A stretch of DNA of 64,000 bases, taken from positions 1 to 64,000 of the forward strand of contig CAJWLK010000003.1 of NCBI GenBank assembly GCA_913043255.1, written 5' to 3'. The notes beneath the pieces are model-generated. The model was not told the DNA's origin, did not search any database, and was given only the letters and a program-made list of their open reading frames with translations. A program made the position numbers and the translations under genes. How positions within the stretch are numbered: position 1 is the stretch's first letter; each line of letters starts with the position of its first letter. This stretch comes from an uncultured Gemmatimonadota bacterium. GTDB lineage: Bacteria > Gemmatimonadota > Gemmatimonadetes > Palauibacterales > Palauibacteraceae. Positions 1-64,000 of the stretch are shown one piece after another.

Positions 1-448
1 GCGAAGCCCTTCTAAGCCAGTAGACCCATGATGCACAGATGGCGTAAAGGAAAAGAATATCTCCGGGCCATAGTAGATATGCATGGACCAAACCGAATAC
101 CAAAAGCCATAGGGTGCGGCGATAGTGCAAACCCGTCGACCTTCGCCCGGTAGCCTCAGCTCGCTCCCACATCATGACGATCCCTGCCCCAAACAGAACT
201 GAGAACAGCGCCATGAATTTCTGGTCGGCAAACAGATGGCTCAGAACCCAAACCCACCAGTTGGCACCGCTCAAATCTCCATAGGCCTCAGGGTTCAGGT
301 ATGAAGCCCCAATCATTGAAAATCCCTGGATGTTCATCACCAGAATCCCTAGGAGTGCGAACCCTCGCAGCACATCGATGGACTCGATCCTTCCGGATTC
401 GGTGACAGGGCCTTCTGTTGGCGAGAGTAATTGTTCTGTACTGGCCAT
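1..448 (-). CDS. DUF418/YeiB-like membrane protein, 3' end cut by window edge
   Basis: The first 149 codons are present; the gene runs off the left edge of the window. Residues 23-34 read SIDVLRGFALLG, the signature that opens the YeiB/DUF418 family of multi-pass inner-membrane proteins. It is followed by LVMNIQ, then hydrophobic stretches (FMALFSVLFGAGIVMMW and LWLLVFGLVHAYLLWPGDILF) typical of the first transmembrane helices. The ATG at 448 opens a frame with no stop to the edge. The role of the family is poorly defined (putative transporter or membrane enzyme). It lies 53 nt downstream of the dehydratase on the same strand, so it may be the last gene of that transcript. Confidence 0.85.
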   Translation of the reverse strand, partial: MASTEQLLSPTEGPVTESGRIESIDVLRGFALLGILVMNIQGFSMIGASYLNPEAYGDLSGANWWVWVLSHLFADQKFMALFSVLFGAGIVMMWERAEATGRRSTGLHYRRTLWLLVFGLVHAYLLWPGDILFLYAICASWVYWLRRAS

Positions 449-501
449 GCCCTAATGCTGCTTCCGTGCGAACAATCGAAACACCTCAAACCCTATTGGG
501 T

Positions 502-1347
502 TTAGGTAATCGTTGCATTGGCAGTCATGGTGATCGACCCGGAATCGTCCAAAACACGGAGTTTTAGGCCATCATCTACCTTCCGTCCATCAAGATTCAT
601 CGTTCTGTCAACAAACATAGGACGGTGGGCTCGGAAGTTGAATTTGCTCAGCCTTTGGTCGGTGTTTCGATCAGCAAAGTCCGCGAGCAACAGTGCAGTT
701 AGCGGTCCGTGTACCACGAGATCTGGATAAAATTCGACGTCACGCGCGTAATCCCGGTCATAATGGATTCGGTGAGCGTTAAACGTTAGAGCGGAAAAAC
801 GAAATAGCATGGCTACACTCGGAGTAGCCTGCTCCGACCAATCGCATGGTTCTTCGGGTGCGGGGCTCGCTCTTAAATCGAGGGGACCCTTTGGCTGTTC
901 TAAAAACACCAAATCCTGTTCTTCGACGATCTTTCCCGTAGCCCCCGTTATGGTGTGTTCGATCGTAACTAGGAGTAGTGGCCCGCGGCGCCCTTCTTTG
1001 TGTGCGACATGTTTAATTGTCGACGTTCGTTCGATTGGCTCCCCAATCAGGATGTCACCCTCGAAGAGAATGCGTCCCCCCGCCCACATACGGCGAGGAA
1101 ACGGTGAAGGTGGCAAGAAATCACCCCGGCGTTGGTGTCCATCCGTATCTAGGTTGTTCTGTAGTGCCAGCTCTCGGCAGTACAACCAGTGCCACAGCGG
1201 AGGGAGGCGATCTCCCTCTTTGATCACGCCAGGATCGCGGTCAAGGGTCGCGGAGAGGGCGTGCACCGGCGTCAGGCTTACTTTATCAGAGCTTTTCTGT
1301 GAACGGCCTTCCCAAGTCCGCAGGGTGTCGATGTTGAGTTTGGTCAT
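502..1347 (-). CDS. FAS1-like / MaoC-type (HTD2, mesaconyl-C4-CoA hydratase-like) dehydratase
   Basis: 281-aa protein of the double-hotdog HTD2/FAS1-like dehydratase family, which includes mesaconyl-C4-CoA hydratase and acyl-thioester dehydratases. The N-terminal half carries LPPLWHWLYC (about 48-57) and PFPRRMWAGGRI (about 82-93). The C-terminal half has the hotdog core FRFSALTFNAHRIHYDRDYA (about 182-201), with the N/H/Y cluster typical of the MaoC-like active site, and VVHGPLTALLL. It is predicted to be a cytoplasmic enzyme hydrating or dehydrating an acyl-CoA. It lies 53 nt downstream of an acyl-CoA dehydrogenase on the same strand, suggesting consecutive steps of one acyl-CoA oxidation route. 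The substrate cannot be read from sequence. Confidence 0.82.
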   Translation of the reverse strand: MTKLNIDTLRTWEGRSQKSSDKVSLTPVHALSATLDRDPGVIKEGDRLPPLWHWLYCRELALQNNLDTDGHQRRGDFLPPSPFPRRMWAGGRILFEGDILIGEPIERTSTIKHVAHKEGRRGPLLLVTIEHTITGATGKIVEEQDLVFLEQPKGPLDLRASPAPEEPCDWSEQATPSVAMLFRFSALTFNAHRIHYDRDYARDVEFYPDLVVHGPLTALLLADFADRNTDQRLSKFNFRAHRPMFVDRTMNLDGRKVDDGLKLRVLDDSGSITMTANATIT

Positions 1348-1400
1348 AGAGCCTATCGGTGTTCTCCGTGAACTCGGGAATATGTGACTGGGGCGCTCGC

Positions 1401-2564
1401 TTAAAATGATTTTGGCATCCCTAACACGTGAGTGGCTACGTGTGAGAGGATCAAGTTGGTTGATATTGGGGCAATCTGATACAGACGTGTCTCCCGAAAT
1501 TTTCGTTCAATATCGTACTCGGTCGAAAAGGCAAATCCGCCAAACGTTTGCATGCACACGTCTGCTGCAGACCACGATGCTTCTGAGGCTAGATATTTGG
1601 CCATGTTTGCCTCCGCTCCACAGGTTTCGTCGTCATCAAAAAGTGTCGCGGCCTTTTCCACCATTAGTGCGGCGGCCTCGGTCTTCATATGAGCATCGGC
1701 GATCGGAAACTGGACACCTTGATTTTGTCCAATAGGCCGGTCAAAAACTTCACGTTCGTTTGCGTAGTCCGATGCGCGAGTCACGAAGTAGCGCGCATCG
1801 CCTACGCACTCGGCCGCTATCAAAACGCGCTCCGCATTCATCCCGTCTAAGATGTAACGGAAACCTTCACCTTCTGCGCCGATGAGGTTTTCTGCGGGAA
1901 CGCGAAAACCATCAAAAAACACCTCCGTCGTCGAGTGGTTAATCATGGTTTCAATGGGTCTGATAGTTACCGAGGACCCGACATCTTCTCTCAGATCTAC
2001 GAGAAAAACGGACATCCCAAGGGTTGGTTTTACGACTTCCTCGCGCGGTGTTGTGCGCGCTAGGAGAAGCATGAGATCCGTATGCTCAGATCGCGATATC
2101 CAAGTTTTTTGTCCTGTTATGACATAATCATCTCCGTCCCGCACCGCTGTCGTCTGAATGCGGGTCGTATCAGTTCCACAGGTTGGCTCACTTACGCCGA
2201 ATGCTTGGAGCCTGAGTTTTCCGGCGGCGAGGTCGGGCAGATACTGCCCCTTCTGTGTTTCGCTACCGTGCCTAAGGAGTGTCCCCATGATATACATTTG
2301 CGCGTGACAAGCCGCACCATTGCACCCCGCACGCTGGATTGTTTCAAGGATCACACATGCAGCTTTAAGATCGAGTCCCGCACCTCCATATTCGGTAGGT
2401 ATTAGAGCAGCTAGGTACCCCGCCTCAGTAAGTGCATCGATGAACTGGGTAGGATAGGCGCTCGATCGATCTAGGTCACGCCAGTACTCAGCTGGGAATT
2501 TTTCACAGAGACTCCCAACGCCAGATCGGATCTGTTCGTAGCCTGGGTCATAGTCAGTGAACAT
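1401..2564 (-). CDS. Acyl-CoA dehydrogenase
   Basis: 387-aa flavoenzyme of the usual length for acyl-CoA dehydrogenases. Visible motifs are LIPTEYGGAGLD near residue 56, the FAD/substrate loop FGVSEPTCGTDT (about 122), ITGQKTWIS (about 149), FRVPAENLIG and the C-terminal helix with MQTFGGFAFSTEYDIERKFRE region. The C-terminal loop reads LYQIAPISTN rather than IYEGT, so the MCAD-type catalytic Glu is absent there. Instead MNAERVLIAAE carries a Glu in the helix where isovaleryl-CoA dehydrogenase keeps its base, which suggests a branched-chain or similar acyl-CoA substrate (inference). It heads a minus-strand set with the dehydratase and is divergent from the ThDP enzyme genes, 53 nt away. Confidence 0.92.
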   Translation of the reverse strand: MFTDYDPGYEQIRSGVGSLCEKFPAEYWRDLDRSSAYPTQFIDALTEAGYLAALIPTEYGGAGLDLKAACVILETIQRAGCNGAACHAQMYIMGTLLRHGSETQKGQYLPDLAAGKLRLQAFGVSEPTCGTDTTRIQTTAVRDGDDYVITGQKTWISRSEHTDLMLLLARTTPREEVVKPTLGMSVFLVDLREDVGSSVTIRPIETMINHSTTEVFFDGFRVPAENLIGAEGEGFRYILDGMNAERVLIAAECVGDARYFVTRASDYANEREVFDRPIGQNQGVQFPIADAHMKTEAAALMVEKAATLFDDDETCGAEANMAKYLASEASWSAADVCMQTFGGFAFSTEYDIERKFRETRLYQIAPISTNLILSHVATHVLGMPKSF

Positions 2565-2617
2565 ATTGGATCACAAGTTCTGTTCAGATTTCAATTATGT
2601 GCCCTAGGAATTGTTAG

Positions 2618-3160
2618 ATGGACTCTGCAAACTCTTCATTTGACTGGGCAGAAGATCTCTTACCAGTCCTAAGAACCGAAGGTATTCGGCATGTCACGAC
2701 GGTACCAGATGGTGGCCTCGCGTCCCTTCTGAAGAAATGTGAAGAAGCTTCAGATATTAATGTTACCACGCTGACGAGTGAGGAAGAGGGTATCGCATTT
2801 GCGTGCGGTGCTTGGTTGGGTGGTGAAAAGGCTGTTTTATTTATGCAGAGCAGTGGTGTGGGGAACTGCATCAATATGCTTGCACTTCCCAGTGTGTGCC
2901 GAATGCCCTGTCTAATGCTGGTCGCGATGCGTGGGGAGGAGGGTGAATTTAACCCGTGGCAGGTGCCAATGGCACGCGGAGTTCCGGACGTTTTGGCGGC
3001 AATGGGAGTAACTACTTACAGACCCGCAACCGCAATGGAGATTGGGCAGAAGTTTGCTAGTGCGGCTGGTCTGGTTTATGAGACTGGTACGACGGCTGCC
3101 GTACTTATCAGTCAACATATAGTCGGCGTCAAAGTGTTCGACGAGGAGAAAATGAGATGA
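2618..3160 (+). CDS. ThDP-dependent decarboxylase, alpha (Pyr) subunit; ComD/phosphonopyruvate decarboxylase-like
   Basis: 180-aa protein matching the Pyr-domain half of thiamine-diphosphate decarboxylases that are split in two genes, as in sulfopyruvate decarboxylase ComD and phosphonopyruvate decarboxylases. TVPDGGLASLL is near residue 28. LTSEEEGIAFACGAWLGG (about 51-68) holds the conserved Glu that activates ThDP. FMQSSGVGNCINMLAL follows. It overlaps the next gene by 4 nt (ATGA), so the two subunits are translationally coupled. No phosphoenolpyruvate mutase or sulfolactate gene lies nearby, so the 2-oxo acid substrate is unknown. Confidence 0.85.
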   Translation: MDSANSSFDWAEDLLPVLRTEGIRHVTTVPDGGLASLLKKCEEASDINVTTLTSEEEGIAFACGAWLGGEKAVLFMQSSGVGNCINMLALPSVCRMPCLMLVAMRGEEGEFNPWQVPMARGVPDVLAAMGVTTYRPATAMEIGQKFASAAGLVYETGTTAAVLISQHIVGVKVFDEEKMR

Positions 3161-3741
3161 CAACCGACTGTATGCTTGATCGCCGCCGACTCGTTAAGGC
3201 TCTTATGCGACAGCGTGGAGACGCGGCGGTCGTTACTGGATTGGGTGCGCCCACATACGATTGCTTTGCAGCCGGCGATTCCAATCTCAACTTCTACTTA
3301 TGGGGTGGTATGGGTGGGGCTGCTATGCTAGGGCTCGGTCTAGCCCTAGCTCAACCTGACCGTCGTGTGATCGTCGTAACGGGTGACGGGGAGATGATGA
3401 TGGGCATTGGGAGTCTCGGAACCATTGCAGCACAGATGCCGACAAACCTCGGCATACTCGTTCTTGACAATGAAATGTTTGGGGAAACAGGTCAGCAAGT
3501 AGGGCTTACCGGTGTGCAGTCTGGAATCGCCGAAATGGCCCTCGGAGCGGGGATCTCCAGGGCATTTACCATTCGAGAAGAAAGCGAAGTTGCCGAGCTC
3601 ATTATGGCTGTGACTGAGGGGAAGGGTCCGATCGTTTGTGTGGCAAAGGTGCAATCCGGAAAAGACCCGGTCGCACTGCCATCATGCGACGGGGTATTGC
3701 TCCACCACCGCTTTCGAAAAGCAGTGATTAGTTCTTCCTGA
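3157..3741 (+). CDS. ThDP-dependent decarboxylase, beta (PP) subunit; ComE-like
   Basis: 194-aa partner of the preceding gene, carrying the ThDP/Mg-binding PP domain. The signature GDGEMMMGIGSLGTIA begins near residue 76 and ends about 26-28 residues later at VLDNEMFGETGQQ, the usual GDG-to-N spacing of ThDP enzymes. YLWGGMGGAAMLGLGLALA (about 48-66) is the conserved core helix before it. The ATG at 3157 lies inside the last codons of the alpha gene. It probably forms an alpha/beta decarboxylase of a sulfopyruvate- or phosphonopyruvate-like acid. It ends 9 nt before the convergent ispH gene. Confidence 0.87.
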   Translation: MTTDCMLDRRRLVKALMRQRGDAAVVTGLGAPTYDCFAAGDSNLNFYLWGGMGGAAMLGLGLALAQPDRRVIVVTGDGEMMMGIGSLGTIAAQMPTNLGILVLDNEMFGETGQQVGLTGVQSGIAEMALGAGISRAFTIREESEVAELIMAVTEGKGPIVCVAKVQSGKDPVALPSCDGVLLHHRFRKAVISSS

Positions 3742-3749
3742 TTAGAACA

Positions 3750-5000
3750 TCAGTCATACACCTTTGCGGTATCATATCCGGCGCTTTGGAGCACTCGTTC
3801 AACTGTTTCACCAATCTTGGAATCAGGTGTCGAAGCCCCGGCTGTTAGCCCAATTGCGATCTCTCCGTCCGGAAGCCAGAAATTGTCCGTAAGGGTTTCA
3901 TCGAGCATGATCTTTTTATGTTGGATAGAACCGTCATTAATATTGATACAGGCCGCATCTTCAATATGATAAGTCTTCGTATGTTGTGCGCAGAGGTGTG
4001 CCAAGTGATTTGTGTTAGAAGAGTTGTATCCCCCAATGACTATCATGATGTCGGGTGGACTTAACATCATGTCCTCCACGGCATCTTGCCGGTCTTGAGT
4101 TGCTGAACAAATAGTATCGAAACTCCGAAATCGCTGTTCAATCGCGCTATTGCCCCACCGCTCTGAAATTGATTCTCTCAATGCAACTGCTATAGCTAAT
4201 GATTCTGAAGCCAGCATCGTCGTCTGATTCGCGACGCCTATATGCGTCAGATCTCGATCAGGGTCGAAGCCAGAAGAGCTGCATTTTTCGAATTTCTCCA
4301 TGAACAACTTCCGATCTCCTTCGCCTCTTATATAGGCGCAAACGCTCTGAGCCTCTTCCATATCGCGGACGATGAGGTGCTTGCCGTTTTCGTATTTTTT
4401 AACCTGTGAACTTGTGGCTCGTGTTTCTTCGTGCTTGTACTTGCCGTGGATTATCGCAGTGAATCCGTCGCGCGAGTAGCTTTTGACACGCTTCCACACA
4501 TTTAGTACGGATCCACACGTCGTGTCGACTAGAATGCACCCGATAGTTAGTAGCGTCTCAAAGTCGCGTAGTGTGACTCCGAAGGCTGGGATGATTACAA
4601 CATCTTCCGGTGTAACATCAGAGAAGTCGAAAACCCCACCCTCTGCAGGATAGAGAAACTCGATGTCCATCGCTTGGAGACGTCTATTTACATGCGGGTT
4701 ATGGATAATCTCACCCACAAGAAAAATTCGTCGGTCTGGGAACTTCTCTCGCGACTCATAAGCGTATTCAACCGCCCTGTCGACGCCATAGCAGAACCCA
4801 AAGCTTTTGGCGAGTCGGAAATGTAAACGGCCGACCTTCAGTTCATACCCATTTTCTTTGATGAAGGGTACGAGGGAGTTGCCGTACTCCGAATCGAGCA
4901 CGGGTTGGATCTGCTTTTTGAGTCCTAACCCGCGCCTGAAGTATCGTTCACTCTTTGGTGTTGCGGCTTTAGTGTTTGTTGGTTGTTTCGTTGTGCTCAT
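3750..5000 (-). CDS. ispH: 4-hydroxy-3-methylbut-2-enyl diphosphate reductase (long form)
   Basis: IspH/LytB, the last step of the methylerythritol phosphate route to IPP and DMAPP, is a cytoplasmic 4Fe-4S enzyme. The three cluster cysteines are visible in SFGFCYGVDRAV (about C70), DTTCGSVLNVWKRV (about C162) and DTICSATQDRQDAV (about C298), counting from the start chosen here. The frame extends upstream to 5060, but those 20 residues look non-coding and MSTTKQPTN at 5000 is a better start, giving 416 aa. This exceeds the roughly 315 aa of E. coli IspH and resembles the long form of cyanobacteria, plants and some other phyla. No other MEP gene is in the window. Confidence 0.93.
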   Translation of the reverse strand: MSTTKQPTNTKAATPKSERYFRRGLGLKKQIQPVLDSEYGNSLVPFIKENGYELKVGRLHFRLAKSFGFCYGVDRAVEYAYESREKFPDRRIFLVGEIIHNPHVNRRLQAMDIEFLYPAEGGVFDFSDVTPEDVVIIPAFGVTLRDFETLLTIGCILVDTTCGSVLNVWKRVKSYSRDGFTAIIHGKYKHEETRATSSQVKKYENGKHLIVRDMEEAQSVCAYIRGEGDRKLFMEKFEKCSSSGFDPDRDLTHIGVANQTTMLASESLAIAVALRESISERWGNSAIEQRFRSFDTICSATQDRQDAVEDMMLSPPDIMIVIGGYNSSNTNHLAHLCAQHTKTYHIEDAACININDGSIQHKKIMLDETLTDNFWLPDGEIAIGLTAGASTPDSKIGETVERVLQSAGYDTAKVYD

Positions 5001-5296
5001 GGGCTCAAAGATCGTGGAGGTTATCGTTGGCCGCCACCTCTTATGTGATAAACAGTCCAAAATTACGCATTTTTCTTTATACGACTTCGAGTCGTCACCT
5101 CAATTTGGGTTATTGTCTCATTATGTCTGATCGGTCTTCATAAACCATGCCGGGTTGACGGAAACGACTCGCATCGGCAGACCTTTAGGGGGACAGGGTG
5201 CCAAATAGGCTGGTTTATGCGCCCGTTAACCTTGGAGTTTAGGCCTGGAACGTGCACATGTGACTCTAACCGTACTAATCATAGAAGCGAGTTTGC
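5001..5296. promoter_or_regulatory. Divergent ispH/lon intergenic region
   Basis: This 296-nt stretch separates the divergent ispH and lon genes and must hold both promoters. I see no convincing CIRCE or sigma-32-type element that would indicate heat-shock control of lon, and no open frame with coding character. TTGACG near 5153 resembles a -35 box but no matching -10 box is evident at the proper distance. Confidence 0.35.
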
Positions 5297-7900
5297 ATGA
5301 TGGAAGAAAATGGAAATGACGCCCTCGTCAAAGCATCTGAGGATACGGATACCGGCGAGGTTACAGATGTTGAGACGATCGATGAAACAGACGCTCAGTC
5401 TCAGAATCGGATCCGCCTACCCGTAGTACCCCTGAGGGGCATGGTGGTTTTCCCTGCCGTTGCGGCGCCTATCGCGGCGGGTCGAGACAAGACAATGTTG
5501 GCGATCGACCAGGCGATCAAGGACGATAAACTATTATTCGCAGTCGCCCAGGTTGATGCGGAAATCGATGAGCCAACAGGTGACGACCTGCACCGTATAG
5601 GGACTATTTGCCGAATCGCGCAAATGCAAAAAGTGCCAGGTGGTATGCAGATGGTTATCCAAGGCGATGCGCGTGGAGCGGCACTCGAGTACAACGATCG
5701 TGACGGACACCTCGAGGTTGTTGTTCGGCGCATGGAAGATATGGAACCGCTGAATGACGATGAACCTGCATTTGCAGCGCTCTACAAAGAAGTCAACGAG
5801 CGTGCTGCAGATGTGAGTCGCCTCCGGGGAGTCCCGAAGGAAATTGTCGATCACTTGTTGGGTGGAGTATCAAGCCCTGGCGAACTTGCAGATCTCGTGT
5901 CGTTCTACACCGAGCTTGATGTTGAACAGAAGCAAGAGTTGCTCGAGATGCTTTCGGTAGAAGCTCGTTTACGAACTCTCCTCATCCACCTTCAGAAACA
6001 AATCGGACTCCTTGAAGCTCAGGAAGAGATTCGCGAGCAAGTGCAGGAGGAGCTGGGTGATCGTCAGCGGGAAATTTTTCTCCGAGAACAGATGAAGGCC
6101 ATTCAAAAAGAGCTGGGCGAAGACATCGATTCGCAAGAACTCGATGATCTTCGCGAACGCATTGAAGTGCTGAAACTCCCGGAGGAAGCAAGACAAGAGG
6201 TCGACCGTGAACTACGTCGATTGGAACGAATTCCGCGTGAATCGGCAGAGGGACAGGTTGTAAGAACATTTCTTGAGACTGTTGCAGATTTACCATGGTC
6301 CGAAACATCTGAAGAACAACTAGATCTTCCCCGTGCGGAAGAAATTCTAGAGCGAGATCATTATGGTCTACAGGACGTGAAAGATCGAGTTCTCGATTTC
6401 CTCGCTGTACGTAAGCTCCAAGATGAGAACAAAGCACATGCATTGGCGGATGAGACGGATGGTGAAGAGCCAGAAGAGGGTGGCGAATCAGATGAACCCG
6501 AGACGGATGGTGAAGACGACAGTAAAGGAGAACAAATTGACTCTGACGTACCCGGCCACGCGGATGACCGGTCTGGAGAGACTCTTCTTTTTGTAGGCCC
6601 TCCGGGAGTTGGTAAGACGTCGATTGCACGATCCATCGCCGACGCGATGGGACGTAAATATGTGCGTGTTTCGCTGGGCGGTGCGCGAGATGAGGCAGAT
6701 ATTCGTGGCCATCGTCGAACGTATGTTGGCGCGATGGCTGGTCGCATCATCGAAGGACTTAAGCGAGCTGGCACTAAAAATCCCGTTTTTCTACTTGACG
6801 AGATCGACAAATTAGGGGTCTCGTTTCAAGGAGACCCTTCGGCGGCACTCATGGAAGTTCTAGACCCCGCACAAAACAATTCGTTTCAGGATCACTACCT
6901 TGGTGTAGGTTTTGACCTCTCGCAGGTTTTGTTTATCGCGACGGCTAACGTGTTTGAACAGATTCCTGGTCCCCTCCGTGATCGTATGGAGGTAATTGAG
7001 TTCCGTGGTTACACGGAAGGGGAGAAGCTCGAGATCGCCAAGCGCTACCTGCTCCCTCGGCAAACGCACAAGAACGGTCTGTTTCCTGCGCAGCTTGAGG
7101 TTCATGAAGATGCGACCCGAAAAATAATTGCGAGTTATACGCGCGAAGCTGGTGTTCGGAATCTCGAGCGAGAGCTTGGCGCAGTGTGCCGGAAGTCGGC
7201 ACGGAAGATCGCGGCGGGCGATGCTAAAATCGTAACGGTTGGAGCTGATGATCTGCGTGAACTGCTAGGTCAGCCAAAGGTCCACCCAGAGAAAAAAATG
7301 GCAAAAGACCGAATTGGTGTTGCAACAGGAATGTTCTACACACCGGTCGGCGGGGACATCATGCTGGTAGAGACGAGCGTACAGAAAGGAAAAGAAGGCC
7401 TTGTCCTCACAGGACAATTGGGCGATGTAATGAAGGAAAGTGCACAAGCAGCGCTAACTTACGCTCGGAGCAATGCAGCCGAACTAGGTATTGTAACCGA
7501 GCGGCTCCGAGAGCATGAAATTCACATACACGTGCCTGCAGGTGCGATTCCCAAGGAAGGGCCTTCCGCTGGGATAACCATGGCAGTGGCGCTGGTCAGC
7601 GCACTCGGAGACCATGCGGTCCGTCACGATGTGGCAATGACCGGCGAGATGACGTTAACAGGCCGAGTCCTTCCAATTGGTGGGGTCAAGGAAAAAGTCC
7701 TCGGTGCGTGTCGGGCCGGGATCGATCGTATCATCCTTCCCGCCGACAATGAAGGTGATCTTGAAGATCTTCCAGACCACATATGTGAACAGCTTGAATT
7801 CCATCTTGTTGAAACACTCCATGAGGCACTGGCAGCTGCGCTGGCGGATGTAGAACTTGAAAACGGGGCGTTTTCCTTTGCCCAAAACGAGACAGCTTAG
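5297..7900 (+). CDS. lon: ATP-dependent protease Lon (La) with acidic insertion
   Basis: 867-aa Lon, longer than the 784 aa of E. coli. It has an N-terminal substrate-binding LON domain (from about residue 40, IRLPVVPLRGMVVFP), a coiled-coil arm (REIFLREQMKAIQKELGE), and an AAA+ module with Walker A GPPGVGKTS (about 433), Walker B VFLLDEIDK and the arginine-finger region. The C-terminal protease domain has the catalytic Ser in KEGPSAGITMA (about 757) and Lys in GGVKEKVLG (about 798). Between LAVRKLQ and LLFVGPPG, where most Lon proteins have only a few residues, there is a Glu/Asp-rich insertion of about 50 residues (nt 6428-6580). The first 38 residues are also acidic. Lon degrades misfolded and regulatory proteins in the cytoplasm. 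Confidence 0.97.
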   Translation: MMEENGNDALVKASEDTDTGEVTDVETIDETDAQSQNRIRLPVVPLRGMVVFPAVAAPIAAGRDKTMLAIDQAIKDDKLLFAVAQVDAEIDEPTGDDLHRIGTICRIAQMQKVPGGMQMVIQGDARGAALEYNDRDGHLEVVVRRMEDMEPLNDDEPAFAALYKEVNERAADVSRLRGVPKEIVDHLLGGVSSPGELADLVSFYTELDVEQKQELLEMLSVEARLRTLLIHLQKQIGLLEAQEEIREQVQEELGDRQREIFLREQMKAIQKELGEDIDSQELDDLRERIEVLKLPEEARQEVDRELRRLERIPRESAEGQVVRTFLETVADLPWSETSEEQLDLPRAEEILERDHYGLQDVKDRVLDFLAVRKLQDENKAHALADETDGEEPEEGGESDEPETDGEDDSKGEQIDSDVPGHADDRSGETLLFVGPPGVGKTSIARSIADAMGRKYVRVSLGGARDEADIRGHRRTYVGAMAGRIIEGLKRAGTKNPVFLLDEIDKLGVSFQGDPSAALMEVLDPAQNNSFQDHYLGVGFDLSQVLFIATANVFEQIPGPLRDRMEVIEFRGYTEGEKLEIAKRYLLPRQTHKNGLFPAQLEVHEDATRKIIASYTREAGVRNLERELGAVCRKSARKIAAGDAKIVTVGADDLRELLGQPKVHPEKKMAKDRIGVATGMFYTPVGGDIMLVETSVQKGKEGLVLTGQLGDVMKESAQAALTYARSNAAELGIVTERLREHEIHIHVPAGAIPKEGPSAGITMAVALVSALGDHAVRHDVAMTGEMTLTGRVLPIGGVKEKVLGACRAGIDRIILPADNEGDLEDLPDHICEQLEFHLVETLHEALAAALADVELENGAFSFAQNETA

Positions 7901-7919
7901 AAAAATGAGGAGTTCAGGA

Positions 7920-10784
7920 ATGCTTTCTTCCGTACCGGCCAAAAAACAATATAAGTTGTTTCATAATAACATTTTAAGATCACTGATAGTTTTGGTTTGG
8001 TTCGGAACCGTAGGAGGCCTAAACGCGCAAGACCTCACGAGTCCCGAGGTGTTTTTCGGACACCAAATTGGGGCCGACTATGAACTTCCGGATTACACGG
8101 ACCTGACAGCGTATTGGGAGACGCTAGCTGCGGAATCTCCGCGCATGGCCCTCCATTCAATCGGTCAGACTGCCGAAGGGCGTGAGCAGTTAATGGCGAT
8201 TGTCACGTCAGCGGAGAATCATGAGAACCTGGAACACTATCGCCAGCTCTCAAAGCGTATGGCGCTCGCCGAAGGCGTCCATGAAGAGGAGGCCCGAGCG
8301 TTGGCGCGAGAAGGTAAGGCTGTCGTCTGGATCGATGGCGGTCTCCATGCGACAGAGGTTCTCGGTGCACAGCAACTCATGGAGTCACTTTGGCAAATGG
8401 TGAGTGGCACCGATGCTGAGACACTCCGAATTCTGGACGACGTCATCATCCTTTTCGTCCATGCCAATCCCGATGGGATGGAACTCGTCTCAAACTGGTA
8501 CATGCAGGTCGAAGATAAGACCAAGCGCTCCACCCGTGGGATTCCGCGGCTATATCAGAAATATGTTGGTCACGACAATAACCGTGACTTTTACGCGTCG
8601 ACCCAGGCCGAGACAGAAAATATAAATCGAGTCATGTACCGGGAATGGTACCCTCAGATTGTCTACAATCATCACCAGACGGGTCCAACCGGAACCGTTC
8701 TTTTCGCGCCACCATTCCGCGATCCCTTCAATTACAATTTGGACCCAATGGTTATCACCGGGATTGATCTCGTGGGCTCCGCTATGCATTCCCGTTTCAC
8801 GGCTGAGGGCAAGCCGGGGGCGACCAGGCGCCGGGGTGCTAACTACTCAACGTGGTGGAATGGAGGTCTTCGTACGACACCATATTTCCACAATATGATT
8901 GGGCTTCTCACTGAGACGATTGGCAATCCGACTCCGATGGAGATACCCATGATCATGGAGCGCATCGTTCCTAACGATGGGCTTCCCGCGCCTATAGAGC
9001 CCCAGCCATGGCACTTTCGGCAGTCCGTTGAATACTCCGTCACGGCCAACAAGGCAGTACTTGATCTCGCATCGCGTTATCGAGAGACCTTCCTCTACCG
9101 AATCTGGCGGATGGGAATGAACTCGATCGAACGTGGAAACAGTGACCACTGGACTATGCATCCTAAGCGTGTCGATTGGTTGCGCGAACAGATGAATGTA
9201 GGCCGTGGGGAGACGGATTTTGCTAACAACGTAGGAGGATTTGGCGGTTCGCGTGGTACTCGCGAGGATTATGAGAAACTGTTTGACCTCAAGCTGCGTG
9301 ACCCACGTGGTTACATTCTGCCCGCAGATCAACCTGATTTTCCAACCGCCACGAAGTTTGTCAACGCACTCCTAGAAACGGGTGTGACTGTGCATCGGGC
9401 GACGGAAGACTTCACCGTAGAAAACAGGCGATATCCTGCGGGTTCTTTCGTTGTAAAGTCGGCTCAGGCATTTCGGCCGCACGTGCTTGATATGTTTGAA
9501 CCACAGGACCACCCCAATGATTTTCAGTATCCGGGTGCACCACCCACACCACCTTACGACAATGCAGGTTGGACATTAGCCATCCAGATGGGCGTCAAGT
9601 TCGACCGCATTCTGGAAGGTTTTGATGGTCCATTCGCTGTGATCAACGAATGGAATGCACAGCCATTGGCCGGAACTGTGACGAACACCGACGGAGCTGT
9701 TGGATTCTTATTTAGTCATCAGGTAAATGATTCGTTTAAAGCCATAAACCGATTGCAGGCATCGGATCATGAGGTGTATTGGCTTACACAGCCGGTGACC
9801 GCAGATGGTGTCACACATGCAGAGGGAACGTTCTACGTTAAATCTCACCGTCAAACTGTAAAACTGTTAGGAGACTTGGCTACGAACTTAGGCATTCATT
9901 TCACAGGAGTTGATACAGTTCCTAGTTCGGACGCCCTTCGGTTACGTGCTCCTCGTGTGGCGTTATGGGATATTTATGGTGGCTCGATGCCCTCAGGTTG
10001 GATTCGTTGGATGCTCGAGCAGTTCGAGTACGCGGACGTTGATATCATTTATCCGCAACAACTGAACGCTGGCCATTTAAAAGATGATTATGATGTTATC
10101 ATTTTCCCCAGTGGAGCGATTGGTTCCCAGTTTGAGGATTTTGCGGCAGGCGCCACGGACTCCAATCGACAGACTGAACTGCGTCGGGAGTTCGGTCCAC
10201 GATCGCCGGATCGTGGATTGATTCCTGAGGAATACCAAGGCTGGCTTGGGCGAGTGACACCAGAAGCCACTCTTTCACCTCTTAAAGATTTCCTTGAGGA
10301 GGGTGGGTCAATTGTAACCATTGGTGGTTCGACTGCTCTTGGGAAGGCACTTGGTCTTCCGCTCAAGAACCAGCTCGTCAAAGATGGTCAGCGATTGGGT
10401 CGTGAAGAGTATTATGTCCCAGGCTCACTTCTTAGGTCACGCGTTGACAACTCGCGACTTGTCGCGTCAGGAGTGCCAACCGATCTGCCTGTGTCCTTTA
10501 ACAATAGCCCAGTATTCAATAGGGCCGCTCTTGAAATCGGAGATACTGATGAAATCGCGGTCCAACCCCTGGCATGGTTCGACAGTGAAGACCCCTTGAT
10601 CAGTGGTTGGGCATGGGGCCAGAACTACCTAGAGGGTGGAGTGACAATGGCAGAGGCACAGATAGGTCAAGGAATGCTGTATCTGTTTGGTCCGCTCATT
10701 ACACGCAGGGCACAACCACACGGCACTTTCAAATTCCTCTTTAACGCAATCGCGCTCTCCAATGCACAAATGGGTAAGATCTAG
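7920..10784 (+). CDS. Exported M14-family zinc carboxypeptidase
   Basis: About 954 aa. The frame is open from inside lon, but ATG 7920 has GAGGAG at 7907-7912 with good spacing, so I choose it. A signal peptide follows (positive LFHNNILR, hydrophobic SLIVLVWFG, cleavage near LNAQ). The M14 metallopeptidase domain shows the zinc motif GLHATEVLG (H about 143, E about 146), the third zinc His in IVYNHHQTG (about 250) and the catalytic Glu in LLTETIGNP (about 330). The large C-terminal half resembles an extra domain common in this exported subfamily, with VALWDIYGGSMPSGWIRW and a glutamine-amidotransferase-like VIIFPSGAIG. It probably degrades peptides outside the cytoplasmic membrane and lies 19 nt after lon. 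Confidence 0.9.
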   Translation: MLSSVPAKKQYKLFHNNILRSLIVLVWFGTVGGLNAQDLTSPEVFFGHQIGADYELPDYTDLTAYWETLAAESPRMALHSIGQTAEGREQLMAIVTSAENHENLEHYRQLSKRMALAEGVHEEEARALAREGKAVVWIDGGLHATEVLGAQQLMESLWQMVSGTDAETLRILDDVIILFVHANPDGMELVSNWYMQVEDKTKRSTRGIPRLYQKYVGHDNNRDFYASTQAETENINRVMYREWYPQIVYNHHQTGPTGTVLFAPPFRDPFNYNLDPMVITGIDLVGSAMHSRFTAEGKPGATRRRGANYSTWWNGGLRTTPYFHNMIGLLTETIGNPTPMEIPMIMERIVPNDGLPAPIEPQPWHFRQSVEYSVTANKAVLDLASRYRETFLYRIWRMGMNSIERGNSDHWTMHPKRVDWLREQMNVGRGETDFANNVGGFGGSRGTREDYEKLFDLKLRDPRGYILPADQPDFPTATKFVNALLETGVTVHRATEDFTVENRRYPAGSFVVKSAQAFRPHVLDMFEPQDHPNDFQYPGAPPTPPYDNAGWTLAIQMGVKFDRILEGFDGPFAVINEWNAQPLAGTVTNTDGAVGFLFSHQVNDSFKAINRLQASDHEVYWLTQPVTADGVTHAEGTFYVKSHRQTVKLLGDLATNLGIHFTGVDTVPSSDALRLRAPRVALWDIYGGSMPSGWIRWMLEQFEYADVDIIYPQQLNAGHLKDDYDVIIFPSGAIGSQFEDFAAGATDSNRQTELRREFGPRSPDRGLIPEEYQGWLGRVTPEATLSPLKDFLEEGGSIVTIGGSTALGKALGLPLKNQLVKDGQRLGREEYYVPGSLLRSRVDNSRLVASGVPTDLPVSFNNSPVFNRAALEIGDTDEIAVQPLAWFDSEDPLISGWAWGQNYLEGGVTMAEAQIGQGMLYLFGPLITRRAQPHGTFKFLFNAIALSNAQMGKI

Positions 10785-10817
10785 TTGCGGCTAAGAGATT
10801 TGCTGGTCTAGAAAGAA

Positions 10818-11663
10818 TCAAAGATACCCGAAATGCTCCATTACGGGTCGGAGGGATTGCTCAATCCGGCCTGCAGTGGCAGGGGAGAGTTCCTCCCGCC
10901 ACCCGTCGATCTTTCCTGACCGTATAAACGGTTCTCCAGACGACTGCAGTTTTCGAAAATGTTCGACACCGTGGCGCTCCTCGGTGTGTCGCATGGCTTT
11001 GAAACTCCCTCTTTCTTCGGCAGTGTTCAACGACTCAGGTGTTATTTTTATATCTAAGAATTTGACCAGTCGATCCAGTTGGTGGTGCCGGTCGTGCACG
11101 AGATCTTCGTACTTTATGAGTAATAAACTTGATGTGGTCGCGGGTGACAGGGCAAACCGGGTGACATGGTGATCCCAGCGATCAAGATTATGCATCCAGA
11201 CATCAAATCGATCATGCATCAAATATTTGTCTACAACTTCTTCCACACGAGCCTTTTTGTCTTGTCGTGCTACTCGATAGTGGTGCCATAGAGATACCAA
11301 TACTGAGCGAGGGTCACGAACCAGGTAGATCATGCGGTGGTAGCGCTCTGAGTAGACGGGTTGATGATTTCGAAAGGTACGAGGATTGGAGAGTTGTTGA
11401 TGTTTGGCGATGACATGGTCACGGCTACTAGCATCGGGTATGAATCGCCGAAGGTTTGCGAGTGTGATTTGATCGGCTTGCTTTGGGAATAGAACGAGTG
11501 CAAGTAAATAGGCGAGCCAGGTATTACCGGACTTTGGGTGCCCTACGAGAAAGACGTCGGTTTCACGTAGGGCTCGGGTAAAGCGTCCCTCCAAAAAGTG
11601 TGCACGGGCGTCGTAGTAGTGACAAGCACGCTTGAGTCGTTTTGTCCATGCCTCGGGTTTCAT
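10818..11663 (-). CDS. Sulfotransferase (PAPS-dependent), copy A
   Basis: 281-aa cytosolic-type sulfotransferase. The 5'-phosphosulfate-binding loop is VGHPKSGNTWLAYLLAL (HPKSGNTW at residues 42-49). The 3'-phosphate loop is YLVRDPRSVLVSLWHHY (RDPRS at 116-120). The C-terminal part has LIKYEDLVHDRHHQLDRLVKFLDI and RSGKIDGWREEL, matching the family's GxxGxWK-like end region. It transfers sulfate from PAPS to a hydroxyl, most likely of a sugar given the flanking glycosyltransferases. It is clearly paralogous to copy B (13496-14401). It is divergent from the glycosyltransferase at 11741, with 77 nt between them, and converges on the M14 gene. Confidence 0.9.
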   Translation of the reverse strand: MKPEAWTKRLKRACHYYDARAHFLEGRFTRALRETDVFLVGHPKSGNTWLAYLLALVLFPKQADQITLANLRRFIPDASSRDHVIAKHQQLSNPRTFRNHQPVYSERYHRMIYLVRDPRSVLVSLWHHYRVARQDKKARVEEVVDKYLMHDRFDVWMHNLDRWDHHVTRFALSPATTSSLLLIKYEDLVHDRHHQLDRLVKFLDIKITPESLNTAEERGSFKAMRHTEERHGVEHFRKLQSSGEPFIRSGKIDGWREELSPATAGRIEQSLRPVMEHFGYL

Positions 11664-11740
11664 GCGGTGTGTGACTATCCTGTGATATCTATGATCCGTG
11701 TTCTAGTAACGATAGCACCTACTGGAGATTCTTCGTAACG

Positions 11741-12634
11741 ATGACCGTGTCAGTGATCATCAGCACGTATAATCAACCGCGAGCACTTGAACTGGCCATT
11801 TGGGGATATTCGACTCAGACTCTGAGTGATTTTGAATTAATCATCGCAGACGACGGATCTGACTCGGGGACACGTGACCAGATCGAGCGGCTTCGCTATG
11901 AGACTGGTCTCACCATTGTCCACGTCTGGCAAGAAGATGTTGGTTTCCGGAAGTGCCGTATCCTAAACAGTGCGTTAAATAGAGCCACAGGTTCGTATGT
12001 GGTCATTAGTGATGGCGATTGCATCCCTCGACCCGACTTCTTAGCCACACACATTCGCTTAGCTGCACCCGGAAGATTTCTGTCCGGAGGTCGGATATGC
12101 GTCACGCGCGAAGTTTTCGATTCGCTGACACAGCGCGATGTGGTTAAAGGCTCCATCTTCGATGTTACATGGCTTCGGGTACGCAAAGCCCTCCCACGCT
12201 TCCGAGATATTCTCAAACTAAGTTCAAATGAGTTTGCGGACGCATTAGACCGATTCACGCCGACCCGGGCAACGTGGAATGGGCATAATTCCTCGGGTTG
12301 GCGAGCTGATTTTTTAGCTATTAATGGATTCGACGAACGTATGGGTTATGGCGGCGAGGACCGGGAATTCGGTGAGCGATTGCGAAACTATGGTGTACGT
12401 CCAAGGCAGGTACGTCACCGCGCCGTGTGTGTTCATCTAGATCATGATCGAGACTATATTCGAGAAGAAGTACGCAGTAAAAATGAACATATTCGTCGTG
12501 ATACCAGAGGTGTCCCGAAGGCGTTGTCACGTTTTGACAGTTGGATGAAAGGTCCAACTTGGACGGAGTTTGGTATTCGTAAGAGTCCAAGGCCCGAAGA
12601 TCAGGTACGGGACAAAACGGAACCAATAAAATGA
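11741..12634 (+). CDS. GT2 glycosyltransferase with galactosyltransferase-like C-terminal domain, copy A
   Basis: 297-aa family 2 glycosyltransferase of GT-A fold. The N-terminus VSVIISTYNQPRALELAI, IIADDGSDSGT (about 34) and the metal-binding VISDGDCIPRPDF (about 88-100) are diagnostic. GYGGEDREFGERLRNYG (about 205) is the acceptor/ED motif of the Glyco_tranf_2_7 region. No transmembrane segment is visible. It is likely to extend a surface polysaccharide or glycolipid, with sulfotransferase A divergently adjacent. It is paralogous to the glycosyltransferase on the other strand at 12669-13496 (STY start, DGDC, ED). Confidence 0.9.
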   Translation: MTVSVIISTYNQPRALELAIWGYSTQTLSDFELIIADDGSDSGTRDQIERLRYETGLTIVHVWQEDVGFRKCRILNSALNRATGSYVVISDGDCIPRPDFLATHIRLAAPGRFLSGGRICVTREVFDSLTQRDVVKGSIFDVTWLRVRKALPRFRDILKLSSNEFADALDRFTPTRATWNGHNSSGWRADFLAINGFDERMGYGGEDREFGERLRNYGVRPRQVRHRAVCVHLDHDRDYIREEVRSKNEHIRRDTRGVPKALSRFDSWMKGPTWTEFGIRKSPRPEDQVRDKTEPIK

Positions 12635-12668
12635 ATCTGGAACCCCATAAAAATTGATTCCGGTGGGT

Positions 12669-13496
12669 CTATAGGTACTGATTAACCCCACATTCAATCC
12701 AACTTTCAAGTCCTGCGACACGTTTCGCGAACCGATCGTAGTTTTCGGTTTCGGGTGTTCGCTGTGGGTGCCAGAGGTGAAGAACCGGCACAGCATAGCG
12801 CCCATCCTTCCGAGATACTCCCCTCTTGATGAGCCGGACGACAAAGTCATTGTCTTCTGCTCCCCAGCCTTTGTAGGACTCGTCGAACCCATTGATAGCT
12901 AGGGCGTCATCGCGCCACACGGCCAAGTTGCATCCTTTCGCCCCGTCCCATGCATGAGGTGAAATCTTCCGAAGTGGTCCAAGTGGGATTGAAAGCAACG
13001 GTGTGAAACGATCCGTGCGACGACGTAGTCGTTGAGTTAGCCAACGTAACGCGTTCCACTCGTGGACACGGATATTCCTCGTCAAAACCTCATTGGTAAG
13101 AGTGCGCCTGAGACTTATTCGGCTTCCTCGTACGAACCACCCACGTTCTGCGAGAAGGGCATGGCGTGCCACAAAATTTGGTCTCGTCAGACAGTCTCCA
13201 TCAATGAAGATGAGGTACTCAGTATCAATAGCGGCAATGGCCCGGTTACGAATCGCAGCGAGACGATACCCTTGGTCTTCTTGCCATACGTGCGTAAGGG
13301 ATAGGTGACCGTCCCTTGCAACACGTTCTACAAGTTCGCGGGTCTGGATACGAGACCCATCATCGGCAACAACCACTTTGAAGTGTCGGTACGTCTGCGC
13401 TATGAGACTTTTAAGGACCAGAGCTAGAGCCTCTGTGCGCTCATATGTGGAAATTATGATGCCAATCGTAGGCGTTAATGTTTGAGGTTGGCTCAT
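12669..13496 (-). CDS. GT2 glycosyltransferase, copy B
   Basis: 275-aa GT-A glycosyltransferase paralogous to the gene at 11741. It shows GIIISTYERTEALALVLKSL (about 13-32), VVVADDGSRIQT (about 37), the Asp motif FIDGDCLTRPNF (about 97) and the downstream GWGAEDNDFVVRL (about 215). Its ATG shares one base with the stop codon of sulfotransferase B (TGATG at 13494-13498), so the two are translationally coupled and probably act on the same glycan. It is convergent with glycosyltransferase A. Confidence 0.9.
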   Translation of the reverse strand: MSQPQTLTPTIGIIISTYERTEALALVLKSLIAQTYRHFKVVVADDGSRIQTRELVERVARDGHLSLTHVWQEDQGYRLAAIRNRAIAAIDTEYLIFIDGDCLTRPNFVARHALLAERGWFVRGSRISLRRTLTNEVLTRNIRVHEWNALRWLTQRLRRRTDRFTPLLSIPLGPLRKISPHAWDGAKGCNLAVWRDDALAINGFDESYKGWGAEDNDFVVRLIKRGVSRKDGRYAVPVLHLWHPQRTPETENYDRFAKRVAGLESWIECGVNQYL

Positions 13497-14401
13497 CAGT
13501 CGTACCCTGCCTCAGCCATGATCGACCCAAACTCGTTGCAAATGCGCGCAGAGATTTCTCCATCCATTTCATACACCCAGCCATCGACTTTGCCCTGCCG
13601 TACAAAGCTCCCTGCTCCCTTGGCACGCCCTTTATATGCTTCGGCACCGAATTGATCTTCCACCGCTCGCATGGCCCTGAAAGATCCACGCTCTACAGCG
13701 AGTGATAGCCGATCTGCATGTGGGGGCAAATCGAGAAAATGTGTAATCCCTTCCAGTACTATTCTTCGATTTTCCACTAAATCCTCGTACCGGACCACGT
13801 GTAAACGATCGTTCTTTTCTGACTCAAGGAACGCCATTTTAACCTGCCGATCCCATCGCACTATGTGCTTATTCCAATATGTAAAGCACCCCGTACCCTT
13901 CAGGTATTGATCTATAAATGATTCAAGCGAGGTGTCTTCATCACCTAACAGAACCCGGTACATGTGCCAATACGAGACTAAAACGGCGCGCGGGTCCCGA
14001 ATTATATAGAGGATTCGGGGATAGAGTTTGTGGTGAACTGGTTTTTCATTCCGAAATACCCTCGGATTGGGGAGGTGCTCATACCTCGCAATATCGTGAT
14101 CGCGGCCATGAACAAACGGAACAAAGTTTCCGACGTTTAGAAGATTAACGCTCGGATCTTTTTCTTCGGCCATAAGCAGCGCCAACATATAGGCGAGCCA
14201 GGTGTGTCCCGATTTAGGGTGACCCAGAAGAAATGTGTCTGTGTGTCGGAGTGCGCGGCGAAACTTCGGCTCCGAGATTCGGTTCCGGGCCTCGTAATAT
14301 CCAAGATGACGCTTGACCTTTCCGAACCAAACCTTAATGGGTGTTTCATGCCGGATATTGGGGTTAGGGGTTGGTGTATCGCTGGGGGTCTTCATAGACA
14401 T
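13496..14401 (-). CDS. Sulfotransferase (PAPS-dependent), copy B
   Basis: About 301 aa from ATG 14401, which overlaps the upstream stop as TAATG. The frame continues upstream to 14413, but that start would overlap the neighbour more. The PAPS loops are FLLGHPKSGHTWLAYMLAL and YIIRDPRAVLVSYWHMY, with VRYEDLVENRR and FVRQGKVDGWVYEM downstream. The segment before the first loop (KFRRALRHTDTFLLGHPKSG) aligns with copy A (RFTRALRETDVFLVGHPKSG). It is the middle gene of a tightly packed minus-strand set with sulfotransferase C upstream and glycosyltransferase B downstream. Confidence 0.9.
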   Translation of the reverse strand: MSMKTPSDTPTPNPNIRHETPIKVWFGKVKRHLGYYEARNRISEPKFRRALRHTDTFLLGHPKSGHTWLAYMLALLMAEEKDPSVNLLNVGNFVPFVHGRDHDIARYEHLPNPRVFRNEKPVHHKLYPRILYIIRDPRAVLVSYWHMYRVLLGDEDTSLESFIDQYLKGTGCFTYWNKHIVRWDRQVKMAFLESEKNDRLHVVRYEDLVENRRIVLEGITHFLDLPPHADRLSLAVERGSFRAMRAVEDQFGAEAYKGRAKGAGSFVRQGKVDGWVYEMDGEISARICNEFGSIMAEAGYD

Positions 14402-15150
14402 TACCGAACCCACGGAATGTCTTGATTGGTGAGTTCGGCGAGCTGATTATTATCCATGGGCCAGGTGTTCTCAACATATTCTCGGAACCAATCTGGCATA
14501 GGGGCTGCAGTCGATGAACCAATCACAAGATGTTTGGTTTCTTTGCTGGCCGGTAAAGTTGAATCAACCCCGATGAACTCGAATACGTCACGTAAGAGTA
14601 TTCCAGGTTGATCCCGGATATCGTCAAGGAAACCGAAGAAAAACTGTTTGGTGGGAAAGAAAGTTTTCCAGTTTTGTATACAAGTAACGTAGTCACTTCG
14701 CAGCCTTACATCGTCCGAGCCAAGGAATTCGACCAACTCGTCACGAGACACATCATGAATCGATCGTCCTCGCCACGTTGGAAACTCATATCTCGCATGA
14801 GACCATGCCCGTTCCGCGGGATCTCGCATGAGATAAATCAGTCGCACGTCAGGCATCCATCCATGAATGCGTTGGATCAGGGTTGGGTCGAGAATAGCAT
14901 ACGCCGGTGTTATTTCCCCGCGAATGCCTCTATGGAGAGGTCCTTGGACGAATCGTGCCAGATATCGGACCTTATTGAGTCGATCTAGAATTGAACCCGG
15001 TGCTCCGAGTTGTCCGATCTTGCGGTTAAAGAAGTGAATTTCTTTTCGTTCCATTCGGATCCGTGGGTGTTGGGCTAGTTTTGTCGCTAGCCATGTTGTG
15101 CCGGATCGCATTGCTCCGATCCCCAAAAAGCCAGGCATCAACCGACCCAT
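14401..15150 (-). CDS. Sulfotransferase C (heparan-sulfotransferase-like)
   Basis: 249-aa sulfotransferase of a different branch from copies A and B. The 5' PAPS loop is FLGIGAMRSGTTWLATKLA (about 8-26), followed by HPRIRMERKEIHFFN, a pattern seen in heparan-type sulfotransferases (KEpHfF). The 3' loop is YLMRDPAERAWSHARYEF. ATG 15150 has GGAGG four bases upstream and is preferred over the internal ATG at 15138. It is the first gene of the minus-strand sulfotransferase/glycosyltransferase set and shares the TAATG junction with copy B. Confidence 0.88.
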   Translation of the reverse strand: MGRLMPGFLGIGAMRSGTTWLATKLAQHPRIRMERKEIHFFNRKIGQLGAPGSILDRLNKVRYLARFVQGPLHRGIRGEITPAYAILDPTLIQRIHGWMPDVRLIYLMRDPAERAWSHARYEFPTWRGRSIHDVSRDELVEFLGSDDVRLRSDYVTCIQNWKTFFPTKQFFFGFLDDIRDQPGILLRDVFEFIGVDSTLPASKETKHLVIGSSTAAPMPDWFREYVENTWPMDNNQLAELTNQDIPWVR

Positions 15151-15507
15151 CAGTCCTCCGACTCATTCATTACGTTGCTGTTGATTCGCCATTTATTCTT
15201 GTACGTCACCAGATGCTTACACTACAGCCGCGTGCATGAAATTAAGATATATGCTGTCAACACATGTCGTTGCATAGTCTGATTTGGAACGTTGTCGACA
15301 AACCAGATCTTGCGCAGGTTCAACACTTGTTTTTCGAGAAGGCCCGTTTTTTATGAGGTTTGGTCTGTGGTCCGTAGCCGAATTTTTGTGGGGCAAATTA
15401 GTGCACCTCTATCTTCATTCGTGGTGGTCCATCGCAACTGACGTTATCCATAGCGATGTACTAGCCGCTATCCCATTCTCTCGATTTTGTAATAACGGAG
15501 CAGTGTC
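15151..15507. promoter_or_regulatory. Divergent intergenic region, no gene recognised
   Basis: 357 nt lie between sulfotransferase C (minus) and the rhodanese gene (plus). It should hold promoters for both directions. A short plus-strand frame starts near 15284 and overlaps the rhodanese start, but it has no ribosome-binding site or recognisable residues and is treated as chance. I found no strong hairpin. Confidence 0.3.
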
Positions 15508-16434
15508 ATGATTATCAGACTTCGCACAGTTCCTCGATGCGCCCTGATCGCGTTGGTGGTAAGTACTGTTACCCTGGCCACGATTGTTGATGTAGTTCAT
15601 GCACAGGGACCAGGTGTTTTGGCGAGTGTGGATTGGTTGGCCGAGAATATCAACGACCCCAACCTTGTATTGCTCCACGTCGGGATGGCTCACCGTGGGC
15701 TGCCCACAGAAGTTATCAAAGGTGCCCGGTTTTTAGAGTATACAGAGATCGCAGTGGAGCGTGACGGTCTAAGTACTGAACTTGCCACTGAACAGGAACT
15801 TGTGGCTACATTTCGCAGGGTTGGCATTTCAAACGATAGTCGTGTCGTTGTCTATGCAGACATCGGTCACATTGCTGCTCGCGCCTTCATGACGCTTGAT
15901 TATTTGGGGCACGGTGACCGGACTTCGGTACTGGATGGTGGACTTTTCGCGTGGAAAGATATTGCTGGCGAGTTGGACACTGAATTCGCCAACGGTCCCG
16001 CCGGGACCTTTGAAGCACGCGTGCGCAGTGATCTGTTTGTATCGGCTGACTGGATTCAAGAACACCTCAATGATCCGAGTGTGACGCTGATTGATGCGCG
16101 TCCTGAAGATGAATACACGGGGACGCGTCCCGGTCGTGACAACCTTAGAGGGGGGCACATTCCTGGTGCGTATAACCTGTATTGGGCAGATTTAACTCGG
16201 TCTGAAACAATGCCTACATTAAAAGAAATAGATGAAGTGAGGGCTTTGTTTGATGAGGCTGGCGCCTCAAAAAATGGGACGGTTGTCAATTATTGCTTGA
16301 TCGGTATGCGGGCCAGTTACACCTACATGGTTTCCCGGCATCTTGGATTTAACGCACGCTTCTATGATCCGTCGTGGAATGAATGGGGTGCGCGAGAAGA
16401 CCTTCCAATGGTGTCCGGATTAAAACGGAACTAA
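15508..16434 (+). CDS. Periplasmic thiosulfate sulfurtransferase (tandem rhodanese)
   Basis: 308-aa two-domain rhodanese with a signal peptide (MIIRLRTVPRCALIALVV, cleavage near VVHAQ), so it is exported. Domain 1 (about 40-160) is the inactive fold. Domain 2 (about 175-300) carries DARPEDEYTGTRPGRDNLRGG, GHIPGA and the active-site loop NYCLIGMRASYTYM with nucleophilic Cys near residue 262. GGAG sits 8 nt before the ATG. It would move sulfane sulfur between thiosulfate and cyanide or thiols in the periplasm. It precedes msrB and a multicopper oxidase on the same strand (gap 53 nt), suggesting a role in redox or sulfur stress outside the cytoplasm. Confidence 0.92.
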   Translation: MIIRLRTVPRCALIALVVSTVTLATIVDVVHAQGPGVLASVDWLAENINDPNLVLLHVGMAHRGLPTEVIKGARFLEYTEIAVERDGLSTELATEQELVATFRRVGISNDSRVVVYADIGHIAARAFMTLDYLGHGDRTSVLDGGLFAWKDIAGELDTEFANGPAGTFEARVRSDLFVSADWIQEHLNDPSVTLIDARPEDEYTGTRPGRDNLRGGHIPGAYNLYWADLTRSETMPTLKEIDEVRALFDEAGASKNGTVVNYCLIGMRASYTYMVSRHLGFNARFYDPSWNEWGAREDLPMVSGLKRN

Positions 16435-16487
16435 GAAGATGAATATATGACTCACTTCATAATGTTTCTGCCGGAGTTTTCTAGCTG

Positions 16488-16937
16488 ATGAGTGAAAATC
16501 AAGAAGATTGTGGTCAGGCGATCGAACCCTTGAAGAAGTCCAAAGCTCAGTGGCGGGACTTGTTATCGGATGATGCTTATCGGGTGTTGTTTCAGGATGG
16601 AACTGAACGATCCGGAACAAGTCCGTTGAATCACGAAAACCGGACCGGAACGTTCGTCTGTGTGGCCTGCAAGCTTCCCCTCTATACGAGCGATATGAAG
16701 TATGAAAGCGGGACCGGATGGCCGAGCTTCTTCCAGAGTATCCCTCGGCGTCTTGAAACGAAGCGTGACTTTAAGCTTGTGATCCCACGGACTGAGTATC
16801 ATTGCGTAAGGTGTGGTGGGCACCACGGTCATGTTTTTAAGGATGGCCCTGAACCGACGGGGAAGCGGTACTGTAACAACGGTGTCGCGTTGGAGTTCAT
16901 CCCATCAGGAGACCCGCTTCCAGATCTACAGGACTGA
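16488..16937 (+). CDS. msrB: Peptide-methionine (R)-S-oxide reductase MsrB
   Basis: 149 aa, the usual single-domain length. Zinc is held by two CxxC pairs (CVACK near 56 and CVRCGGHHGH near 105). SGTGWPSFFQSI is the substrate-pocket signature, and the catalytic Cys is in KRYCNNGVALEF (about 127). It reduces methionine-R-sulfoxide. No signal peptide is visible, so it is cytoplasmic although both neighbours are exported. It lies 53 nt after the rhodanese and 7 nt before the multicopper oxidase, so co-transcription is likely. Confidence 0.95.
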   Translation: MSENQEDCGQAIEPLKKSKAQWRDLLSDDAYRVLFQDGTERSGTSPLNHENRTGTFVCVACKLPLYTSDMKYESGTGWPSFFQSIPRRLETKRDFKLVIPRTEYHCVRCGGHHGHVFKDGPEPTGKRYCNNGVALEFIPSGDPLPDLQD

Positions 16938-16944
16938 GTTACTC

Positions 16945-19251
16945 ATGCGTTTGGGCAGCACCACCCTACCCAGCATCTTTAGTGCTGCTGTTCTCATGGT
17001 TGCATTTGGTGCAGTGCCATTAGCAGCACAAGCCTCTGGTTCCAATAGGCTCTGCCAGGAACTGAATACAGCTGACTCGTTGTTGGTCCAGCGACGTGTT
17101 GTCGAACCAACGGCACGCAGGATGCCTGATCTTAACTGCATAGATTTATTTTCCACTGCCAGGGGTGGGAACGCACACGGCCTGGTCCGATTGAAAAGAG
17201 TTTCTTCACCGTTTGGTGTCACCGTTACTGCTGATGGTCACCACATCTATGAACTCATAGCATGGCTTGGTGGGCTCCCTGATCCCTCCAGTCTTGGTCC
17301 ATACACGAGATACGTGGCATGGGCAACGCCACTGGAGTTAGAGCCGGTTGTCCCGCTCGGTGAGGTACGGAATGGCAACAACTCCTTAGGCCGTGTCGCG
17401 TTCAATAAATATTTGATCTTAATTAGCGCGGAGGGTCCGGGGTCTCTTGAAGCACGCAACGGTCCGCTCGTATTACGTGGTCGCTCACCATCCAGCCTGA
17501 TGGAAGCACACGATCTATTAGCTACGGCGCCGTCTGCAACACAACGGCCAAGTATTCGCCGCGACCAAACTTGGGATCGTCCCCCGGGCTACCCTGACAT
17601 ATCTATGCTCCCGGGTTTGATGGATTTGGAACCCCGAGAGCGACCAGCCAGCTTGGCTTCTGTCAGCGAACTTCCAGCATGGGACGAACTGCCGCGAGCG
17701 ATTGAAAGGCAACTCATCGAACTTCCCGACGGAGGTACGCTTGATCTTGAGGCAGGCGTCGTTAGTCGGGAGATTGCGGGAAGGCGTTTTGCAATGCTGG
17801 CCTTCAATGGCCAGCACCCTGGGCCACTGATCAAGGTTCGCGAAAGATCGACGATCTTCGTCAACTTCACAAATAATTCGCCCTATGAAACAGCCGTTCA
17901 TTGGCACGGGATCCGGCTCGAAAATCGTTTCGATGGGGTGCCTGGAGTTACGCAGGATCCTGTGCTGCCCGGAGGCTCTTTCCGTTATCAAATTTACTTC
18001 CCGGACGCCGGCATTTACTGGTACCATCCGCACCACCGTGAAGATATTCAGCAAGAGTTGGGGTTATACGGAAATCTTTTCGTCGAATCCTTAGATAGGG
18101 ATTACTATGGTCCCGCGGATCGAGATGAGGTTCTTATGCTCGACGACATCCTCCTTGATGAGGATGGACTGGTCGATTTTGGGGATGGATCCGCTAATTA
18201 CATGCTAATGGGGCGTTTTGGAAACGTGCCTCTCGTAAATGGTGAGTCCCGATACACACTGGTGGTCAAGGACGGCGAGGTGGTGCGGTTCCATCTGACC
18301 AATGCCTCCAATACTCGCACTTTCAATATCTCTTTCATCGCAAACGAATGGTATGAGTCGCATGTAAGAGGGGTCGCAGAGCCACTCAAAGAGGCAGCAA
18401 ACGGACGGCTGCCAATCAAGGTTGTTGCAACCGATGTTAGCAAGTTTGAGCGTGAAGAATGGGCGGAGAGTGTCGTGATTGCCCCGGCGGAACGCTATGT
18501 CATTGAAGTTCACTTTCCAGGGAAGAGCGCTGGAGAACTCTTGTCAGGCCAAGAGAGTTATCTCCTGGTCAATCAAGTGCAAGGGATCAATCATCGGCAA
18601 GGCGTTTTCCGTCCGGAGATTTCAGTGCTTGGCGAAATCGACGTTAGGGAAACCGAGCCGAGCCGAACTCGAAGTGTTGAATTTGAGAAACTAAGGCAAA
18701 ATGCCGATGTGATCGCGGATATCGATCAATATCGACCGCTATTCGATAAAACGGTCGACCATGAGCTACTACTCACCCTTGAAACAGACGAACTGCCGAG
18801 TCCGATCGAACAGTCAATGCTCTACGATTGGGTTTATTTCAATCCCGTTGAGTGGACCGGTACTATGCCAATGATGAATTGGGCCACAACGGCGAAAGAA
18901 ATCCGCTGGGTCTTACGCGATCCCGCGACCGGTTTCGAAAACGAGCAGATCGATTGGACATTCGGTCTTGATGATGTGGTGAAAGTTCGGATACATAATG
19001 ACCGTTCGGCGTTTCACGCTATGCAGCACCCAATACACATTCATGGACAAAGATTTTTAGTGCTTTCCCAAGATGGTGTTCCTAATGACAATCTGGCTTG
19101 GAAGGACACCGTGTTATTGCCGGTTGGATCAACTACGGACATCCTACTGGAGCTTTCAAATCCTGGCCGGTGGATGATTCACTGTCATATTGCCGAACAC
19201 TTGGAATCCGGGATGAAGGCGGTAGTCAAAGTGGGAACCCAGCACCAGTAG
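16945..19251 (+). CDS. Exported multicopper oxidase with N-terminal RskA-like domain
   Basis: 768 aa from ATG 16945; the frame is open earlier but only inside msrB. The signal peptide is MRLGSTTLPSIF through PLAAQA. Copper ligands are all present: HWHGIRLENRFDG (about 318), YWYHPHHRED (about 357), HPIHIHGQRF (about 696) and HCHIAEHLESGM (about 746, with an axial Met). These fit a three-domain laccase/CueO-type oxidase with a T1 site and a trinuclear cluster. Residues about 35-195 precede the first cupredoxin domain and are not part of usual oxidases. HIYELIAWLGGLPD, then ILISAEGPGSLEARNGPLVL, resemble the exported domain of anti-sigma-K proteins (tentative). Substrate unknown; metal, phenol or lignin-like compounds are possible. 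Confidence 0.9.
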   Translation: MRLGSTTLPSIFSAAVLMVAFGAVPLAAQASGSNRLCQELNTADSLLVQRRVVEPTARRMPDLNCIDLFSTARGGNAHGLVRLKRVSSPFGVTVTADGHHIYELIAWLGGLPDPSSLGPYTRYVAWATPLELEPVVPLGEVRNGNNSLGRVAFNKYLILISAEGPGSLEARNGPLVLRGRSPSSLMEAHDLLATAPSATQRPSIRRDQTWDRPPGYPDISMLPGLMDLEPRERPASLASVSELPAWDELPRAIERQLIELPDGGTLDLEAGVVSREIAGRRFAMLAFNGQHPGPLIKVRERSTIFVNFTNNSPYETAVHWHGIRLENRFDGVPGVTQDPVLPGGSFRYQIYFPDAGIYWYHPHHREDIQQELGLYGNLFVESLDRDYYGPADRDEVLMLDDILLDEDGLVDFGDGSANYMLMGRFGNVPLVNGESRYTLVVKDGEVVRFHLTNASNTRTFNISFIANEWYESHVRGVAEPLKEAANGRLPIKVVATDVSKFEREEWAESVVIAPAERYVIEVHFPGKSAGELLSGQESYLLVNQVQGINHRQGVFRPEISVLGEIDVRETEPSRTRSVEFEKLRQNADVIADIDQYRPLFDKTVDHELLLTLETDELPSPIEQSMLYDWVYFNPVEWTGTMPMMNWATTAKEIRWVLRDPATGFENEQIDWTFGLDDVVKVRIHNDRSAFHAMQHPIHIHGQRFLVLSQDGVPNDNLAWKDTVLLPVGSTTDILLELSNPGRWMIHCHIAEHLESGMKAVVKVGTQHQ

Positions 19252-19264
19252 AAAGGAATCACCG

Positions 19265-20716
19265 ATGAGAATTTTCCAGAGCATCGCCTACACTCGTTTT
19301 CCTGTGACCACGATCATCATGGTATCAGGTTTTATGCTCGGCCATGCGGGGTCGACGGTTGGACAAGATGTGAACGACTTCATCGCAATCGATGGTCCTT
19401 CAATCGCGCTGACAAACGTTAAAGTGATAGATGGAACAGGCAGCCCAGCACGCGAAGGGCAAACAATTCTCATCGAAAATGGACGAATTGCGGCGGTTGG
19501 TTCGTCTGAGGAAATAGCTGGTAGCGTCCAGAATGCGCGCGTTCTGGATCTTCAGGGACACACGGTGATTCCGGGCTTAATCGGTCTTCACGATCATAGT
19601 TTTTACACAGGAGGGAACGGACGCGCGGCGCAACTATCTTTTTCAGGATCGAGACTGTATCTGGCTTCGGGCGTGACTACGATCCGCACGACGGGTGCGC
19701 GTGCGCCGTATGAAGAACTTAATCTCAAACGCGACATTGATGCGGGCCTAAAAATCGGTCCAAACATGTTCACCACGGGCCCGTACCTCACAGGTGAACA
19801 AGGTGCGACACAAATGATGCATCTTGACGGGCCGGAGTCGGCTCGACGAGTGGTCCGATACTGGGCTGAGGAAGGTGTGAGTTGGTTTAAGGCGTACACT
19901 TGGATCAGTCGTGAAGATCTTGCCGCTGCGATTGACGAGGCGCACAAACACGGTATTAAGGTCACAGCGCACTTGTGTTCTGTCGGATACCGCGAGGCTG
20001 TAGCTGCGGGTATCGATAATGTCGAACATGGACTGCTTGCGAACAGCGAATACCATCCTGGCAAGCAGCCCGATGAATGTCCCGCAGGTTTTCGCAACGC
20101 GTACCGCGATCTCGATATGAACTCGGAAGAAGTACAAGCGACGTTCCGTGATATGGTGGAGAACGATGTTGCTATGACTTCGACGCTTGCCGTATACGAG
20201 ATTTCTGTGCCCGGTCGTGGGCCCATCGATGAGCGCGTATATGATATTCTCGCGCCAGAAATCGCAGAAGAAGTCCGAGCAATTGCCGATGTGAGGAGAA
20301 ATGCGACCCTCGAGGCGGGCATTGCGATTCATCCTGATGTGTACCAAAAAGCACTTGAGTACGAGTATGCGTTTGTTCAGGCAGGGGGCACACTCGCAGC
20401 GGGTGTTGATCCCACAGGGTACGGGGCTGCACCACCAGGCTTTGGTGACCAAAAGAACTATGAATTGTTGTTAGAAGCCGGTTTCACGCCACCTGAAGTA
20501 GTTCAGATCATGACTGCAAATGGTGCCAAGGTCCTGGGGATCGATGATGAAACTGGAACGATCGAGGTAGGGAAAGTGGCGGACCTCGTCGTTCTTGAAG
20601 GTGATCCTGAACATGATGGTCACATCCAGGAGACCCGAATTGTCTTCAAGGGAGGTGTCGGTTGGGACTCGCCGAAGCTGATCGAATCTGTTCGCGGGAT
20701 AGTCGGTATCCGTTAG
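19265..20716 (+). CDS. Exported metal-dependent amidohydrolase
   Basis: 483-aa amidohydrolase-superfamily protein (imidazolonepropionase/aryldialkylphosphatase-like group). The N-terminus has a hydrophobic signal (TTIIMVSGFMLGHAG, cleavage near VGQD). The beta-sandwich part reads IALTNVKVIDGTGS and ILIENGRIAAVG. The metal site shows VIPGLIGLHDH (HxH, about 107), KVTAHLCS, IDNVEHGLL and a late Asp in LAAGVDPTGYG. The end ADLVVLEGDPEHD is typical. AAAGGAA precedes the ATG, and only 13 nt separate it from the oxidase stop, so the two form an operon. Substrate unknown. Confidence 0.9.
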   Translation: MRIFQSIAYTRFPVTTIIMVSGFMLGHAGSTVGQDVNDFIAIDGPSIALTNVKVIDGTGSPAREGQTILIENGRIAAVGSSEEIAGSVQNARVLDLQGHTVIPGLIGLHDHSFYTGGNGRAAQLSFSGSRLYLASGVTTIRTTGARAPYEELNLKRDIDAGLKIGPNMFTTGPYLTGEQGATQMMHLDGPESARRVVRYWAEEGVSWFKAYTWISREDLAAAIDEAHKHGIKVTAHLCSVGYREAVAAGIDNVEHGLLANSEYHPGKQPDECPAGFRNAYRDLDMNSEEVQATFRDMVENDVAMTSTLAVYEISVPGRGPIDERVYDILAPEIAEEVRAIADVRRNATLEAGIAIHPDVYQKALEYEYAFVQAGGTLAAGVDPTGYGAAPPGFGDQKNYELLLEAGFTPPEVVQIMTANGAKVLGIDDETGTIEVGKVADLVVLEGDPEHDGHIQETRIVFKGGVGWDSPKLIESVRGIVGIR

Positions 20717-20796
20717 CGGGCTGGTCTGTGGTGGGAATGACAGTTGTGCTTAAGTGATACACCATTTCAACGAAACTGCGTTTGTGAGCATCGGTT

Positions 20797-20970
20797 ATGA
20801 ATAATAAAGGGAATGGAAATATCACGAAAAACCTACTTTACGGAGTGGCTGAGCTTGGAACACTCTTAATTTATATTTTTACACTCTATTTATTAATGGT
20901 GATTGGTAGATTGTTTTCTAGTTCCAGCTTAGCCCACGGAGTTGTTCAACATCCAGGTTTCCGCCGCTAA
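20797..20970 (+). CDS. Possible small membrane protein (57 aa), uncertain
   Basis: An ATG at 20797 opens 57 codons in an AT-rich island unlike the rest of the window. The product has a charged/polar N-terminus (MNNKGNGNITKN) and one strongly hydrophobic helix, GTLLIYIFTLYLLMVIGRLF (about 21-40). The frame overlaps the last 53 nt of the dehydratase gene on the other strand. There is no good ribosome-binding site (GTGAG 8 nt upstream at best). It may be a real small membrane protein or simply AT-rich spacer DNA that translates as hydrophobic residues. Confidence 0.25.
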   Translation: MNNKGNGNITKNLLYGVAELGTLLIYIFTLYLLMVIGRLFSSSSLAHGVVQHPGFRR

Positions 20971-22006
20971 GCACGCATACGACCTTCGTGCCAGGTGGCG
21001 CTTCAATAAGTCCTTGGAGGACGGCGCCGACAGAGGAAGCGGCTGCCCCCTCTGCCACCAACTTGGCACGCGTCATAAGCCACAGCATGGCCTCAAATAT
21101 TTGCTCATCAGGTAATGTCACGACTTGCTCGACGAAACGGCTGACGACAGAAGCAGTGTTTTCTCCTACTCGTTTAACCAGCAAACCATCAATAATACAG
21201 TCCACCTCGTCGAGGGTGACGACTTGTCCACTCTCGACCGACCGTTTCATAGCGGGGGCTCCGGAGGACTCGACACCGATCACGCGAATGTCGGATTTTT
21301 CACTCTTCAGTGACATGGAGTTTCCAGAAATAAGCCCGCCGCCGCCGATCGGGATCACGGCCACCTCGACTTCCGGCCAATCTTCGAGGATCTCGAGACC
21401 TAGTGTACCCTGTCCTGCTATTAAGCGCGGATCGTCAAATGGGTGCACATAAGTTAAGCCGCGCGCCGCAGCGATTTCGAGAGCCTTCTCGTTGGCTTCA
21501 TCCCAGATCGAGCCATGAAGAATCACTTCCGCACCATACCCTTCTGTGGCCGAGATCTTAGACTTCGTGGCGTTCTCCGCCATGAGCACTACCGCTGGGA
21601 TGCCATACTGTTTAGCCGCGATTGCCACACCCTGCGAATGGTTTCCGGCAGATGAACAGATGATGCCGCGCGCTCTTTCTTCATCTGTGAGTTGCGCAAT
21701 GACGTTGAGAGGGCCGCGAACCTTATAGGAGCCCCCCCGTTGGAAAAGCTCGGCCTTCAGCCGTATGTCGAACCCGGAAGCCTCGCTCAGTGAACGCGAC
21801 GTAAGTAGCGGTGTGTGATGTACGTGTGGAGCGACGTTTTTTCGTGCTTTCTGAAAATCGCTTTTTGTGAGGGTGAGGCCAGGGATCTCGATGTGTGAGT
21901 TCACGAACACTTCCTGTTGTTGGGGCCGCGTGGCACTCTCGGCTGCCAGGTTATGTGGATCGGGTCGCCAGCATTCCAGGTTCGCGTGCGGCCTCATACG
22001 AAACAA
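20918..22006 (-). CDS. Threonine ammonia-lyase / serine-threonine dehydratase-like PLP enzyme
   Basis: Fold-type II PLP enzyme. The PLP Lys is in RGGSYKVRGPLNV, followed by CSSAGNHSQGVAIAA (asparagine loop). The phosphate-binding glycine loop is IPIGGGGLISGNS. KVVCVLSGGNLD near the end is the Ser/Cys-Gly loop. It deaminates threonine or serine to 2-oxo acids. It lacks the C-terminal ACT regulatory domain, so it is the catabolic/TdcB-type length. The ATG at 22006 gives 362 aa, but family similarity starts near TLTKSDFQKARKNV. A GTG at 21904 preceded by AGGAAG is probably the true start (about 328 aa). It is divergent from the SDR gene at 22079. Confidence 0.9.
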   Translation of the reverse strand: MFRMRPHANLECWRPDPHNLAAESATRPQQQEVFVNSHIEIPGLTLTKSDFQKARKNVAPHVHHTPLLTSRSLSEASGFDIRLKAELFQRGGSYKVRGPLNVIAQLTDEERARGIICSSAGNHSQGVAIAAKQYGIPAVVLMAENATKSKISATEGYGAEVILHGSIWDEANEKALEIAAARGLTYVHPFDDPRLIAGQGTLGLEILEDWPEVEVAVIPIGGGGLISGNSMSLKSEKSDIRVIGVESSGAPAMKRSVESGQVVTLDEVDCIIDGLLVKRVGENTASVVSRFVEQVVTLPDEQIFEAMLWLMTRAKLVAEGAAASSVGAVLQGLIEAPPGTKVVCVLSGGNLDVEQLRGLSWN

Positions 22007-22078
22007 TCCTTGCGTCGATAGCCATGGTCCGGCAACTCTGCCTCATTCTGTAAAAGATTATTCCTCGGAGGTTGTTCA

Positions 22079-22780
22079 ATGGATTTAAGTGGCGCAGTTA
22101 CGCTTGTTACCGGTGGAAGCGAAGGTATTGGAAAGGCGATAGCCGCAGCGCTGGTTGCCGAAGGGGCAACGGTTACCATCACAGGTAGACGAGCCGATGT
22201 TTTAGAGACGACGGCAACTGAACTCGGCGTCAACCGGATTGCCGCGGATGTCGGGGTTGAGGCTGATGCGGTTCGGACTGTGGCTACGGTAGTGGAAAAA
22301 TATGGGCGACTGGACGTCCTCGTAAACAATGCTGGGATAGGTCTATTCAAGCCACTAATTGAAATGGAACTTGAAGAGCTTGAGCGAGTGTATCGAACAA
22401 ATGTTTTCGGTGCGTTTCTTATGGGTAGAGAGTCGGCTCGTCACTTCGTGAACCAAAAGAGTGGGGCACTGATCAATATATCGTCAACGTCAGGGTTAAA
22501 GGGTGGGCGTGGAAGTACAGCCTACAGTTCCTCAAAATTTGCCCTTCGGGGGATGACAGAATGTTGGCGTGATGAACTAAGGCGGTATGATGTTCGAGTA
22601 CTCTTGGTTAATCCGAGTGAAGTTGTAACCGGGTTTGCGGCTAAGGTGGGTTTCGAGCGTGAAGACTCGCCGAAAAAACTGAGACCACAAGAGATTGCTG
22701 ACGCTGTTATCGGAGCGCTCAAGATAGACGACCGGGGGTTCATTCCAGAATTTTCGGTGTTCGCAACAAACCCGTTCTAG
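22079..22780 (+). CDS. Short-chain dehydrogenase/reductase
   Basis: 233-aa classical SDR. The NAD(P)-binding TGGSEGIGKAIA is at residues 11-22, VLVNNAGIGLF near 82, the catalytic Ser in INISSTSGLKGG and the catalytic YxxxK in YSSSKFALRG. Arg residues after the second strand (TITGRRADV) suggest NADP preference, as in 3-oxoacyl-ACP reductases. GGAGG lies 8 nt upstream of the ATG. It stands alone between the dehydratase (divergent) and the DUF1592 cassette, with a 146-nt gap before the latter. Substrate unknown. Confidence 0.9.
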   Translation: MDLSGAVTLVTGGSEGIGKAIAAALVAEGATVTITGRRADVLETTATELGVNRIAADVGVEADAVRTVATVVEKYGRLDVLVNNAGIGLFKPLIEMELEELERVYRTNVFGAFLMGRESARHFVNQKSGALINISSTSGLKGGRGSTAYSSSKFALRGMTECWRDELRRYDVRVLLVNPSEVVTGFAAKVGFEREDSPKKLRPQEIADAVIGALKIDDRGFIPEFSVFATNPF

Positions 22781-22926
22781 TGTTCCAAGTTCGATCCGCT
22801 AGCCAAATAGTTCGAAATGGTCTTATTTTATCAGGTCCGGCAAAGTGTATCCTCTTGGGAACGATGCGCTGGTTAGTTCCGTAAGGTACATGGCTGTATC
22901 GACTTAGGCCGATTAGCGAGGGAGAT

Positions 22927-25365
22927 ATGAAGAAGTTTGGGCTGGTGACCTTGGGTACGGCATTCTTGTCTGTGGCCCTGATAGTCGTCGGTTCGCCTCT
23001 GCGTGGCCCCGTGCCTGCACTCGCGACCGTGCCTACCGCCGTGCCCGACACCCTCACAAATTCGGTGATTCAGACGGTATGTGTCCGATGCCACAATGAC
23101 GAACGGCTTCGTGGCAATATGTCATTGGCATCCTTTGATGCCGATGCCCCCCTAGAAAACCCTGCACTAGCAGAAAAAATCATCGGCAAACTGCGGGCGG
23201 GTATGATGCCACCGCCGGGTACGCGGCGTCCTGAAGAAGCTGTCTTAACAGGCATGGCCGAGGAACTTGAGGCTCGAATTGACGCGGTTTCTCTCGCTCA
23301 CCTCAACCCGGGCACCCGAACATTCCAACGACTGAACAGGGCAGAGTATGCGCGTGCAGTCAGAGGAATACTCGATATCGATGTCGATGTGAGCGCTTTC
23401 CTCCCGACTGAAACTATGAGCGACAACTTCGATAACATCGCGGATGTGCAAATGATGTCTGCGACGTTGATGGAGGGATACCTGCGTGCTGCGAATCAAA
23501 TCAGCCGCATGGCTGTTGGTGATCCTGGTGCCGGGCCGCGACAGGTAACCTACAAGGTGCCTAAAACTGCGTCACAAGCCGTTCGTGCAGAGGGAGCGCC
23601 GCTTGGTACACGAGGCGGAATCTCAGTTGTCCATATATTTCCGGCCGACGGAGAATACGTATTCAAACTTGAAATGCACCCTGGTCCCACTGGCTTTCTC
23701 TATGGTATGACCGCCCCCGATGAGGAGATTGAGGTCTCAATCAATGGGGAACGGGTTGCACTGCTAGAGGTTGATCCCTTCATGTCGGAATCTGATCCGA
23801 AGGGTATGACCATTGAGACCGAGCCGATTCACGTACGTACTGGGCCACAAAGAATTACGGCGGCCTTTATCCTGAAAGCGGAAGGCCCCGATATCGACCT
23901 GATCCAGCCCATAGACTATAAGCTCGCAGACTCAAACATTGGGAGTGCCTACGGCGTTACTACCCTGCCACACCTTCGCGACTTTATCGTCACGGGCCCG
24001 TTCGTTGTGACGGGAATTTCGGACACGCCTAGTCGCCGTAAAATTTTCTCCTGTCGTCCAACATCGCGATCTGAGGAACGTCCGTGTGCAGAAGCGATCA
24101 TCTTCGATTTAGGATCCCAAGCATACCGGCGTCCAGTACGAACAGATGAAGTTGAAGATCTCATGCGGTTCTTTGATATGGGGTCGGAGGAGGGCGGATT
24201 TGAAGTTGGAGTGCGTACGGCATTACAGGCGATTCTAGCGAGCCCTCACTTCGTCTTCCGTCTTGAAGAGGCTCCTGTTGACGCAAAGCCAGGTGAAGTC
24301 TACCGAATTCGAGACGTCGATCTTGCATCCCGGCTCTCGTTTTTCCTTTGGGGCACATCCCCAGATGCGGAGCTCCTTGAAGTTGCCGGATCCGGGCGTC
24401 TCTCGCAGCCTGAGGTCCTGCAACAGCAAGCACGCCGACTACTGGATGATCCTCGGTCCGAGGCGCTTGCGACCCGATTTGCATCTCAATGGTTCCGCCT
24501 CCAAGACACTGAAAAAATTCACCCGGACGCAAACTTTTATCCGTACTGGGACAACCAACTCGTTCATGCGATGCGGCGTGAGACGCAACTATTCTTCGAA
24601 AACCTTGTACGGGAAGACGCCAGTTTCTTCGAGCTTCTGACCGCCGACTATACATTCGTGAATGAACAGCTGGCCAAGCATTATGGCATTCCCGGGATAT
24701 CGGGAACCGACTTCCAGCGGGTCCAGCTCTCCACGGGTGAGCGCCGTGGGCTGCTCGGACATGGAAGTATCCTTCTTCTTACATCTCACGCGGATCGGAC
24801 GTCACCGGTGCTACGTGGCAAATGGGTCATGGAAGTTTTACTTGGCACTCCACCACCACCACCACCACCGGATATTCCGGACTTAGAAGCTACGGATGAG
24901 GCAAAGGACGGCCGGTTCCTTACGGTCCGCGAACGAATGGAGATACATCGCGCGAACCCGGCCTGTAGGTCATGTCACCGGGTCATCGATCCGATTGGGC
25001 TGGCGCTTGAGAACTTCGATGTTACAGGTGGTTGGCGGATTAAGGACCAGGGCCGCCTAGTCGACAGTACTGGAGAGCTCTATGATGGGACACCGATTAT
25101 GAGCGCTTCCGATCTGCGAGCAGCCCTGCTCAAGCGTCCAGATTCGTTAGTCCGAACCTTCATTCAGAATCTAATGGCCTACGCACTGGGTCGACGGATA
25201 GATTATTATGATATGCCGACCGTACGAGATATTGGTCGCAAAGCAGCGGCAAAAGATTATCGTATGACGGAGTTTATCCTGGGCGTGGTTGACAGCCCCG
25301 CGTTCCAGATGAGTCAGGTCGAAGTTGTTGCTGAGGATGAAATAGACGCTTACGACGAGCACTGA
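22927..25365 (+). CDS. DUF1592-family di-heme cytochrome c (DUF1587/1592/1595/1588/1585), cassette copy 1
   Basis: 812-aa exported protein with an N-terminal signal (FGLVTLGTAFLSVALIVVG). A first heme-binding CVRCH (C about 53) is followed by NDERLRGNMSL. DUF1587 is seen as FQRLNRAEYARAVRGILDI (about 133), then a carbohydrate-binding-like segment (VSVNGERVAL type, about 230-330). DUF1595 is YRRPVRTDEVEDLM (about 400), DUF1592 SRLSFFLWGTSPD (about 467), DUF1588 LTSHADRTSPVLRGKW (about 615) followed by a run of seven prolines. A second heme motif, CRSCHRVIDPIG, is near 680, and DUF1585 RTFIQNLMAYALGRR near 743. Such proteins are Planctomycete/Acidobacteria-type periplasmic cytochromes that accompany DUF1552; their substrate is not established. 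First gene of the cassette. Confidence 0.93.
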   Translation: MKKFGLVTLGTAFLSVALIVVGSPLRGPVPALATVPTAVPDTLTNSVIQTVCVRCHNDERLRGNMSLASFDADAPLENPALAEKIIGKLRAGMMPPPGTRRPEEAVLTGMAEELEARIDAVSLAHLNPGTRTFQRLNRAEYARAVRGILDIDVDVSAFLPTETMSDNFDNIADVQMMSATLMEGYLRAANQISRMAVGDPGAGPRQVTYKVPKTASQAVRAEGAPLGTRGGISVVHIFPADGEYVFKLEMHPGPTGFLYGMTAPDEEIEVSINGERVALLEVDPFMSESDPKGMTIETEPIHVRTGPQRITAAFILKAEGPDIDLIQPIDYKLADSNIGSAYGVTTLPHLRDFIVTGPFVVTGISDTPSRRKIFSCRPTSRSEERPCAEAIIFDLGSQAYRRPVRTDEVEDLMRFFDMGSEEGGFEVGVRTALQAILASPHFVFRLEEAPVDAKPGEVYRIRDVDLASRLSFFLWGTSPDAELLEVAGSGRLSQPEVLQQQARRLLDDPRSEALATRFASQWFRLQDTEKIHPDANFYPYWDNQLVHAMRRETQLFFENLVREDASFFELLTADYTFVNEQLAKHYGIPGISGTDFQRVQLSTGERRGLLGHGSILLLTSHADRTSPVLRGKWVMEVLLGTPPPPPPPDIPDLEATDEAKDGRFLTVRERMEIHRANPACRSCHRVIDPIGLALENFDVTGGWRIKDQGRLVDSTGELYDGTPIMSASDLRAALLKRPDSLVRTFIQNLMAYALGRRIDYYDMPTVRDIGRKAAAKDYRMTEFILGVVDSPAFQMSQVEVVAEDEIDAYDEH

Positions 25366-25395
25366 ACAGTTACAGAAAGATCAGGAGGAATAGGT

Positions 25396-26802
25396 ATGGA
25401 CCTCATCACAGGAAAGCACATCTCACGCCGAACGGCCCTCAGGGGTCTTGGGGCGACGGTGGCGCTACCGTTCCTGGATGCAATGCTCCCGGCAGGCAGG
25501 TTATTGGCTGCGAACCATCCCAAAGCTCTCACGGACGCAACGCGGTTTATCGGGATTGAGATGGTCCACGGCGCGGCGGGCTGTAATGAGTGGGGCGAAT
25601 CGCAGTTTATGTGGGCACCTGAAAAGGTCGGAAGCAATTTTGATTTGACTCCGAGCAGTCTTAGCCCGCTGAAGCCTTGGCAAGATCATCTCACCATCAT
25701 TAGCAATACCGATGTTGAGAACGCGGAGGCCAAGTCACCAGAAGAAATTGGTGGCGACCATTTCCGATCCAGCGCGACATTTTTGACTCAAGCGCATGCC
25801 AAACAGACCGAGGGCTCCGATGTGTATGTCGGAACCTCAATGGATCAGTATTACGCGCAAAGATTTGGTCAAGACACGCCGATCCCCTCGATGCAGCTTT
25901 GCATAGAGAATGTCGATCAGGCTGGGGGTTGCGCATACGGATATGCGTGCGTGTATACAGATACGATCAGCTGGAAATCTCCTACAGAGCCACTCCCAAT
26001 GATCCGGGATCCTCGTGTTGCCTTCGATCAACTCTTTGGAGCGGGTGGCACGCCCGAGGACCGAGCTTGGGGTCGACGAACTAACAAGAGTATTCTTGAT
26101 TGGATCATAGGCGAAGTCTCTGGTCTCAAGCGTGAGCTCGGGAACACCGACCGGCATCGACTCGACCAATATCTTGAGAACATCCGCGAGATTGAACGCC
26201 GGATTCAAATGGTTGAGGCACAGAACACCAGCGGACAGCGCCGTGAGATCCCAGAGGCGCCTCCAGGTGTGCCCGATGATTTTGAAGAGCATGTAAAACT
26301 CATGTTTGATTTACAGGTCCTCGCTTTTGAGTCGGACCTGACGCGAGTGTTTTCGCTCAAACTGGGTCGAGATGGTTCTGGCCGTGTTTATCCAGGCAGT
26401 GGGATCGATTCGGCATTCCACCCCGCTTCGCACCATGGAGGTCGCGAGGAGCGGGTTTCCGAATACGCCGAGATCAATCGGTACCATGTGAGTATGGTAC
26501 CGTACCTCCTTGAGAAGCTCGCAAACATCCAAGAGGGTGACGGTACCCTCTTAGACAAGACCATGCTTCTCTACGGGTCCCCGATGGGTGACTCGAATCT
26601 GCACAACCATAAACGGTGCCCACTTTTCATCGCGGGCGGTGCAAACGGACATCTGGCGGGCAATATGCATATCAAGGCCCCAGACGGGACCCCAATGGCG
26701 AACGTCATGTTGAGCTTGATGCATAAGCTTGGTATGGATGACATGGACAGCTTCGGAGATAGTACGGGGGACTTCTCCTTTACGGCTGTTTCAGACGACT
26801 AA
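25396..26802 (+). CDS. DUF1552 protein, Tat-exported, cassette copy 1
   Basis: 468-aa DUF1552 protein. The start MDLITGKHISRRTALRGLG has a twin-arginine motif followed by a hydrophobic stretch (ATVALPFLDAMLPAGR), so export by Tat is expected. Family-wide blocks are visible: EMVHGAAGCNEWG, GGDHFRSSATFLTQAH, DVYVGTSMDQ, IPSMQLCIEN, FDQLFG and LYGSPMGDSNLHNHKR. The fold is thought to relate to sulfatase/DUF1501-like alkaline-phosphatase-type proteins, but no activity is proven. A strong AGGAGG (25383-25388) precedes ATG 25396. It follows the cytochrome by 30 nt. DUF1592 and DUF1552 genes are commonly paired, which suggests a joint periplasmic oxidative function. Confidence 0.93.
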   Translation: MDLITGKHISRRTALRGLGATVALPFLDAMLPAGRLLAANHPKALTDATRFIGIEMVHGAAGCNEWGESQFMWAPEKVGSNFDLTPSSLSPLKPWQDHLTIISNTDVENAEAKSPEEIGGDHFRSSATFLTQAHAKQTEGSDVYVGTSMDQYYAQRFGQDTPIPSMQLCIENVDQAGGCAYGYACVYTDTISWKSPTEPLPMIRDPRVAFDQLFGAGGTPEDRAWGRRTNKSILDWIIGEVSGLKRELGNTDRHRLDQYLENIREIERRIQMVEAQNTSGQRREIPEAPPGVPDDFEEHVKLMFDLQVLAFESDLTRVFSLKLGRDGSGRVYPGSGIDSAFHPASHHGGREERVSEYAEINRYHVSMVPYLLEKLANIQEGDGTLLDKTMLLYGSPMGDSNLHNHKRCPLFIAGGANGHLAGNMHIKAPDGTPMANVMLSLMHKLGMDDMDSFGDSTGDFSFTAVSDD

Positions 26803-26849
26803 ACCGTAGCGAGTCCGGACCCATCTCAAGTACGCGGAAGGAGCACGTG

Positions 26850-28838
26850 ATGTTCAAGAGAATGAAAAATGCTAGCTTACGTGCAAGCGTACTCGTCGGT
26901 TTGTGCGCCACAACGTTACTAGCAGTAGCCCCAGAGTCACCGGTCGCCGATGCGGCGCAACAGGGTGAACTGGACCTCGTCCGATCGCTCCTGCGGGGTG
27001 GGGCTGATGTTAATGCGGGGCAAGGTGATGGAACTACGGCCCTGCACTGGGCTGCAATGAATGGTGACGTCGAGATGGTTCAGCTACTGCTCTATGCAGG
27101 TGCAAATCGTGAATCGACGACACGTTTAGGGTCATACACGCCACTCCACCTGGCTAGCAAGGGTGGACATTTCGCCACGGTTGGCGCCCTTCTGGAAAGT
27201 GGAAGCAATCCGAGCGCCTTGACCGGCTTAGGTGTAACACCGCTGCATTTTGCTGCTGCGTCTGGCAGCGTCAAGGCGATCAATGCATTGGTCACAGCTG
27301 GGGCCGAACTTGATGCGCAAGAAACGACCAATGGACAGACCCCGCTTGTATTCGCTTCGGCTGGTGGTCGGCTCGAGGCGGTCGAAGCTCTAATTGCGGC
27401 GGGTGCCGATCTTACAGTGGCGACAAACGTTGTTGACTTCGATGAACGGGGAAAAGAAGACGGCGAGGCGCGTGGACGCCGACAAGAATTAAAGGCTGCC
27501 ATCTACAAAGCTGAGGCCCAAGCCCGTGGAGAATGGGTCGAAGACGAAGATGATGGGTTCACAACACAAACAGATACGCCTTCGGGACAGGAGCCCACTC
27601 AACGGGAAGCGAAAGATCGAGCCGAACGCAATGCTAATACGACGAGTTCCTCGTTCAGTTCTTCAGTCGCGCGATCAGAGCAAGAAACTGACCGAGATCC
27701 GCTTGATAGCACTGAGGATCAAACCGAAAAAGATGCTGAGATGGGTACGGATTCGCGGGATGAAGCAGCTGGCATCTCTCACGATGAAGAGCCGAACGCT
27801 GCGGCTAAGGCGGCAAACTTAGCGGCCCAGAACCAGTCGCTTTCATTCTCCCAACTCGTAGGTCGTCAAGGTGGAACTACGGCACTGCATTACGCTGTCC
27901 GACAAGGGCACTTGGAGGTAGCGAAAACGCTACTCAATGCTGGTGCCAGTATTGATCGCCGCTCCGCAGGTGATTCAAGTACACCGCTCCTAATTTCCAC
28001 CATAAACGGTCATTATGATTTGGCGTCGTACCTTCTTGAACAGGGTGCGGATCCAAATCTCCATAGTGAGGATGGGGTGAGCCCGTTGTATGCGACCATC
28101 GCGAACCGTTGGGCCGCAAAGACGCTTTATCCTCAACCGACAGCATTTCGACAGCAGGAACACGGGTACCTCGAGCTGATGGAGGAACTTTTGGTCGCGG
28201 GTGCGGACCCAGACGCGCGTGTCGCGACCCATATCTGGTATGCTGCTTTCAACTTCGACCTCCTCGGGGTGAACTTCATGGGAGCCACCCCATTTTGGCG
28301 AGCTGCGAAGGCGCTCGACATTCCAGCCATGGAGCTTCTTGTCGCTTACGGAGCGGATTCAAGTATGCCTACGCAGAAGCCACCAGAGCGGCGTAGACGA
28401 CGGTCCGATGATGACGAAAAAGAGAAAGAGGATCCGAGTGGCTTACCTCCGGTAGAAGTTGGAGGTCCGGGGATTCCTCCGATTGTCGCAGCCGCTGGCT
28501 ATGGCTATGGACGTTCACGCACAGGGAACTCGCATCGACACGCGCCAGATAGTTGGGTCACCGCAGCTAAATATCTTGTAGAAGTCACAGGTGCCGATGT
28601 GAATGCTCGGGACCACGATGGGTTTAGCGCGCTACATTTTGCTGCCGCGCGCGGTGACAATGAACTCATCAATTACCTGGTAAGTAAAGGCGCCGATCCC
28701 ACGTTTGTTGCCCGTACAGGACAGACTACGATTGATCTGGCAAATGGTCCGATCCAACGTGTTCAACCCTTCTTTGAGACGATTGCCCTGCTTGAGGGTA
28801 TGGGCGCAATCAATAATCACAATTGTCTCAGTTGCTGA
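26850..28838 (+). CDS. Exported ankyrin-repeat protein with C-terminal CxxC tail, cassette copy 1
   Basis: About 662 aa (GTG 26847 and ATG 26850 are adjacent possible starts; GGAAGGAG suits either). The N-terminal signal (ASVLVGLCATTLLAVA) is followed by ESPVADAAQQGELD and ankyrin repeats with TALHWAA, TPLHLAS, TPLHFAA and TPLVFAS (about 40-190). A charged, low-complexity linker follows (about 215-325, rich in E, D, S, T). More repeats (TALHYAV, TPLLIST, ATPFWRAA, SALHFAA) run to about 630. The protein ends NNHNCLSC, a CxxC right at the C-terminus. It lies 47 nt after DUF1552. A binding scaffold for its two partners is plausible (inference). Confidence 0.9.
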   Translation: MFKRMKNASLRASVLVGLCATTLLAVAPESPVADAAQQGELDLVRSLLRGGADVNAGQGDGTTALHWAAMNGDVEMVQLLLYAGANRESTTRLGSYTPLHLASKGGHFATVGALLESGSNPSALTGLGVTPLHFAAASGSVKAINALVTAGAELDAQETTNGQTPLVFASAGGRLEAVEALIAAGADLTVATNVVDFDERGKEDGEARGRRQELKAAIYKAEAQARGEWVEDEDDGFTTQTDTPSGQEPTQREAKDRAERNANTTSSSFSSSVARSEQETDRDPLDSTEDQTEKDAEMGTDSRDEAAGISHDEEPNAAAKAANLAAQNQSLSFSQLVGRQGGTTALHYAVRQGHLEVAKTLLNAGASIDRRSAGDSSTPLLISTINGHYDLASYLLEQGADPNLHSEDGVSPLYATIANRWAAKTLYPQPTAFRQQEHGYLELMEELLVAGADPDARVATHIWYAAFNFDLLGVNFMGATPFWRAAKALDIPAMELLVAYGADSSMPTQKPPERRRRRSDDDEKEKEDPSGLPPVEVGGPGIPPIVAAAGYGYGRSRTGNSHRHAPDSWVTAAKYLVEVTGADVNARDHDGFSALHFAAARGDNELINYLVSKGADPTFVARTGQTTIDLANGPIQRVQPFFETIALLEGMGAINNHNCLSC

Positions 28839-28906
28839 GCTAAACTGTACGGTGACAGCGGCAAGTAGCGTCTCCATCGGCCGGATCTCGCAACGGTAGA
28901 TAAAAA

Positions 28907-28936
28907 AAGGCCAGCCTCCTGATGGGGGCTGGCCTT
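28907..28936. terminator. Bidirectional rho-independent terminator
   Basis: AAGGCCAGCC (28907-28916) pairs perfectly with GGCTGGCCTT (28927-28936) across a 10-nt loop. It is preceded by an A-run (28902-28908) and followed by TTCAATTTAAATT, so it can stop transcription from both sides. It lies between the convergent ankyrin gene and the cytochrome/monooxygenase-like gene. Confidence 0.9.
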
Positions 28937-28961
28937 CAATTTAAATTGCGTTGATTCTTAA

Positions 28962-30353
28962 CTAGCGATTATCTCGATCGGCTGAGACCTGGTCTTCTGC
29001 GATCTTTTTTGCCTCTTCACGTGCGGCGATCTGTTGCTCGTAGTCGTCCTGTTCCAAATAAGTCACGTCGACCCATAGGTGAGCCATCTCATCTACGGTT
29101 CGATCACCCCAACCGACCCATTGTTCCGGGTCAGGGTTGTTGGGGTTCTCGGCTGTATTGTCATGCCACGCAGTGATGACAAGTGTGGTCCCCTTCGGGA
29201 ATAGCGGCGCGACATCGTCAGCATAGATGTAATTGGTGTGCCAGTTCCACTGGAAGTCGTTGACTTGACTAATGAGTTCCTTTCGCCCGTCGGGGTAAAT
29301 CGCCTCGAGTGACATCGCCTTACCACGCATATGCATATGCGGTTGGAAGTTCTCGAGTCGTGCCGGTGCTTGGAGGACATGGAAATCCTGAGTTACAGCG
29401 ATTTGGCCTGGCGGAATGTCGAGATCTGTGCGGCCTCGGGCATCGAACATTCGCAGAACCGTTCGATTTTTTGGAGTGTAATCTTTCGGATAGAACCAGA
29501 TGCCGAGTTCTACCTGATTGTCCTTCACCTCCTGGCCGATCGCATGCATGTGAACTTCCCAACCGATCCGCGAACCGGGAAGCATCAACTTGCCGGCATC
29601 ATCATTGAAGACTTCCCCTTCCTTGCCGACCGCCCACTCCATGAACAGACCGGCTCCACGCTGCACCCCTTGTGCGGTGCTGGCGAGATTCGTCAGTCCG
29701 CCTTGTTCATTCTGCATAAGATACGCCAGCGTGTGGTGCACAATTTGGCGGCCTTCGGGGAATGAAGGTTTAATTTCGATTGCCTTTACCCAGCGCGGTT
29801 CGGTTAAGCCCGTTTCAACGACTGGACGGAACCACTTGTCCTGTGTATGTGCCGCAAGCGTATATGGTTCAGACTTAACGATCAGATCTGGTTCCCCAAA
29901 CTCGCCTCCTAACCGCCACTGCGCCGGGTCAAGAAACTCGACAGCGGGAGGAAGGTCTGCAGGATCTCCTTCGACCCGGCCCCCGTCGACCCACGCCACG
30001 ATCGTCTCGATCTGAGCATCGTTAAGGCCGCGGTCATTTTTGAAGTCCTGGATACCCATAGTCCGGTCGATGTGCCACGGCGGCATGATCCGGTTGGCGA
30101 CCTTTTCTCTGATTCGGTCAGCCCAGCGATATGCATCGCGATACGTGAGAAGCGACATCGGTGCGATCGAATTTGGTTGGTGGCACTCTTGGCATTTGAC
30201 TTGGAGGATCGGCATGACGTCGCGATTAAACGTGACATCCTCACCGTGCCCACTGACGCTCTGAGCTAGAACCGTAGGCACCTGTAGGGTGAAAACCACT
30301 GCCGCCACGATAGTGCTCCAGGGGATTGCGTATTGACGTCTGTTATTAATCAT
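28962..30353 (-). CDS. Exported mono-heme cytochrome c fused to copper-monooxygenase-like (PHM-type) domain
   Basis: 463 aa with signal peptide (TIVAAVVFTLQVPTVLAQ). The N-terminal cytochrome module starts at FNRDVMPILQVKCQECHQP (CQECH heme motif, about 55) and contains IMPPWHID, a Met-bearing segment. The C-terminal two thirds have RQIVHHTLAYLM, VHMHAIGQEV, FQPHMHMRGKAMSL and TLVITAWHDNTAENPNNPD, His/Met patterns of the ascorbate-dependent type II copper monooxygenase fold (PHM/DBH). The order suggests electrons pass from heme to copper, or that the protein binds rather than oxidises its substrate. It is the last gene of a minus-strand trio, 16 nt after the secreted protein gene. Confidence 0.85.
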   Translation of the reverse strand: MINNRRQYAIPWSTIVAAVVFTLQVPTVLAQSVSGHGEDVTFNRDVMPILQVKCQECHQPNSIAPMSLLTYRDAYRWADRIREKVANRIMPPWHIDRTMGIQDFKNDRGLNDAQIETIVAWVDGGRVEGDPADLPPAVEFLDPAQWRLGGEFGEPDLIVKSEPYTLAAHTQDKWFRPVVETGLTEPRWVKAIEIKPSFPEGRQIVHHTLAYLMQNEQGGLTNLASTAQGVQRGAGLFMEWAVGKEGEVFNDDAGKLMLPGSRIGWEVHMHAIGQEVKDNQVELGIWFYPKDYTPKNRTVLRMFDARGRTDLDIPPGQIAVTQDFHVLQAPARLENFQPHMHMRGKAMSLEAIYPDGRKELISQVNDFQWNWHTNYIYADDVAPLFPKGTTLVITAWHDNTAENPNNPDPEQWVGWGDRTVDEMAHLWVDVTYLEQDDYEQQIAAREEAKKIAEDQVSADRDNR

Positions 30354-30369
30354 AGAGTGCCTCTTTCGT

Positions 30370-31224
30370 TCAGTTAGACACAGTTATCGGCACGAAGCCG
30401 TTTGTCCAACAACATTGCGCGTGTCCCGCTCCCGTGACGCCTGAAGCATCATTGGCGCGCACACGCAGAATATATTCGCCTGGCATGCTGAATGTGACCG
30501 TAGTACTGGCCGAACCTCCAGCTGATTGCACCTCCGCTTCAACTTCGCTGAACTCCACGTCACCAGGCCCTTGGTGCTTGAACCACATTAGGTCGACTGG
30601 TTCTGCGCTTCTCCCAGCTGACGCAACACTGCCAGAGCGTGCCCCGTCATCATGAGCCCAAACGGTGACTGTAAGTGGGTTTCCTACGGCAGTATTGAGG
30701 TGTGGGGCCGTAACACCAGCTGGGCCTGCTCCCTCCAAGCCGTCTTCTGAGAACTGAAGGACAGGTGGGGTATTACCAGTACCTATACCGGAACCGGCCT
30801 CCCCGGCAAGCGCATCGATTTGCCAGTCCGGATCTAGGTGGCCCGGAATGCTGAAGGTTTGTCCATTGACGTTAAGGGTCCAGCGAACTCTTTGGGCACC
30901 GAAGTCTGCTGGGACCTTAATGGCAAACACGCCCCAGTGGCGGCGTGGTGCAAAATGCGCGGGCTGGTCTCCGTTGAACTCTTGTGGTTCTATGGAATTG
31001 TCCGGCCCCACTGGAATGTCAACGAATTCTTCAAAGTTTCGATTGAAATATCCAAATGAGATTGAGTACGTACCATCGGCGTTCTCGTACCAACCCTCAT
31101 ACGCCGGAGTCACGGTCAAGCCGCGTGCACTGTGCACGCCAAGTGGGACTTGGGCGTTCGTAGGAGTTGCTTGCCAAAGGAGAAGTGCAAGCAACAGACT
31201 AGGAAGGAAGGAGATTTTTCGCAT
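30370..31224 (-). CDS. Secreted protein of unknown function with Ig/PKD-like C-terminus
   Basis: 284 aa from ATG 31224, which has GGAG 5 nt upstream; an in-frame ATG at 31248 is possible. A signal peptide is clear (FLPSLLLALLLWQATPTNAQ). The middle shows GWYENADGTYSISFGYFNRN and HFAPRRHWGVFAIKVPADFG. A Gly-rich linker is followed by a beta-rich C-terminal domain, PLTVTVWAHDDG and TVTFSMPGEYILRVRANDASG, with PKD/cadherin-like character. It ends near GHAQCCWTNGFVPITV with vicinal cysteines. I do not recognise a named family. It sits between a creatininase-like gene (gap about 38 nt) and the cytochrome/copper protein (16 nt) and probably acts with them outside the cell membrane. Confidence 0.8.
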   Translation of the reverse strand: MRKISFLPSLLLALLLWQATPTNAQVPLGVHSARGLTVTPAYEGWYENADGTYSISFGYFNRNFEEFVDIPVGPDNSIEPQEFNGDQPAHFAPRRHWGVFAIKVPADFGAQRVRWTLNVNGQTFSIPGHLDPDWQIDALAGEAGSGIGTGNTPPVLQFSEDGLEGAGPAGVTAPHLNTAVGNPLTVTVWAHDDGARSGSVASAGRSAEPVDLMWFKHQGPGDVEFSEVEAEVQSAGGSASTTVTFSMPGEYILRVRANDASGVTGAGHAQCCWTNGFVPITVSN

Positions 31225-31262
31225 CGATTCTCCGCTCTTCATGATCATACAAGTTGGGTTAC

Positions 31263-32165
31263 CTATTGCGTGCCCCCGATAGAAGCTTGAATCGCATTTA
31301 CGGTTTGCCTGATCCGAAAGTCGAGCAACTTTTTCCCGGTTTGGATCACTTCTTCCTTAGGACTGATCGACAGCCCATTGATCGTGGCCTTACCGGCCGC
31401 AACGCGTTGATCGTATCGGACGGCAGTAGGGTCTGTGACCATCATGATGGAAGTGATCACAAAGTCGTCATGGATACCATCGTTAGTGGTCTCCGCTATC
31501 CCGAGTTCCGTGTTCATCCACTCATGGACCTCGCGGTATCGGTAAAATTCGGGAATGAAGTGTGCTGTAGCATCATGCCAGCGCTCGTTGAGCCGGGCCG
31601 CTACAGCTTCCATCCCTGACTGGTTTCCACCGCTGTCTCCGAAGAAGATGATGTGCTTGAATCCATGCGCCCTGAGACTTGCCGCCACGTCCTCAAGCAC
31701 CGCCTCGTACGTTTCTTGCCGCAAGCTAATCGTGCCTGGATAGCGCATATGCCCGCTGGGTTCATCGATATCCCCCTCTGGGACGAGTTTGATGATCGGT
31801 GCACAGAGTGCATTTCCGAGCGCACGGGCTACGCCTTCGCAGGCGCCTTGGAGTACATAATTGTGCTTTCCGGTAGCCAGATACGGTCCGTTTTGCTCTA
31901 TCCCACCTGTGGTAATCAGTGCCGTGGTCTTACCGACCGCCATCGCGTCGCGGACCTCCATCCAGGTCAACTCTTCGATCCAAACCGAGTTTAAGGCTTC
32001 GATAGGGCGCTCAGCTTGCAGTTCTGCCTGCATTTGGGCCTCGCGCTCCGCCTGCATCTGTGCGCGCTGTTCCGGGGTAAGGTCTTGCCGTTGCTGGGCC
32101 TGGATCGGTGCCACGACTAGAGCCAGTAAGGCTATGGATGGAAGAATCGACGGGGACTTTTTCAC
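31263..32165 (-). CDS. Exported creatininase-family amidohydrolase
   Basis: 300 aa with GTG start at 32165 (GAGG upstream) and signal peptide (SILPSIALLALVVAPIQAQ). A short Gln/Glu/Met-rich helix (QRAQMQAEREAQMQAELQ) follows. The creatininase fold is recognisable from TTGGIEQNGPYLATGKHN, GHMRYPGTISL, IIFFGDSGGNQSGM and NDGIHDDFV. Canonical creatininase has EQHGPHLPL and NGHGGN; here EQNGPYLATGKH and GDSGGN keep E/H/D metal-ligand character but with changed residues, pointing to another amide substrate. It is exported, unlike classical cytoplasmic creatininase. First gene of the three-gene minus operon. Confidence 0.87.
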   Translation of the reverse strand: MKKSPSILPSIALLALVVAPIQAQQRQDLTPEQRAQMQAEREAQMQAELQAERPIEALNSVWIEELTWMEVRDAMAVGKTTALITTGGIEQNGPYLATGKHNYVLQGACEGVARALGNALCAPIIKLVPEGDIDEPSGHMRYPGTISLRQETYEAVLEDVAASLRAHGFKHIIFFGDSGGNQSGMEAVAARLNERWHDATAHFIPEFYRYREVHEWMNTELGIAETTNDGIHDDFVITSIMMVTDPTAVRYDQRVAAGKATINGLSISPKEEVIQTGKKLLDFRIRQTVNAIQASIGGTQ

Positions 32166-32338
32166 GGCAAACCTCGCTTCGCCAGCGAAATGTTCATTTT
32201 TTGACGCATTAGCGTAGCATAAGAAGGGTTCGACTCACCAGTGCACCATAAACTCACGTTGAGGCGAACCCTAGCGGTGGTTAGCCTTTGTGGTTGAGAA
32301 TACCTAACACTAATAAGCATTTCCAGGAGCGGTGCTTC

Positions 32339-33346
32339 ATGTCGAAAACAATTGGTTTATTAACCATTCTGACCGTTATTAGCACCGGTTGCAGGGGGGC
32401 TGAATCCGAAACACGAGGACAGGGCGATGGCAGTTCTGACGGGGTAGAACCAGTAACTGTTGCATTCCCAACCAGCGATCCATACGCGTCCGGGTTCACT
32501 GATGAAGACTACCCGCGCGTCATTGAGCTTGCCCGGGACGTCTACGCGTACGAGCAAATTCACCATGCCGGTGGAGAGGTCATCACGACCGTAAGTATGT
32601 TTGTCGTAACCTCCGAGGGAGTATTGGTCGCGGATGGCCAAGAGAACCCCACTGAGACCCAGCTGCTAATTGAGACAATCGCTGGCATAACGGATCAGCC
32701 GATCACACAGGTGGTGGTGGCCTCCGATCACGGAGACCATACAGGAGGCAATTCTGTTTTTCCATCTGACGCAGTGTTCCTGATGCACCCGACCTCTGCT
32801 ACCACGCTTTGGCCTACGACCGGCAATGGTGGGTGGACGGGTGCGCTCGACGTGAATGAATCGACTCAACTAGATCTCGTAGAGGACGAACAAGTGCTCG
32901 AACTGGGAGGACGCGAGATCCACGTGCTTCACTTGGGTCGAGCACATACGGGAGGCGATCTTGTTGTTTACGTGCCACAAGGGAAGGTCCTTTTTATGAG
33001 CGAGACCTATCTGAAGGGCATTTTCCCCGCGATGCGATCAGCATATCCATCAGAGTGGGTGGCGATGCTTAAACGTGCCGAAGCGATGGACGTAGATGTT
33101 TACGTTCCTGGACATGGAATTATGGAATCACCCCCAATCCTGCACCACGAACTCGTCGCGTATCGTGAGGCCGTTGAACTAGTGATTGCCCAAGCCACGA
33201 AGCACCATGTTGCAGGGCTCAGTTTTGAGGAAGCTGCCGAAGTGGCGCAATTCGGTGAACTGGAGGCCTTGTCACTTCGGGATAGCCAGGTTCCTCGAGC
33301 GATCGAACGAGTTTACATGGAACTGAACGGCGAACTGCCACAGTAA
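32339..33346 (+). CDS. MBL-fold metallo-hydrolase lipoprotein
   Basis: 335 aa from ATG 32339 (AGGAGC upstream). The signal MSKTIGLLTILTVISTGC is a lipobox with Cys18. The metallo-beta-lactamase fold is seen from VASDHGDHTGGN (about 140, the metal motif with D in place of the first H), VLHLGRAHTGGDLVVYVP (about 210) with its ligand His, VLFMSETY and the late VPGHG (about 260). VFVVTSEGVLVADGQEN is the usual lead-in strand. A membrane-anchored periplasmic hydrolase is expected. It precedes a TolB-amidohydrolase gene by 31 nt on the same strand. Confidence 0.9.
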   Translation: MSKTIGLLTILTVISTGCRGAESETRGQGDGSSDGVEPVTVAFPTSDPYASGFTDEDYPRVIELARDVYAYEQIHHAGGEVITTVSMFVVTSEGVLVADGQENPTETQLLIETIAGITDQPITQVVVASDHGDHTGGNSVFPSDAVFLMHPTSATTLWPTTGNGGWTGALDVNESTQLDLVEDEQVLELGGREIHVLHLGRAHTGGDLVVYVPQGKVLFMSETYLKGIFPAMRSAYPSEWVAMLKRAEAMDVDVYVPGHGIMESPPILHHELVAYREAVELVIAQATKHHVAGLSFEEAAEVAQFGELEALSLRDSQVPRAIERVYMELNGELPQ

Positions 33347-33377
33347 GCTAGGTGAGTGTCAGAACAATAGGTGGAAT

Positions 33378-35459
33378 ATGAAAAATCGATTTAGCGTGAA
33401 TGTCGGGTTGGTATTTATTTTGGCGGGTCTTATGCCGTTATCGGCCTACAGCCAAACGGACGTTACGGTGAGTGTCGGCGCGCGTGATCCAGCGGTTGCG
33501 CCGGATGGATCGACAATCGCGGTCTCCATTTTTGGCAAGATCTGGTTAGTGCCCATCGAGGGAGGTGCCGCCCGCCAACTCACATTCGGCCCAGGTTGGG
33601 ATACGAGTCCAGCATGGTCTCCGGATGGACAATTTTTGGTCTACGGCCACGGCGGTGCGACGGGTACAGATCTTATTGAGCGAAACCTGGTCACAAACGG
33701 TGAGCGTTATTTACATCGCGGTCAGGCTGATATTGGGCAGGTCGCGTTCAGTCATGACGGAGATTACGTGTATTTCGTCAACGATCTTTCACAATATGAT
33801 GCTCACTTATGGCGCATTCCTATCGGGGGGGGGCAACCAGAACAGTTGACGTTTACTCAGAATTGGCATGAGTGGTCATTTGCCCTTAAGCCAGGTGGGG
33901 ACCAAGTGCTTGTTGAGTCCGGTCGGTATGGAGGGGCGGATCTCTACGAGATTAATGTGAATGGAGGACCTGCCAAACGGCTTACCTCAACGCTGGCGCG
34001 TGAGATGAGTGTTACGGTTAGCCCCAACGGGAGACAGCACGCTTACGTCGAGACCCATAATGGTGTCGATCACGTCGTAGTAGTGGGCGGGACTAATACG
34101 AAGAGGATCTCTACCAGCCCGTTCGACCAGAAACAGCTTGTCTTTCACCCCGACGGGAAGTCGCTTGTGATGGTAGCTGGTCGGCAGTTGTTTCGGGTAC
34201 GGACACAGGATGGGGAGACTACCCCTATCCCGTTCACGGCTCAGTTTTCGGTCGCAGACAATCCGTCTGATGACCTAGTGATCACAAACGTGCAACTGTT
34301 CGATGCGGTAGACGGAGACGTTGTACCTGAGGCTTCCATCGTCATCCGAGATGGACGGATTGCTGAAGTTCACTCGAAACCGTTTATGACAGAAGGACTC
34401 TCCGTCCCTGTAATTGACGGAGAAGGTCGTACACTTTTGCCTGGGTTAGTTGATAACCACCATCACTTTTGGTCGCCGCTGAATGGTCCAGGGTTATTGG
34501 CCAATGGGGTGACATCAATCCGAGACCCAGGATCAGCCATTGCCGATGCTATGGACTATAAGGATGCCATTCGCTTCGGAGTTCTGGCGGGTCCGGACGT
34601 GTACACCGCCGGGCCTTTAATCGATGGCCCGGGCGGATATCACCCGATGGTTGATGTAAGCATAGATGATCCGGCGGCGGCTCCTGAGTTGGTTCGAACG
34701 TTCAAAGAACAGGGAGTTGATCTTCTGAAGGTGTATTTTCAGCTCGATCTGGATGTCCTCCAGGCCGTGGTTGCGGAAGCAGCCATTCAAGGTCTTCCGG
34801 TTACAGCGCACATCGGTGTGCGAGCGAGTTGGGAGGAGGGGATGGACGCGGGGGTCAATGGGTTTAGCCACATAAGAGTTTGGCGTGATTTCCTGCCTTT
34901 GGAGAACCAAGTAGATGGACGAGATGAATCGCTCGATGGAACCCGAAACCCCATTGGCCGCTCGCAAGCCGACTGGCGCGATATCGATCCCGCCAGCCCA
35001 GAAGTAAGTGCTTTGATTCGACGTATGGCAGAGACAGGAACTGCGCTTGATCCTACTCTTTACATTCACCGGGTTGCTGACTCGGAACTGTCTGCCCGGG
35101 ATCGAGTGCGGTTCTCGATCGAAGAATATGATACGAAAGCACAGAGCTATGCGCGTATGGGAGAGTTTGTTCGATTGGCAACAGAAGCGGGAGTTCTGCT
35201 TCTGGCAGGAACGGATGGTGTACCGCTATTCAATGAACTTGAAGCCTATGCGGCTGCCGGTGTCCCCAACGTCGACATCCTGAAGTCCGCAACAGTGAAT
35301 GGAGCCCAATGGTTGGGGCTAGAGGCCGACTTTGGTACTATTGAACCCGGGAAACGTGCACATCTTATCCTCGTCGATGGAGACCCGCTCGATAACATCG
35401 AGGATCTGCGGGAAATTGATCTCGTCGTCAAGGACGGCATCATAGTCTTCCAGAGATGA
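33378..35459 (+). CDS. Exported TolB-like propeller / amidohydrolase fusion
   Basis: 693 aa with signal peptide (VGLVFILAGLMPLSAYSQ). Residues about 30-290 are PD40/TolB-type propeller blades: PAVAPDGSTIAVSIFGKIW, SPAWSPDGQFLVYG, VAFSHDGDYVYFVND, SVTVSPNGRQHAYVE, VFHPDGKSLVMV. From about 295 an amidohydrolase follows (ITNVQLFDAVDGD, IVIRDGRIAEV, LPGLVDNHHHFWSP with the metal HxH pattern, VTAHIGVRAS, LLAGTDGVPLFNE, LILVDGDPLDNIEDL). It may hydrolyse peptides or amides outside the cell; this fusion recurs in Gemmatimonadota/Bacteroidota-like genomes. Gap to the MBL gene 31 nt, to ccdA 26 nt. Confidence 0.9.
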   Translation: MKNRFSVNVGLVFILAGLMPLSAYSQTDVTVSVGARDPAVAPDGSTIAVSIFGKIWLVPIEGGAARQLTFGPGWDTSPAWSPDGQFLVYGHGGATGTDLIERNLVTNGERYLHRGQADIGQVAFSHDGDYVYFVNDLSQYDAHLWRIPIGGGQPEQLTFTQNWHEWSFALKPGGDQVLVESGRYGGADLYEINVNGGPAKRLTSTLAREMSVTVSPNGRQHAYVETHNGVDHVVVVGGTNTKRISTSPFDQKQLVFHPDGKSLVMVAGRQLFRVRTQDGETTPIPFTAQFSVADNPSDDLVITNVQLFDAVDGDVVPEASIVIRDGRIAEVHSKPFMTEGLSVPVIDGEGRTLLPGLVDNHHHFWSPLNGPGLLANGVTSIRDPGSAIADAMDYKDAIRFGVLAGPDVYTAGPLIDGPGGYHPMVDVSIDDPAAAPELVRTFKEQGVDLLKVYFQLDLDVLQAVVAEAAIQGLPVTAHIGVRASWEEGMDAGVNGFSHIRVWRDFLPLENQVDGRDESLDGTRNPIGRSQADWRDIDPASPEVSALIRRMAETGTALDPTLYIHRVADSELSARDRVRFSIEEYDTKAQSYARMGEFVRLATEAGVLLLAGTDGVPLFNELEAYAAAGVPNVDILKSATVNGAQWLGLEADFGTIEPGKRAHLILVDGDPLDNIEDLREIDLVVKDGIIVFQR

Positions 35460-35485
35460 GGGCTCTCTTTCATTAGGCAAAGTTT

Positions 35486-36253
35486 ATGATGTCACTCGCT
35501 ACTGCGATCGGTCTTCCTCCGAATATTATCATCGCTGTGTCGCAGTTTGAGCCGGCGGGAGGCTTATCCCAGGCGCTTTCGGATAACCCGATTTTGGCAC
35601 TAGGGGCGCTTTTTGCGGCAGGGGTTCTAACAAGCCTGACACCCTGTGTTTACCCGATGATCCCGATCACCGTGTCTGTTATCGCAGGCACGGCTCAAAA
35701 GAACCAGAGTCGTCGTCGGACGATCGGACTTACGCTGACTTACGCGATAGGTTTGGCAATGCTATACGCTCTTCTCGGCCTAGTAGCCGGATTGAGTGGC
35801 ACGCTGTTCGGATCGGTAAGCGCAAGCCCATGGGCTCTATTCATGATAGGGAACCTTTTGTTGCTGTTCGCACTTGCGATGTTGGACGTTTTGCCGGTGC
35901 CAGTGCCAAGGCGCTTGTTGGCTTGGGCGGCTGAACAAAAAGGTGGTTCTTACGGAGCAGTGTTTCTGCTTGGTGCTGCTTCGGGCGTTGTAACAGCACC
36001 GTGTGGCGCTCCTGCATTTGCAGTGGTACTCACTTGGGTGGCTGCAACACAAGCCGGACTCATGGGGTTTGTGTATTTATTTGTTTTCTCTATCGGGATG
36101 ATGGCCTTGGTGATCGCGGTAGGTCTCTTTTCTGGAACCATCGCCGTCCTACCACGTTCGGGAAAATGGTTAGTCTGGGTAAAGCGATTTGCGGCGGTTC
36201 TTATGATCGGTATGGCCGAGTACTTCTTCATACGTACAGGCTTTAATCTATGA
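35486..36253 (+). CDS. CcdA/DsbD-type transmembrane thiol electron transporter
   Basis: 255-aa membrane protein corresponding to the membrane core of DsbD/CcdA. Six or more hydrophobic helices follow a short periplasmic leader. The two redox cysteines are in LTSLTPCVYPMIPI (about C54) and VVTAPCGAPAFAV (about C171), the classical pair that carries electrons from cytoplasmic thioredoxin to the periplasm. There is no periplasmic alpha or gamma thioredoxin domain fused to it. The separate thioredoxin gene overlaps it by 4 nt (ATGA at 36250-36253) and likely accepts the electrons. It could be named ccdA or scsB-like; function as a reductant importer is well supported. Confidence 0.92.
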   Translation: MMSLATAIGLPPNIIIAVSQFEPAGGLSQALSDNPILALGALFAAGVLTSLTPCVYPMIPITVSVIAGTAQKNQSRRRTIGLTLTYAIGLAMLYALLGLVAGLSGTLFGSVSASPWALFMIGNLLLLFALAMLDVLPVPVPRRLLAWAAEQKGGSYGAVFLLGAASGVVTAPCGAPAFAVVLTWVAATQAGLMGFVYLFVFSIGMMALVIAVGLFSGTIAVLPRSGKWLVWVKRFAAVLMIGMAEYFFIRTGFNL

Positions 36254-36801
36254 ATGGCATGCTGAAGGCTCATGCGGTTCGAGACTGCATAGTAATGATA
36301 TGGTTCGCCGTCCTTGTAGTTGGTTCGTTCATTCCGAGTTCACTCTTCGCACAGGCTGGACAGGGTCAGGTGGGCCTCGCAATCGGAACCATGGGTCCCA
36401 GGGCCGCACTCCAAGACCTTGAGGGTAATGATGTTGAACTTCTGGACTTTGTTTCTGACAAACCGACGCTGATCGAATTTTGGGCTTCATGGTGCGAGAA
36501 CTGTGAAGCTCTTCAACCGCAGCTCGATGATATCCATGCCAAATATGGCGATGAGGTCAACGTAGTAGCCGTGGCAGTAGCTGTTTCACAGTCGTTGCGG
36601 CGTGTTAAGAGACATGTCGACGAGCACGGAGCCGGATATCCGTATTTGTGGGATTCCCGCGGCAATGCGGTACGCGCATATGAAGCCCCCACAACCTCTG
36701 TGGTGGTTATACTTGATGCCGCGGGTAAAGTGGCCTACACAGGAGTCGGTGCCGGCCAGGATCTAATTGGAGCGATGGGAAAAGTGGTGGGCGGCCCGTA
36801 G
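36250..36801 (+). CDS. TlpA/ResA-like exported thioredoxin
   Basis: 183 aa. The N-terminal hydrophobic segment (IVMIWFAVLVVGSFIPSSLFAQ) is a signal or anchor. The thioredoxin fold shows LIEFWASWCENCEALQPQ with the redox pair WCENC near residues 80-83, and a cis-Pro region EAPTTSVVVILDAAGKVAYTGVG. The 4-nt overlap with the CcdA gene couples their translation, so this is the periplasmic partner reduced by CcdA. The gene converges on the selenocysteine-type peroxiredoxin gene, a likely client (inference). Confidence 0.92.
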   Translation: MNGMLKAHAVRDCIVMIWFAVLVVGSFIPSSLFAQAGQGQVGLAIGTMGPRAALQDLEGNDVELLDFVSDKPTLIEFWASWCENCEALQPQLDDIHAKYGDEVNVVAVAVAVSQSLRRVKRHVDEHGAGYPYLWDSRGNAVRAYEAPTTSVVVILDAAGKVAYTGVGAGQDLIGAMGKVVGGP

Positions 36802-36814
36802 CGACCACCCACCA
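36785..36814 (+). terminator. Possible terminator after ccdA-tlpA
   Basis: TGGTGGG (36785-36791) pairs with CCCACCA (36808-36814), followed by AAATATCATTTTA. The stop codon of the thioredoxin gene lies in the loop. The T-tract is imperfect, so strength is uncertain. Confidence 0.45.
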
Positions 36815-36867
36815 AATATCATTTTACGTCAATAAGTTCTGCTAACGGTCGTTGTTCGCTACGGGCC
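36793..36867. repeat. 12-bp inverted repeat spanning both convergent stop codons
   Basis: GGCCCGTAGCGA (36793-36804) is the exact reverse complement of TCGCTACGGGCC (36856-36867). The thioredoxin stop lies in the left arm and the peroxiredoxin stop in the right arm. RNA from either strand could fold into a long stem, possibly ending or stabilising the converging transcripts. It competes with the hairpin at 36785-36814. Confidence 0.6.
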
Positions 36868-37431
36868 GTCTGGCTCTGGTGTTACGTCATCAATAATTGC
36901 GGCTAATTCTTCGTATGCCGTTGGGTCAACCTGATTGAAGCGTGGAATCACGCCCGCTATTCGGCCGTCGGGTCCGATAACAATCACTGCACGGCTATCC
37001 ACCATATTGTTGTCTCGGAGTCCGCCTCCGTAGGAAGCGTAGGTAGCCCCATCGTTATCGACATCGCTCGCGAATAGAAAAGGGAAGTCCTCGTCTTTAA
37101 GCCATGAGCCCAACTCTTCCGGCGAATCATTCGAAATTCCAACAAGAACAACGTTACGTCCCTCGTTGAATACACTGGCGTACTGATCACGGTACGCTTT
37201 CATCTGAACCGTTCAGCCAGGGGTCCTAACGCGGAAAAAGAACGCTAATACCACGGTTTCGCCTCGATAATCACTGAGGCGGATTGGTTCTTTAAGTAGA
37301 CCATATCGAGTGGCGCCCGGCAGAGAAAAATTGGGCGCCATCTCTCCTTTGGCGATCAAGCCTGAGTCCTGTGCGCTTATCGGAAGTGCTACCCCCAGCG
37401 CAAAAACTCCGGTCAGAAGAAGTCGACGCAT
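36859..37431 (-). CDS. Exported peroxiredoxin with in-frame UGA at the peroxidatic Cys site (predicted selenoprotein, Sec73)
   Basis: Reading through one TGA (37213-37215) gives a 190-aa AhpC/TSA-family peroxiredoxin. Upstream of it, MRRLLLTGVFALGVALPISAQ is a signal peptide, then GEMAPNFSLPG, IRLSDYRGETVVLAFFFRVRTPG. Downstream, in the same frame, TVQMKAYRDQYASVFNEG, VVLVGISNDSPEELGSWLK and FPFLFASD continue the fold. In relatives the intervening residue is the peroxidatic Cys (TxGCTxQMxAYRDQ). Here its codon is TGA, so selenocysteine is predicted. Neither half contains a Cys, which gives a 1-Sec enzyme. The Pro of the usual PxxxTxxC motif is Phe, while the Thr is kept. A SECIS-like hairpin follows. 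AGGA lies 7 nt before the ATG. A sequencing error or nonsense mutation is the alternative. Confidence 0.85.
37178..37197 (-). promoter_or_regulatory. SECIS-like hairpin downstream of the in-frame UGA
   Basis: On the minus strand GCGTAC (37197-37192) pairs perfectly with GTACGC (37183-37178) around the 8-nt loop CGTGATCA. The loop begins 21 nt after the TGA. As I recall the published bacterial SECIS consensus (apical loop of about 3-14 nt with a G in its first two positions, about 16-37 nt from UGA), this fits: the second loop base is G. A lower stem TGAA/TTCA could extend it. The hairpin is inside coding sequence, as bacterial SECIS elements are. Confidence 0.65.
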
Positions 37432-37626
37432 CTCTCAATCCTTTCGTGCGTGTGAAACCACTTGGGACACGGTGGTGCGTGGCGCTGATTCGCGCCAGAC
37501 CGTCGCGGGCCCCTGATCGCAACGGAGTACTAGAATGCGGCCGACGGATTCGCAGAAGTGGAGGAGAGTGTACGTTCAATGGGCCAATCGTATTGAATCC
37601 AACTTATCGCCTTGAGGCATGCCCTT
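37432..37626. promoter_or_regulatory. Divergent intergenic region between peroxiredoxin and aminotransferase
   Basis: 195 nt without a credible gene, separating the divergent peroxiredoxin and aminotransferase. It should hold both promoters. I could not assign a specific operator or -10/-35 pair. Confidence 0.3.
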
Positions 37627-38862
37627 ATGTCACGAAGCTGCTTGATTCCTGCCGCCGCTCAACGCGATGGCAATGATCCAATCTTTGCCTTGCACGGTGA
37701 GGCAGTACGGAGAGCGGAGGCAGGCGAATCAATCCTTAACTCAACACTCGGCGCTCTTATGGATGACGAGGGCCACCTTGCCATCATGCCTTCGGTTTCA
37801 GAGGCCCTTGCCGGTATCCCACCCCAAAGTGCGGCGGGCTACGCACCGATAATCGGCGACTTGTCATTTCGAGAGGCTGTAATCGCGGATGTGCTGCCGG
37901 CCAAGTTGGTCTCTCAGGCAGTCGCAGTCGCGACGCCGGGGTGCACCGGCGCCATCCACCATGCCATGATGAACTTTCTTGAACCTGGCCAAGCTGCATT
38001 GGCGCCAAGTTACTACTGGGGACCGTATCAGACGATTGCAAACCATACCGGTCGTTCCGTGCAGACATTCAATATGTTTGATGAAGAGACGCGGCTTGAT
38101 CTGGAAGCTTTCGAGGCGACTATAAATAACCAGATGGTGGAACAGGGCCGAGCCCTCGTCCTATTCAATTTTCCATGTAATAACCCCACGGGGTATTCGC
38201 TTGACGAAGCAGAATGGGAGGCCGTGGCGGACATCATCCTCAACATGGGGAAAATTGGCCCGGTCGCCTTTCTACTTGACCATGCATATGCTCGCTTCGG
38301 CAGCGATGCCTCGAACCGTTGGGTTGAACATCTACCTAAGATGTTAGAATCGGCCACGGTCCTAATTGGTTGGACAATCTCGAAATCGTTCGCACAATAT
38401 GGCGCACGTGTCGGCGCATTACTGGCACTCAATCACGATTCTTCTGAGCGTGAACTCATTGCAAATGCACTTGGATATTCATGTCGTGCGACATGGTCTA
38501 ACTGTAACCACCTCGGTCTTCTCGCCGCTGCAAGACTGCTCACAGACTCCGAGCTCAGAGAACGGTCGACGAAAGAACGTGAGGGAATGATCCACTTGCT
38601 TAACGAACGAGTGGAGGTGTTCAACGATTTGGCAGGATTGGCCGATTTGCATTATCCCAGATATGAGGGGGGCTTTTTTGTCTCTGTGTTCACGCCAGAT
38701 GCGGATAAGACGGCTGATACTATGCGTGAAGCGGGTGTGTTTGTTGTCCCGATGCCGGGGGCGGTTCGGGTCGCGCTGTGCACGACCCCTGCATCAACGA
38801 TTCCTCGGTTGGTAGATGCGCTAGATGTTGGGGTTCGGGCTGCGAAGAGTATCGCTCCCTAA
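37627..38862 (+). CDS. Class I/II PLP aminotransferase
   Basis: About 411 aa from ATG 37627; a TTG five codons upstream (37612) is an alternative start. The fold-type I aspartate-aminotransferase core is visible: TPGCTGAIHHAMMNFLEPG (about 103), substrate/PLP-binding APSYYWGPYQTI, FNFPCNNPTGYSLDEAEW (conserved NNPTG), LLDHAYARF (PLP-pyridine Asp and Tyr) and the Schiff-base Lys in GWTISKSFAQYGARVG (about 253). The Arg near the C-terminus (GAVRVALCTTP) should bind the substrate carboxylate. The amino-donor specificity is not readable. It is divergent from the peroxiredoxin and followed 46 nt later by a rhodanese gene. Confidence 0.92.
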   Translation: MSRSCLIPAAAQRDGNDPIFALHGEAVRRAEAGESILNSTLGALMDDEGHLAIMPSVSEALAGIPPQSAAGYAPIIGDLSFREAVIADVLPAKLVSQAVAVATPGCTGAIHHAMMNFLEPGQAALAPSYYWGPYQTIANHTGRSVQTFNMFDEETRLDLEAFEATINNQMVEQGRALVLFNFPCNNPTGYSLDEAEWEAVADIILNMGKIGPVAFLLDHAYARFGSDASNRWVEHLPKMLESATVLIGWTISKSFAQYGARVGALLALNHDSSERELIANALGYSCRATWSNCNHLGLLAAARLLTDSELRERSTKEREGMIHLLNERVEVFNDLAGLADLHYPRYEGGFFVSVFTPDADKTADTMREAGVFVVPMPGAVRVALCTTPASTIPRLVDALDVGVRAAKSIAP

Positions 38863-38908
38863 GGAAGTTGACAGGTGGGTTCTCATGGAACAGAGGGAAC
38901 GTAAATAA

Positions 38909-39463
38909 GTGAAAGTGCGAGCTAAATTGAAATATGAAATCTTGCGAAAGTTCAGCACTGAAGTCCGTCCGTTGGCTATTGTGGTAGGTATGCTACTTGG
39001 GTGTGGTGAAGGCCCATTACTTACGGACATTGAAAAGCTGTCCCGCGTGGAAGAGATGGTTTTAGCTCTAGAAAAACGCTTTCCTGATGTTGAAACGATC
39101 ACCGTCGATGAAGTCGGAAGACTTCTTGAAAAAGACAGTGTTGTGCTGGTCGATGTTCGTGAGGCCAAAGAGCAAAAAGTCTCAATGATCCCCGGTGCGA
39201 TCTCGGTAGAAGAGTTTGAGGATGACGAGGATCGGTATGAAGAGCTAACAGTTGTGGCCTACTGTACAATCGGCCATAGAAGCTCAGAGTATGCCCAGCA
39301 GCTTACTCAGCGCGGGCGGCGTGTTCTGAACCTAAGAGGGAGCATCCTTGCGTGGGCACATGCGGGAGGACCGCTCGTGCTTAATAGTGAAGCCACCCGA
39401 ACGTTACACGTCTATGGAAGCAACTGGGATCTTGCACCGAGCCGCTTTGAAACGATCTGGTAG
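38909..39463 (+). CDS. Single-domain rhodanese-like protein with N-terminal hydrophobic segment
   Basis: 184 aa with GTG start at 38909. The rhodanese domain (about 75-165) shows ITVDEVGRLLEKDSVVLVDVR, IPGAISVEEF and the active-site loop VAYCTIGHRSSEYAQ (Cys near 119), then VLNLRGSILAWAHAGGPLV. The N-terminal PLAIVVGMLLGCGEG (about 21-35) may be a membrane anchor, signal or lipobox (LLGC). It is a predicted sulfurtransferase or persulfide carrier. It follows the aminotransferase by 46 nt and converges on the S10 peptidase gene. Confidence 0.87.
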   Translation: MKVRAKLKYEILRKFSTEVRPLAIVVGMLLGCGEGPLLTDIEKLSRVEEMVLALEKRFPDVETITVDEVGRLLEKDSVVLVDVREAKEQKVSMIPGAISVEEFEDDEDRYEELTVVAYCTIGHRSSEYAQQLTQRGRRVLNLRGSILAWAHAGGPLVLNSEATRTLHVYGSNWDLAPSRFETIW

Positions 39464-39485
39464 TTGCACCGCAAAATTCCCGTTG

Positions 39486-41015
39486 CTAGGGGACCAATCC
39501 CACCCCTGAGGTCCTCTCGATAAATCCCTCAAGGGTTTGCCGCCACTGTGGAAGTAAGCTTTGTTCCACGTACATCATGTGCCCGGCCTCAAAATCCGCA
39601 CGCTCAATATTGTCACGGAGATCTGGTGTTAACCCCATGTGGTCCATCGTCCACGATGCTGCAAAATAAGGTGTGGCTAAGTCATATACCCCGTTGATGA
39701 GCAGGATCTGAAGTTTGGGGTTTCTCCTCAGTGCAGTTGCTAAGTCTGGTGCCACGTTAGGGATCACGTTGTTGCTGATGATCCAGGAGTCAGCGCCTCC
39801 AACCCGACCCCAATTCCAGTCACCCGATCCTCTGCTGGGCACATACTCGCGGTCACCGTCGTACCCCAACTCCTGACGTACATATGTGTTGAATAAAGAG
39901 GTGTAGGCTGAGCTAAGGGCTGACGATTGTGCGTCATGATCGGGCGTCGTCTCCAGAAGATCACCACTTGGGCCGGTAAATCTTGCGTCTAGTCGAGCTA
40001 GTGAGAGACCCTGATCGCGGAGGATCTCCTTCTCGTACTCGGGAGTGGTAACCTTTAAATCTGCTTTATCAAGAAAATCACGACTGAGACCCGTATATTG
40101 ATGCATCTGCTCCAGCACTTCGTTGCGACGAGCAGGGTCTAGGCTTCCGCCCATGAGAAGTGCTGTCGCGTAGTCAGATAATGCCCATTCCTCGACCTCT
40201 TTAATGAAAGCCTCTAGATCGTTGGGGCTGCCACCTGGTAGCAGGTCGTGGTACGCCGACGTAATCGTGAGGCTGGGCAGGTTAACTATGTAAGGAAGAT
40301 CAACGCCCTGTGGGAACAGGATCGTGTTGAAATCGAGTACCGATGAGACAAGCACAATCCCGTTTAGGTCGATGTTTGCATTTTGAAGGTGTCGAGCGAG
40401 AACAACCGACCTCGTGGTCCCGTAGCTCTCACCTAACAGGTACCGCGGTGAATTCCATCGGTCGTGTTTGCTCAAGAAGCGCTGGATAAACTGTCTTAGC
40501 GAGCTTGCATCTTCATCCAGGCCCCAAAAATTGTGGTCGTCACCGACTGGTCGGCTAAAGCCGGTACCAATCGGATCGACCATTACGATATCCGCTTTGT
40601 CGAGCATCGTGTACGCGTTATCAACGAGTGGATATGGGGGGGGATCTTGCTGCCCCACGTTTGGTGTTACGACTCGACGAGGACCCATGATCCCCATATG
40701 GAGCCAAAACGATGAAGAGCCAGGCCCACCGTTATAGGCGAAAATGATTGGACGTTGGGTTGAGGGCCTGCCGTTGGAGCGAAAATAGGCCGTATAAAAG
40801 AGCTCGCCGGTCGCTTTTTCCATATCGTCGCGCAGGATGATGCTCCCGACTAATGCGTTGTACTCAACCGTTTCACCCTCAACCACGATTGAATGGCGAC
40901 TCTCCCAGTGGGAGGGTTCTGGGTCTGGAGGGGTAGGGTCGGGGATCTCTTGGGCAACGGCGTCGAACGGCCATGTAAAAGCCGAAATCACGAAAAAACG
41001 AACGATCTTACTCAT
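39486..41015 (-). CDS. Exported S10-family serine carboxypeptidase
   Basis: 509 aa with signal peptide (VRFFVISAFTWPFDAVAQ). The oxyanion motif NGGPGSSSFW is near residue 95. The nucleophile is in LLGESYGTTRSV (Ser about 197). The catalytic Asp is in INGVYDLATPYF and the His in EAGHMMYVEQS near the C-terminus. This is the full alpha/beta-hydrolase triad of serine carboxypeptidases. GGAGG lies just before the ATG. It probably trims C-terminal residues of peptides in the periplasm or outside, together with the M14 and S9 peptidases of this window. It is convergent with the rhodanese gene. Confidence 0.92.
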   Translation of the reverse strand: MSKIVRFFVISAFTWPFDAVAQEIPDPTPPDPEPSHWESRHSIVVEGETVEYNALVGSIILRDDMEKATGELFYTAYFRSNGRPSTQRPIIFAYNGGPGSSSFWLHMGIMGPRRVVTPNVGQQDPPPYPLVDNAYTMLDKADIVMVDPIGTGFSRPVGDDHNFWGLDEDASSLRQFIQRFLSKHDRWNSPRYLLGESYGTTRSVVLARHLQNANIDLNGIVLVSSVLDFNTILFPQGVDLPYIVNLPSLTITSAYHDLLPGGSPNDLEAFIKEVEEWALSDYATALLMGGSLDPARRNEVLEQMHQYTGLSRDFLDKADLKVTTPEYEKEILRDQGLSLARLDARFTGPSGDLLETTPDHDAQSSALSSAYTSLFNTYVRQELGYDGDREYVPSRGSGDWNWGRVGGADSWIISNNVIPNVAPDLATALRRNPKLQILLINGVYDLATPYFAASWTMDHMGLTPDLRDNIERADFEAGHMMYVEQSLLPQWRQTLEGFIERTSGVGLVP

Positions 41016-41066
41016 GAATCCTCCATTACAACGAACAACAAGCTAGCTAAACGATGTTGAGTCGAC

Positions 41067-41888
41067 CTATCGATGGGCAGCTGCCATGCCTGCCGCCAAC
41101 GCCTCCGGTTCCGTCACGATGATGATGCGAAATCCTTGTTCTAGCCGATCGGCGATATCCTCTACCCCAGCAGTAACACCGCAAGGAACGTTTAACTCAA
41201 GACACGCGGCCAGTACCGTTTGGATGGCGTCTTCGACTCGCTCCATATCACCATCGTAAACCCTTCGAAGGTCGCCGGGTCCCGGAGACACCATACTGAC
41301 ACCTGCGGTCGATACGATCTCCCGGACATTGTCGATTGCCACTTGGTCTTCGAGCAGCAGGAGGTTTACGAGGTGACCTTTGGGGTTCGCAGGCCAAGCC
41401 TGATCACCTAGGGCACTTACAGCCAGTGCTGCATCTTCGGCGTTTTCTACATGGGGATAGACGATGCCCGCCACCCCAGCGCGCAGCCCCTCTGTGACGC
41501 GCGCTCGAGCCTGATCGTGCCCGTCACGAATTGGTGGGATTCGGAGAAGCATTGGGTGTGTACCTTGATCGCCAGACGCCTCCGCCATTGCACTGGCATA
41601 CTCTTCCATAGCTGGAATGTCGAAGGGGCCTGATTCGAGCGAATAGAAAACGAAGTCGGTGTTGCGCGTCTCCGCCATAGCTCTGCCACCATCTGAAGTA
41701 TGTTCGCCAGAGAAAATACCGAAGATTGGCTGTCCAGCCTCAAGGAGTTGGATAATGCTTGTATCCGGCTGGTCGGCTTTGTTTAACATTTCTGTGTTCG
41801 TATCTCCTGCTTTCGTATCGCATCCCCCGACGAGATATGTGAGGGCGAAGAGGACTGCTCCTCGCCCCTGGGCTGTCGAGAGTGACAT
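41067..41888 (-). CDS. HpcH/HpaI-family aldolase as a lipoprotein
   Basis: 273 aa. The HpcH/HpaI aldolase/citrate-lyase TIM barrel is recognised from FGIFSGEHT, DFVFYSLESGPFD, MLLRIPPIRDG, GVAGIVYPHVENAEDA, the metal Glu in VNLLLLEDQVAIDN and VSPGPGDLRRVYDG, with GPxDL intact. Unusually the N-terminus is AVLFALTYLVGGC, a clean lipobox with Cys23, followed by a polar linker, so the enzyme should be membrane-anchored outside the cytoplasm. A strong GGAGGAGAGG precedes ATG 41888. It is divergent (85 nt) from another lipoprotein enzyme, the histone-deacetylase-like protein. Confidence 0.87.
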   Translation of the reverse strand: MSLSTAQGRGAVLFALTYLVGGCDTKAGDTNTEMLNKADQPDTSIIQLLEAGQPIFGIFSGEHTSDGGRAMAETRNTDFVFYSLESGPFDIPAMEEYASAMAEASGDQGTHPMLLRIPPIRDGHDQARARVTEGLRAGVAGIVYPHVENAEDAALAVSALGDQAWPANPKGHLVNLLLLEDQVAIDNVREIVSTAGVSMVSPGPGDLRRVYDGDMERVEDAIQTVLAACLELNVPCGVTAGVEDIADRLEQGFRIIIVTEPEALAAGMAAAHR

Positions 41889-41973
41889 GAGCCTCTCCTC
41901 CGTTAACGAACGTGGGGTTCTCGCAAGAAGATTGCTTACCAGCCTACTTTAGTTTCTGGAAAGGGGGTACGCC

Positions 41974-43017
41974 ATGATTAATAGGAGAAAGTTTGTCGGG
42001 GACACATCGCGGGGGATAGGGGGATTAAGCCTCGCGTCACTCTTCTCGGGGTGTGGAGTGGCCGAAGAGGCACAGATTGAAAACTCTACAGATGGGTCGA
42101 CTCCTGCGAGTGGGACGGGGCTTGTCTATGAGGATCGGTACCTCGATCACGTTCTCGTTCGTCCCGATGGTGGGCGAGCTCCGGAAATTCCTGAACGGCT
42201 GGTGAGAATTCGAGAAGAGCTAGTAGCCCGCGGACTCGATGAGGCTACGGTTCCCGTTGCACCCTTGAGCAGTCCTTTCCCACACATCCGGGATCATCAT
42301 ACGGCCGAACACGTTGATTCCATCCAGAAAATCGAAGTGACAGGACCAGTCGCCGAGTTGGCTGTTGGAGGGGCCCTGGGGGCTGTAGATGCAGTGTCAC
42401 GTGGTATAGTTCGCAATGCTTTTTGCGCAATTCGACCACCGGGTCACCATGCAAATAATACGGGATCTGAAGAGGGGTTTTGTTACTATAGTAACGTGGC
42501 GATCGCGGCCAAATATGCCCAGAAGGTACACGGTTTTGAAAAGATTCTGATCATCGATTGGGACTATCACCACGGGAATGCAACGCAGAACGCGTTTTTT
42601 AATGATCCAAGCGTTCTGTTCTTCTCTGCGCATGATTGGCAGGCATATCCTGGTACTGGTGATCCTTCACTCACCGGAGAAGGGGATGGTGCCGGGCTTA
42701 ATATTAATGCTCACCTGGAGTGCGAATCGAAGGATCTGGACATGCTCCGATACTGGGATCGTCTGCTCGAACCCGCTGTGGCTTCGTTTCGGCCTGACTT
42801 CGTGCTTATATCAGCTGGATTCGACAGCCGGATGGACGACTTGTTGGGGTGTTTTAATCTCACCGATGATTCGTTCCGGCGAATGACAAGGATGGCCATG
42901 GACTATGCTCATGATTCGTGTGAAGGACGCGTCGTGTCCTTGCTTGAAGGTGGTTATAACGTGGACGGAACAGCACTGGCCACAGCTGCTCACGTGGAGA
43001 CACTCCTAGGCGCCTAG
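41974..43017 (+). CDS. Histone deacetylase / acetylpolyamine amidohydrolase-like lipoprotein (Tat-type signal)
   Basis: 347 aa. The class II HDAC/AcuC/APAH fold shows PEIPERLVRIREEL, the active-site pair RPPGHHANN, GFCYYSNVAIAA, zinc ligands in IDWDYHHGNATQ and SAGFDSRMDD, and LEGGYN near the end. All metal and catalytic residues are present, so it should deacetylate an N-acetylated amine. The N-terminus MINRRKFVGDTSRGIGG has a twin-arginine-like motif followed by ASLFSGC, a lipobox with Cys27. The protein is thus probably folded in the cytoplasm, exported by Tat and lipidated. AGGGGG lies 7 nt before the ATG. Confidence 0.9.
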   Translation: MINRRKFVGDTSRGIGGLSLASLFSGCGVAEEAQIENSTDGSTPASGTGLVYEDRYLDHVLVRPDGGRAPEIPERLVRIREELVARGLDEATVPVAPLSSPFPHIRDHHTAEHVDSIQKIEVTGPVAELAVGGALGAVDAVSRGIVRNAFCAIRPPGHHANNTGSEEGFCYYSNVAIAAKYAQKVHGFEKILIIDWDYHHGNATQNAFFNDPSVLFFSAHDWQAYPGTGDPSLTGEGDGAGLNINAHLECESKDLDMLRYWDRLLEPAVASFRPDFVLISAGFDSRMDDLLGCFNLTDDSFRRMTRMAMDYAHDSCEGRVVSLLEGGYNVDGTALATAAHVETLLGA

Positions 43018-43030
43018 CAGGGCGCCTAGG
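43005..43030. terminator. Perfect 10-bp hairpin between convergent genes
   Basis: CCTAGGCGCC (43005-43014) pairs perfectly with GGCGCCTAGG (43021-43030) across the 6-nt loop TAGCAG, which holds the HDAC-like gene's stop codon. The left arm is still coding and the opposite gene's stop follows directly at 43031-43033. There is no T-tract, so it may act as a symmetric transcript-end structure rather than a classic intrinsic terminator. Confidence 0.6.
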
Positions 43031-44071
43031 CTATACGTTGAAGCGCACGTGTAGGATGTCACCATCTGATACCACGTAGTCCTTGCCTTCTACCTGTAGT
43101 CGACCTGCTTCTTTTACTGCTTGTTCCGACCCGTATTTCATGAACACGTCGTACGGCGTCACTTCAGCGCGAATAAAGCCTCGCTCGAGGTCAGAGTGGA
43201 TACGACCAGCTGCGGGTCGGGCTGTCATACCTCGTGTGATCGTCCATGCGCGAACCTCATCTGGGCCCACTGTGAAAAATGAGATCAGATCTAGAAGCGC
43301 GTAGGAGGTCCTAATGAATCGAGTGAGCGCAGACCTTTGGAGGCCAAGATCTTCAAGGAATGCAGCCTGATCTTCCAAGTCGAGATCGGCGATTTCCGCT
43401 TCAACGCTGGCCGATAGCGCGAGTCCACCCGCCCCGAGTGTTTCTATTTCGTCTTTAAGTGTCCGTGGCAGATCGTTCGCCGCATTGGTTTCTGCGTGAT
43501 TGAGGATCACTAGAAGTGGTCGATCCGTCAGAAGTCCGTATCCGCGGAGGAGTTCGCGGTTGAGTTCTTGGTCCGAAAGTGCGCGCAGGGGGTGTTCGGA
43601 CATGAGCGTCGTGTAGGCCTTCTCAAGTGTCGCGATTTCGACCGCATTCCCCCCTTCTTTTCGAATTCTATCCAAGCGTCGTTCAACGATCTCTAGATCT
43701 GCAAGGAGACATTCTGAGGAAAATGCCTGAAGGTCTCCGGTAGGGTCTGGTTCGTCAGCTAAATCAGGGTTTACAAAGTCGCGAAGGACTAGACAAAGTG
43801 CTTCTTGATCTCGGATTTGTTGGAGCGCGCGTGGAGACAACCCCTTTTTGTCCGCACCATACTCACCCGGTATGTCGCAAAACCGCATCTCTGCGTAAGT
43901 GGTCTTCTTGGGCGAGAAAATCGAACTTAACGTATCGATCCGATCATCTGGCACCTTCACAGTGCCAAGACGTATATCTCCACCAATACCCACCGGAACA
44001 TTGAGTCCGGTCATAGCGTTGAAGACTGTTGTTTTACCCGAACCGGCGAAGCCTACGAGCCCGATCTTCAT
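43031..44071 (-). CDS. YchF/OBG-type GTPase/ATPase with C-terminal TGS domain
   Basis: 346 aa, close to the 363 aa of YchF. The P-loop reads GFAGSGKTTVFNAMTG (G1). RFCDIPGEYGADKKG is the G3 region. The nucleotide-specificity motif is ILNHAETNAAND, the NxxE form characteristic of YchF, which favours ATP. A coiled-coil insertion follows LLADLEIVERRLDRI. The end AWTITRGMTARPAAGRIHSD and DVFMKYGSEQ... DGDILHVRFNV is the TGS domain. The P-loop deviates from the usual NVGKST. It is a cytoplasmic ribosome-associated regulator by family. The gene is convergent with the HDAC-like gene. Confidence 0.88.
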   Translation of the reverse strand: MKIGLVGFAGSGKTTVFNAMTGLNVPVGIGGDIRLGTVKVPDDRIDTLSSIFSPKKTTYAEMRFCDIPGEYGADKKGLSPRALQQIRDQEALCLVLRDFVNPDLADEPDPTGDLQAFSSECLLADLEIVERRLDRIRKEGGNAVEIATLEKAYTTLMSEHPLRALSDQELNRELLRGYGLLTDRPLLVILNHAETNAANDLPRTLKDEIETLGAGGLALSASVEAEIADLDLEDQAAFLEDLGLQRSALTRFIRTSYALLDLISFFTVGPDEVRAWTITRGMTARPAAGRIHSDLERGFIRAEVTPYDVFMKYGSEQAVKEAGRLQVEGKDYVVSDGDILHVRFNV

Positions 44072-44176
44072 CTATTCTACCAAAGCTAGATTCCTAGGAT
44101 ACCGACCTGCGAGCGAAGGTTTACATTCTGCTCAAGGTAGCTTTGCAGGGTCCTCATCGCGTCCTACGTTCGACGA

Positions 44177-44557
44177 GTGCATATAGAGATTCCCATATCA
44201 GTCGGCGAGCTAGTCGATCGTATTACGATCCTCCGGCTTAAGAAGGACAAACTCGACGAACGCGAAAAGGTCGCGAACGTGGGGCTTGAACTCGCACACC
44301 TTGAAGAAATTCTTGAACGAGAAGTTGGAGATTTGAAAGGGATTGAGTCTCTCGTTGTACAGTTACACGATGTAAATGCGCACCTTTGGGAAATTGAAGA
44401 TGAACTGCGTGACTTGGAATCTGTCCAGAATTTCGGCGTACGTTTTATAGAAATAGCTAGACGAGTTTATCAGTTTAATGACGAGCGCTACCGGTTAAAG
44501 CGAGCAATCAGTGACCATTACGGCTCTATGTTCGTTGAAGAGAAATCGTACTCTTAG
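44177..44557 (+). CDS. DUF6165 family protein
   Basis: 126 aa with GTG start at 44177. The opening IEIPISVGELVDRITILRLK matches the DUF6165 family, a small helical protein of unknown function often found near surface-glycan genes. It is predicted to be all alpha and charged (LKKDKLDEREKV, HLWEIEDELRDLE, DERYRLKRAI), compatible with a coiled coil. No membrane segment or catalytic motif is visible. It is divergent from the YchF-like gene (105-nt gap) and 20 nt before an SDR gene. Confidence 0.82.
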   Translation: MHIEIPISVGELVDRITILRLKKDKLDEREKVANVGLELAHLEEILEREVGDLKGIESLVVQLHDVNAHLWEIEDELRDLESVQNFGVRFIEIARRVYQFNDERYRLKRAISDHYGSMFVEEKSYS

Positions 44558-44577
44558 GTCAAAGGTCATCATCTCAG

Positions 44578-45357
44578 ATGTCGCTTTTGTCACACATTGA
44601 TCGGCGTGTTCTAGTGACTGGAGGTGGTTCTGGTATCGGTCTCACGATTGCGCAGGCGTTTGAAGAAGCTGGCGCACGCGTGCATGTGAGCGACGTAGAT
44701 GCTTCCGCGCTCAGGACTATTAGTGACCATCCGACGATTTCATCAACAACAGCGGATGTTACCTCATCTGAGCAGGTTGCCTCCATGTTTGATGATGTGA
44801 CGAAAAATCTTGGTGGACTCGATGTGTTGGTGAATAACGCAGGTACGGCGGGGCCGCACGGTCCAGTGGAGACGCTTGGCCATGAAGAGTGGCGACGGAC
44901 TGTGTCCGTGAACCTTGAAAGCCAGTTTTTGTGTGCTCGTTTGGCCATCCCACTTCTTAGGGCATCTGGGGGTGGTTCGATCATTAACATGTCATCGACG
45001 GCTGGTCAGCATGGGTATCCAATGAGGAGTCCTTATGCGGCAGCAAAATGGGGTGTGATTGGTTTCACGAAAACCTTGGCGATGGAGCTTGGCCCAGCAG
45101 ATATAAGGGTGAATGCGATTTGTCCTGGTAGTGTGACCGGCGATCGAATCGAACGCGTGATTTCTGCTGCTGCAGAAGACGCCAACGTTGATCCCGGAGT
45201 TATTCGTGACCGTTGGATCGGACAAACATCTCTACGGACATTCGTAGATCCTGAGGATTTGGCTGGTCTAATCCTATTTATTACATCCGATGCCGGATCG
45301 AAGATTTCGGGCCAAGCGCTCGCAGTTGACGGACACACGGAAGGACTTGGTGTCTGA
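44578..45357 (+). CDS. Short-chain dehydrogenase/reductase
   Basis: 259-aa classical SDR. TGGGSGIGLTIAQAF (about 14-28) binds the nucleotide, HVSDVDASALR suggests NAD preference by its Asp, and LDVLVNNAGTAG, NMSSTAGQHGYP (catalytic Ser) and YAAAKWGVIGFTKTLAMEL (catalytic Tyr and Lys) follow. IRVNAICPGSVTGDRI and ISGQALAVDG complete the fold. It is probably a 3-hydroxyacyl or sugar/sterol dehydrogenase; the substrate is not readable. It lies 64 nt before a quinone-reductase gene on the same strand. Confidence 0.92.
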   Translation: MSLLSHIDRRVLVTGGGSGIGLTIAQAFEEAGARVHVSDVDASALRTISDHPTISSTTADVTSSEQVASMFDDVTKNLGGLDVLVNNAGTAGPHGPVETLGHEEWRRTVSVNLESQFLCARLAIPLLRASGGGSIINMSSTAGQHGYPMRSPYAAAKWGVIGFTKTLAMELGPADIRVNAICPGSVTGDRIERVISAAAEDANVDPGVIRDRWIGQTSLRTFVDPEDLAGLILFITSDAGSKISGQALAVDGHTEGLGV

Positions 45358-45421
45358 ATTTAGACTGTGTAGTTGCTATGGACGTTGACGACTGATTTTA
45401 AACTAATACGGAGATTTTTGT

Positions 45422-46405
45422 ATGCGCGCAGCTTGGTATACGAATCAGGGACCAGCTCGTGAAGTGCTTGAGATTGGTGAGATCGAAGCTCCGATCCCAA
45501 AGCCAGGAGAAGTACGAGTGCGGATCCACACTTCGGGGGTGAATCCGGTTGATGTGAAGCGCCGCACTGGTGGTCGTGGTCAAATGGAACCTACGGTCGT
45601 CATTCCGCATTTTGATGGAGGAGGGGTTATCGAGAAGACTGGTGAAGGCGTTGATGCCGGTCGTATTGATGAGCGGGTGTGGGTATATGAAGCTCAATGG
45701 AATAGTGATTTTGGTACTGCAGCTGAATACGTCACGGTTCCTGCGACTCGCGCAATTCCCTTGCCCGCATGCACTTCCTTCGAAGATGCAGCTTGCTTGG
45801 GCATCCCCGCTCTTACTGCGCACAGGTGCGTTTACGGTGACGGTCCAGTTGATGGGAAAACCATCCTTGTAACCGGAGGTGGCGGAGCCGTTGGTAACTA
45901 TGCGGTCCAGTTCGCCCGACTAGGGGGCGCGCATGTTCTCAGTACCGTAAGTGGGGATGAAAAGATGGCTTTGGCGAAGCTGGCCGGTGCCCATGAGGTT
46001 ATTAATTATCGGGAAGAGGATATCGCGGAACGTGTTATGGGAGTTACAGATGGAAAGGGAACCGATCGAATTGTTGAAGTTGAGCTAGGAGGAAATCTTT
46101 CCGATTCGCTTGCAATCTTAAAACCGAACGGTGTCATCTCGGCTTATGCCTCGGAGGCGTTACCCGAGCCACTTATTCCTTTTTATTCGATGCTTTATAA
46201 GAATCTCACGCTGCGATTCGAACTTGTGTTCTTGATGCCGGAAGAAGCGAAAAAATCCGCAGTTTCCGATATCTCGAACTGGCTAGTCGACAGCTTACTC
46301 CACCACCACATTGCGGACGTTTATCCGTTGCAGGATGTTGCTGCAGCCCACGAAGCAGTTGAAAGAGGTCCGCTGGGAAAGGTGCTACTGAACCTGTCAG
46401 GCTAG
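45422..46405 (+). CDS. NADPH:quinone reductase-like medium-chain oxidoreductase
   Basis: 327-aa zeta-crystallin/Qor-type MDR protein. The GroES-like N-terminus includes VRVRIHTSGVNPVDVKRRTG and AEYVTVPA. The Rossmann motif is ILVTGGGGAVGNYAVQFARL (about 143), then VINYREEDIAERV. The Zn-binding Cys/His set of alcohol dehydrogenases is lacking, so it is a zinc-free NADPH-dependent reductase of quinones or enones. CGGAG lies 9 nt before the ATG. It is the last gene before the second DUF1592 cassette, with 217 nt between. Confidence 0.92.
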   Translation: MRAAWYTNQGPAREVLEIGEIEAPIPKPGEVRVRIHTSGVNPVDVKRRTGGRGQMEPTVVIPHFDGGGVIEKTGEGVDAGRIDERVWVYEAQWNSDFGTAAEYVTVPATRAIPLPACTSFEDAACLGIPALTAHRCVYGDGPVDGKTILVTGGGGAVGNYAVQFARLGGAHVLSTVSGDEKMALAKLAGAHEVINYREEDIAERVMGVTDGKGTDRIVEVELGGNLSDSLAILKPNGVISAYASEALPEPLIPFYSMLYKNLTLRFELVFLMPEEAKKSAVSDISNWLVDSLLHHHIADVYPLQDVAAAHEAVERGPLGKVLLNLSG

Positions 46406-46622
46406 ATGCTAATCACCAGTAAACGCATTGTGGCGCGCTTCGTATCGTGGTGCACAGACGGCTACAGCCTAGCTGTCTAGCTCGAATCAGTGGTATATTG
46501 ACGCGTTCCATGTCCACAGGCCGACCCTATGGCTTGGGGCGGTGAAACTGCCCGCCGAAGCCGTTTCATGAGCACATTTCTTGAGCACGGAACGTAGCGT
46601 CGTCAAGATTAAGGTACTACCG

Positions 46623-49100
46623 ATGAGAACCATGGTTGCAACGCTGGGGGCCGCAGGCTTTTCCCTGAGCATGATCGTCGGGACCGCTCGAGCGGTCGAT
46701 GATCCCGTGCGTATGCCAATGGTGACCATCAACCCACTGCAGCACGAGCTAAAAGTCGACACTCTTTCGCTCAAGGTTGCTCAAGGCGTTGTGACAGGAA
46801 CGTGTCGACGCTGTCACAATGACGAACGCATGCGTGGCAATATGTCGCTGGACGTCTTCGAGGTCGCATCAGCTCAGTTGAGCCCTACGGTAGCTGAGAA
46901 TATGATCCGAAAATTACGAGCAGGGATGATGCCACCTGTCGGCGTTCGACGTCCGAGCGATGATAGCTTGGGAACTCTTGTCTCCGTCCTAGAAAATCGC
47001 CTTGATGCTGCTGCCACATCGCACCCCAATCCAGGTCGACGGACGTTTCAACGACTTAATCGCGCGGAATACACGCGGTCGATTCGAGATCTTTTGGCGC
47101 TAGATATTGATGCAGGAGACTATCTTCCTCTCGATACGAAGAGCGCGAATTTTGATAACATCGCTGACGTTCAACTGATGTCACCAACTTTGTTAGATGG
47201 ATATCTGCGCGCAGCGGGTGAGATTAGTCGACTTGCTGTCGGTGACCCCGACGTGACCGCAAGTGAAGCCACTTTTAAGGTCTCACGTTGGACATCGCAG
47301 GCAGACCAGGTAGATGGGGCTCCATACGGTACGCGCGGTGGAGTTAGTGTCGTACATAACTTCCCGTCAGATGGTGAGTATGTGTTCCGAGTGTCTTTTC
47401 ACCATGAGACCACAGGTGCTCTCTACGGGAACGGGAAAGGGGCCCTCCACACGACAGATACGCCTGAACAAATCGAGGTTGCCATCGATGGTGACCGTGT
47501 AGCGCTCCTCGACATTGATCGCTGGATGCACGTGTCCGACCCTGATGGAGTGAACCTCCGAACTGAACCCGTATTCATAACTGCAGGACCTCGTAGCGTC
47601 TCGGCTTCTTTCATTCGCAAGTTTGAAGGTCCGCTCCAAGATTTGATTTCTCCTCATGATTGGTCAATCGCGAGCACAAGCATAACGGATGCGTACGGCT
47701 TTACTACGTTACCACACTTGCGAGACGTAGCGATCACAGGGCCGCTCAAAACGACTGGTATATCGGAGACGCCTAGTCGCAGAAAGATTTTCTCGTGCCA
47801 CCCCAGCAAAGATTTAGATGAACCGTCTTGTGCCGAGGAGATCATCCGAAAACTTGGCACTCAGGGTTACCGACGCCCCTTGACTCCAGAAAACCTTGCT
47901 GCGCTGCTAGCCCTTTATAGAGAAGGATCGGAACGCGGTGGTTTCGAAGCCGGCATACGGCTTGCTTTAGAGGGTATCCTTGCGAGTCCGAACTTCGTGT
48001 TTCGGTTTGAAGAACCAACTGTCACAGACATCGACCAAGGTTACCAACTCTCTGATTTTGACCTTGCTGCGCGTTTGTCGTTTTTCTTATGGGCGAGAGG
48101 GCCAGATGAAGAACTCATCGAGCTTGCCTCTCAAGGTGCCTTGTCAGAGGAATCCGTCCTGACCGAACAGGTCGTGAGGATGCTGGGAGATCCCAAGGGT
48201 GAGGCGCTCGCGACGCGATTCGCTGCACAGTGGTTCCGGTTGCAGGACCTTGAGAAGATCCACCCCGACGTTCGGGAGTATCCTGATTTTGATCAACAAC
48301 TTAAAGATGCAATGCATCGAGAGACTGAGTTGTTCTTTCACAGTCTTGTTCGCGAAGACCGAAGCCTTTTGGACCTATTCACAGCAGATTACACTTTTGT
48401 AAACGAGCGTTTGGCCAAACACTACGGGATCAAGAACGTAGTCGGAACGCACTTTCGACGAATTCGACATACAGACAAGCAACGCCAGGGCATCTTGGGT
48501 CACGCGAGTGTGCTAACGCTCACCTCTCATGCCAGTCGAACGTCACCAGTGTTACGTGGAAAATGGGTGATGGAAGTTCTCTTGGGAACGCCGCCCCCAC
48601 CCCCCCCACCAGACATTCCAGAGTTGGACGCGACCGCAGAGGCAATCGATGGACGGTTACTTTCAGTGCGCGAACGTTTGGAAATGCATCGCTCGAACCC
48701 GGCATGTAGGTCCTGTCACAGAGTGATCGACCCAATTGGAATCGCGCTTGAGAACTTCGATGGAACCGGTGCCGATAGAATCAAAGATCAAGGAACCTTA
48801 ATCGATGCGGCGAGTCAACTTTATGATGGTACGCCGATCAAAAGCGTGTCGGATCTTCGCGCTGCCTTAGTCGCGCGCCCGACCCCTCTAATTCGGACAT
48901 TTGTCGAGAACTTGATGGCATATGCACTGGGGCGGCGACTGGAACACTATGACATGCCTATGGTTCGTCAGATTGCGCGTGAAGCAGCAACGAACGAGAA
49001 TCGAATGTCGTCTTTCATACTGGGGGTGGTGAAAAGTCCAGCTTTCCAGATGAAAGGTCTAGATGTTGTGGTAGATCAAGATGCAGCTGAAGGCCGGTAG
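46623..49100 (+). CDS. DUF1592-family di-heme cytochrome c, cassette copy 2
   Basis: About 825 aa from ATG 46623, which has AAGG upstream; a TTG at 46581 would add 14 non-signal-like residues. The signal is MRTMVATLGAAGFSLSMIVG with ARA cleavage. Domain order matches copy 1: CRRCHNDERMRGNMSL heme motif (about 61), DUF1587 FQRLNRAEYTRSIRDLL, a carbohydrate-binding-like middle, IFSCHPSKD, DUF1595 YRRPLTPENLAALL, DUF1592 ARLSFFLWARGPD, DUF1588 LTSHASRTSPVLRGKW with seven prolines, the second heme CRSCHRVIDPIG (about 695) and DUF1585 IRTFVENLMAYALGRR. Copy 1 and copy 2 are clearly homologous but diverged throughout, so the duplication is not recent. Confidence 0.93.
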   Translation: MRTMVATLGAAGFSLSMIVGTARAVDDPVRMPMVTINPLQHELKVDTLSLKVAQGVVTGTCRRCHNDERMRGNMSLDVFEVASAQLSPTVAENMIRKLRAGMMPPVGVRRPSDDSLGTLVSVLENRLDAAATSHPNPGRRTFQRLNRAEYTRSIRDLLALDIDAGDYLPLDTKSANFDNIADVQLMSPTLLDGYLRAAGEISRLAVGDPDVTASEATFKVSRWTSQADQVDGAPYGTRGGVSVVHNFPSDGEYVFRVSFHHETTGALYGNGKGALHTTDTPEQIEVAIDGDRVALLDIDRWMHVSDPDGVNLRTEPVFITAGPRSVSASFIRKFEGPLQDLISPHDWSIASTSITDAYGFTTLPHLRDVAITGPLKTTGISETPSRRKIFSCHPSKDLDEPSCAEEIIRKLGTQGYRRPLTPENLAALLALYREGSERGGFEAGIRLALEGILASPNFVFRFEEPTVTDIDQGYQLSDFDLAARLSFFLWARGPDEELIELASQGALSEESVLTEQVVRMLGDPKGEALATRFAAQWFRLQDLEKIHPDVREYPDFDQQLKDAMHRETELFFHSLVREDRSLLDLFTADYTFVNERLAKHYGIKNVVGTHFRRIRHTDKQRQGILGHASVLTLTSHASRTSPVLRGKWVMEVLLGTPPPPPPPDIPELDATAEAIDGRLLSVRERLEMHRSNPACRSCHRVIDPIGIALENFDGTGADRIKDQGTLIDAASQLYDGTPIKSVSDLRAALVARPTPLIRTFVENLMAYALGRRLEHYDMPMVRQIAREAATNENRMSSFILGVVKSPAFQMKGLDVVVDQDAAEGR

Positions 49101-49120
49101 GGCGTAAGGAGAAAATGGGT

Positions 49121-50512
49121 ATGGATTTTATAACGGGGAAACATCTCTCCCGTCGTACCTTCGTGAGAGGGGTGGGGGCGACTGTAGCGCTGCCGTTTCT
49201 AGATGCAATGGTGCCTGCCGGGCGCCTCTGGGGCCGCACGGTAGAAGATCCGACTCGATTGGTTTGTATCGAAATGGTGCATGGTGCAGCCGGGAGTAGC
49301 GACTGGGGTGCTTCGCAGAATCTGTGGTCGCCGGCCACTGTGGGGCGTGGAGCTGACCTTACGCCGACCGCATTGAGTCCTCTCAAGGACTATCAAGAAT
49401 ACCTCACAGTCATCAGCGACACAGATGTGAGAGGTGCGGAAGCGACGAAACCGAAGGAGATCGGAGGTGATCACTTTCGGTCGAGCGCTACCTTCCTAAC
49501 ACAAGCACACCCAAGGCAGACAGAGAGTTCGGACGTTTACGTCGGGACATCGCTCGATCAGATGTACGCACATCGTTTTGGGCAGGATACACCTATCCCC
49601 TCCATGCAGCTTTGCATTGAAAATGTGGACCAGGCAGGCGGATGCGCTTATGGGTACGCGTGCGTCTATACTGACACGATTAGCTGGGCGTCGCCGACGG
49701 AACCATTACCGATGATCCGTGATCCACGTGTGGCTTTTGACCAACTGTTTGGTGCTGGAGGGACTCCGGAGGCAAGAGAGGCGCGACGCCGTTCTAGTGC
49801 TAGTATCCTCGACTTTATTACCGGCGAAGTAAGTCAGCTTCGGATGAAGTTGGATGCGCCAGATCGTGTGCGTATAGATCGATACTTGAACAATATCCGC
49901 GAAATTGAGCGCCGAATTCAGCGGATTGTCGAGCGCAACTCTTCAGGTGAGATGAGAGAACTTCCAGGGGCTCCAGCTGGTGTTCCGGATTCTTTCGATG
50001 AACATGTAAGGTTGATGTTTGACCTGCAGGCACTTGCTTTTGAAGCTGATATGACACGTGTATTCTCGTTCAAGATGGGACGAGATGCCTCGGGTCGTGT
50101 GTACCCCGCGAGTGGCATCGACAAGGCTTTTCATCCGGCGTCGCACCACGGGGAGAATGAGCAGAATATTCTAGATTTTGCGCAGATCAATAAGTACCAC
50201 GTGGGGATGCTTCCATACTTCCTCGAGAAGCTGAAGAATACGATGGAAGGGGACGCGCATCTCCTCGATAAAACGATGATCATCTATGGGTCGCCGATGG
50301 GCAATCCAAATGTGCACAACCATAAACGCTGTCCACTGTTTGTGGCTGGCGGTGCGAATGGGCAGTTAAAGGGAGACCTCCATGTCCGAGCGGCCCCTGA
50401 AACTCCGATGGCCAATGTGATGCTTAGTTTGATGCACAAACTCGGATTAAACGACATGACGAGTTTCGGTGACAGTACGGCCCCCTTCTCGTTCACTGCA
50501 CCGACTGACTAA
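49121..50512 (+). CDS. DUF1552 protein, Tat-exported, cassette copy 2
   Basis: 463 aa from ATG 49121. The in-frame ATG at 49115 is only 3 nt from AAGGAG, whereas 49121 has 9-nt spacing and gives MDFITGKHLSRRTFVRGVG, aligned with copy 1. The twin-arginine signal is followed by ATVALPFLDAMVPAGR. Blocks EMVHGAAGSSDWG, IGGDHFRSSATFLTQAH, DVYVGTSLDQ, IPSMQLCIENVDQAGG, FDQLFG and YGSPMGNPNVHNHKR match copy 1 closely; several long blocks are identical, making this the best-conserved gene of the cassette. It lies 20 nt after the cytochrome gene and overlaps the ankyrin start by one base. Confidence 0.93.
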   Translation: MDFITGKHLSRRTFVRGVGATVALPFLDAMVPAGRLWGRTVEDPTRLVCIEMVHGAAGSSDWGASQNLWSPATVGRGADLTPTALSPLKDYQEYLTVISDTDVRGAEATKPKEIGGDHFRSSATFLTQAHPRQTESSDVYVGTSLDQMYAHRFGQDTPIPSMQLCIENVDQAGGCAYGYACVYTDTISWASPTEPLPMIRDPRVAFDQLFGAGGTPEAREARRRSSASILDFITGEVSQLRMKLDAPDRVRIDRYLNNIREIERRIQRIVERNSSGEMRELPGAPAGVPDSFDEHVRLMFDLQALAFEADMTRVFSFKMGRDASGRVYPASGIDKAFHPASHHGENEQNILDFAQINKYHVGMLPYFLEKLKNTMEGDAHLLDKTMIIYGSPMGNPNVHNHKRCPLFVAGGANGQLKGDLHVRAAPETPMANVMLSLMHKLGLNDMTSFGDSTAPFSFTAPTD

Positions 50513-52293
50513 TGATCAACAGGTTTTTTGCCAATGGGGTTGGAGCACTCGCCTTCCTTTTAATTGCTCCTGCATTTATATCGGAATCTCCGGTCGCCGA
50601 TGCTGCGAAGGAAGGTGACATCGAAGCGATTCGAATGCTTGTGAGTACCGGGGCGGATGTGAATGAGGCCCAGGGGGATGGGATGACCGGACTCCATTGG
50701 GCTGCACTTACAGGTAGTGCTGAGATCGCTACGGTTCTCATCGGTGCAGGGGCGGATGTTTCTGCGGTGACGCGAATTGGCGGACATACTCCACTCCATG
50801 TTGCAAGCCGAGCTGGTTACGCGCCGGTAGTGCAGGCCCTACTTACTGCAGGTGCTCGGTCAAATGAGGTTACGAGTACCGGCGTCACACCGCTTCACTT
50901 TGCCGCTGCTGCGGGGAGCGCAGATGCGGTCCAATTATTGTTACACCACGGAGCAGAGCCAAATGCTCGTGAGCCAGAATGGGGACAGACGCCCTTGATG
51001 TTTGCCGCCGCCGCCGATCGGGCTGACGCAATCCCAGTTTTGATAACTGGCGGTGCTGATCCGTCTATTACGGCCCGGGTGCTGGATATTGTAGCTCGTA
51101 ATGATTGGGATACGGCAGAGCGTCGAAATCGGAATTCTCGACTTGCTGCAATCCGGGCCGGAGAAACCCCTTCAGAGGTTGAGGTTGGAACTAGGGCGCC
51201 CAAGCCCAATGATTCGCTCAATGAGGAGCAAGATGCTGCTGAGCGTCGAGGCGGAGAGCCTATTCCACCCGCTTGCTCTGGTTGCCTAGGAAATTACGCT
51301 GAGCTTGTAGGTACACATGGTGGTTTGACACCACTTTTGTTGGCGGCCCGAGAGGGACATGAAGCAGCAGCGTTTGCACTCTGGAATGGGGGTGCGGACA
51401 TCAATCAGACAAGTGCGGCCGACGGAACGTCCCCCATATTGATTGCTCTGATCAATGGGCATTTTGATCTGGGGATAAAACTGCTTGAAGCTGGTGCCGA
51501 CCCGAATATGGCGAGCACTGCAGGGGCGACTCCGCTTTATGCCGCGCTAAACATGGAATGGTCACCGAAATCGCGACATCCGCAGCCTACCGATTATCGA
51601 CAGCAGAAGCATTCCTATCTTGAGGTCATGGAGATTTTGCTCTCAGCGGGGGTAGATCCCAATCCGCGTCTTAAGAAATCACTCTGGTTCACGACCTATA
51701 ACCGAGATTTGTTTGGGGTGGACCGCACGGGTGCAACGCCATTTTGGCGGGCTGCGCACGCCCTCGACATTAATGCCATGAAACTGTTGCTCACCTACGG
51801 AGCAAACCCTGATTTGCCTACGATAAAACGGCCGTCACGACGTTATAGATATGATATAACAGACGAACAGGCTCTCCCGAATGTCGATGCTTCTGGCCTT
51901 CCACTTGTCCCCGTAGGAGGCCCCGCCGTTTACCCGATCCATGCAGCAGCTGGAGTTGGTTACGGAGAAGGCTTCGCCGGAAACTCACACCGGTATGTTC
52001 CCGACGCATGGCTTCCTACCATGAAGTTCCTCGTCGAAGAACTGGGTGCGGATGTGAATGCTCGGGATCATAACGGGTATTCACCAGTCCATCACGCTGC
52101 GGCGCGCGGAGACAACGAGTTGATACATTACCTGGTAGGTAAAGGTGCTGACGTTACATTTATAGCTCGGAACGGGCAGACAACTATCGACCTAGCAAAC
52201 GGTCCAGTCCAACGGATTCAGCCGTTCCCGGAGACCATCGCATTACTTGAGAGCATGGGCGCTAAGAATAACCATAAGTGCGTATCCTGCTGA
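50512..52293 (+). CDS. Exported ankyrin-repeat protein with C-terminal CxxC tail, cassette copy 2
   Basis: 593 aa. ATG 50512 shares its A with the DUF1552 stop (TAATG), so translation is coupled. The signal VGALAFLLIAPAFI precedes SESPVADAAKEGDIE, as in copy 1. Ankyrin repeats include TGLHWAA, TPLHVAS, TPLHFAA, TPLMFAA, TPLLLAA, ATPLYAA, ATPFWRAA and SPVHHAA. The linker is shorter and less acidic than in copy 1 and contains CSGC (about 255), which copy 1 lacks. The segment QPTDYRQQKHSYLE matches QPTAFRQQEHGYLE of copy 1. The protein ends NNHKCVSC, again CxxC at the very C-terminus. Confidence 0.9.
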   Translation: MINRFFANGVGALAFLLIAPAFISESPVADAAKEGDIEAIRMLVSTGADVNEAQGDGMTGLHWAALTGSAEIATVLIGAGADVSAVTRIGGHTPLHVASRAGYAPVVQALLTAGARSNEVTSTGVTPLHFAAAAGSADAVQLLLHHGAEPNAREPEWGQTPLMFAAAADRADAIPVLITGGADPSITARVLDIVARNDWDTAERRNRNSRLAAIRAGETPSEVEVGTRAPKPNDSLNEEQDAAERRGGEPIPPACSGCLGNYAELVGTHGGLTPLLLAAREGHEAAAFALWNGGADINQTSAADGTSPILIALINGHFDLGIKLLEAGADPNMASTAGATPLYAALNMEWSPKSRHPQPTDYRQQKHSYLEVMEILLSAGVDPNPRLKKSLWFTTYNRDLFGVDRTGATPFWRAAHALDINAMKLLLTYGANPDLPTIKRPSRRYRYDITDEQALPNVDASGLPLVPVGGPAVYPIHAAAGVGYGEGFAGNSHRYVPDAWLPTMKFLVEELGADVNARDHNGYSPVHHAAARGDNELIHYLVGKGADVTFIARNGQTTIDLANGPVQRIQPFPETIALLESMGAKNNHKCVSC

Positions 52294-52318
52294 ACCATTT
52301 TTCTAGTTTTCCGAAGTT

Positions 52319-53869
52319 TTGAACCCGTCTGACCCTGGGACCGATCCCGACCAATACGCTACGGTTTGGGACCTTCTGAACACTTCGCGTGATCGTGATG
52401 TTGCGATTGCTGCCCCTGAACGAGACCCGTTTCTATATGCGGGCCTTCGTCAGCACGTCACTTCAACAGTGGCAGCGCTTAATGAACGCGGGATTGGGCG
52501 AAACGATCGGGTAGCGATTGTGCTGCCGAATGGCCCTGAGATGGCATCGTCCTTTCTGGCTGTTGGTGCAGGAGCGACAACAGCACCCCTAAACCCTGCG
52601 TACCGTAAGCGCGAGTTTCTCTTCTATTTATCTGACCTGGGGACCAAGACCCTCCTGCTAGAGGAGGGTAGCGATTCGCCGGCTCGCGATGCGGCGAACG
52701 AGTTAGGAATTTCGGTACTGGAACTGCGTACGGATCCGAGTCAGCCGGCTGGTGCGTTTGAATTAGTGGGTGATGGCCCCGGTGGAACTTGTTCGACAAG
52801 TGGTATGGCGAAGTATGATGATATTGCACTCATCCTTCACACCTCGGGAACGACTTCACGGCCCAAGATCGTGCCCCTGAGTCACCGTAATGTCTGCTGC
52901 TCGGCCCAAAACATCCAAAGAACGCTTGGTCTAACAAAGGAAGACCGTTGTCTTAATGTGATGCCGCTATTCCACATCCATGGACTAATGGCGGCTACGC
53001 TATCACCAGTGAGTGTAGGTGCCTCCGTCTTCTGCACCCCAGGATTCAACGCTCTTAAGTTTTTCGCATGGTTAGATGAGGCGCGTCCAAGCTACTACAC
53101 GGCAGTTCCAACCATGCACCAGGCGATCCTGGCCCGGGCCTCTCGCAATCGAGAAGTTATCGATGCCACTCCACTTCGGTTCATCCGATCCTCTTCTTCG
53201 GCACTCCCACCGCAAGTTATGGAGGAGTTGGAAGAAGTTTTCGGGGTTCCTGTCGTTGAGGCATATGCAATGACTGAAGCTGCTCACCAAATGACGTGTA
53301 ATCCACTACCACCCTGCGACCGAAAAGCGGGCACAGTTGGCGTTGCTGCTGGACCTGAAGTCTCGATCATGGATGAAGCAGGTACCCACCTGAAGGCGGA
53401 TTCGGTCGGTGAGATTGTAATCCGGGGTGATAACGTGACGGATGGATACGAAAAGAACCCTGAGGCCAATGCGGAAGCGTTTACGGATGGTTGGTTCCGT
53501 ACTGGTGATCAAGGGGTCATGGATGCGGCCGGATATCTAACAATTACCGGTCGCCTCAAGGAAATCATCAATCGTGGTGGCGAGAAAATTTCTCCTCGCG
53601 AAGTCGATGAGGTGATTATGGATCACCCTGCGATACAGCAAGTAGTCGCATTTGCTGTGCCACATGACAAGCTTGGTGAACAGGTGGCAGCAGCTGCTGT
53701 CCTTCGGGAAGGTATGGAAGCCACGCCACAGGAAATCAGGGAATTTGCGGCGGGGCAACTTGCTGACTTTAAAGTGCCGAAAGAGATCCTGATTTTAGAG
53801 GAAATCCCAAAGGGGCCGACCGGAAAATTGCAGCGGATAGGGTTGGCCGAAAAGCTTGGATTGGCATGA
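52319..53869 (+). CDS. AMP-forming acyl-CoA synthetase, AAE3/oxalyl-CoA-synthetase-like
   Basis: 516 aa, probably from TTG 52319; no suitable ATG lies near the conserved start TVWDLLNTSRD. The ANL core shows the P-loop LILHTSGTTSRPKIVPLSH (about 172), VMPLFHIHGLMAATLSP, YAMTEAAHQMTCNPLPP, GWFRTGDQG, GRLKEIINRGGEKISPREVD and the acylation Lys in PKGPTGKLQR. The combination of HTSGTTSRPK, MTEAAHQM and NPLPP resembles plant AAE3 and yeast Pcs60 oxalate-CoA ligases more than fatty-acyl ligases, so oxalate or another short acid is a candidate substrate (inference). It is 25 nt after the ankyrin gene and 49 nt before a PanE-like gene. Confidence 0.88.
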   Translation: MNPSDPGTDPDQYATVWDLLNTSRDRDVAIAAPERDPFLYAGLRQHVTSTVAALNERGIGRNDRVAIVLPNGPEMASSFLAVGAGATTAPLNPAYRKREFLFYLSDLGTKTLLLEEGSDSPARDAANELGISVLELRTDPSQPAGAFELVGDGPGGTCSTSGMAKYDDIALILHTSGTTSRPKIVPLSHRNVCCSAQNIQRTLGLTKEDRCLNVMPLFHIHGLMAATLSPVSVGASVFCTPGFNALKFFAWLDEARPSYYTAVPTMHQAILARASRNREVIDATPLRFIRSSSSALPPQVMEELEEVFGVPVVEAYAMTEAAHQMTCNPLPPCDRKAGTVGVAAGPEVSIMDEAGTHLKADSVGEIVIRGDNVTDGYEKNPEANAEAFTDGWFRTGDQGVMDAAGYLTITGRLKEIINRGGEKISPREVDEVIMDHPAIQQVVAFAVPHDKLGEQVAAAAVLREGMEATPQEIREFAAGQLADFKVPKEILILEEIPKGPTGKLQRIGLAEKLGLA

Positions 53870-53918
53870 TTGCCTGCGTTCCCGGCGACGATGAGTTCGA
53901 CGGAGCGTTCATTTTCTG

Positions 53919-54899
53919 ATGAAGATCTGTATCTACGGTGCAGGAGCGATCGGTGGCTATCTGGGGGTCCAACTGACACTCGCTGGAGAAGATGTCACGC
54001 TTATCGCTCGCGGCCCACACTTGGAGGCCATGCAGGAGAATGGCCTCAAGCTCCGAATCAATGGCGAGGAAAAGGTGGCCCGCCCGAAGTGTACCGATGA
54101 TCCATCCGAAGTTGGGCCGCAAGACTTCGTAATCATCACACTCAAGGCACATTCAGTCACCAGCATCGTCGAACCCATACAAGCGTTGTTCGATGAGAGT
54201 ACCGCCGTAGTAACTGCGACGAATGGGGTTCCTTGGTGGTACTTTTACCAGCTCGCCGGTGCGTGGGAGAACCAACGTCTGGAGACTGTGGATCCTGGAG
54301 GTCTTCAATGGGATGGGATTGGGCCTGATCGGGTGATCGGTTGCGTTGTTTATCCGGCGACTGAAGTGGTTGAGCCGGGAATCATTGAACACATAGAAGG
54401 AAATCGCTTTACATTGGGTGAACCAAGTGGCGAAAAGACCCACCGAGTTAAGCAGCTCAGCGGGGCACTGATTTCTGCGGGATTTCGTGCGCCAATTCGC
54501 CGCATCCGAGATGAGATCTGGGTAAAGCTCTGGGGGAATCTCGCGTTCAATCCGCTGAGCGTTCTCACACTTGAAACGCTGGACCACCTCGCTTCTGATC
54601 CCGGTACGAGAGGGGTTGCAAAGAGTATGATGAAGGAAGGGCAAGCGATTGGTGAAGCGCTTGGAGCTCGGTTTAGCGTCGATCTCGAACGACGGTTAGA
54701 TGGTGTTGCGGGGGTCGGTGCACACCGAACCTCGATGCTTCAGGATTTGGACAAAGGTCGCCCAATAGAGGTCGATGCGCTGCTTGGCTCTGTTCAGGAG
54801 ATGGGTCGCTTGGTGGCCATCGAAACGCCAACCATTGATGTTGTTCTTGCCCTGGTTCGCCAACGGGCTCGGCTCGCTGGCGTCTATCCGCACACTTGA
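53919..54899 (+). CDS. 2-dehydropantoate 2-reductase (ketopantoate reductase) family
   Basis: 326 aa, the family's usual size. The N-terminal NADP-binding MKICIYGAGAIGGYLGVQL is followed by VTLIARG. TLKAHSVTSI and ATNGVPWWYF are in the first domain. The catalytic Lys lies in IWVKLWGNLAFNPLSVLT (about 205), and the C-terminal helical domain has SMLQDLDKGRPIEVDALLG with the conserved Glu and Asp. It either makes pantoate for CoA or reduces another 2-oxo acid; paralogues with other roles are frequent. Its position after an acyl-CoA synthetase fits either. Confidence 0.88.
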   Translation: MKICIYGAGAIGGYLGVQLTLAGEDVTLIARGPHLEAMQENGLKLRINGEEKVARPKCTDDPSEVGPQDFVIITLKAHSVTSIVEPIQALFDESTAVVTATNGVPWWYFYQLAGAWENQRLETVDPGGLQWDGIGPDRVIGCVVYPATEVVEPGIIEHIEGNRFTLGEPSGEKTHRVKQLSGALISAGFRAPIRRIRDEIWVKLWGNLAFNPLSVLTLETLDHLASDPGTRGVAKSMMKEGQAIGEALGARFSVDLERRLDGVAGVGAHRTSMLQDLDKGRPIEVDALLGSVQEMGRLVAIETPTIDVVLALVRQRARLAGVYPHT

Positions 54900-54911
54900 C
54901 GACCTCGTCAA
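54896..54911. terminator. Short palindrome at the PanE-like stop codon
   Basis: TTGACGA (54896-54902) and TCGTCAA (54905-54911) form an inverted repeat with a 2-nt centre; the stop codon TGA of the plus gene is within the left arm. It lies between convergent genes and may mark the transcript end. No T-run follows. Confidence 0.35.
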
Positions 54912-54923
54912 TCCTCTAGGAGT

Positions 54924-56438
54924 CTACGCTCCAAACAAGGGGATTTGGAAAACGCGGGCAAAGATTAAAACAATACTCAACCCCGTAAAAATCAGGAGGC
55001 TAAACCCTCCGAACCATCGGTCGAATGAGGATGGGTAGAAGAGCGTGTCCTGCTTGGGTATCACCGTTAGGCAGTAATACAGATTCAAGTAAAAAATGAT
55101 AGGTGCGACGAAAAAGGCGAGTGCTGACGCCACAAGAACCATGAAAACAGGACGTGGTATCCATGCAATGAACAGAACCGATGAAACCAGCGAATAAAGC
55201 ATCGTCATTCGATATATGTTGTATTCTGAATACCACTTCTTGGTGTGATCGGGGCTAGTTCGATCGCTTGGTGCAATCCCCCTGAGCCGGGCCGTAGGCC
55301 GAAACAAATTCCGGCAGCAAGCTCCGACGATTCGCGGCCATCCATCGAAGTAGTTAAAGGCGGTAGAAAACGTACCCGCGAGAGCTCCCAGCAGGAATAT
55401 TGTCATCATCCAAGGTCCGACACTCAAGGTGAAAATCCCCGCAATCTCACCCATTACGGCTCGACCTTCGATTGGGTTCGGATATAGCCACACAGCCGCA
55501 AGCAAAAGGAAAACGGTTGCCATAAGAAACGATACAACGTGCCCAGTCCTAAAGTCCCAAAGGCCGATGCGGAACCAGCGCCGGCAGTACTCTCTCGCGT
55601 GAGGTGTCAGCTGAGATACATCTACCGTGAGATCTTCCTTTGGTGATGCGAACGGATCAAATCTAGGGACAACTCCTGTTTCTTCGAGGGAAGGTCGCAC
55701 TTTGCTCATTCCGGCTTTCTTCGCCGTGCCCCACTCAGAGGCTTGTAGCGAAACATCGATGCCGGTGGGAAGAAGCCCAAGAAACGCGGCGATCACGAGC
55801 CAAGACCCATCAGGGATCTCAACTAAAAAGAAGTGCCCCATTTCGGAAAGAGGGGCAGGTTGAACGAAGTACACACCTAGTGTGGACAGGACAAGAATGC
55901 CTGCCAAGATCTTAGTGGTTACTTCGACGGCTTTATAGCTTCCACGCAAGATGATTAAGACTGAAATGATACCGAGAAAGGCCGCATAGACCTCGAGCGA
56001 AATCGGCAGTCCGAAATGTTCGCTAAACAGGTAGTAAAATACGGCAGCCGCAGCGATTAGGCGTCCAGCCTGCCCGATCGCACACTGAATTAACGTTGTG
56101 ACCATCACGTACCACAACGGCCACTTCTTCCAAGCGGTCGCGTAGGCTTCGAGTAGACTTTTCCCTGTGGCGTTCGTGAAGCGGAATGCCATCTCGAAAC
56201 CGTAGTACTTGAAAATGTATGCGACGGGCAGACACCATAAGAGTGCGTAGGCGAACCGCCCTCCCGCCGTAGGAGCAGTGACTAGGTGGCTAGTTCCGAT
56301 CCCAGTCATCATCAAGATCATGCCCGGACCAAAGTGGGCCAAGAGATGCTTTGGGCGCATCGAGGGAAGTGAGAAGTTCTCGAAGTCCGCAGGCCGCTCT
56401 TTTTCTGATGAGCTATCAAACACTCGTTCAACTCCCAT
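54924..56438 (-). CDS. Divergent Nramp-family membrane transporter
   Basis: 504-aa protein with about 11 hydrophobic segments, opening HLLAHFGPGMILMMTGIGTS. This corresponds to the first Nramp helix, where metal transporters have DPGN; here the position reads GTSH. The sixth helix contains LPTGIDVSLQASEWG instead of the MPHN-type motif. A soluble insertion of about 75 residues (SEWGTAKKAGMSKVRPSLEE to EYCRRWFRIG) interrupts the helices. It is related to the Nramp/APC superfamily but lacks the canonical metal ligands, so the substrate may be Mg2+, another ion or an organic solute. It converges on the PanE-like gene. Confidence 0.82.
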   Translation of the reverse strand: MGVERVFDSSSEKERPADFENFSLPSMRPKHLLAHFGPGMILMMTGIGTSHLVTAPTAGGRFAYALLWCLPVAYIFKYYGFEMAFRFTNATGKSLLEAYATAWKKWPLWYVMVTTLIQCAIGQAGRLIAAAAVFYYLFSEHFGLPISLEVYAAFLGIISVLIILRGSYKAVEVTTKILAGILVLSTLGVYFVQPAPLSEMGHFFLVEIPDGSWLVIAAFLGLLPTGIDVSLQASEWGTAKKAGMSKVRPSLEETGVVPRFDPFASPKEDLTVDVSQLTPHAREYCRRWFRIGLWDFRTGHVVSFLMATVFLLLAAVWLYPNPIEGRAVMGEIAGIFTLSVGPWMMTIFLLGALAGTFSTAFNYFDGWPRIVGACCRNLFRPTARLRGIAPSDRTSPDHTKKWYSEYNIYRMTMLYSLVSSVLFIAWIPRPVFMVLVASALAFFVAPIIFYLNLYYCLTVIPKQDTLFYPSSFDRWFGGFSLLIFTGLSIVLIFARVFQIPLFGA

Positions 56439-56528
56439 TTGAAATGGCCGGTGGAGGTTAGGTTATGGGCTGGAAAGCCGCTAGACCATTATCTATCGTA
56501 ATTGACAACTTTTGTCGGGAGAAACGAA

Positions 56529-57026
56529 ATGTTTGTCATTTTCAAGTGCTTTCATCGGTTCTCGATCTTGGTTCTATTCTCTGCTGCCTCCATCGGCTGC
56601 ATGGGTTCCGAAGAAAGCCTTCGGGCAAATCAGGACCAACTTGTTGGGGCCTGGACACTCGTTTCTTGGGAGAGCCAAGCGATGGATGGAACGGTCACTC
56701 AACCGTACGGTCCAAATCCTATGGGGCAAATCGTCTATTCAGGGAGTGGCCGTATGTCTGCACAACTCATGCACCCGAATACTTCTCTTACCGAGGTTAC
56801 CGATCGGTTCTTTGCCTACTATGGCAGTTATACGGTCGATGAAGGGTCTTCCGTCGTGATTCACCATGTCGAGGGAGCACTTCTCCCCACGTGGGTTGGA
56901 ACAGAACGTCCACGTTCGTTCACATTTGACGGTCGAGACCGGGTGATCCTCAATACTATGCCAGATGCGCAGCGGACGAATGGAGCCGTCAGTACACTTG
57001 TTTGGCAACGCGTATCGGGCAACTGA
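56529..57026 (+). CDS. Lipocalin-like domain lipoprotein
   Basis: 165 aa from ATG 56529, preceded by GGGAGAAACGAA; an ATG at 56502 is in frame but would precede the signal. The signal FSILVLFSAASIGC is a lipobox (Cys24). The rest matches a lipocalin_5-type domain: QLVGAWTLVSWESQ (about 41), PYGPNPMGQIVYSGSGRMSAQL, FAYYGSYTVDEG, VIHHVEGALLPTWVG and STLVWQRV. Such proteins are small beta barrels that may bind hydrophobic ligands. It is divergent from the Nramp-like gene (90 nt) and followed 74 nt later by another lipoprotein. Confidence 0.85.
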   Translation: MFVIFKCFHRFSILVLFSAASIGCMGSEESLRANQDQLVGAWTLVSWESQAMDGTVTQPYGPNPMGQIVYSGSGRMSAQLMHPNTSLTEVTDRFFAYYGSYTVDEGSSVVIHHVEGALLPTWVGTERPRSFTFDGRDRVILNTMPDAQRTNGAVSTLVWQRVSGN

Positions 57027-57100
57027 TATCAGCAATACCATAATCGACAATGTGGCGCTGCCTCGGTCTTACATCACACTTGATCAAGAACGTTGAACCA

Positions 57101-58327
57101 ATGAACTGTTGGCGTACACGTCCAACACCCGAAGTCCGGCGGACACATTACCCGTGGGTGATGCTCGTTGCCGTTGCTTGTAGCTCTCTTGGGTGTGGTG
57201 GCGAGGTTGTCGGTGTCGGTTCGGTCACAGTGAAAATCACGCCAGATGTTGCACTTGCAGTGGGTGTGGGCCAGACCATCGATTTTAGTGTTACGGTGAA
57301 CACTATGTCTTCGGACATCTCGGGTGATGGACGTGTATACTGGAGTGTCGACAATGTCCAGATTGCCTCGATTGACGAAAATGGTGTCGCGACGGCCATA
57401 TCACCTGGCGTGACCCATGTTATGGTGACGGTCGATGGACAAAATGACATGGCTGTGCTGGAAGTATATGTGCCAGAATTGGTTGCAGAATATGAGATAG
57501 GGACTAGTTATAGGGGCCGCTCCGACTATGTGGAATACATTCCCGGTGACCTTCCCGTCATCCTGTCCGCGGCGCATGGTGGAGGGATTACACCCGCTGA
57601 GATAAATGACCGGACGTGGGGTGTGACAGTTACCGATCGAAATACTACAGAACTGACCTTGGCTGTTCGAGATGCCTTTTTTGATCAAACCGGACACACG
57701 CCCCACGTCATCATTTCCCACCTTAGTCGCGTCAAGTTGGATCCTAACCGTGAGATTATAGAGGCGGCTCAAGGGAATGTTTTTGCGGAACATGCTTGGG
57801 AGGAGTTTCAAGGTTTCATCGAGATCGCGAGGGAGGCGGTTACATCAGACTTTGGTGGAGGTATGTACTTTGATATGCACGGACACGGTCACCCGATCGG
57901 CCGGCTAGAGCTTGGCTATCTCCTTAGTATATCGATGCTAAATCAGCCCGACACTGCACTCAATAATCTGACGACTGCGGAGATGACAAGTATCCGTGCT
58001 ATCGGCTTCGATTCGCCGATACCTTTTTCGAAGCTTCTTAGAGGCCCAACTAGCTTTGGTGGTTACCTAGAGGCGGAAGGGATTCGGGCCGTGCCAAGTC
58101 CCGGAGATCCTTCTCCCGGTACAGACCCATATTTCATCGGAGGATACAATACGCATCGCCACGGATCTATTGAGGCTAATGAGGTCGTCAGCGGCATCCA
58201 GGTCGAGCATCACTTCAGAGGAATTAGGGATTCCAACCAGAACCGTCGCTCATACGCCACCCGGTTCGCGACTACCATACAGATGTTTTTACTTCAACAC
58301 TTCGGTTTTTTCGAGCCTTCTGTTTAA
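57101..58327 (+). CDS. Lipoprotein with BIG2-type Ig domain and N-formylglutamate-amidohydrolase-like domain
   Basis: 408 aa from ATG 57101. The signal WVMLVAVACSSLGC has a lipobox (Cys32). Residues about 40-130 are a bacterial Ig-like group 2 domain (VYWSVDNVQIASIDENGVATAISPG). From about 150 an N-formylglutamate amidohydrolase-like catalytic domain follows: LPVILSAAHGGGITPAEI, ISHLSRVKLDPNREI, YFDMHGHGHPIGRLELG and YNTHRHGS, with His/Asp/Glu residues in the pattern of zinc carboxypeptidase-fold Fgase enzymes. Substrate unknown; it would act outside the cytoplasm. It converges on the choice-of-anchor B gene. Confidence 0.83.
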   Translation: MNCWRTRPTPEVRRTHYPWVMLVAVACSSLGCGGEVVGVGSVTVKITPDVALAVGVGQTIDFSVTVNTMSSDISGDGRVYWSVDNVQIASIDENGVATAISPGVTHVMVTVDGQNDMAVLEVYVPELVAEYEIGTSYRGRSDYVEYIPGDLPVILSAAHGGGITPAEINDRTWGVTVTDRNTTELTLAVRDAFFDQTGHTPHVIISHLSRVKLDPNREIIEAAQGNVFAEHAWEEFQGFIEIAREAVTSDFGGGMYFDMHGHGHPIGRLELGYLLSISMLNQPDTALNNLTTAEMTSIRAIGFDSPIPFSKLLRGPTSFGGYLEAEGIRAVPSPGDPSPGTDPYFIGGYNTHRHGSIEANEVVSGIQVEHHFRGIRDSNQNRRSYATRFATTIQMFLLQHFGFFEPSV

Positions 58328-58374
58328 GAGACCAAGATGAAAGATCAAGGTTTACACAGCGTTTCTTCCACTCG

Positions 58375-60738
58375 TCAGGGAACCAGACGACGTTGAGCCA
58401 TATTCTTGAGTAAGAACAGCCCGTCGCCCGTGCCGGTTACGGCGATGATCCCGCTTTTAAAGAACGGATAGTTGCTCCACGAGGCTCCTCCTTCGTAGGG
58501 AGAAGTGTCAAAAAAGCCTATCTCGACAGGGTCGACAGGATCAGAAATATCGAGTACCCGGAACCCAGCCGAGTAATTCGACTGATACATTACGTCTCCC
58601 ACGATGTATAGGTTGTGGTCGGTAGCAGTTGTCTCAGCGATATACTCTTTGGCGAGAATCGGGTCGTCGAGATCAGTTACGTCCCAGACTAACGTCCGCG
58701 TCCCTGCAACAAGGCCTTGAGGTTCATCTCCTTCATCGTTCATGAAGAAATAGCGATGATCGTCTGTCAGCCATCCTTGGTGTGCATAGGCCACATTTGG
58801 ATAGGAGGTCGTCGCAATACTCACCGAAACATTCTTATCACTTACGTCAGCAATATTTAGATGAGTCTCATTCAGTCCGAAGCAAACTTCCTTACCCGCA
58901 TGTTCGGTATCAGGCCCACGGTAGATCACACATTGTGCATCGTGGGCATAGCCTGAGCCGCGACGACCTGTCCCTTCTTGTGCGAAGCACCCGGCAAATT
59001 TTGGTTCAGCAGGATCCGCAAGATCAATCATGTGCAAGCCGCCGCCGCAAGTCTCTCCACCACCGCTGTTCCCCACCGTGTAAGCAAACCCGGTTTCTTC
59101 GTTAATGACGATGTTGTGGGCCGAATGAATCCCACTGTAGAGGTTGGTAGGTTTAAAAGTTACCGGGTCACCATGAACTTCCTCAAGTTGACGAAGATCG
59201 AATACCTGGACCCCATGTTCGAGGGCCGCATCGGCAACGATATAGGCATGATCACGGTATACCTTGATGTCACGCCAGATCATATGTCGCGAACCTTCTG
59301 TGGCTGGGAGGTCACCTAGAAAATGTGGGTTGTAAGGATCGCTGATGTCGACGAATGAGGTCCCATTGGTGCGTCCTACGATCGCTATTTCACGTCCGGT
59401 TGTCGGACTAGTCCAACCCCACACATCGTTGACGCGCGTTCCTCGTGTGCCCCCAAGATCTTTGATGGGAAGGAAGGCTGTTATGTTGACATCTTTACAA
59501 TCGAAGGCTGCAGCCTGGCCATCAGAGCACTCAATCTCTCCACCTGCGATCACTGGGAACCCGCGCATCTCAGTGATAAGAACAGCCTCCTCGGCCCACC
59601 CGCTCCGCCCGTCTCGTCGAAAAACTGTGGCGGCACCCGAACCAACGTCTACGCCCGGCGCACCAATCACAGCGAGACCGTTTCTAATCGAAACCGACCC
59701 GCCAAACGAGGCACGACTATCTGTCTCGAAGCTTTCGCTCGTGAGGGTAGAGGCGCCAATCCACTGCCCACTTCCGTTACGATGAAACCGGTAAAGTGCC
59801 CCCAAACCGTTCGTGGAGCCCGGTGCACCAACCAGCACGTCTGAACCATCAAAGGCGAGTGAGGAGCCAAACGATGCGTTAAGGTCTGCGATCAGCGGGC
59901 CAAGTCGTGTCTGGATGCTCCACTCGTCATCCTTATGTTCGAACACGAAAACCAAGCCTGTTCGGTTGTTCATCCCTGCAGCACCGACAAATGCGAGACC
60001 GCCTGAGACCCCGAGAACGGCGCCGTAACCACTTCTCTCGGGAAGGGATTCCGCAATGAGTTCACCGGCAGCGTGCCATTTTTCTGCAGCTGGATCACGG
60101 CGAAAAGCAAAAACAGATGCTGTTTCCCCAGTCTCGTTGGCAGATCCGATAAGTAGTGTCGTACCATCTAAGGCCAGTTTCCCACCGAACCCTCGCCCCT
60201 CTCCAGAGCCTGGGGTGGACAAGGTCTCTTCTTCGGACCAATCGCCATTGGGAGAGCGCAAGAATGTATGGACCATGCCTGCCCCATCGTTGGTGTCGGG
60301 GGCCGAAATGACAGCCATATTATCTTGCAGTACGACTTCGCTCCCAAAACGAGCACCTGCACTTTCCCTGGCGGGTTGAAGGCGTGCGACTTGGTTCCAA
60401 ACACCTGCACCATCACGTTGGAAAACATAGGCAGCGCCGATTCCGTCGTTTTCGAGTGGGGCCCCAGCAAGCAGGGTTTCTTCATTGACGGAAATCGCTC
60501 GACCGAAACCATCAGGAACGCGGACTTGATCTGAAACCATGATTTGGCTGGTTTCTGACCATGTGTCGGCCTGTTGGTCAAACACATAAACGATTCCAGA
60601 CATCGTCCCGTTATTGGCCTCTCCCACCAGAATTTGGTTGCCACTGATGGCGAGTGTCCCCCCCAACTGTTGACCCGAAAGGTTTATAGTGCTGGCAACA
60701 AGCAGAAAGAGAGAGAAGAGAAATCGGCTTCGGTTCAT
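58375..60738 (-). CDS. Exported choice-of-anchor B protein with FG-GAP-type and LVIVD propellers
   Basis: 787 aa with signal peptide (RFLFSLFLLVASTINLSGQ). Residues about 20-390 are seven or so blades of the pattern GFGRAISVNEETLLAGAP, RFGSEVVLQDNMAVISAPD, SFGSSLAFDGSDVLVGAPG and SFGGSVSIRNGLAVIGAPG, an integrin/FG-GAP-like beta propeller. From about 410 the choice-of-anchor B/LVIVD region begins: DLGGTRGTRVNDVWGW, REIAIVGRTNGTSFVDIS, HMIWRDIKVYRDHAYIVAD, IHSAHNIVINEETG and LVWDVTDLDDPI. Two propellers in one chain suggest a surface or secreted binding protein. It is 51 nt downstream of the symporter gene on the same strand. Confidence 0.9.
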   Translation of the reverse strand: MNRSRFLFSLFLLVASTINLSGQQLGGTLAISGNQILVGEANNGTMSGIVYVFDQQADTWSETSQIMVSDQVRVPDGFGRAISVNEETLLAGAPLENDGIGAAYVFQRDGAGVWNQVARLQPARESAGARFGSEVVLQDNMAVISAPDTNDGAGMVHTFLRSPNGDWSEEETLSTPGSGEGRGFGGKLALDGTTLLIGSANETGETASVFAFRRDPAAEKWHAAGELIAESLPERSGYGAVLGVSGGLAFVGAAGMNNRTGLVFVFEHKDDEWSIQTRLGPLIADLNASFGSSLAFDGSDVLVGAPGSTNGLGALYRFHRNGSGQWIGASTLTSESFETDSRASFGGSVSIRNGLAVIGAPGVDVGSGAATVFRRDGRSGWAEEAVLITEMRGFPVIAGGEIECSDGQAAAFDCKDVNITAFLPIKDLGGTRGTRVNDVWGWTSPTTGREIAIVGRTNGTSFVDISDPYNPHFLGDLPATEGSRHMIWRDIKVYRDHAYIVADAALEHGVQVFDLRQLEEVHGDPVTFKPTNLYSGIHSAHNIVINEETGFAYTVGNSGGGETCGGGLHMIDLADPAEPKFAGCFAQEGTGRRGSGYAHDAQCVIYRGPDTEHAGKEVCFGLNETHLNIADVSDKNVSVSIATTSYPNVAYAHQGWLTDDHRYFFMNDEGDEPQGLVAGTRTLVWDVTDLDDPILAKEYIAETTATDHNLYIVGDVMYQSNYSAGFRVLDISDPVDPVEIGFFDTSPYEGGASWSNYPFFKSGIIAVTGTGDGLFLLKNMAQRRLVP

Positions 60739-60789
60739 GCTATACCTCGATGTCAGTTGATGGTCAAACCAAACTAGGTTTTGACGAAA

Positions 60790-62019
60790 CTACCCACGAC
60801 CCTCGCCCCGTTGACTAAGAATTGTCGCAACGGTGACGTCTGCTGTGACGTTTGCCGCTGTGATGAACATGTCTACAATGAGATCAAGTGCAATAAGAAG
60901 TCCGATCCCTTCTACGGGCAGACCGAACGACAGATAGACGGGTGTCATGACGATCAGCCCACCGCTTGGAATTCCGGGAGAATAAAAACTCGTAAGTCCG
61001 ATGGCTCCAGCGATCACAGCGGTTTCTACGGGTCCCAGTGCGATGCCGTATAGGGCTGCAACGAAATAAGTGCCCGCAGTCCGGCCGATGGGTGATGCGA
61101 ATTTGAAGGTTGCCGCCGCTACCGGAAGCACCAGGCCAGAAACTCGTGGCAAGAGCTTTAGTTGTTCAGCGGCGGTGAACATCGTTGGCAGGGAAGCGAG
61201 CGAGGATCGAGTACTGAAGCCCACCGCTTGGACTGGTGCGCAGGCACGAGCAAACTGGCCAATACCCACATTCCCAACGAGGACCGCAAACGGATAGAGG
61301 GCCATCATCGCCACCGTAATGAGCCCGCACGCCACGAGCAGATATGATCCGAGCGCGCCCGCTGCCGAGGCTCCCATACGAGCAGCTACGGGAAGAATCA
61401 GTGCGAAGACGCCGATTGGCCCAACCCAAAGAATCCATTCCACTAGCACGAACATTGCGTCCTTGATCGCCCCGAAAAAACGAAGGACCGCCTCTCGTCC
61501 ATCGTGAGAGATTCGAGTTAAAGCGAATGCAAATAACGTGACAAATACGATCAGCGGGAGCATCGCCCCCTCTACAGCCACTTGCAGTGCGTTAGTTGGA
61601 ATCAGCTCTATGAGCCAGTCGCGAAATGGAGGCAGGTCAACATCACGGGACGTGGCTGCACTCGTTGTTTCTCGAAGCGATTCGGCTGTCTCTGGGTCAA
61701 GGGGTAGAAGAGAAATGAGTGGAGGGGCGGCTAGTGCCACAAATACACATACACTCGTGATCATTGCCACGAACAGACCGACCGTTTTCCCCCCTAGCGT
61801 CGCAACCACGCCGCTTTTTCGTTCGCTTGCTATCGCGATGATGAGCAACGAAGTCACCAGTGGTACCACGGTCATTCGGATTGCGTTCACCCAAAGCGTT
61901 CCGATTGGCTCTACTATGGCGGGTACATTGGTGAGGAATCCCCCACCGAACGCAGATATAAAAATCCCACTGATCAGTCCTAGGACTAGGCCAACCAGTA
62001 TTCTTGTAGTGCGTGACAT
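60790..62019 (-). CDS. Dicarboxylate/amino acid:cation symporter (DAACS family), divergent site
   Basis: 409-aa multi-pass transporter of the GltP/DctA fold. It begins RILVGLVLGLISGIFIS and has SLASLPTMFTAAEQL (the serine-rich HP1 position), KFASPIGRTAGTYF (where others have NMDGT), GIPSGGLIVMTPVYL (HP2) and LDLIVDMFITAANVTADVTV (last helix). The last motif usually reads DRxRTxxNVxGD; the Arg that binds dicarboxylates is absent, so the transported solute may be neutral or otherwise different. A cation-driven uptake role is inferred from the family. It is divergent from the S9 peptidase (104-nt gap). Confidence 0.88.
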   Translation of the reverse strand: MSRTTRILVGLVLGLISGIFISAFGGGFLTNVPAIVEPIGTLWVNAIRMTVVPLVTSLLIIAIASERKSGVVATLGGKTVGLFVAMITSVCVFVALAAPPLISLLPLDPETAESLRETTSAATSRDVDLPPFRDWLIELIPTNALQVAVEGAMLPLIVFVTLFAFALTRISHDGREAVLRFFGAIKDAMFVLVEWILWVGPIGVFALILPVAARMGASAAGALGSYLLVACGLITVAMMALYPFAVLVGNVGIGQFARACAPVQAVGFSTRSSLASLPTMFTAAEQLKLLPRVSGLVLPVAAATFKFASPIGRTAGTYFVAALYGIALGPVETAVIAGAIGLTSFYSPGIPSGGLIVMTPVYLSFGLPVEGIGLLIALDLIVDMFITAANVTADVTVATILSQRGEGRG

Positions 62020-62123
62020 CCTTCCACGCTAAGGCCTCTTGAGGTTGTGTACCACTGGGCCCTCGGGATTCAGCTGCATATGTTACTCTCTTCACCACGT
62101 TGTACTCTGAGCAGGAGGCTGTT

Positions 62124-64000
62124 ATGAAATGCACCGTTCAATTGGTATCCGGTACCCTTCTCCTTGCTGCCCTCGCGGGCCCGCCCGCGCTCGCAGCCCA
62201 GGCTTCGGCAGGTGCTAGCGGTTCCGGGATGCACAAATTGACCCTCGATAAGTATTTGGATTGGGAAGATGTCTCTGGACCGCAGATATCGCCTGACGGA
62301 AAACAGGTTGTGTACAGTCGCGGCTGGATTGACAAGATGAATGATCGTCGGGAGTCAACCTTATGGATCGCAAACTCTGACGGTTCTAGAAAACGCGAGC
62401 TTGTAGATGGGGCGAGTGCCACCTGGTCGCCGGATGGGACCCGAATCGCGTTTGTAGCGCCGGGAGAGCCGGAAGGGCCACAGATCTTCGTACGGTGGAT
62501 GGATGCCGAGGGAGCAACGACCCAGATTACTCGGCTTGAGCAATCGCCCGGCAGTCTCCGGTGGTCGCCGGATGGGACCCAAATTGCTTTCACGATGCTT
62601 GTCGAGGATGAGGAACCTTGGCCGCTAGATATGCCTAGCCGGCCTGAAGGCGCCGAATGGACCGAAGGGCCGAAAATCGTCACGCGGATCGACTACCGTC
62701 AGGACCGAGTTGGTTTCGTCGATCAGGGGCACACACACCTGTTTGTTGTGCCGGCGGATGGTGGAACACCACGACGGCTTACGGACGGACTTTGGCATCA
62801 CAACGGTCCCCAATGGACTTCTGACGGGAGCGAAATCTTCTTCACCTCGCTTCGGGAAGTAGATGCGGAGTATAACTGGCGTGAGTCAGAGATTTATGCT
62901 GTAAATGTTGCTTCAGGAGGCATTCGCCAGGTTACGACGCGACGTGGTCCCGATAACGGGGCTGCTCCGTCTCCAGACGGCCGTCTGATTGCATATACAG
63001 GCGAGGATTGGAACGACGACACGTATTCCAATGCTGAGATCTACATCATGAAACCGGACGGGTCCGATGTTGAGAAGATTTCGGGCGACTTTGATCGAGG
63101 GCTCCGGAGAGGCACTCAACTCATGTGGGCTCCGGACGGAAGCGGTGTCTACTTCAACGTGGGGCAGGCCGGGACCCGCAATCTACATTTCGCGTCCACC
63201 AATGGTGGGGTTCGTCAGGTGACGAGTGGGAACCACATGCTTACGCTTTCATCCTTTACGGAGGGTGGTCAGGCGGTTGGGCTTTTGGAGGATTCACAGA
63301 ACCCCGTCGATGTAATTGCATTTGATCTCAATGATCCAGAGAACCTGCATCAGCTAACAAATGTGAATGACGACGTTTTGGCAGGTGTCAATCTGGGAGA
63401 GGTTGAGGAGGTTTGGTACAAGTCAGTAGACGATTGGGATATACAGGGATGGATTGTTAAACCGCCTGATTTTGATCCGTCTGCAAAGTACCCACTGATT
63501 CTTTCGATCCACGGTGGACCACATGGGATGTATGATGTGGGGTTCGATTTTGGGTGGCAGAACCATGCTGCCAACGGTTACGTCGTCTTGTATACCAATC
63601 CGCGCGGGAGTTCTGGCTACGGAAGCGAATTCGGAAATGCAATCAAGAACGCTTATCCGTCTAAAGACTTCGATGATCTTATGGCGGGCGTCGATGAGGT
63701 CATTAGCCGAGGCTACATTGATGAAGACAATATGTTTGTATATGGCTGTTCGGGGGGTGGAGTACTAACGGCTTGGGTCGTTGGTCATACGGATCGTTTT
63801 CGTGCTGCCTCATCGAATTGTCCAGTCATCAATTGGCTATCATTCGTAGGAACTACGGATGGGCCTGGGTGGTATCGTAACTTTGAACACTTCCCGTGGG
63901 ATGATCCAACAGAGCACCTGCAACGCTCACCGCTCATGTACGTTGGTAACGTTACAACTCCGACGATGCTTATGACGGGTGTCATGGACCTTCGGACACC
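62124..64000 (+). CDS. Exported S9-family prolyl oligopeptidase, 3' end cut by window edge
   Basis: 625 codons are present; the frame is still open at the right edge. AGGAGG lies 6 nt before ATG 62124. Signal peptide: GTLLLAALAGPPALAAQ. A PD40/TolB-type propeller follows (PQISPDGKQVVYSRG, ATWSPDGTRIAFVAPG, LRWSPDGTQIAFTM, PQWTSDGSEIFFT). Then comes the alpha/beta-hydrolase domain: YPLILSIHGGPHGMYDVGF, YTNPRGSSGYG, the nucleophile in FVYGCSGGGVLTAW (Ser) and the Asp in MTGVMDLRTP. The catalytic His is beyond the window. It cleaves peptides, probably after proline or small residues, in the periplasm or outside. Confidence 0.92.
   Translation, partial: MKCTVQLVSGTLLLAALAGPPALAAQASAGASGSGMHKLTLDKYLDWEDVSGPQISPDGKQVVYSRGWIDKMNDRRESTLWIANSDGSRKRELVDGASATWSPDGTRIAFVAPGEPEGPQIFVRWMDAEGATTQITRLEQSPGSLRWSPDGTQIAFTMLVEDEEPWPLDMPSRPEGAEWTEGPKIVTRIDYRQDRVGFVDQGHTHLFVVPADGGTPRRLTDGLWHHNGPQWTSDGSEIFFTSLREVDAEYNWRESEIYAVNVASGGIRQVTTRRGPDNGAAPSPDGRLIAYTGEDWNDDTYSNAEIYIMKPDGSDVEKISGDFDRGLRRGTQLMWAPDGSGVYFNVGQAGTRNLHFASTNGGVRQVTSGNHMLTLSSFTEGGQAVGLLEDSQNPVDVIAFDLNDPENLHQLTNVNDDVLAGVNLGEVEEVWYKSVDDWDIQGWIVKPPDFDPSAKYPLILSIHGGPHGMYDVGFDFGWQNHAANGYVVLYTNPRGSSGYGSEFGNAIKNAYPSKDFDDLMAGVDEVISRGYIDEDNMFVYGCSGGGVLTAWVVGHTDRFRAASSNCPVINWLSFVGTTDGPGWYRNFEHFPWDDPTEHLQRSPLMYVGNVTTPTMLMTGVMDLRT

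Follow-up and report, generated by a model that had tools for sequence, protein, structure and literature searches.

The peroxiredoxin-like locus described here raises the question of whether a TGA codon lying within its reading frame marks a broken gene or a selenocysteine (Sec) residue. The window, i.e. the whole stretch of 64,000 nucleotides that was analysed, carries this frame on its minus strand. We interpret the locus as a selenoprotein gene for an exported peroxiredoxin with a single Sec residue, belonging to the BCP/PrxQ-like AhpC-TSA group, and assign a probability of roughly 0.85 to this reading.

Reading frame, predicted product and relatives

The Sec-containing peroxiredoxin gene (36859-37431, minus strand) starts with an ATG at 37431-37429, stops at a TAG at 36861-36859 and encodes 190 residues on read-through. 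The plus strand has no open frame across the same interval. These coordinates were given correctly by an earlier sequence-only reading of the DNA, to which the minus strand can now be added. Based on its sequence, AAAGGA at 37439-37444 (minus strand), 7 nt upstream of the ATG, is a likely ribosome-binding site. The frame contains exactly one in-frame TGA, at 37213-37215 (minus strand), corresponding to residue 73 and separating two peroxiredoxin halves as the earlier reading had described; the translation also bears out its statement that neither half contains a cysteine. With Cys read in place of Sec, the Pfam models AhpC-TSA (cut-off 26) and Redoxin (cut-off 26.6) match the product at 79.5 and 59.7 bits, respectively. 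In the alignment, residue 73 falls on the Cys of the 'CT' pair of solved BCP-like proteins, in agreement with the proposal that the TGA occupies the peroxidatic position. The UGA thus sits where homologues have Cys, and the TxxU motif is present as TPGU. The interpretation of this gene as encoding a Sec protein, a peroxiredoxin with UGA at its peroxidatic site, is supported by these sequence features.

The predicted structure of the product has a mean pLDDT of 88.0 and a pTM of 0.82, with low values mainly at residues 1-22. Sec73 is close to the start of a helix formed by residues 71-82, and the best PDB matches found with Foldseek are BCP and Prx chains (9a4d, 5enu, 3hjp, 3drn). Residues 1-20 (37372-37431, minus strand), MRRLLLTGVFALGVALPISA, were judged by eye to be a probable signal peptide; the pLDDT is under 50 at residues 1-4 and 8-22. 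The N-termini of relatives, also inspected by eye, are similar and end in AQ. From the appearance of the N-terminus, the peroxiredoxin is probably exported. Arg147 (36991-36993, minus strand) is invariant in 23 aligned sequences and is a candidate for the catalytic arginine of peroxiredoxins.

A search of genome contigs yielded 78 related loci, named as Gemmatimonadota or its subgroups in 74 cases, Gammaproteobacteria in three and BD2-11 clade in one. Two of them (L095 and L096) miss the codon of interest, leaving 76 usable relatives. The codon at residue 73 is TGA in 75 of the 76, down to 47% identity, and TGC in the remaining one (L097). Among all the genes read, this position holds either a Sec codon or Cys and nothing else. 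Considering that the same TGA is found in 75 other assemblies, a sequencing error is very unlikely, and the recurrence of the same gene with the same codon in many relatives makes the gene look real rather than broken. The frames of the relatives are open apart from the shared TGA, so that the scattered extra stops named by the sequence-only reading as evidence against a selenoprotein were not found. An additional TAG does occur in some of the matches listed (e.g. L123-L126). It was considered as a second stop inside the gene and rejected, since the frames of the near relatives L039, L043 and L045 terminate at this TAG, which is therefore most likely the gene's own end. Downstream of the codon, none of the 76 relatives has a Cys as far as each contig reaches. 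In a wider tree set of 130 Sec genes and 38 Cys genes, a downstream Cys is present in one Sec gene (L166, with two of them in a short frame of 86 residues) and in none of the Cys genes.

The nearest named relative of the window peroxiredoxin on the tree is Candidatus Palauibacter poriticola, which places the source organism probably within or close to the Palauibacteraceae. It is noted that L039, L043 and L045 are titled Gammaproteobacteria and that their copies cluster with those of Gemmatimonadota; these are probably mislabelled genome bins. Tandem paralogues were also observed, a TGA copy adjoining a TGC or TGT copy at L170, L173, L174, L201 and L202.

Selenocysteine machinery and the downstream hairpin

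The source assembly (2,454,249 bases in 28 contigs, 93.9% complete) was searched for the genes of Sec synthesis and insertion. All four that the sequence-only reading had proposed to look for, selA, selB, selC (tRNA-Sec) and selD, are present. The tRNA-Sec scores 74.1 bits (gathering score 47), has the anticodon TCA according to ARAGORN and is located on a contig other than that of the window; within the 64,000-nt window, Rfam gave no match at gathering scores and ARAGORN no tRNA. The protein matches are 361 bits for selB (cut-off 242), 501 bits for selA (cut-off 268) and 372 bits for selD (cut-off 125). The selD gene (L019, G000:C1:189470-190399) would also encode a selenoprotein, its frame being interrupted by a TGA within GAGUGCK that is followed by a strong hairpin. 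Seven AhpC-TSA matches were found in the source genome, two of which have an in-frame TGA: the window peroxiredoxin and L218 (G000:C2:145165-145605). The latter reads FFRGRWUPYC and is probably a UxxC Prx-like selenoprotein.

A hairpin 20 nt in length begins 15 nt past the UGA (37178-37197, minus strand) and is predicted to be the SECIS element. It consists of a GCGUAC stem, a CGUGAUCA loop and a GUACGC stem, with the loop located 21 nt from the UGA. The loop of 8 nt starts with CGU, the stem has 6 bp and the energy is -8.0 kcal/mol. For bacterial SECIS elements, the accessible text of a 2026 review gives a loop of 3-9 nt with a G in the first two loop positions, a stem of 4-16 bp, a distance of 16-37 nt from the UGA and an energy of -7.5 kcal/mol or lower; the window hairpin lies within all of these limits (PMC13188914). 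Its folding taken alone is no better than that of shuffled sequences (z -0.89, 40 of 200 shuffles as good).

To compare the hairpin among genes, 193 gene places (159 with TGA and 34 with Cys) were reduced, by removal of short flanks and duplicates, to 133 distinct Sec genes and 31 distinct Cys genes. Down to its wobble bases, the 20-mer is the same in 124 of the 133 Sec genes versus none of the 31 Cys genes. All six stem pairs can form in 132 of the Sec genes versus four of the Cys genes, the sole Sec gene with a broken outermost pair being L141 (TCGTAC for GCGTAC). Within the Sec genes, synonymous entropy averages 0.06 bits over the six codons of the hairpin versus 1.20 bits over 27 other well-conserved codons; the corresponding six codons of the Cys genes average 0.72 bits. 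Among the frozen codons are CGT and GAT, whose usual counterparts in the Cys genes are CGC (24/31) and GAC (21/30). Energies of -7.5 kcal/mol or lower are not specific to the Sec genes, being found in 132 of the 133 and in 19 of the 31 Cys genes. Since the folding energy separates neither the hairpin from shuffles nor, with any sharpness, Sec genes from Cys genes, the case for the hairpin rests on its conservation; the stem is so nearly invariant that covariation cannot serve as a test. Two Cys genes, L188 (hit at 4655) and L191 (hit at 1086), keep both GCGTAC and GTACGC with a changed loop. These halves are possibly SECIS remnants, or are there by chance. On the other side of the codon, CGT accounts for 70 of the 77 distinct Sec genes with Arg at -2, and 116 of 132 have GGC at -1; the bases directly before the UGA look constrained as well.

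Sec and Cys forms across Gemmatimonadota

A phylum search found a peroxiredoxin match at E 1e-12 or better in 325 of 395 genomes and selB over its cut-off in 281 of the 395. Among the matches listed, 209 of the 325 matched genomes could be classed as Sec or Cys. The 116 unclassed genomes include G209 and G175, in which the matches miss the codon, and 14 with a best match weaker than 1e-30; the latter were dropped as presumed distant Cys paralogues, and eight of the 14 have selB. A selB match at 1e-60 was found in 174 of 187 TGA genomes versus 2 of 22 genomes without TGA (Fisher p 2.8e-17, uncorrected for kinship and among the matches listed). Each of the 13 TGA genomes without a strong selB match has selA (11/13) or tRNA-Sec (11/13). 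The association is not a strict one: in G006 and G081 a Cys form coexists with selB, selA and tRNA-Sec. The Cys form of G095 occurs without any of the three.

In a tree of 76 hand-picked rows, a single Cys clade was rejected (p-AU 0.0005), which supports more than one switch between Sec and Cys within the phylum, as judged from these sequences. L130 and L131 are grouped with 23 Sec genes at an SH-aLRT of 95 and L177 joins at 99; most inner forks are weaker. In this unrooted tree, which does not show the direction of the changes, the placement of these three genes suggests changes from Sec to Cys, with gene replacement as an alternative. According to the accessible parts of the literature, most documented changes from Sec to Cys in bacteria concern FdhA and SelD (PMC13188914), and a 2006 survey counted no Sec-to-Cys and five Cys-to-Sec events for Prx (PMC1794560).

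A second difference between the two forms is found seven residues before the active site. The motif of Sec peroxiredoxins is described as highly conserved PxxxTxxU in the accessible text of PMC13188914. By alignment to this motif, its Pro position (-7 from Sec) is occupied in the window protein by Phe66 (37234-37236, minus strand), so that the full motif is absent. We therefore place the protein as a variant rather than as a standard TxxU Sec peroxiredoxin. Among the 133 distinct Sec genes, position -7 is Phe in 96, Pro in 19, Tyr in 14, Ile in two, and Ser and Val in one each; all 31 Cys genes have the motif Pro, which 114 of the 133 Sec genes have lost. These counts are not independent of one another. 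Position -3 is Thr or Ser in 131 of the 133 Sec genes. A quick tree of 168 rows, from which both trait positions had been masked, implies no fewer than 10 changes of the codon and nine of the Pro/non-Pro state. Only three independent pairs linking Sec with loss of Pro lie on starred branches of this tree, too few for significance of the link.

We tentatively propose, at slightly less than even odds, that Gemmatimonadota have long and widely possessed the exported one-Sec peroxiredoxin, and that Sec in it frees the site from the Pro of PxxxTxxC. With Sec present, and only then, position -7 would drift to Phe, Tyr, Ile, Val or Ser; the lineages losing SelB would have gone from Sec to Cys and have Pro, and Sec and Pro would be interchangeable in function.

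Proposed function, alternatives and known systems

Two genes encoding thiol-disulfide proteins are found next to the peroxiredoxin on the opposite strand. The TlpA/thioredoxin-like gene (36250-36801, plus strand) is convergent with it and scores over the cut-offs of Pfam AhpC-TSA, Redoxin and Thioredoxin; its product has a signal-like N-terminus and a WCENC motif. A CcdA/DsbD-type membrane gene (35486-36253, plus strand; Pfam DsbD_TM, 149 bits) accompanies it. At least 2 kb of downstream sequence is available for 70 of 75 Sec loci. A convergent tlpA lies within 1.2 kb in 51 of these 70, with CxxC in every one, and is followed by ccdA in 49 of the 70; no convergent tlpA is nearby in the other 19. 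Since the product has no second thiol, turnover needs an outside thiol reductant. The conserved adjacency makes the TlpA-like protein, supplied by the CcdA-type protein, a plausible best candidate for the electron source, although convergent genes do not form an operon. The remaining neighbours (30370-39463) include metallo-beta-lactamase-fold, amidohydrolase, creatininase-family, aminotransferase and rhodanese-like genes, for which nothing but their position suggests a connection with selenium.

In the proposed mechanism, which is strongly supported by comparison among genes at its first step, the ribosome would decode the UGA as Sec by means of SelB and Sec-tRNA, guided by the downstream hairpin, and would continue to the TAG at 36859. 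The N-terminal signal, to judge from its look, would carry the protein over the inner membrane. As expected from its family, Sec73 would attack H2O2 or another hydroperoxide and be converted to a selenenic acid. The oxidised Sec73 may then be reduced by the neighbouring TlpA-like protein, itself fed by the CcdA-type protein, a step suggested by conserved adjacency.

Several alternatives were weighed against this selenoprotein reading. A pseudogene or sequencing error, i.e. a nonsense change in an ordinary Cys peroxiredoxin, would account for a TGA interrupting the frame and agrees with the existence of relatives with TGC, yet it is hardly credible for a codon kept as TGA by 75 of 76 relatives with identities as low as 47%, in otherwise open frames, with a frozen hairpin only alongside TGA and with the Sec machinery present in the source genome. 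It is also very improbable that the UGA is decoded as some other residue or passed by general read-through. Sec in the protein is a prediction from sequence comparison, but the codon is at the peroxidatic Cys position, Cys is the only alternative residue among the genes read, selB accompanies the TGA forms, and ordinary genes of the relatives also end in TGA. It is somewhat easier to imagine, and still quite improbable, that the conservation of the 20-mer has a different cause, for instance that it serves inside the gene as a regulatory site or as a binding site for a protein. The 20-mer is a near-palindrome and its fold in the window does not surpass shuffles; such a site would have to be identical in 124 of 133 Sec genes, missing from all 31 Cys genes of the same family and within the SECIS limits given in the accessible text of PMC13188914.

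The alternative concerning function is unlikely but deserves more weight. The product could be an exported selenoprotein whose main role, instead of peroxide reduction, lies in the CcdA-TlpA pathway, where it would be a repair protein or a partner in thiol-disulfide exchange. This role would fit both the absence of the motif Pro from 114 of 133 Sec genes and the thiol-disulfide nature of the neighbours. Against it are the retention of Thr or Ser three residues before Sec (131 of 133 Sec genes), the presence of Arg147 in 23 of 23 sequences, the lack of a second thiol in the product and the Prx fold.

Selenoproteins are rarely kept by aerobic bacteria according to the accessible text of the 2026 review (PMC13188914). 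Haem-copper oxidase genes were matched twice in the source genome, at 517 and 70 bits (each exceeding the cut-off), so that the organism probably respires oxygen. Many genomes of one phylum, including at least one with haem-copper oxidase genes, appear to keep a Sec peroxidase of exported look. More than one Sec/Cys switch together with a linked active-site difference offers a natural series in which the benefit of Sec to an enzyme, and the conditions under which Sec is dispensable, could be studied. The gene may be annotated in two pieces or as broken in many genomes.

In the accessible portions of the open-licence literature on selenoproteins or selenocysteine in Gemmatimonadota, we found no report of this Sec peroxiredoxin gene. 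The string 'Gemmatimonad' has no occurrence in the accessible text of PMC13188914, PMC5029168, PMC5330540, PMC2398784 and PMC9312934, and appears in that of PMC8318568 and PMC3281104 in taxon lists only. The available text of a study of hadal MAGs reports selA, selB and selD in about half of them and Gemmatimonadota among the active groups, the two not being linked (PMC8938466); that of PMC9727886 likewise makes no link between selenium genes and Gemmatimonadota.

TxxU Sec peroxiredoxins themselves are a long-known family, as the accessible texts of PMC1088965, PMC2398784, PMC1794560 and PMC9312934 indicate. The window protein shares with them (Prx, PF00578/COG1225; e.g. PrxU of Eubacterium acidaminophilum, named in the references of PMC13188914 and PMC9312934 as far as accessible) the AhpC-TSA domain and Sec at the peroxidatic site after TxG, but has Phe in place of the motif Pro, an apparent signal peptide and no other Cys. 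Its score against the PrxU model NF040737 of NCBIfam is 34 bits, far from the cut-off of 270, and none of the NCBIfam models reaches its cut-off for this protein. With the BCP/PrxQ-type thiol peroxidases (PDB 9a4d, 5enu, 3hjp, 3drn) it shares fold and sequence group, differing in having Sec for Cys and no second Cys; the PRK09437 score is 57 bits against a cut-off of 140. The Prx-like thiol:disulfide oxidoreductase selenoproteins (PF00578, UxxC) also combine the AhpC-TSA domain with Sec, and L218 (WUPYC) of the same genome has this look. However, theirs is a UxxC pair, whereas the window protein has a lone Sec. The Cys peroxiredoxins of other Gemmatimonadota (e.g. L130, L131, L176, L177) belong to the same family and also have no second Cys downstream, but carry a TGC or TGT codon, Pro at -7 and no frozen 20-mer. 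Taken from these sequence comparisons, the chemistry and the UGA recoding would be known, while the loss of the motif Pro, the apparent export and the wide spread through one phylum are the unusual features of this peroxiredoxin.
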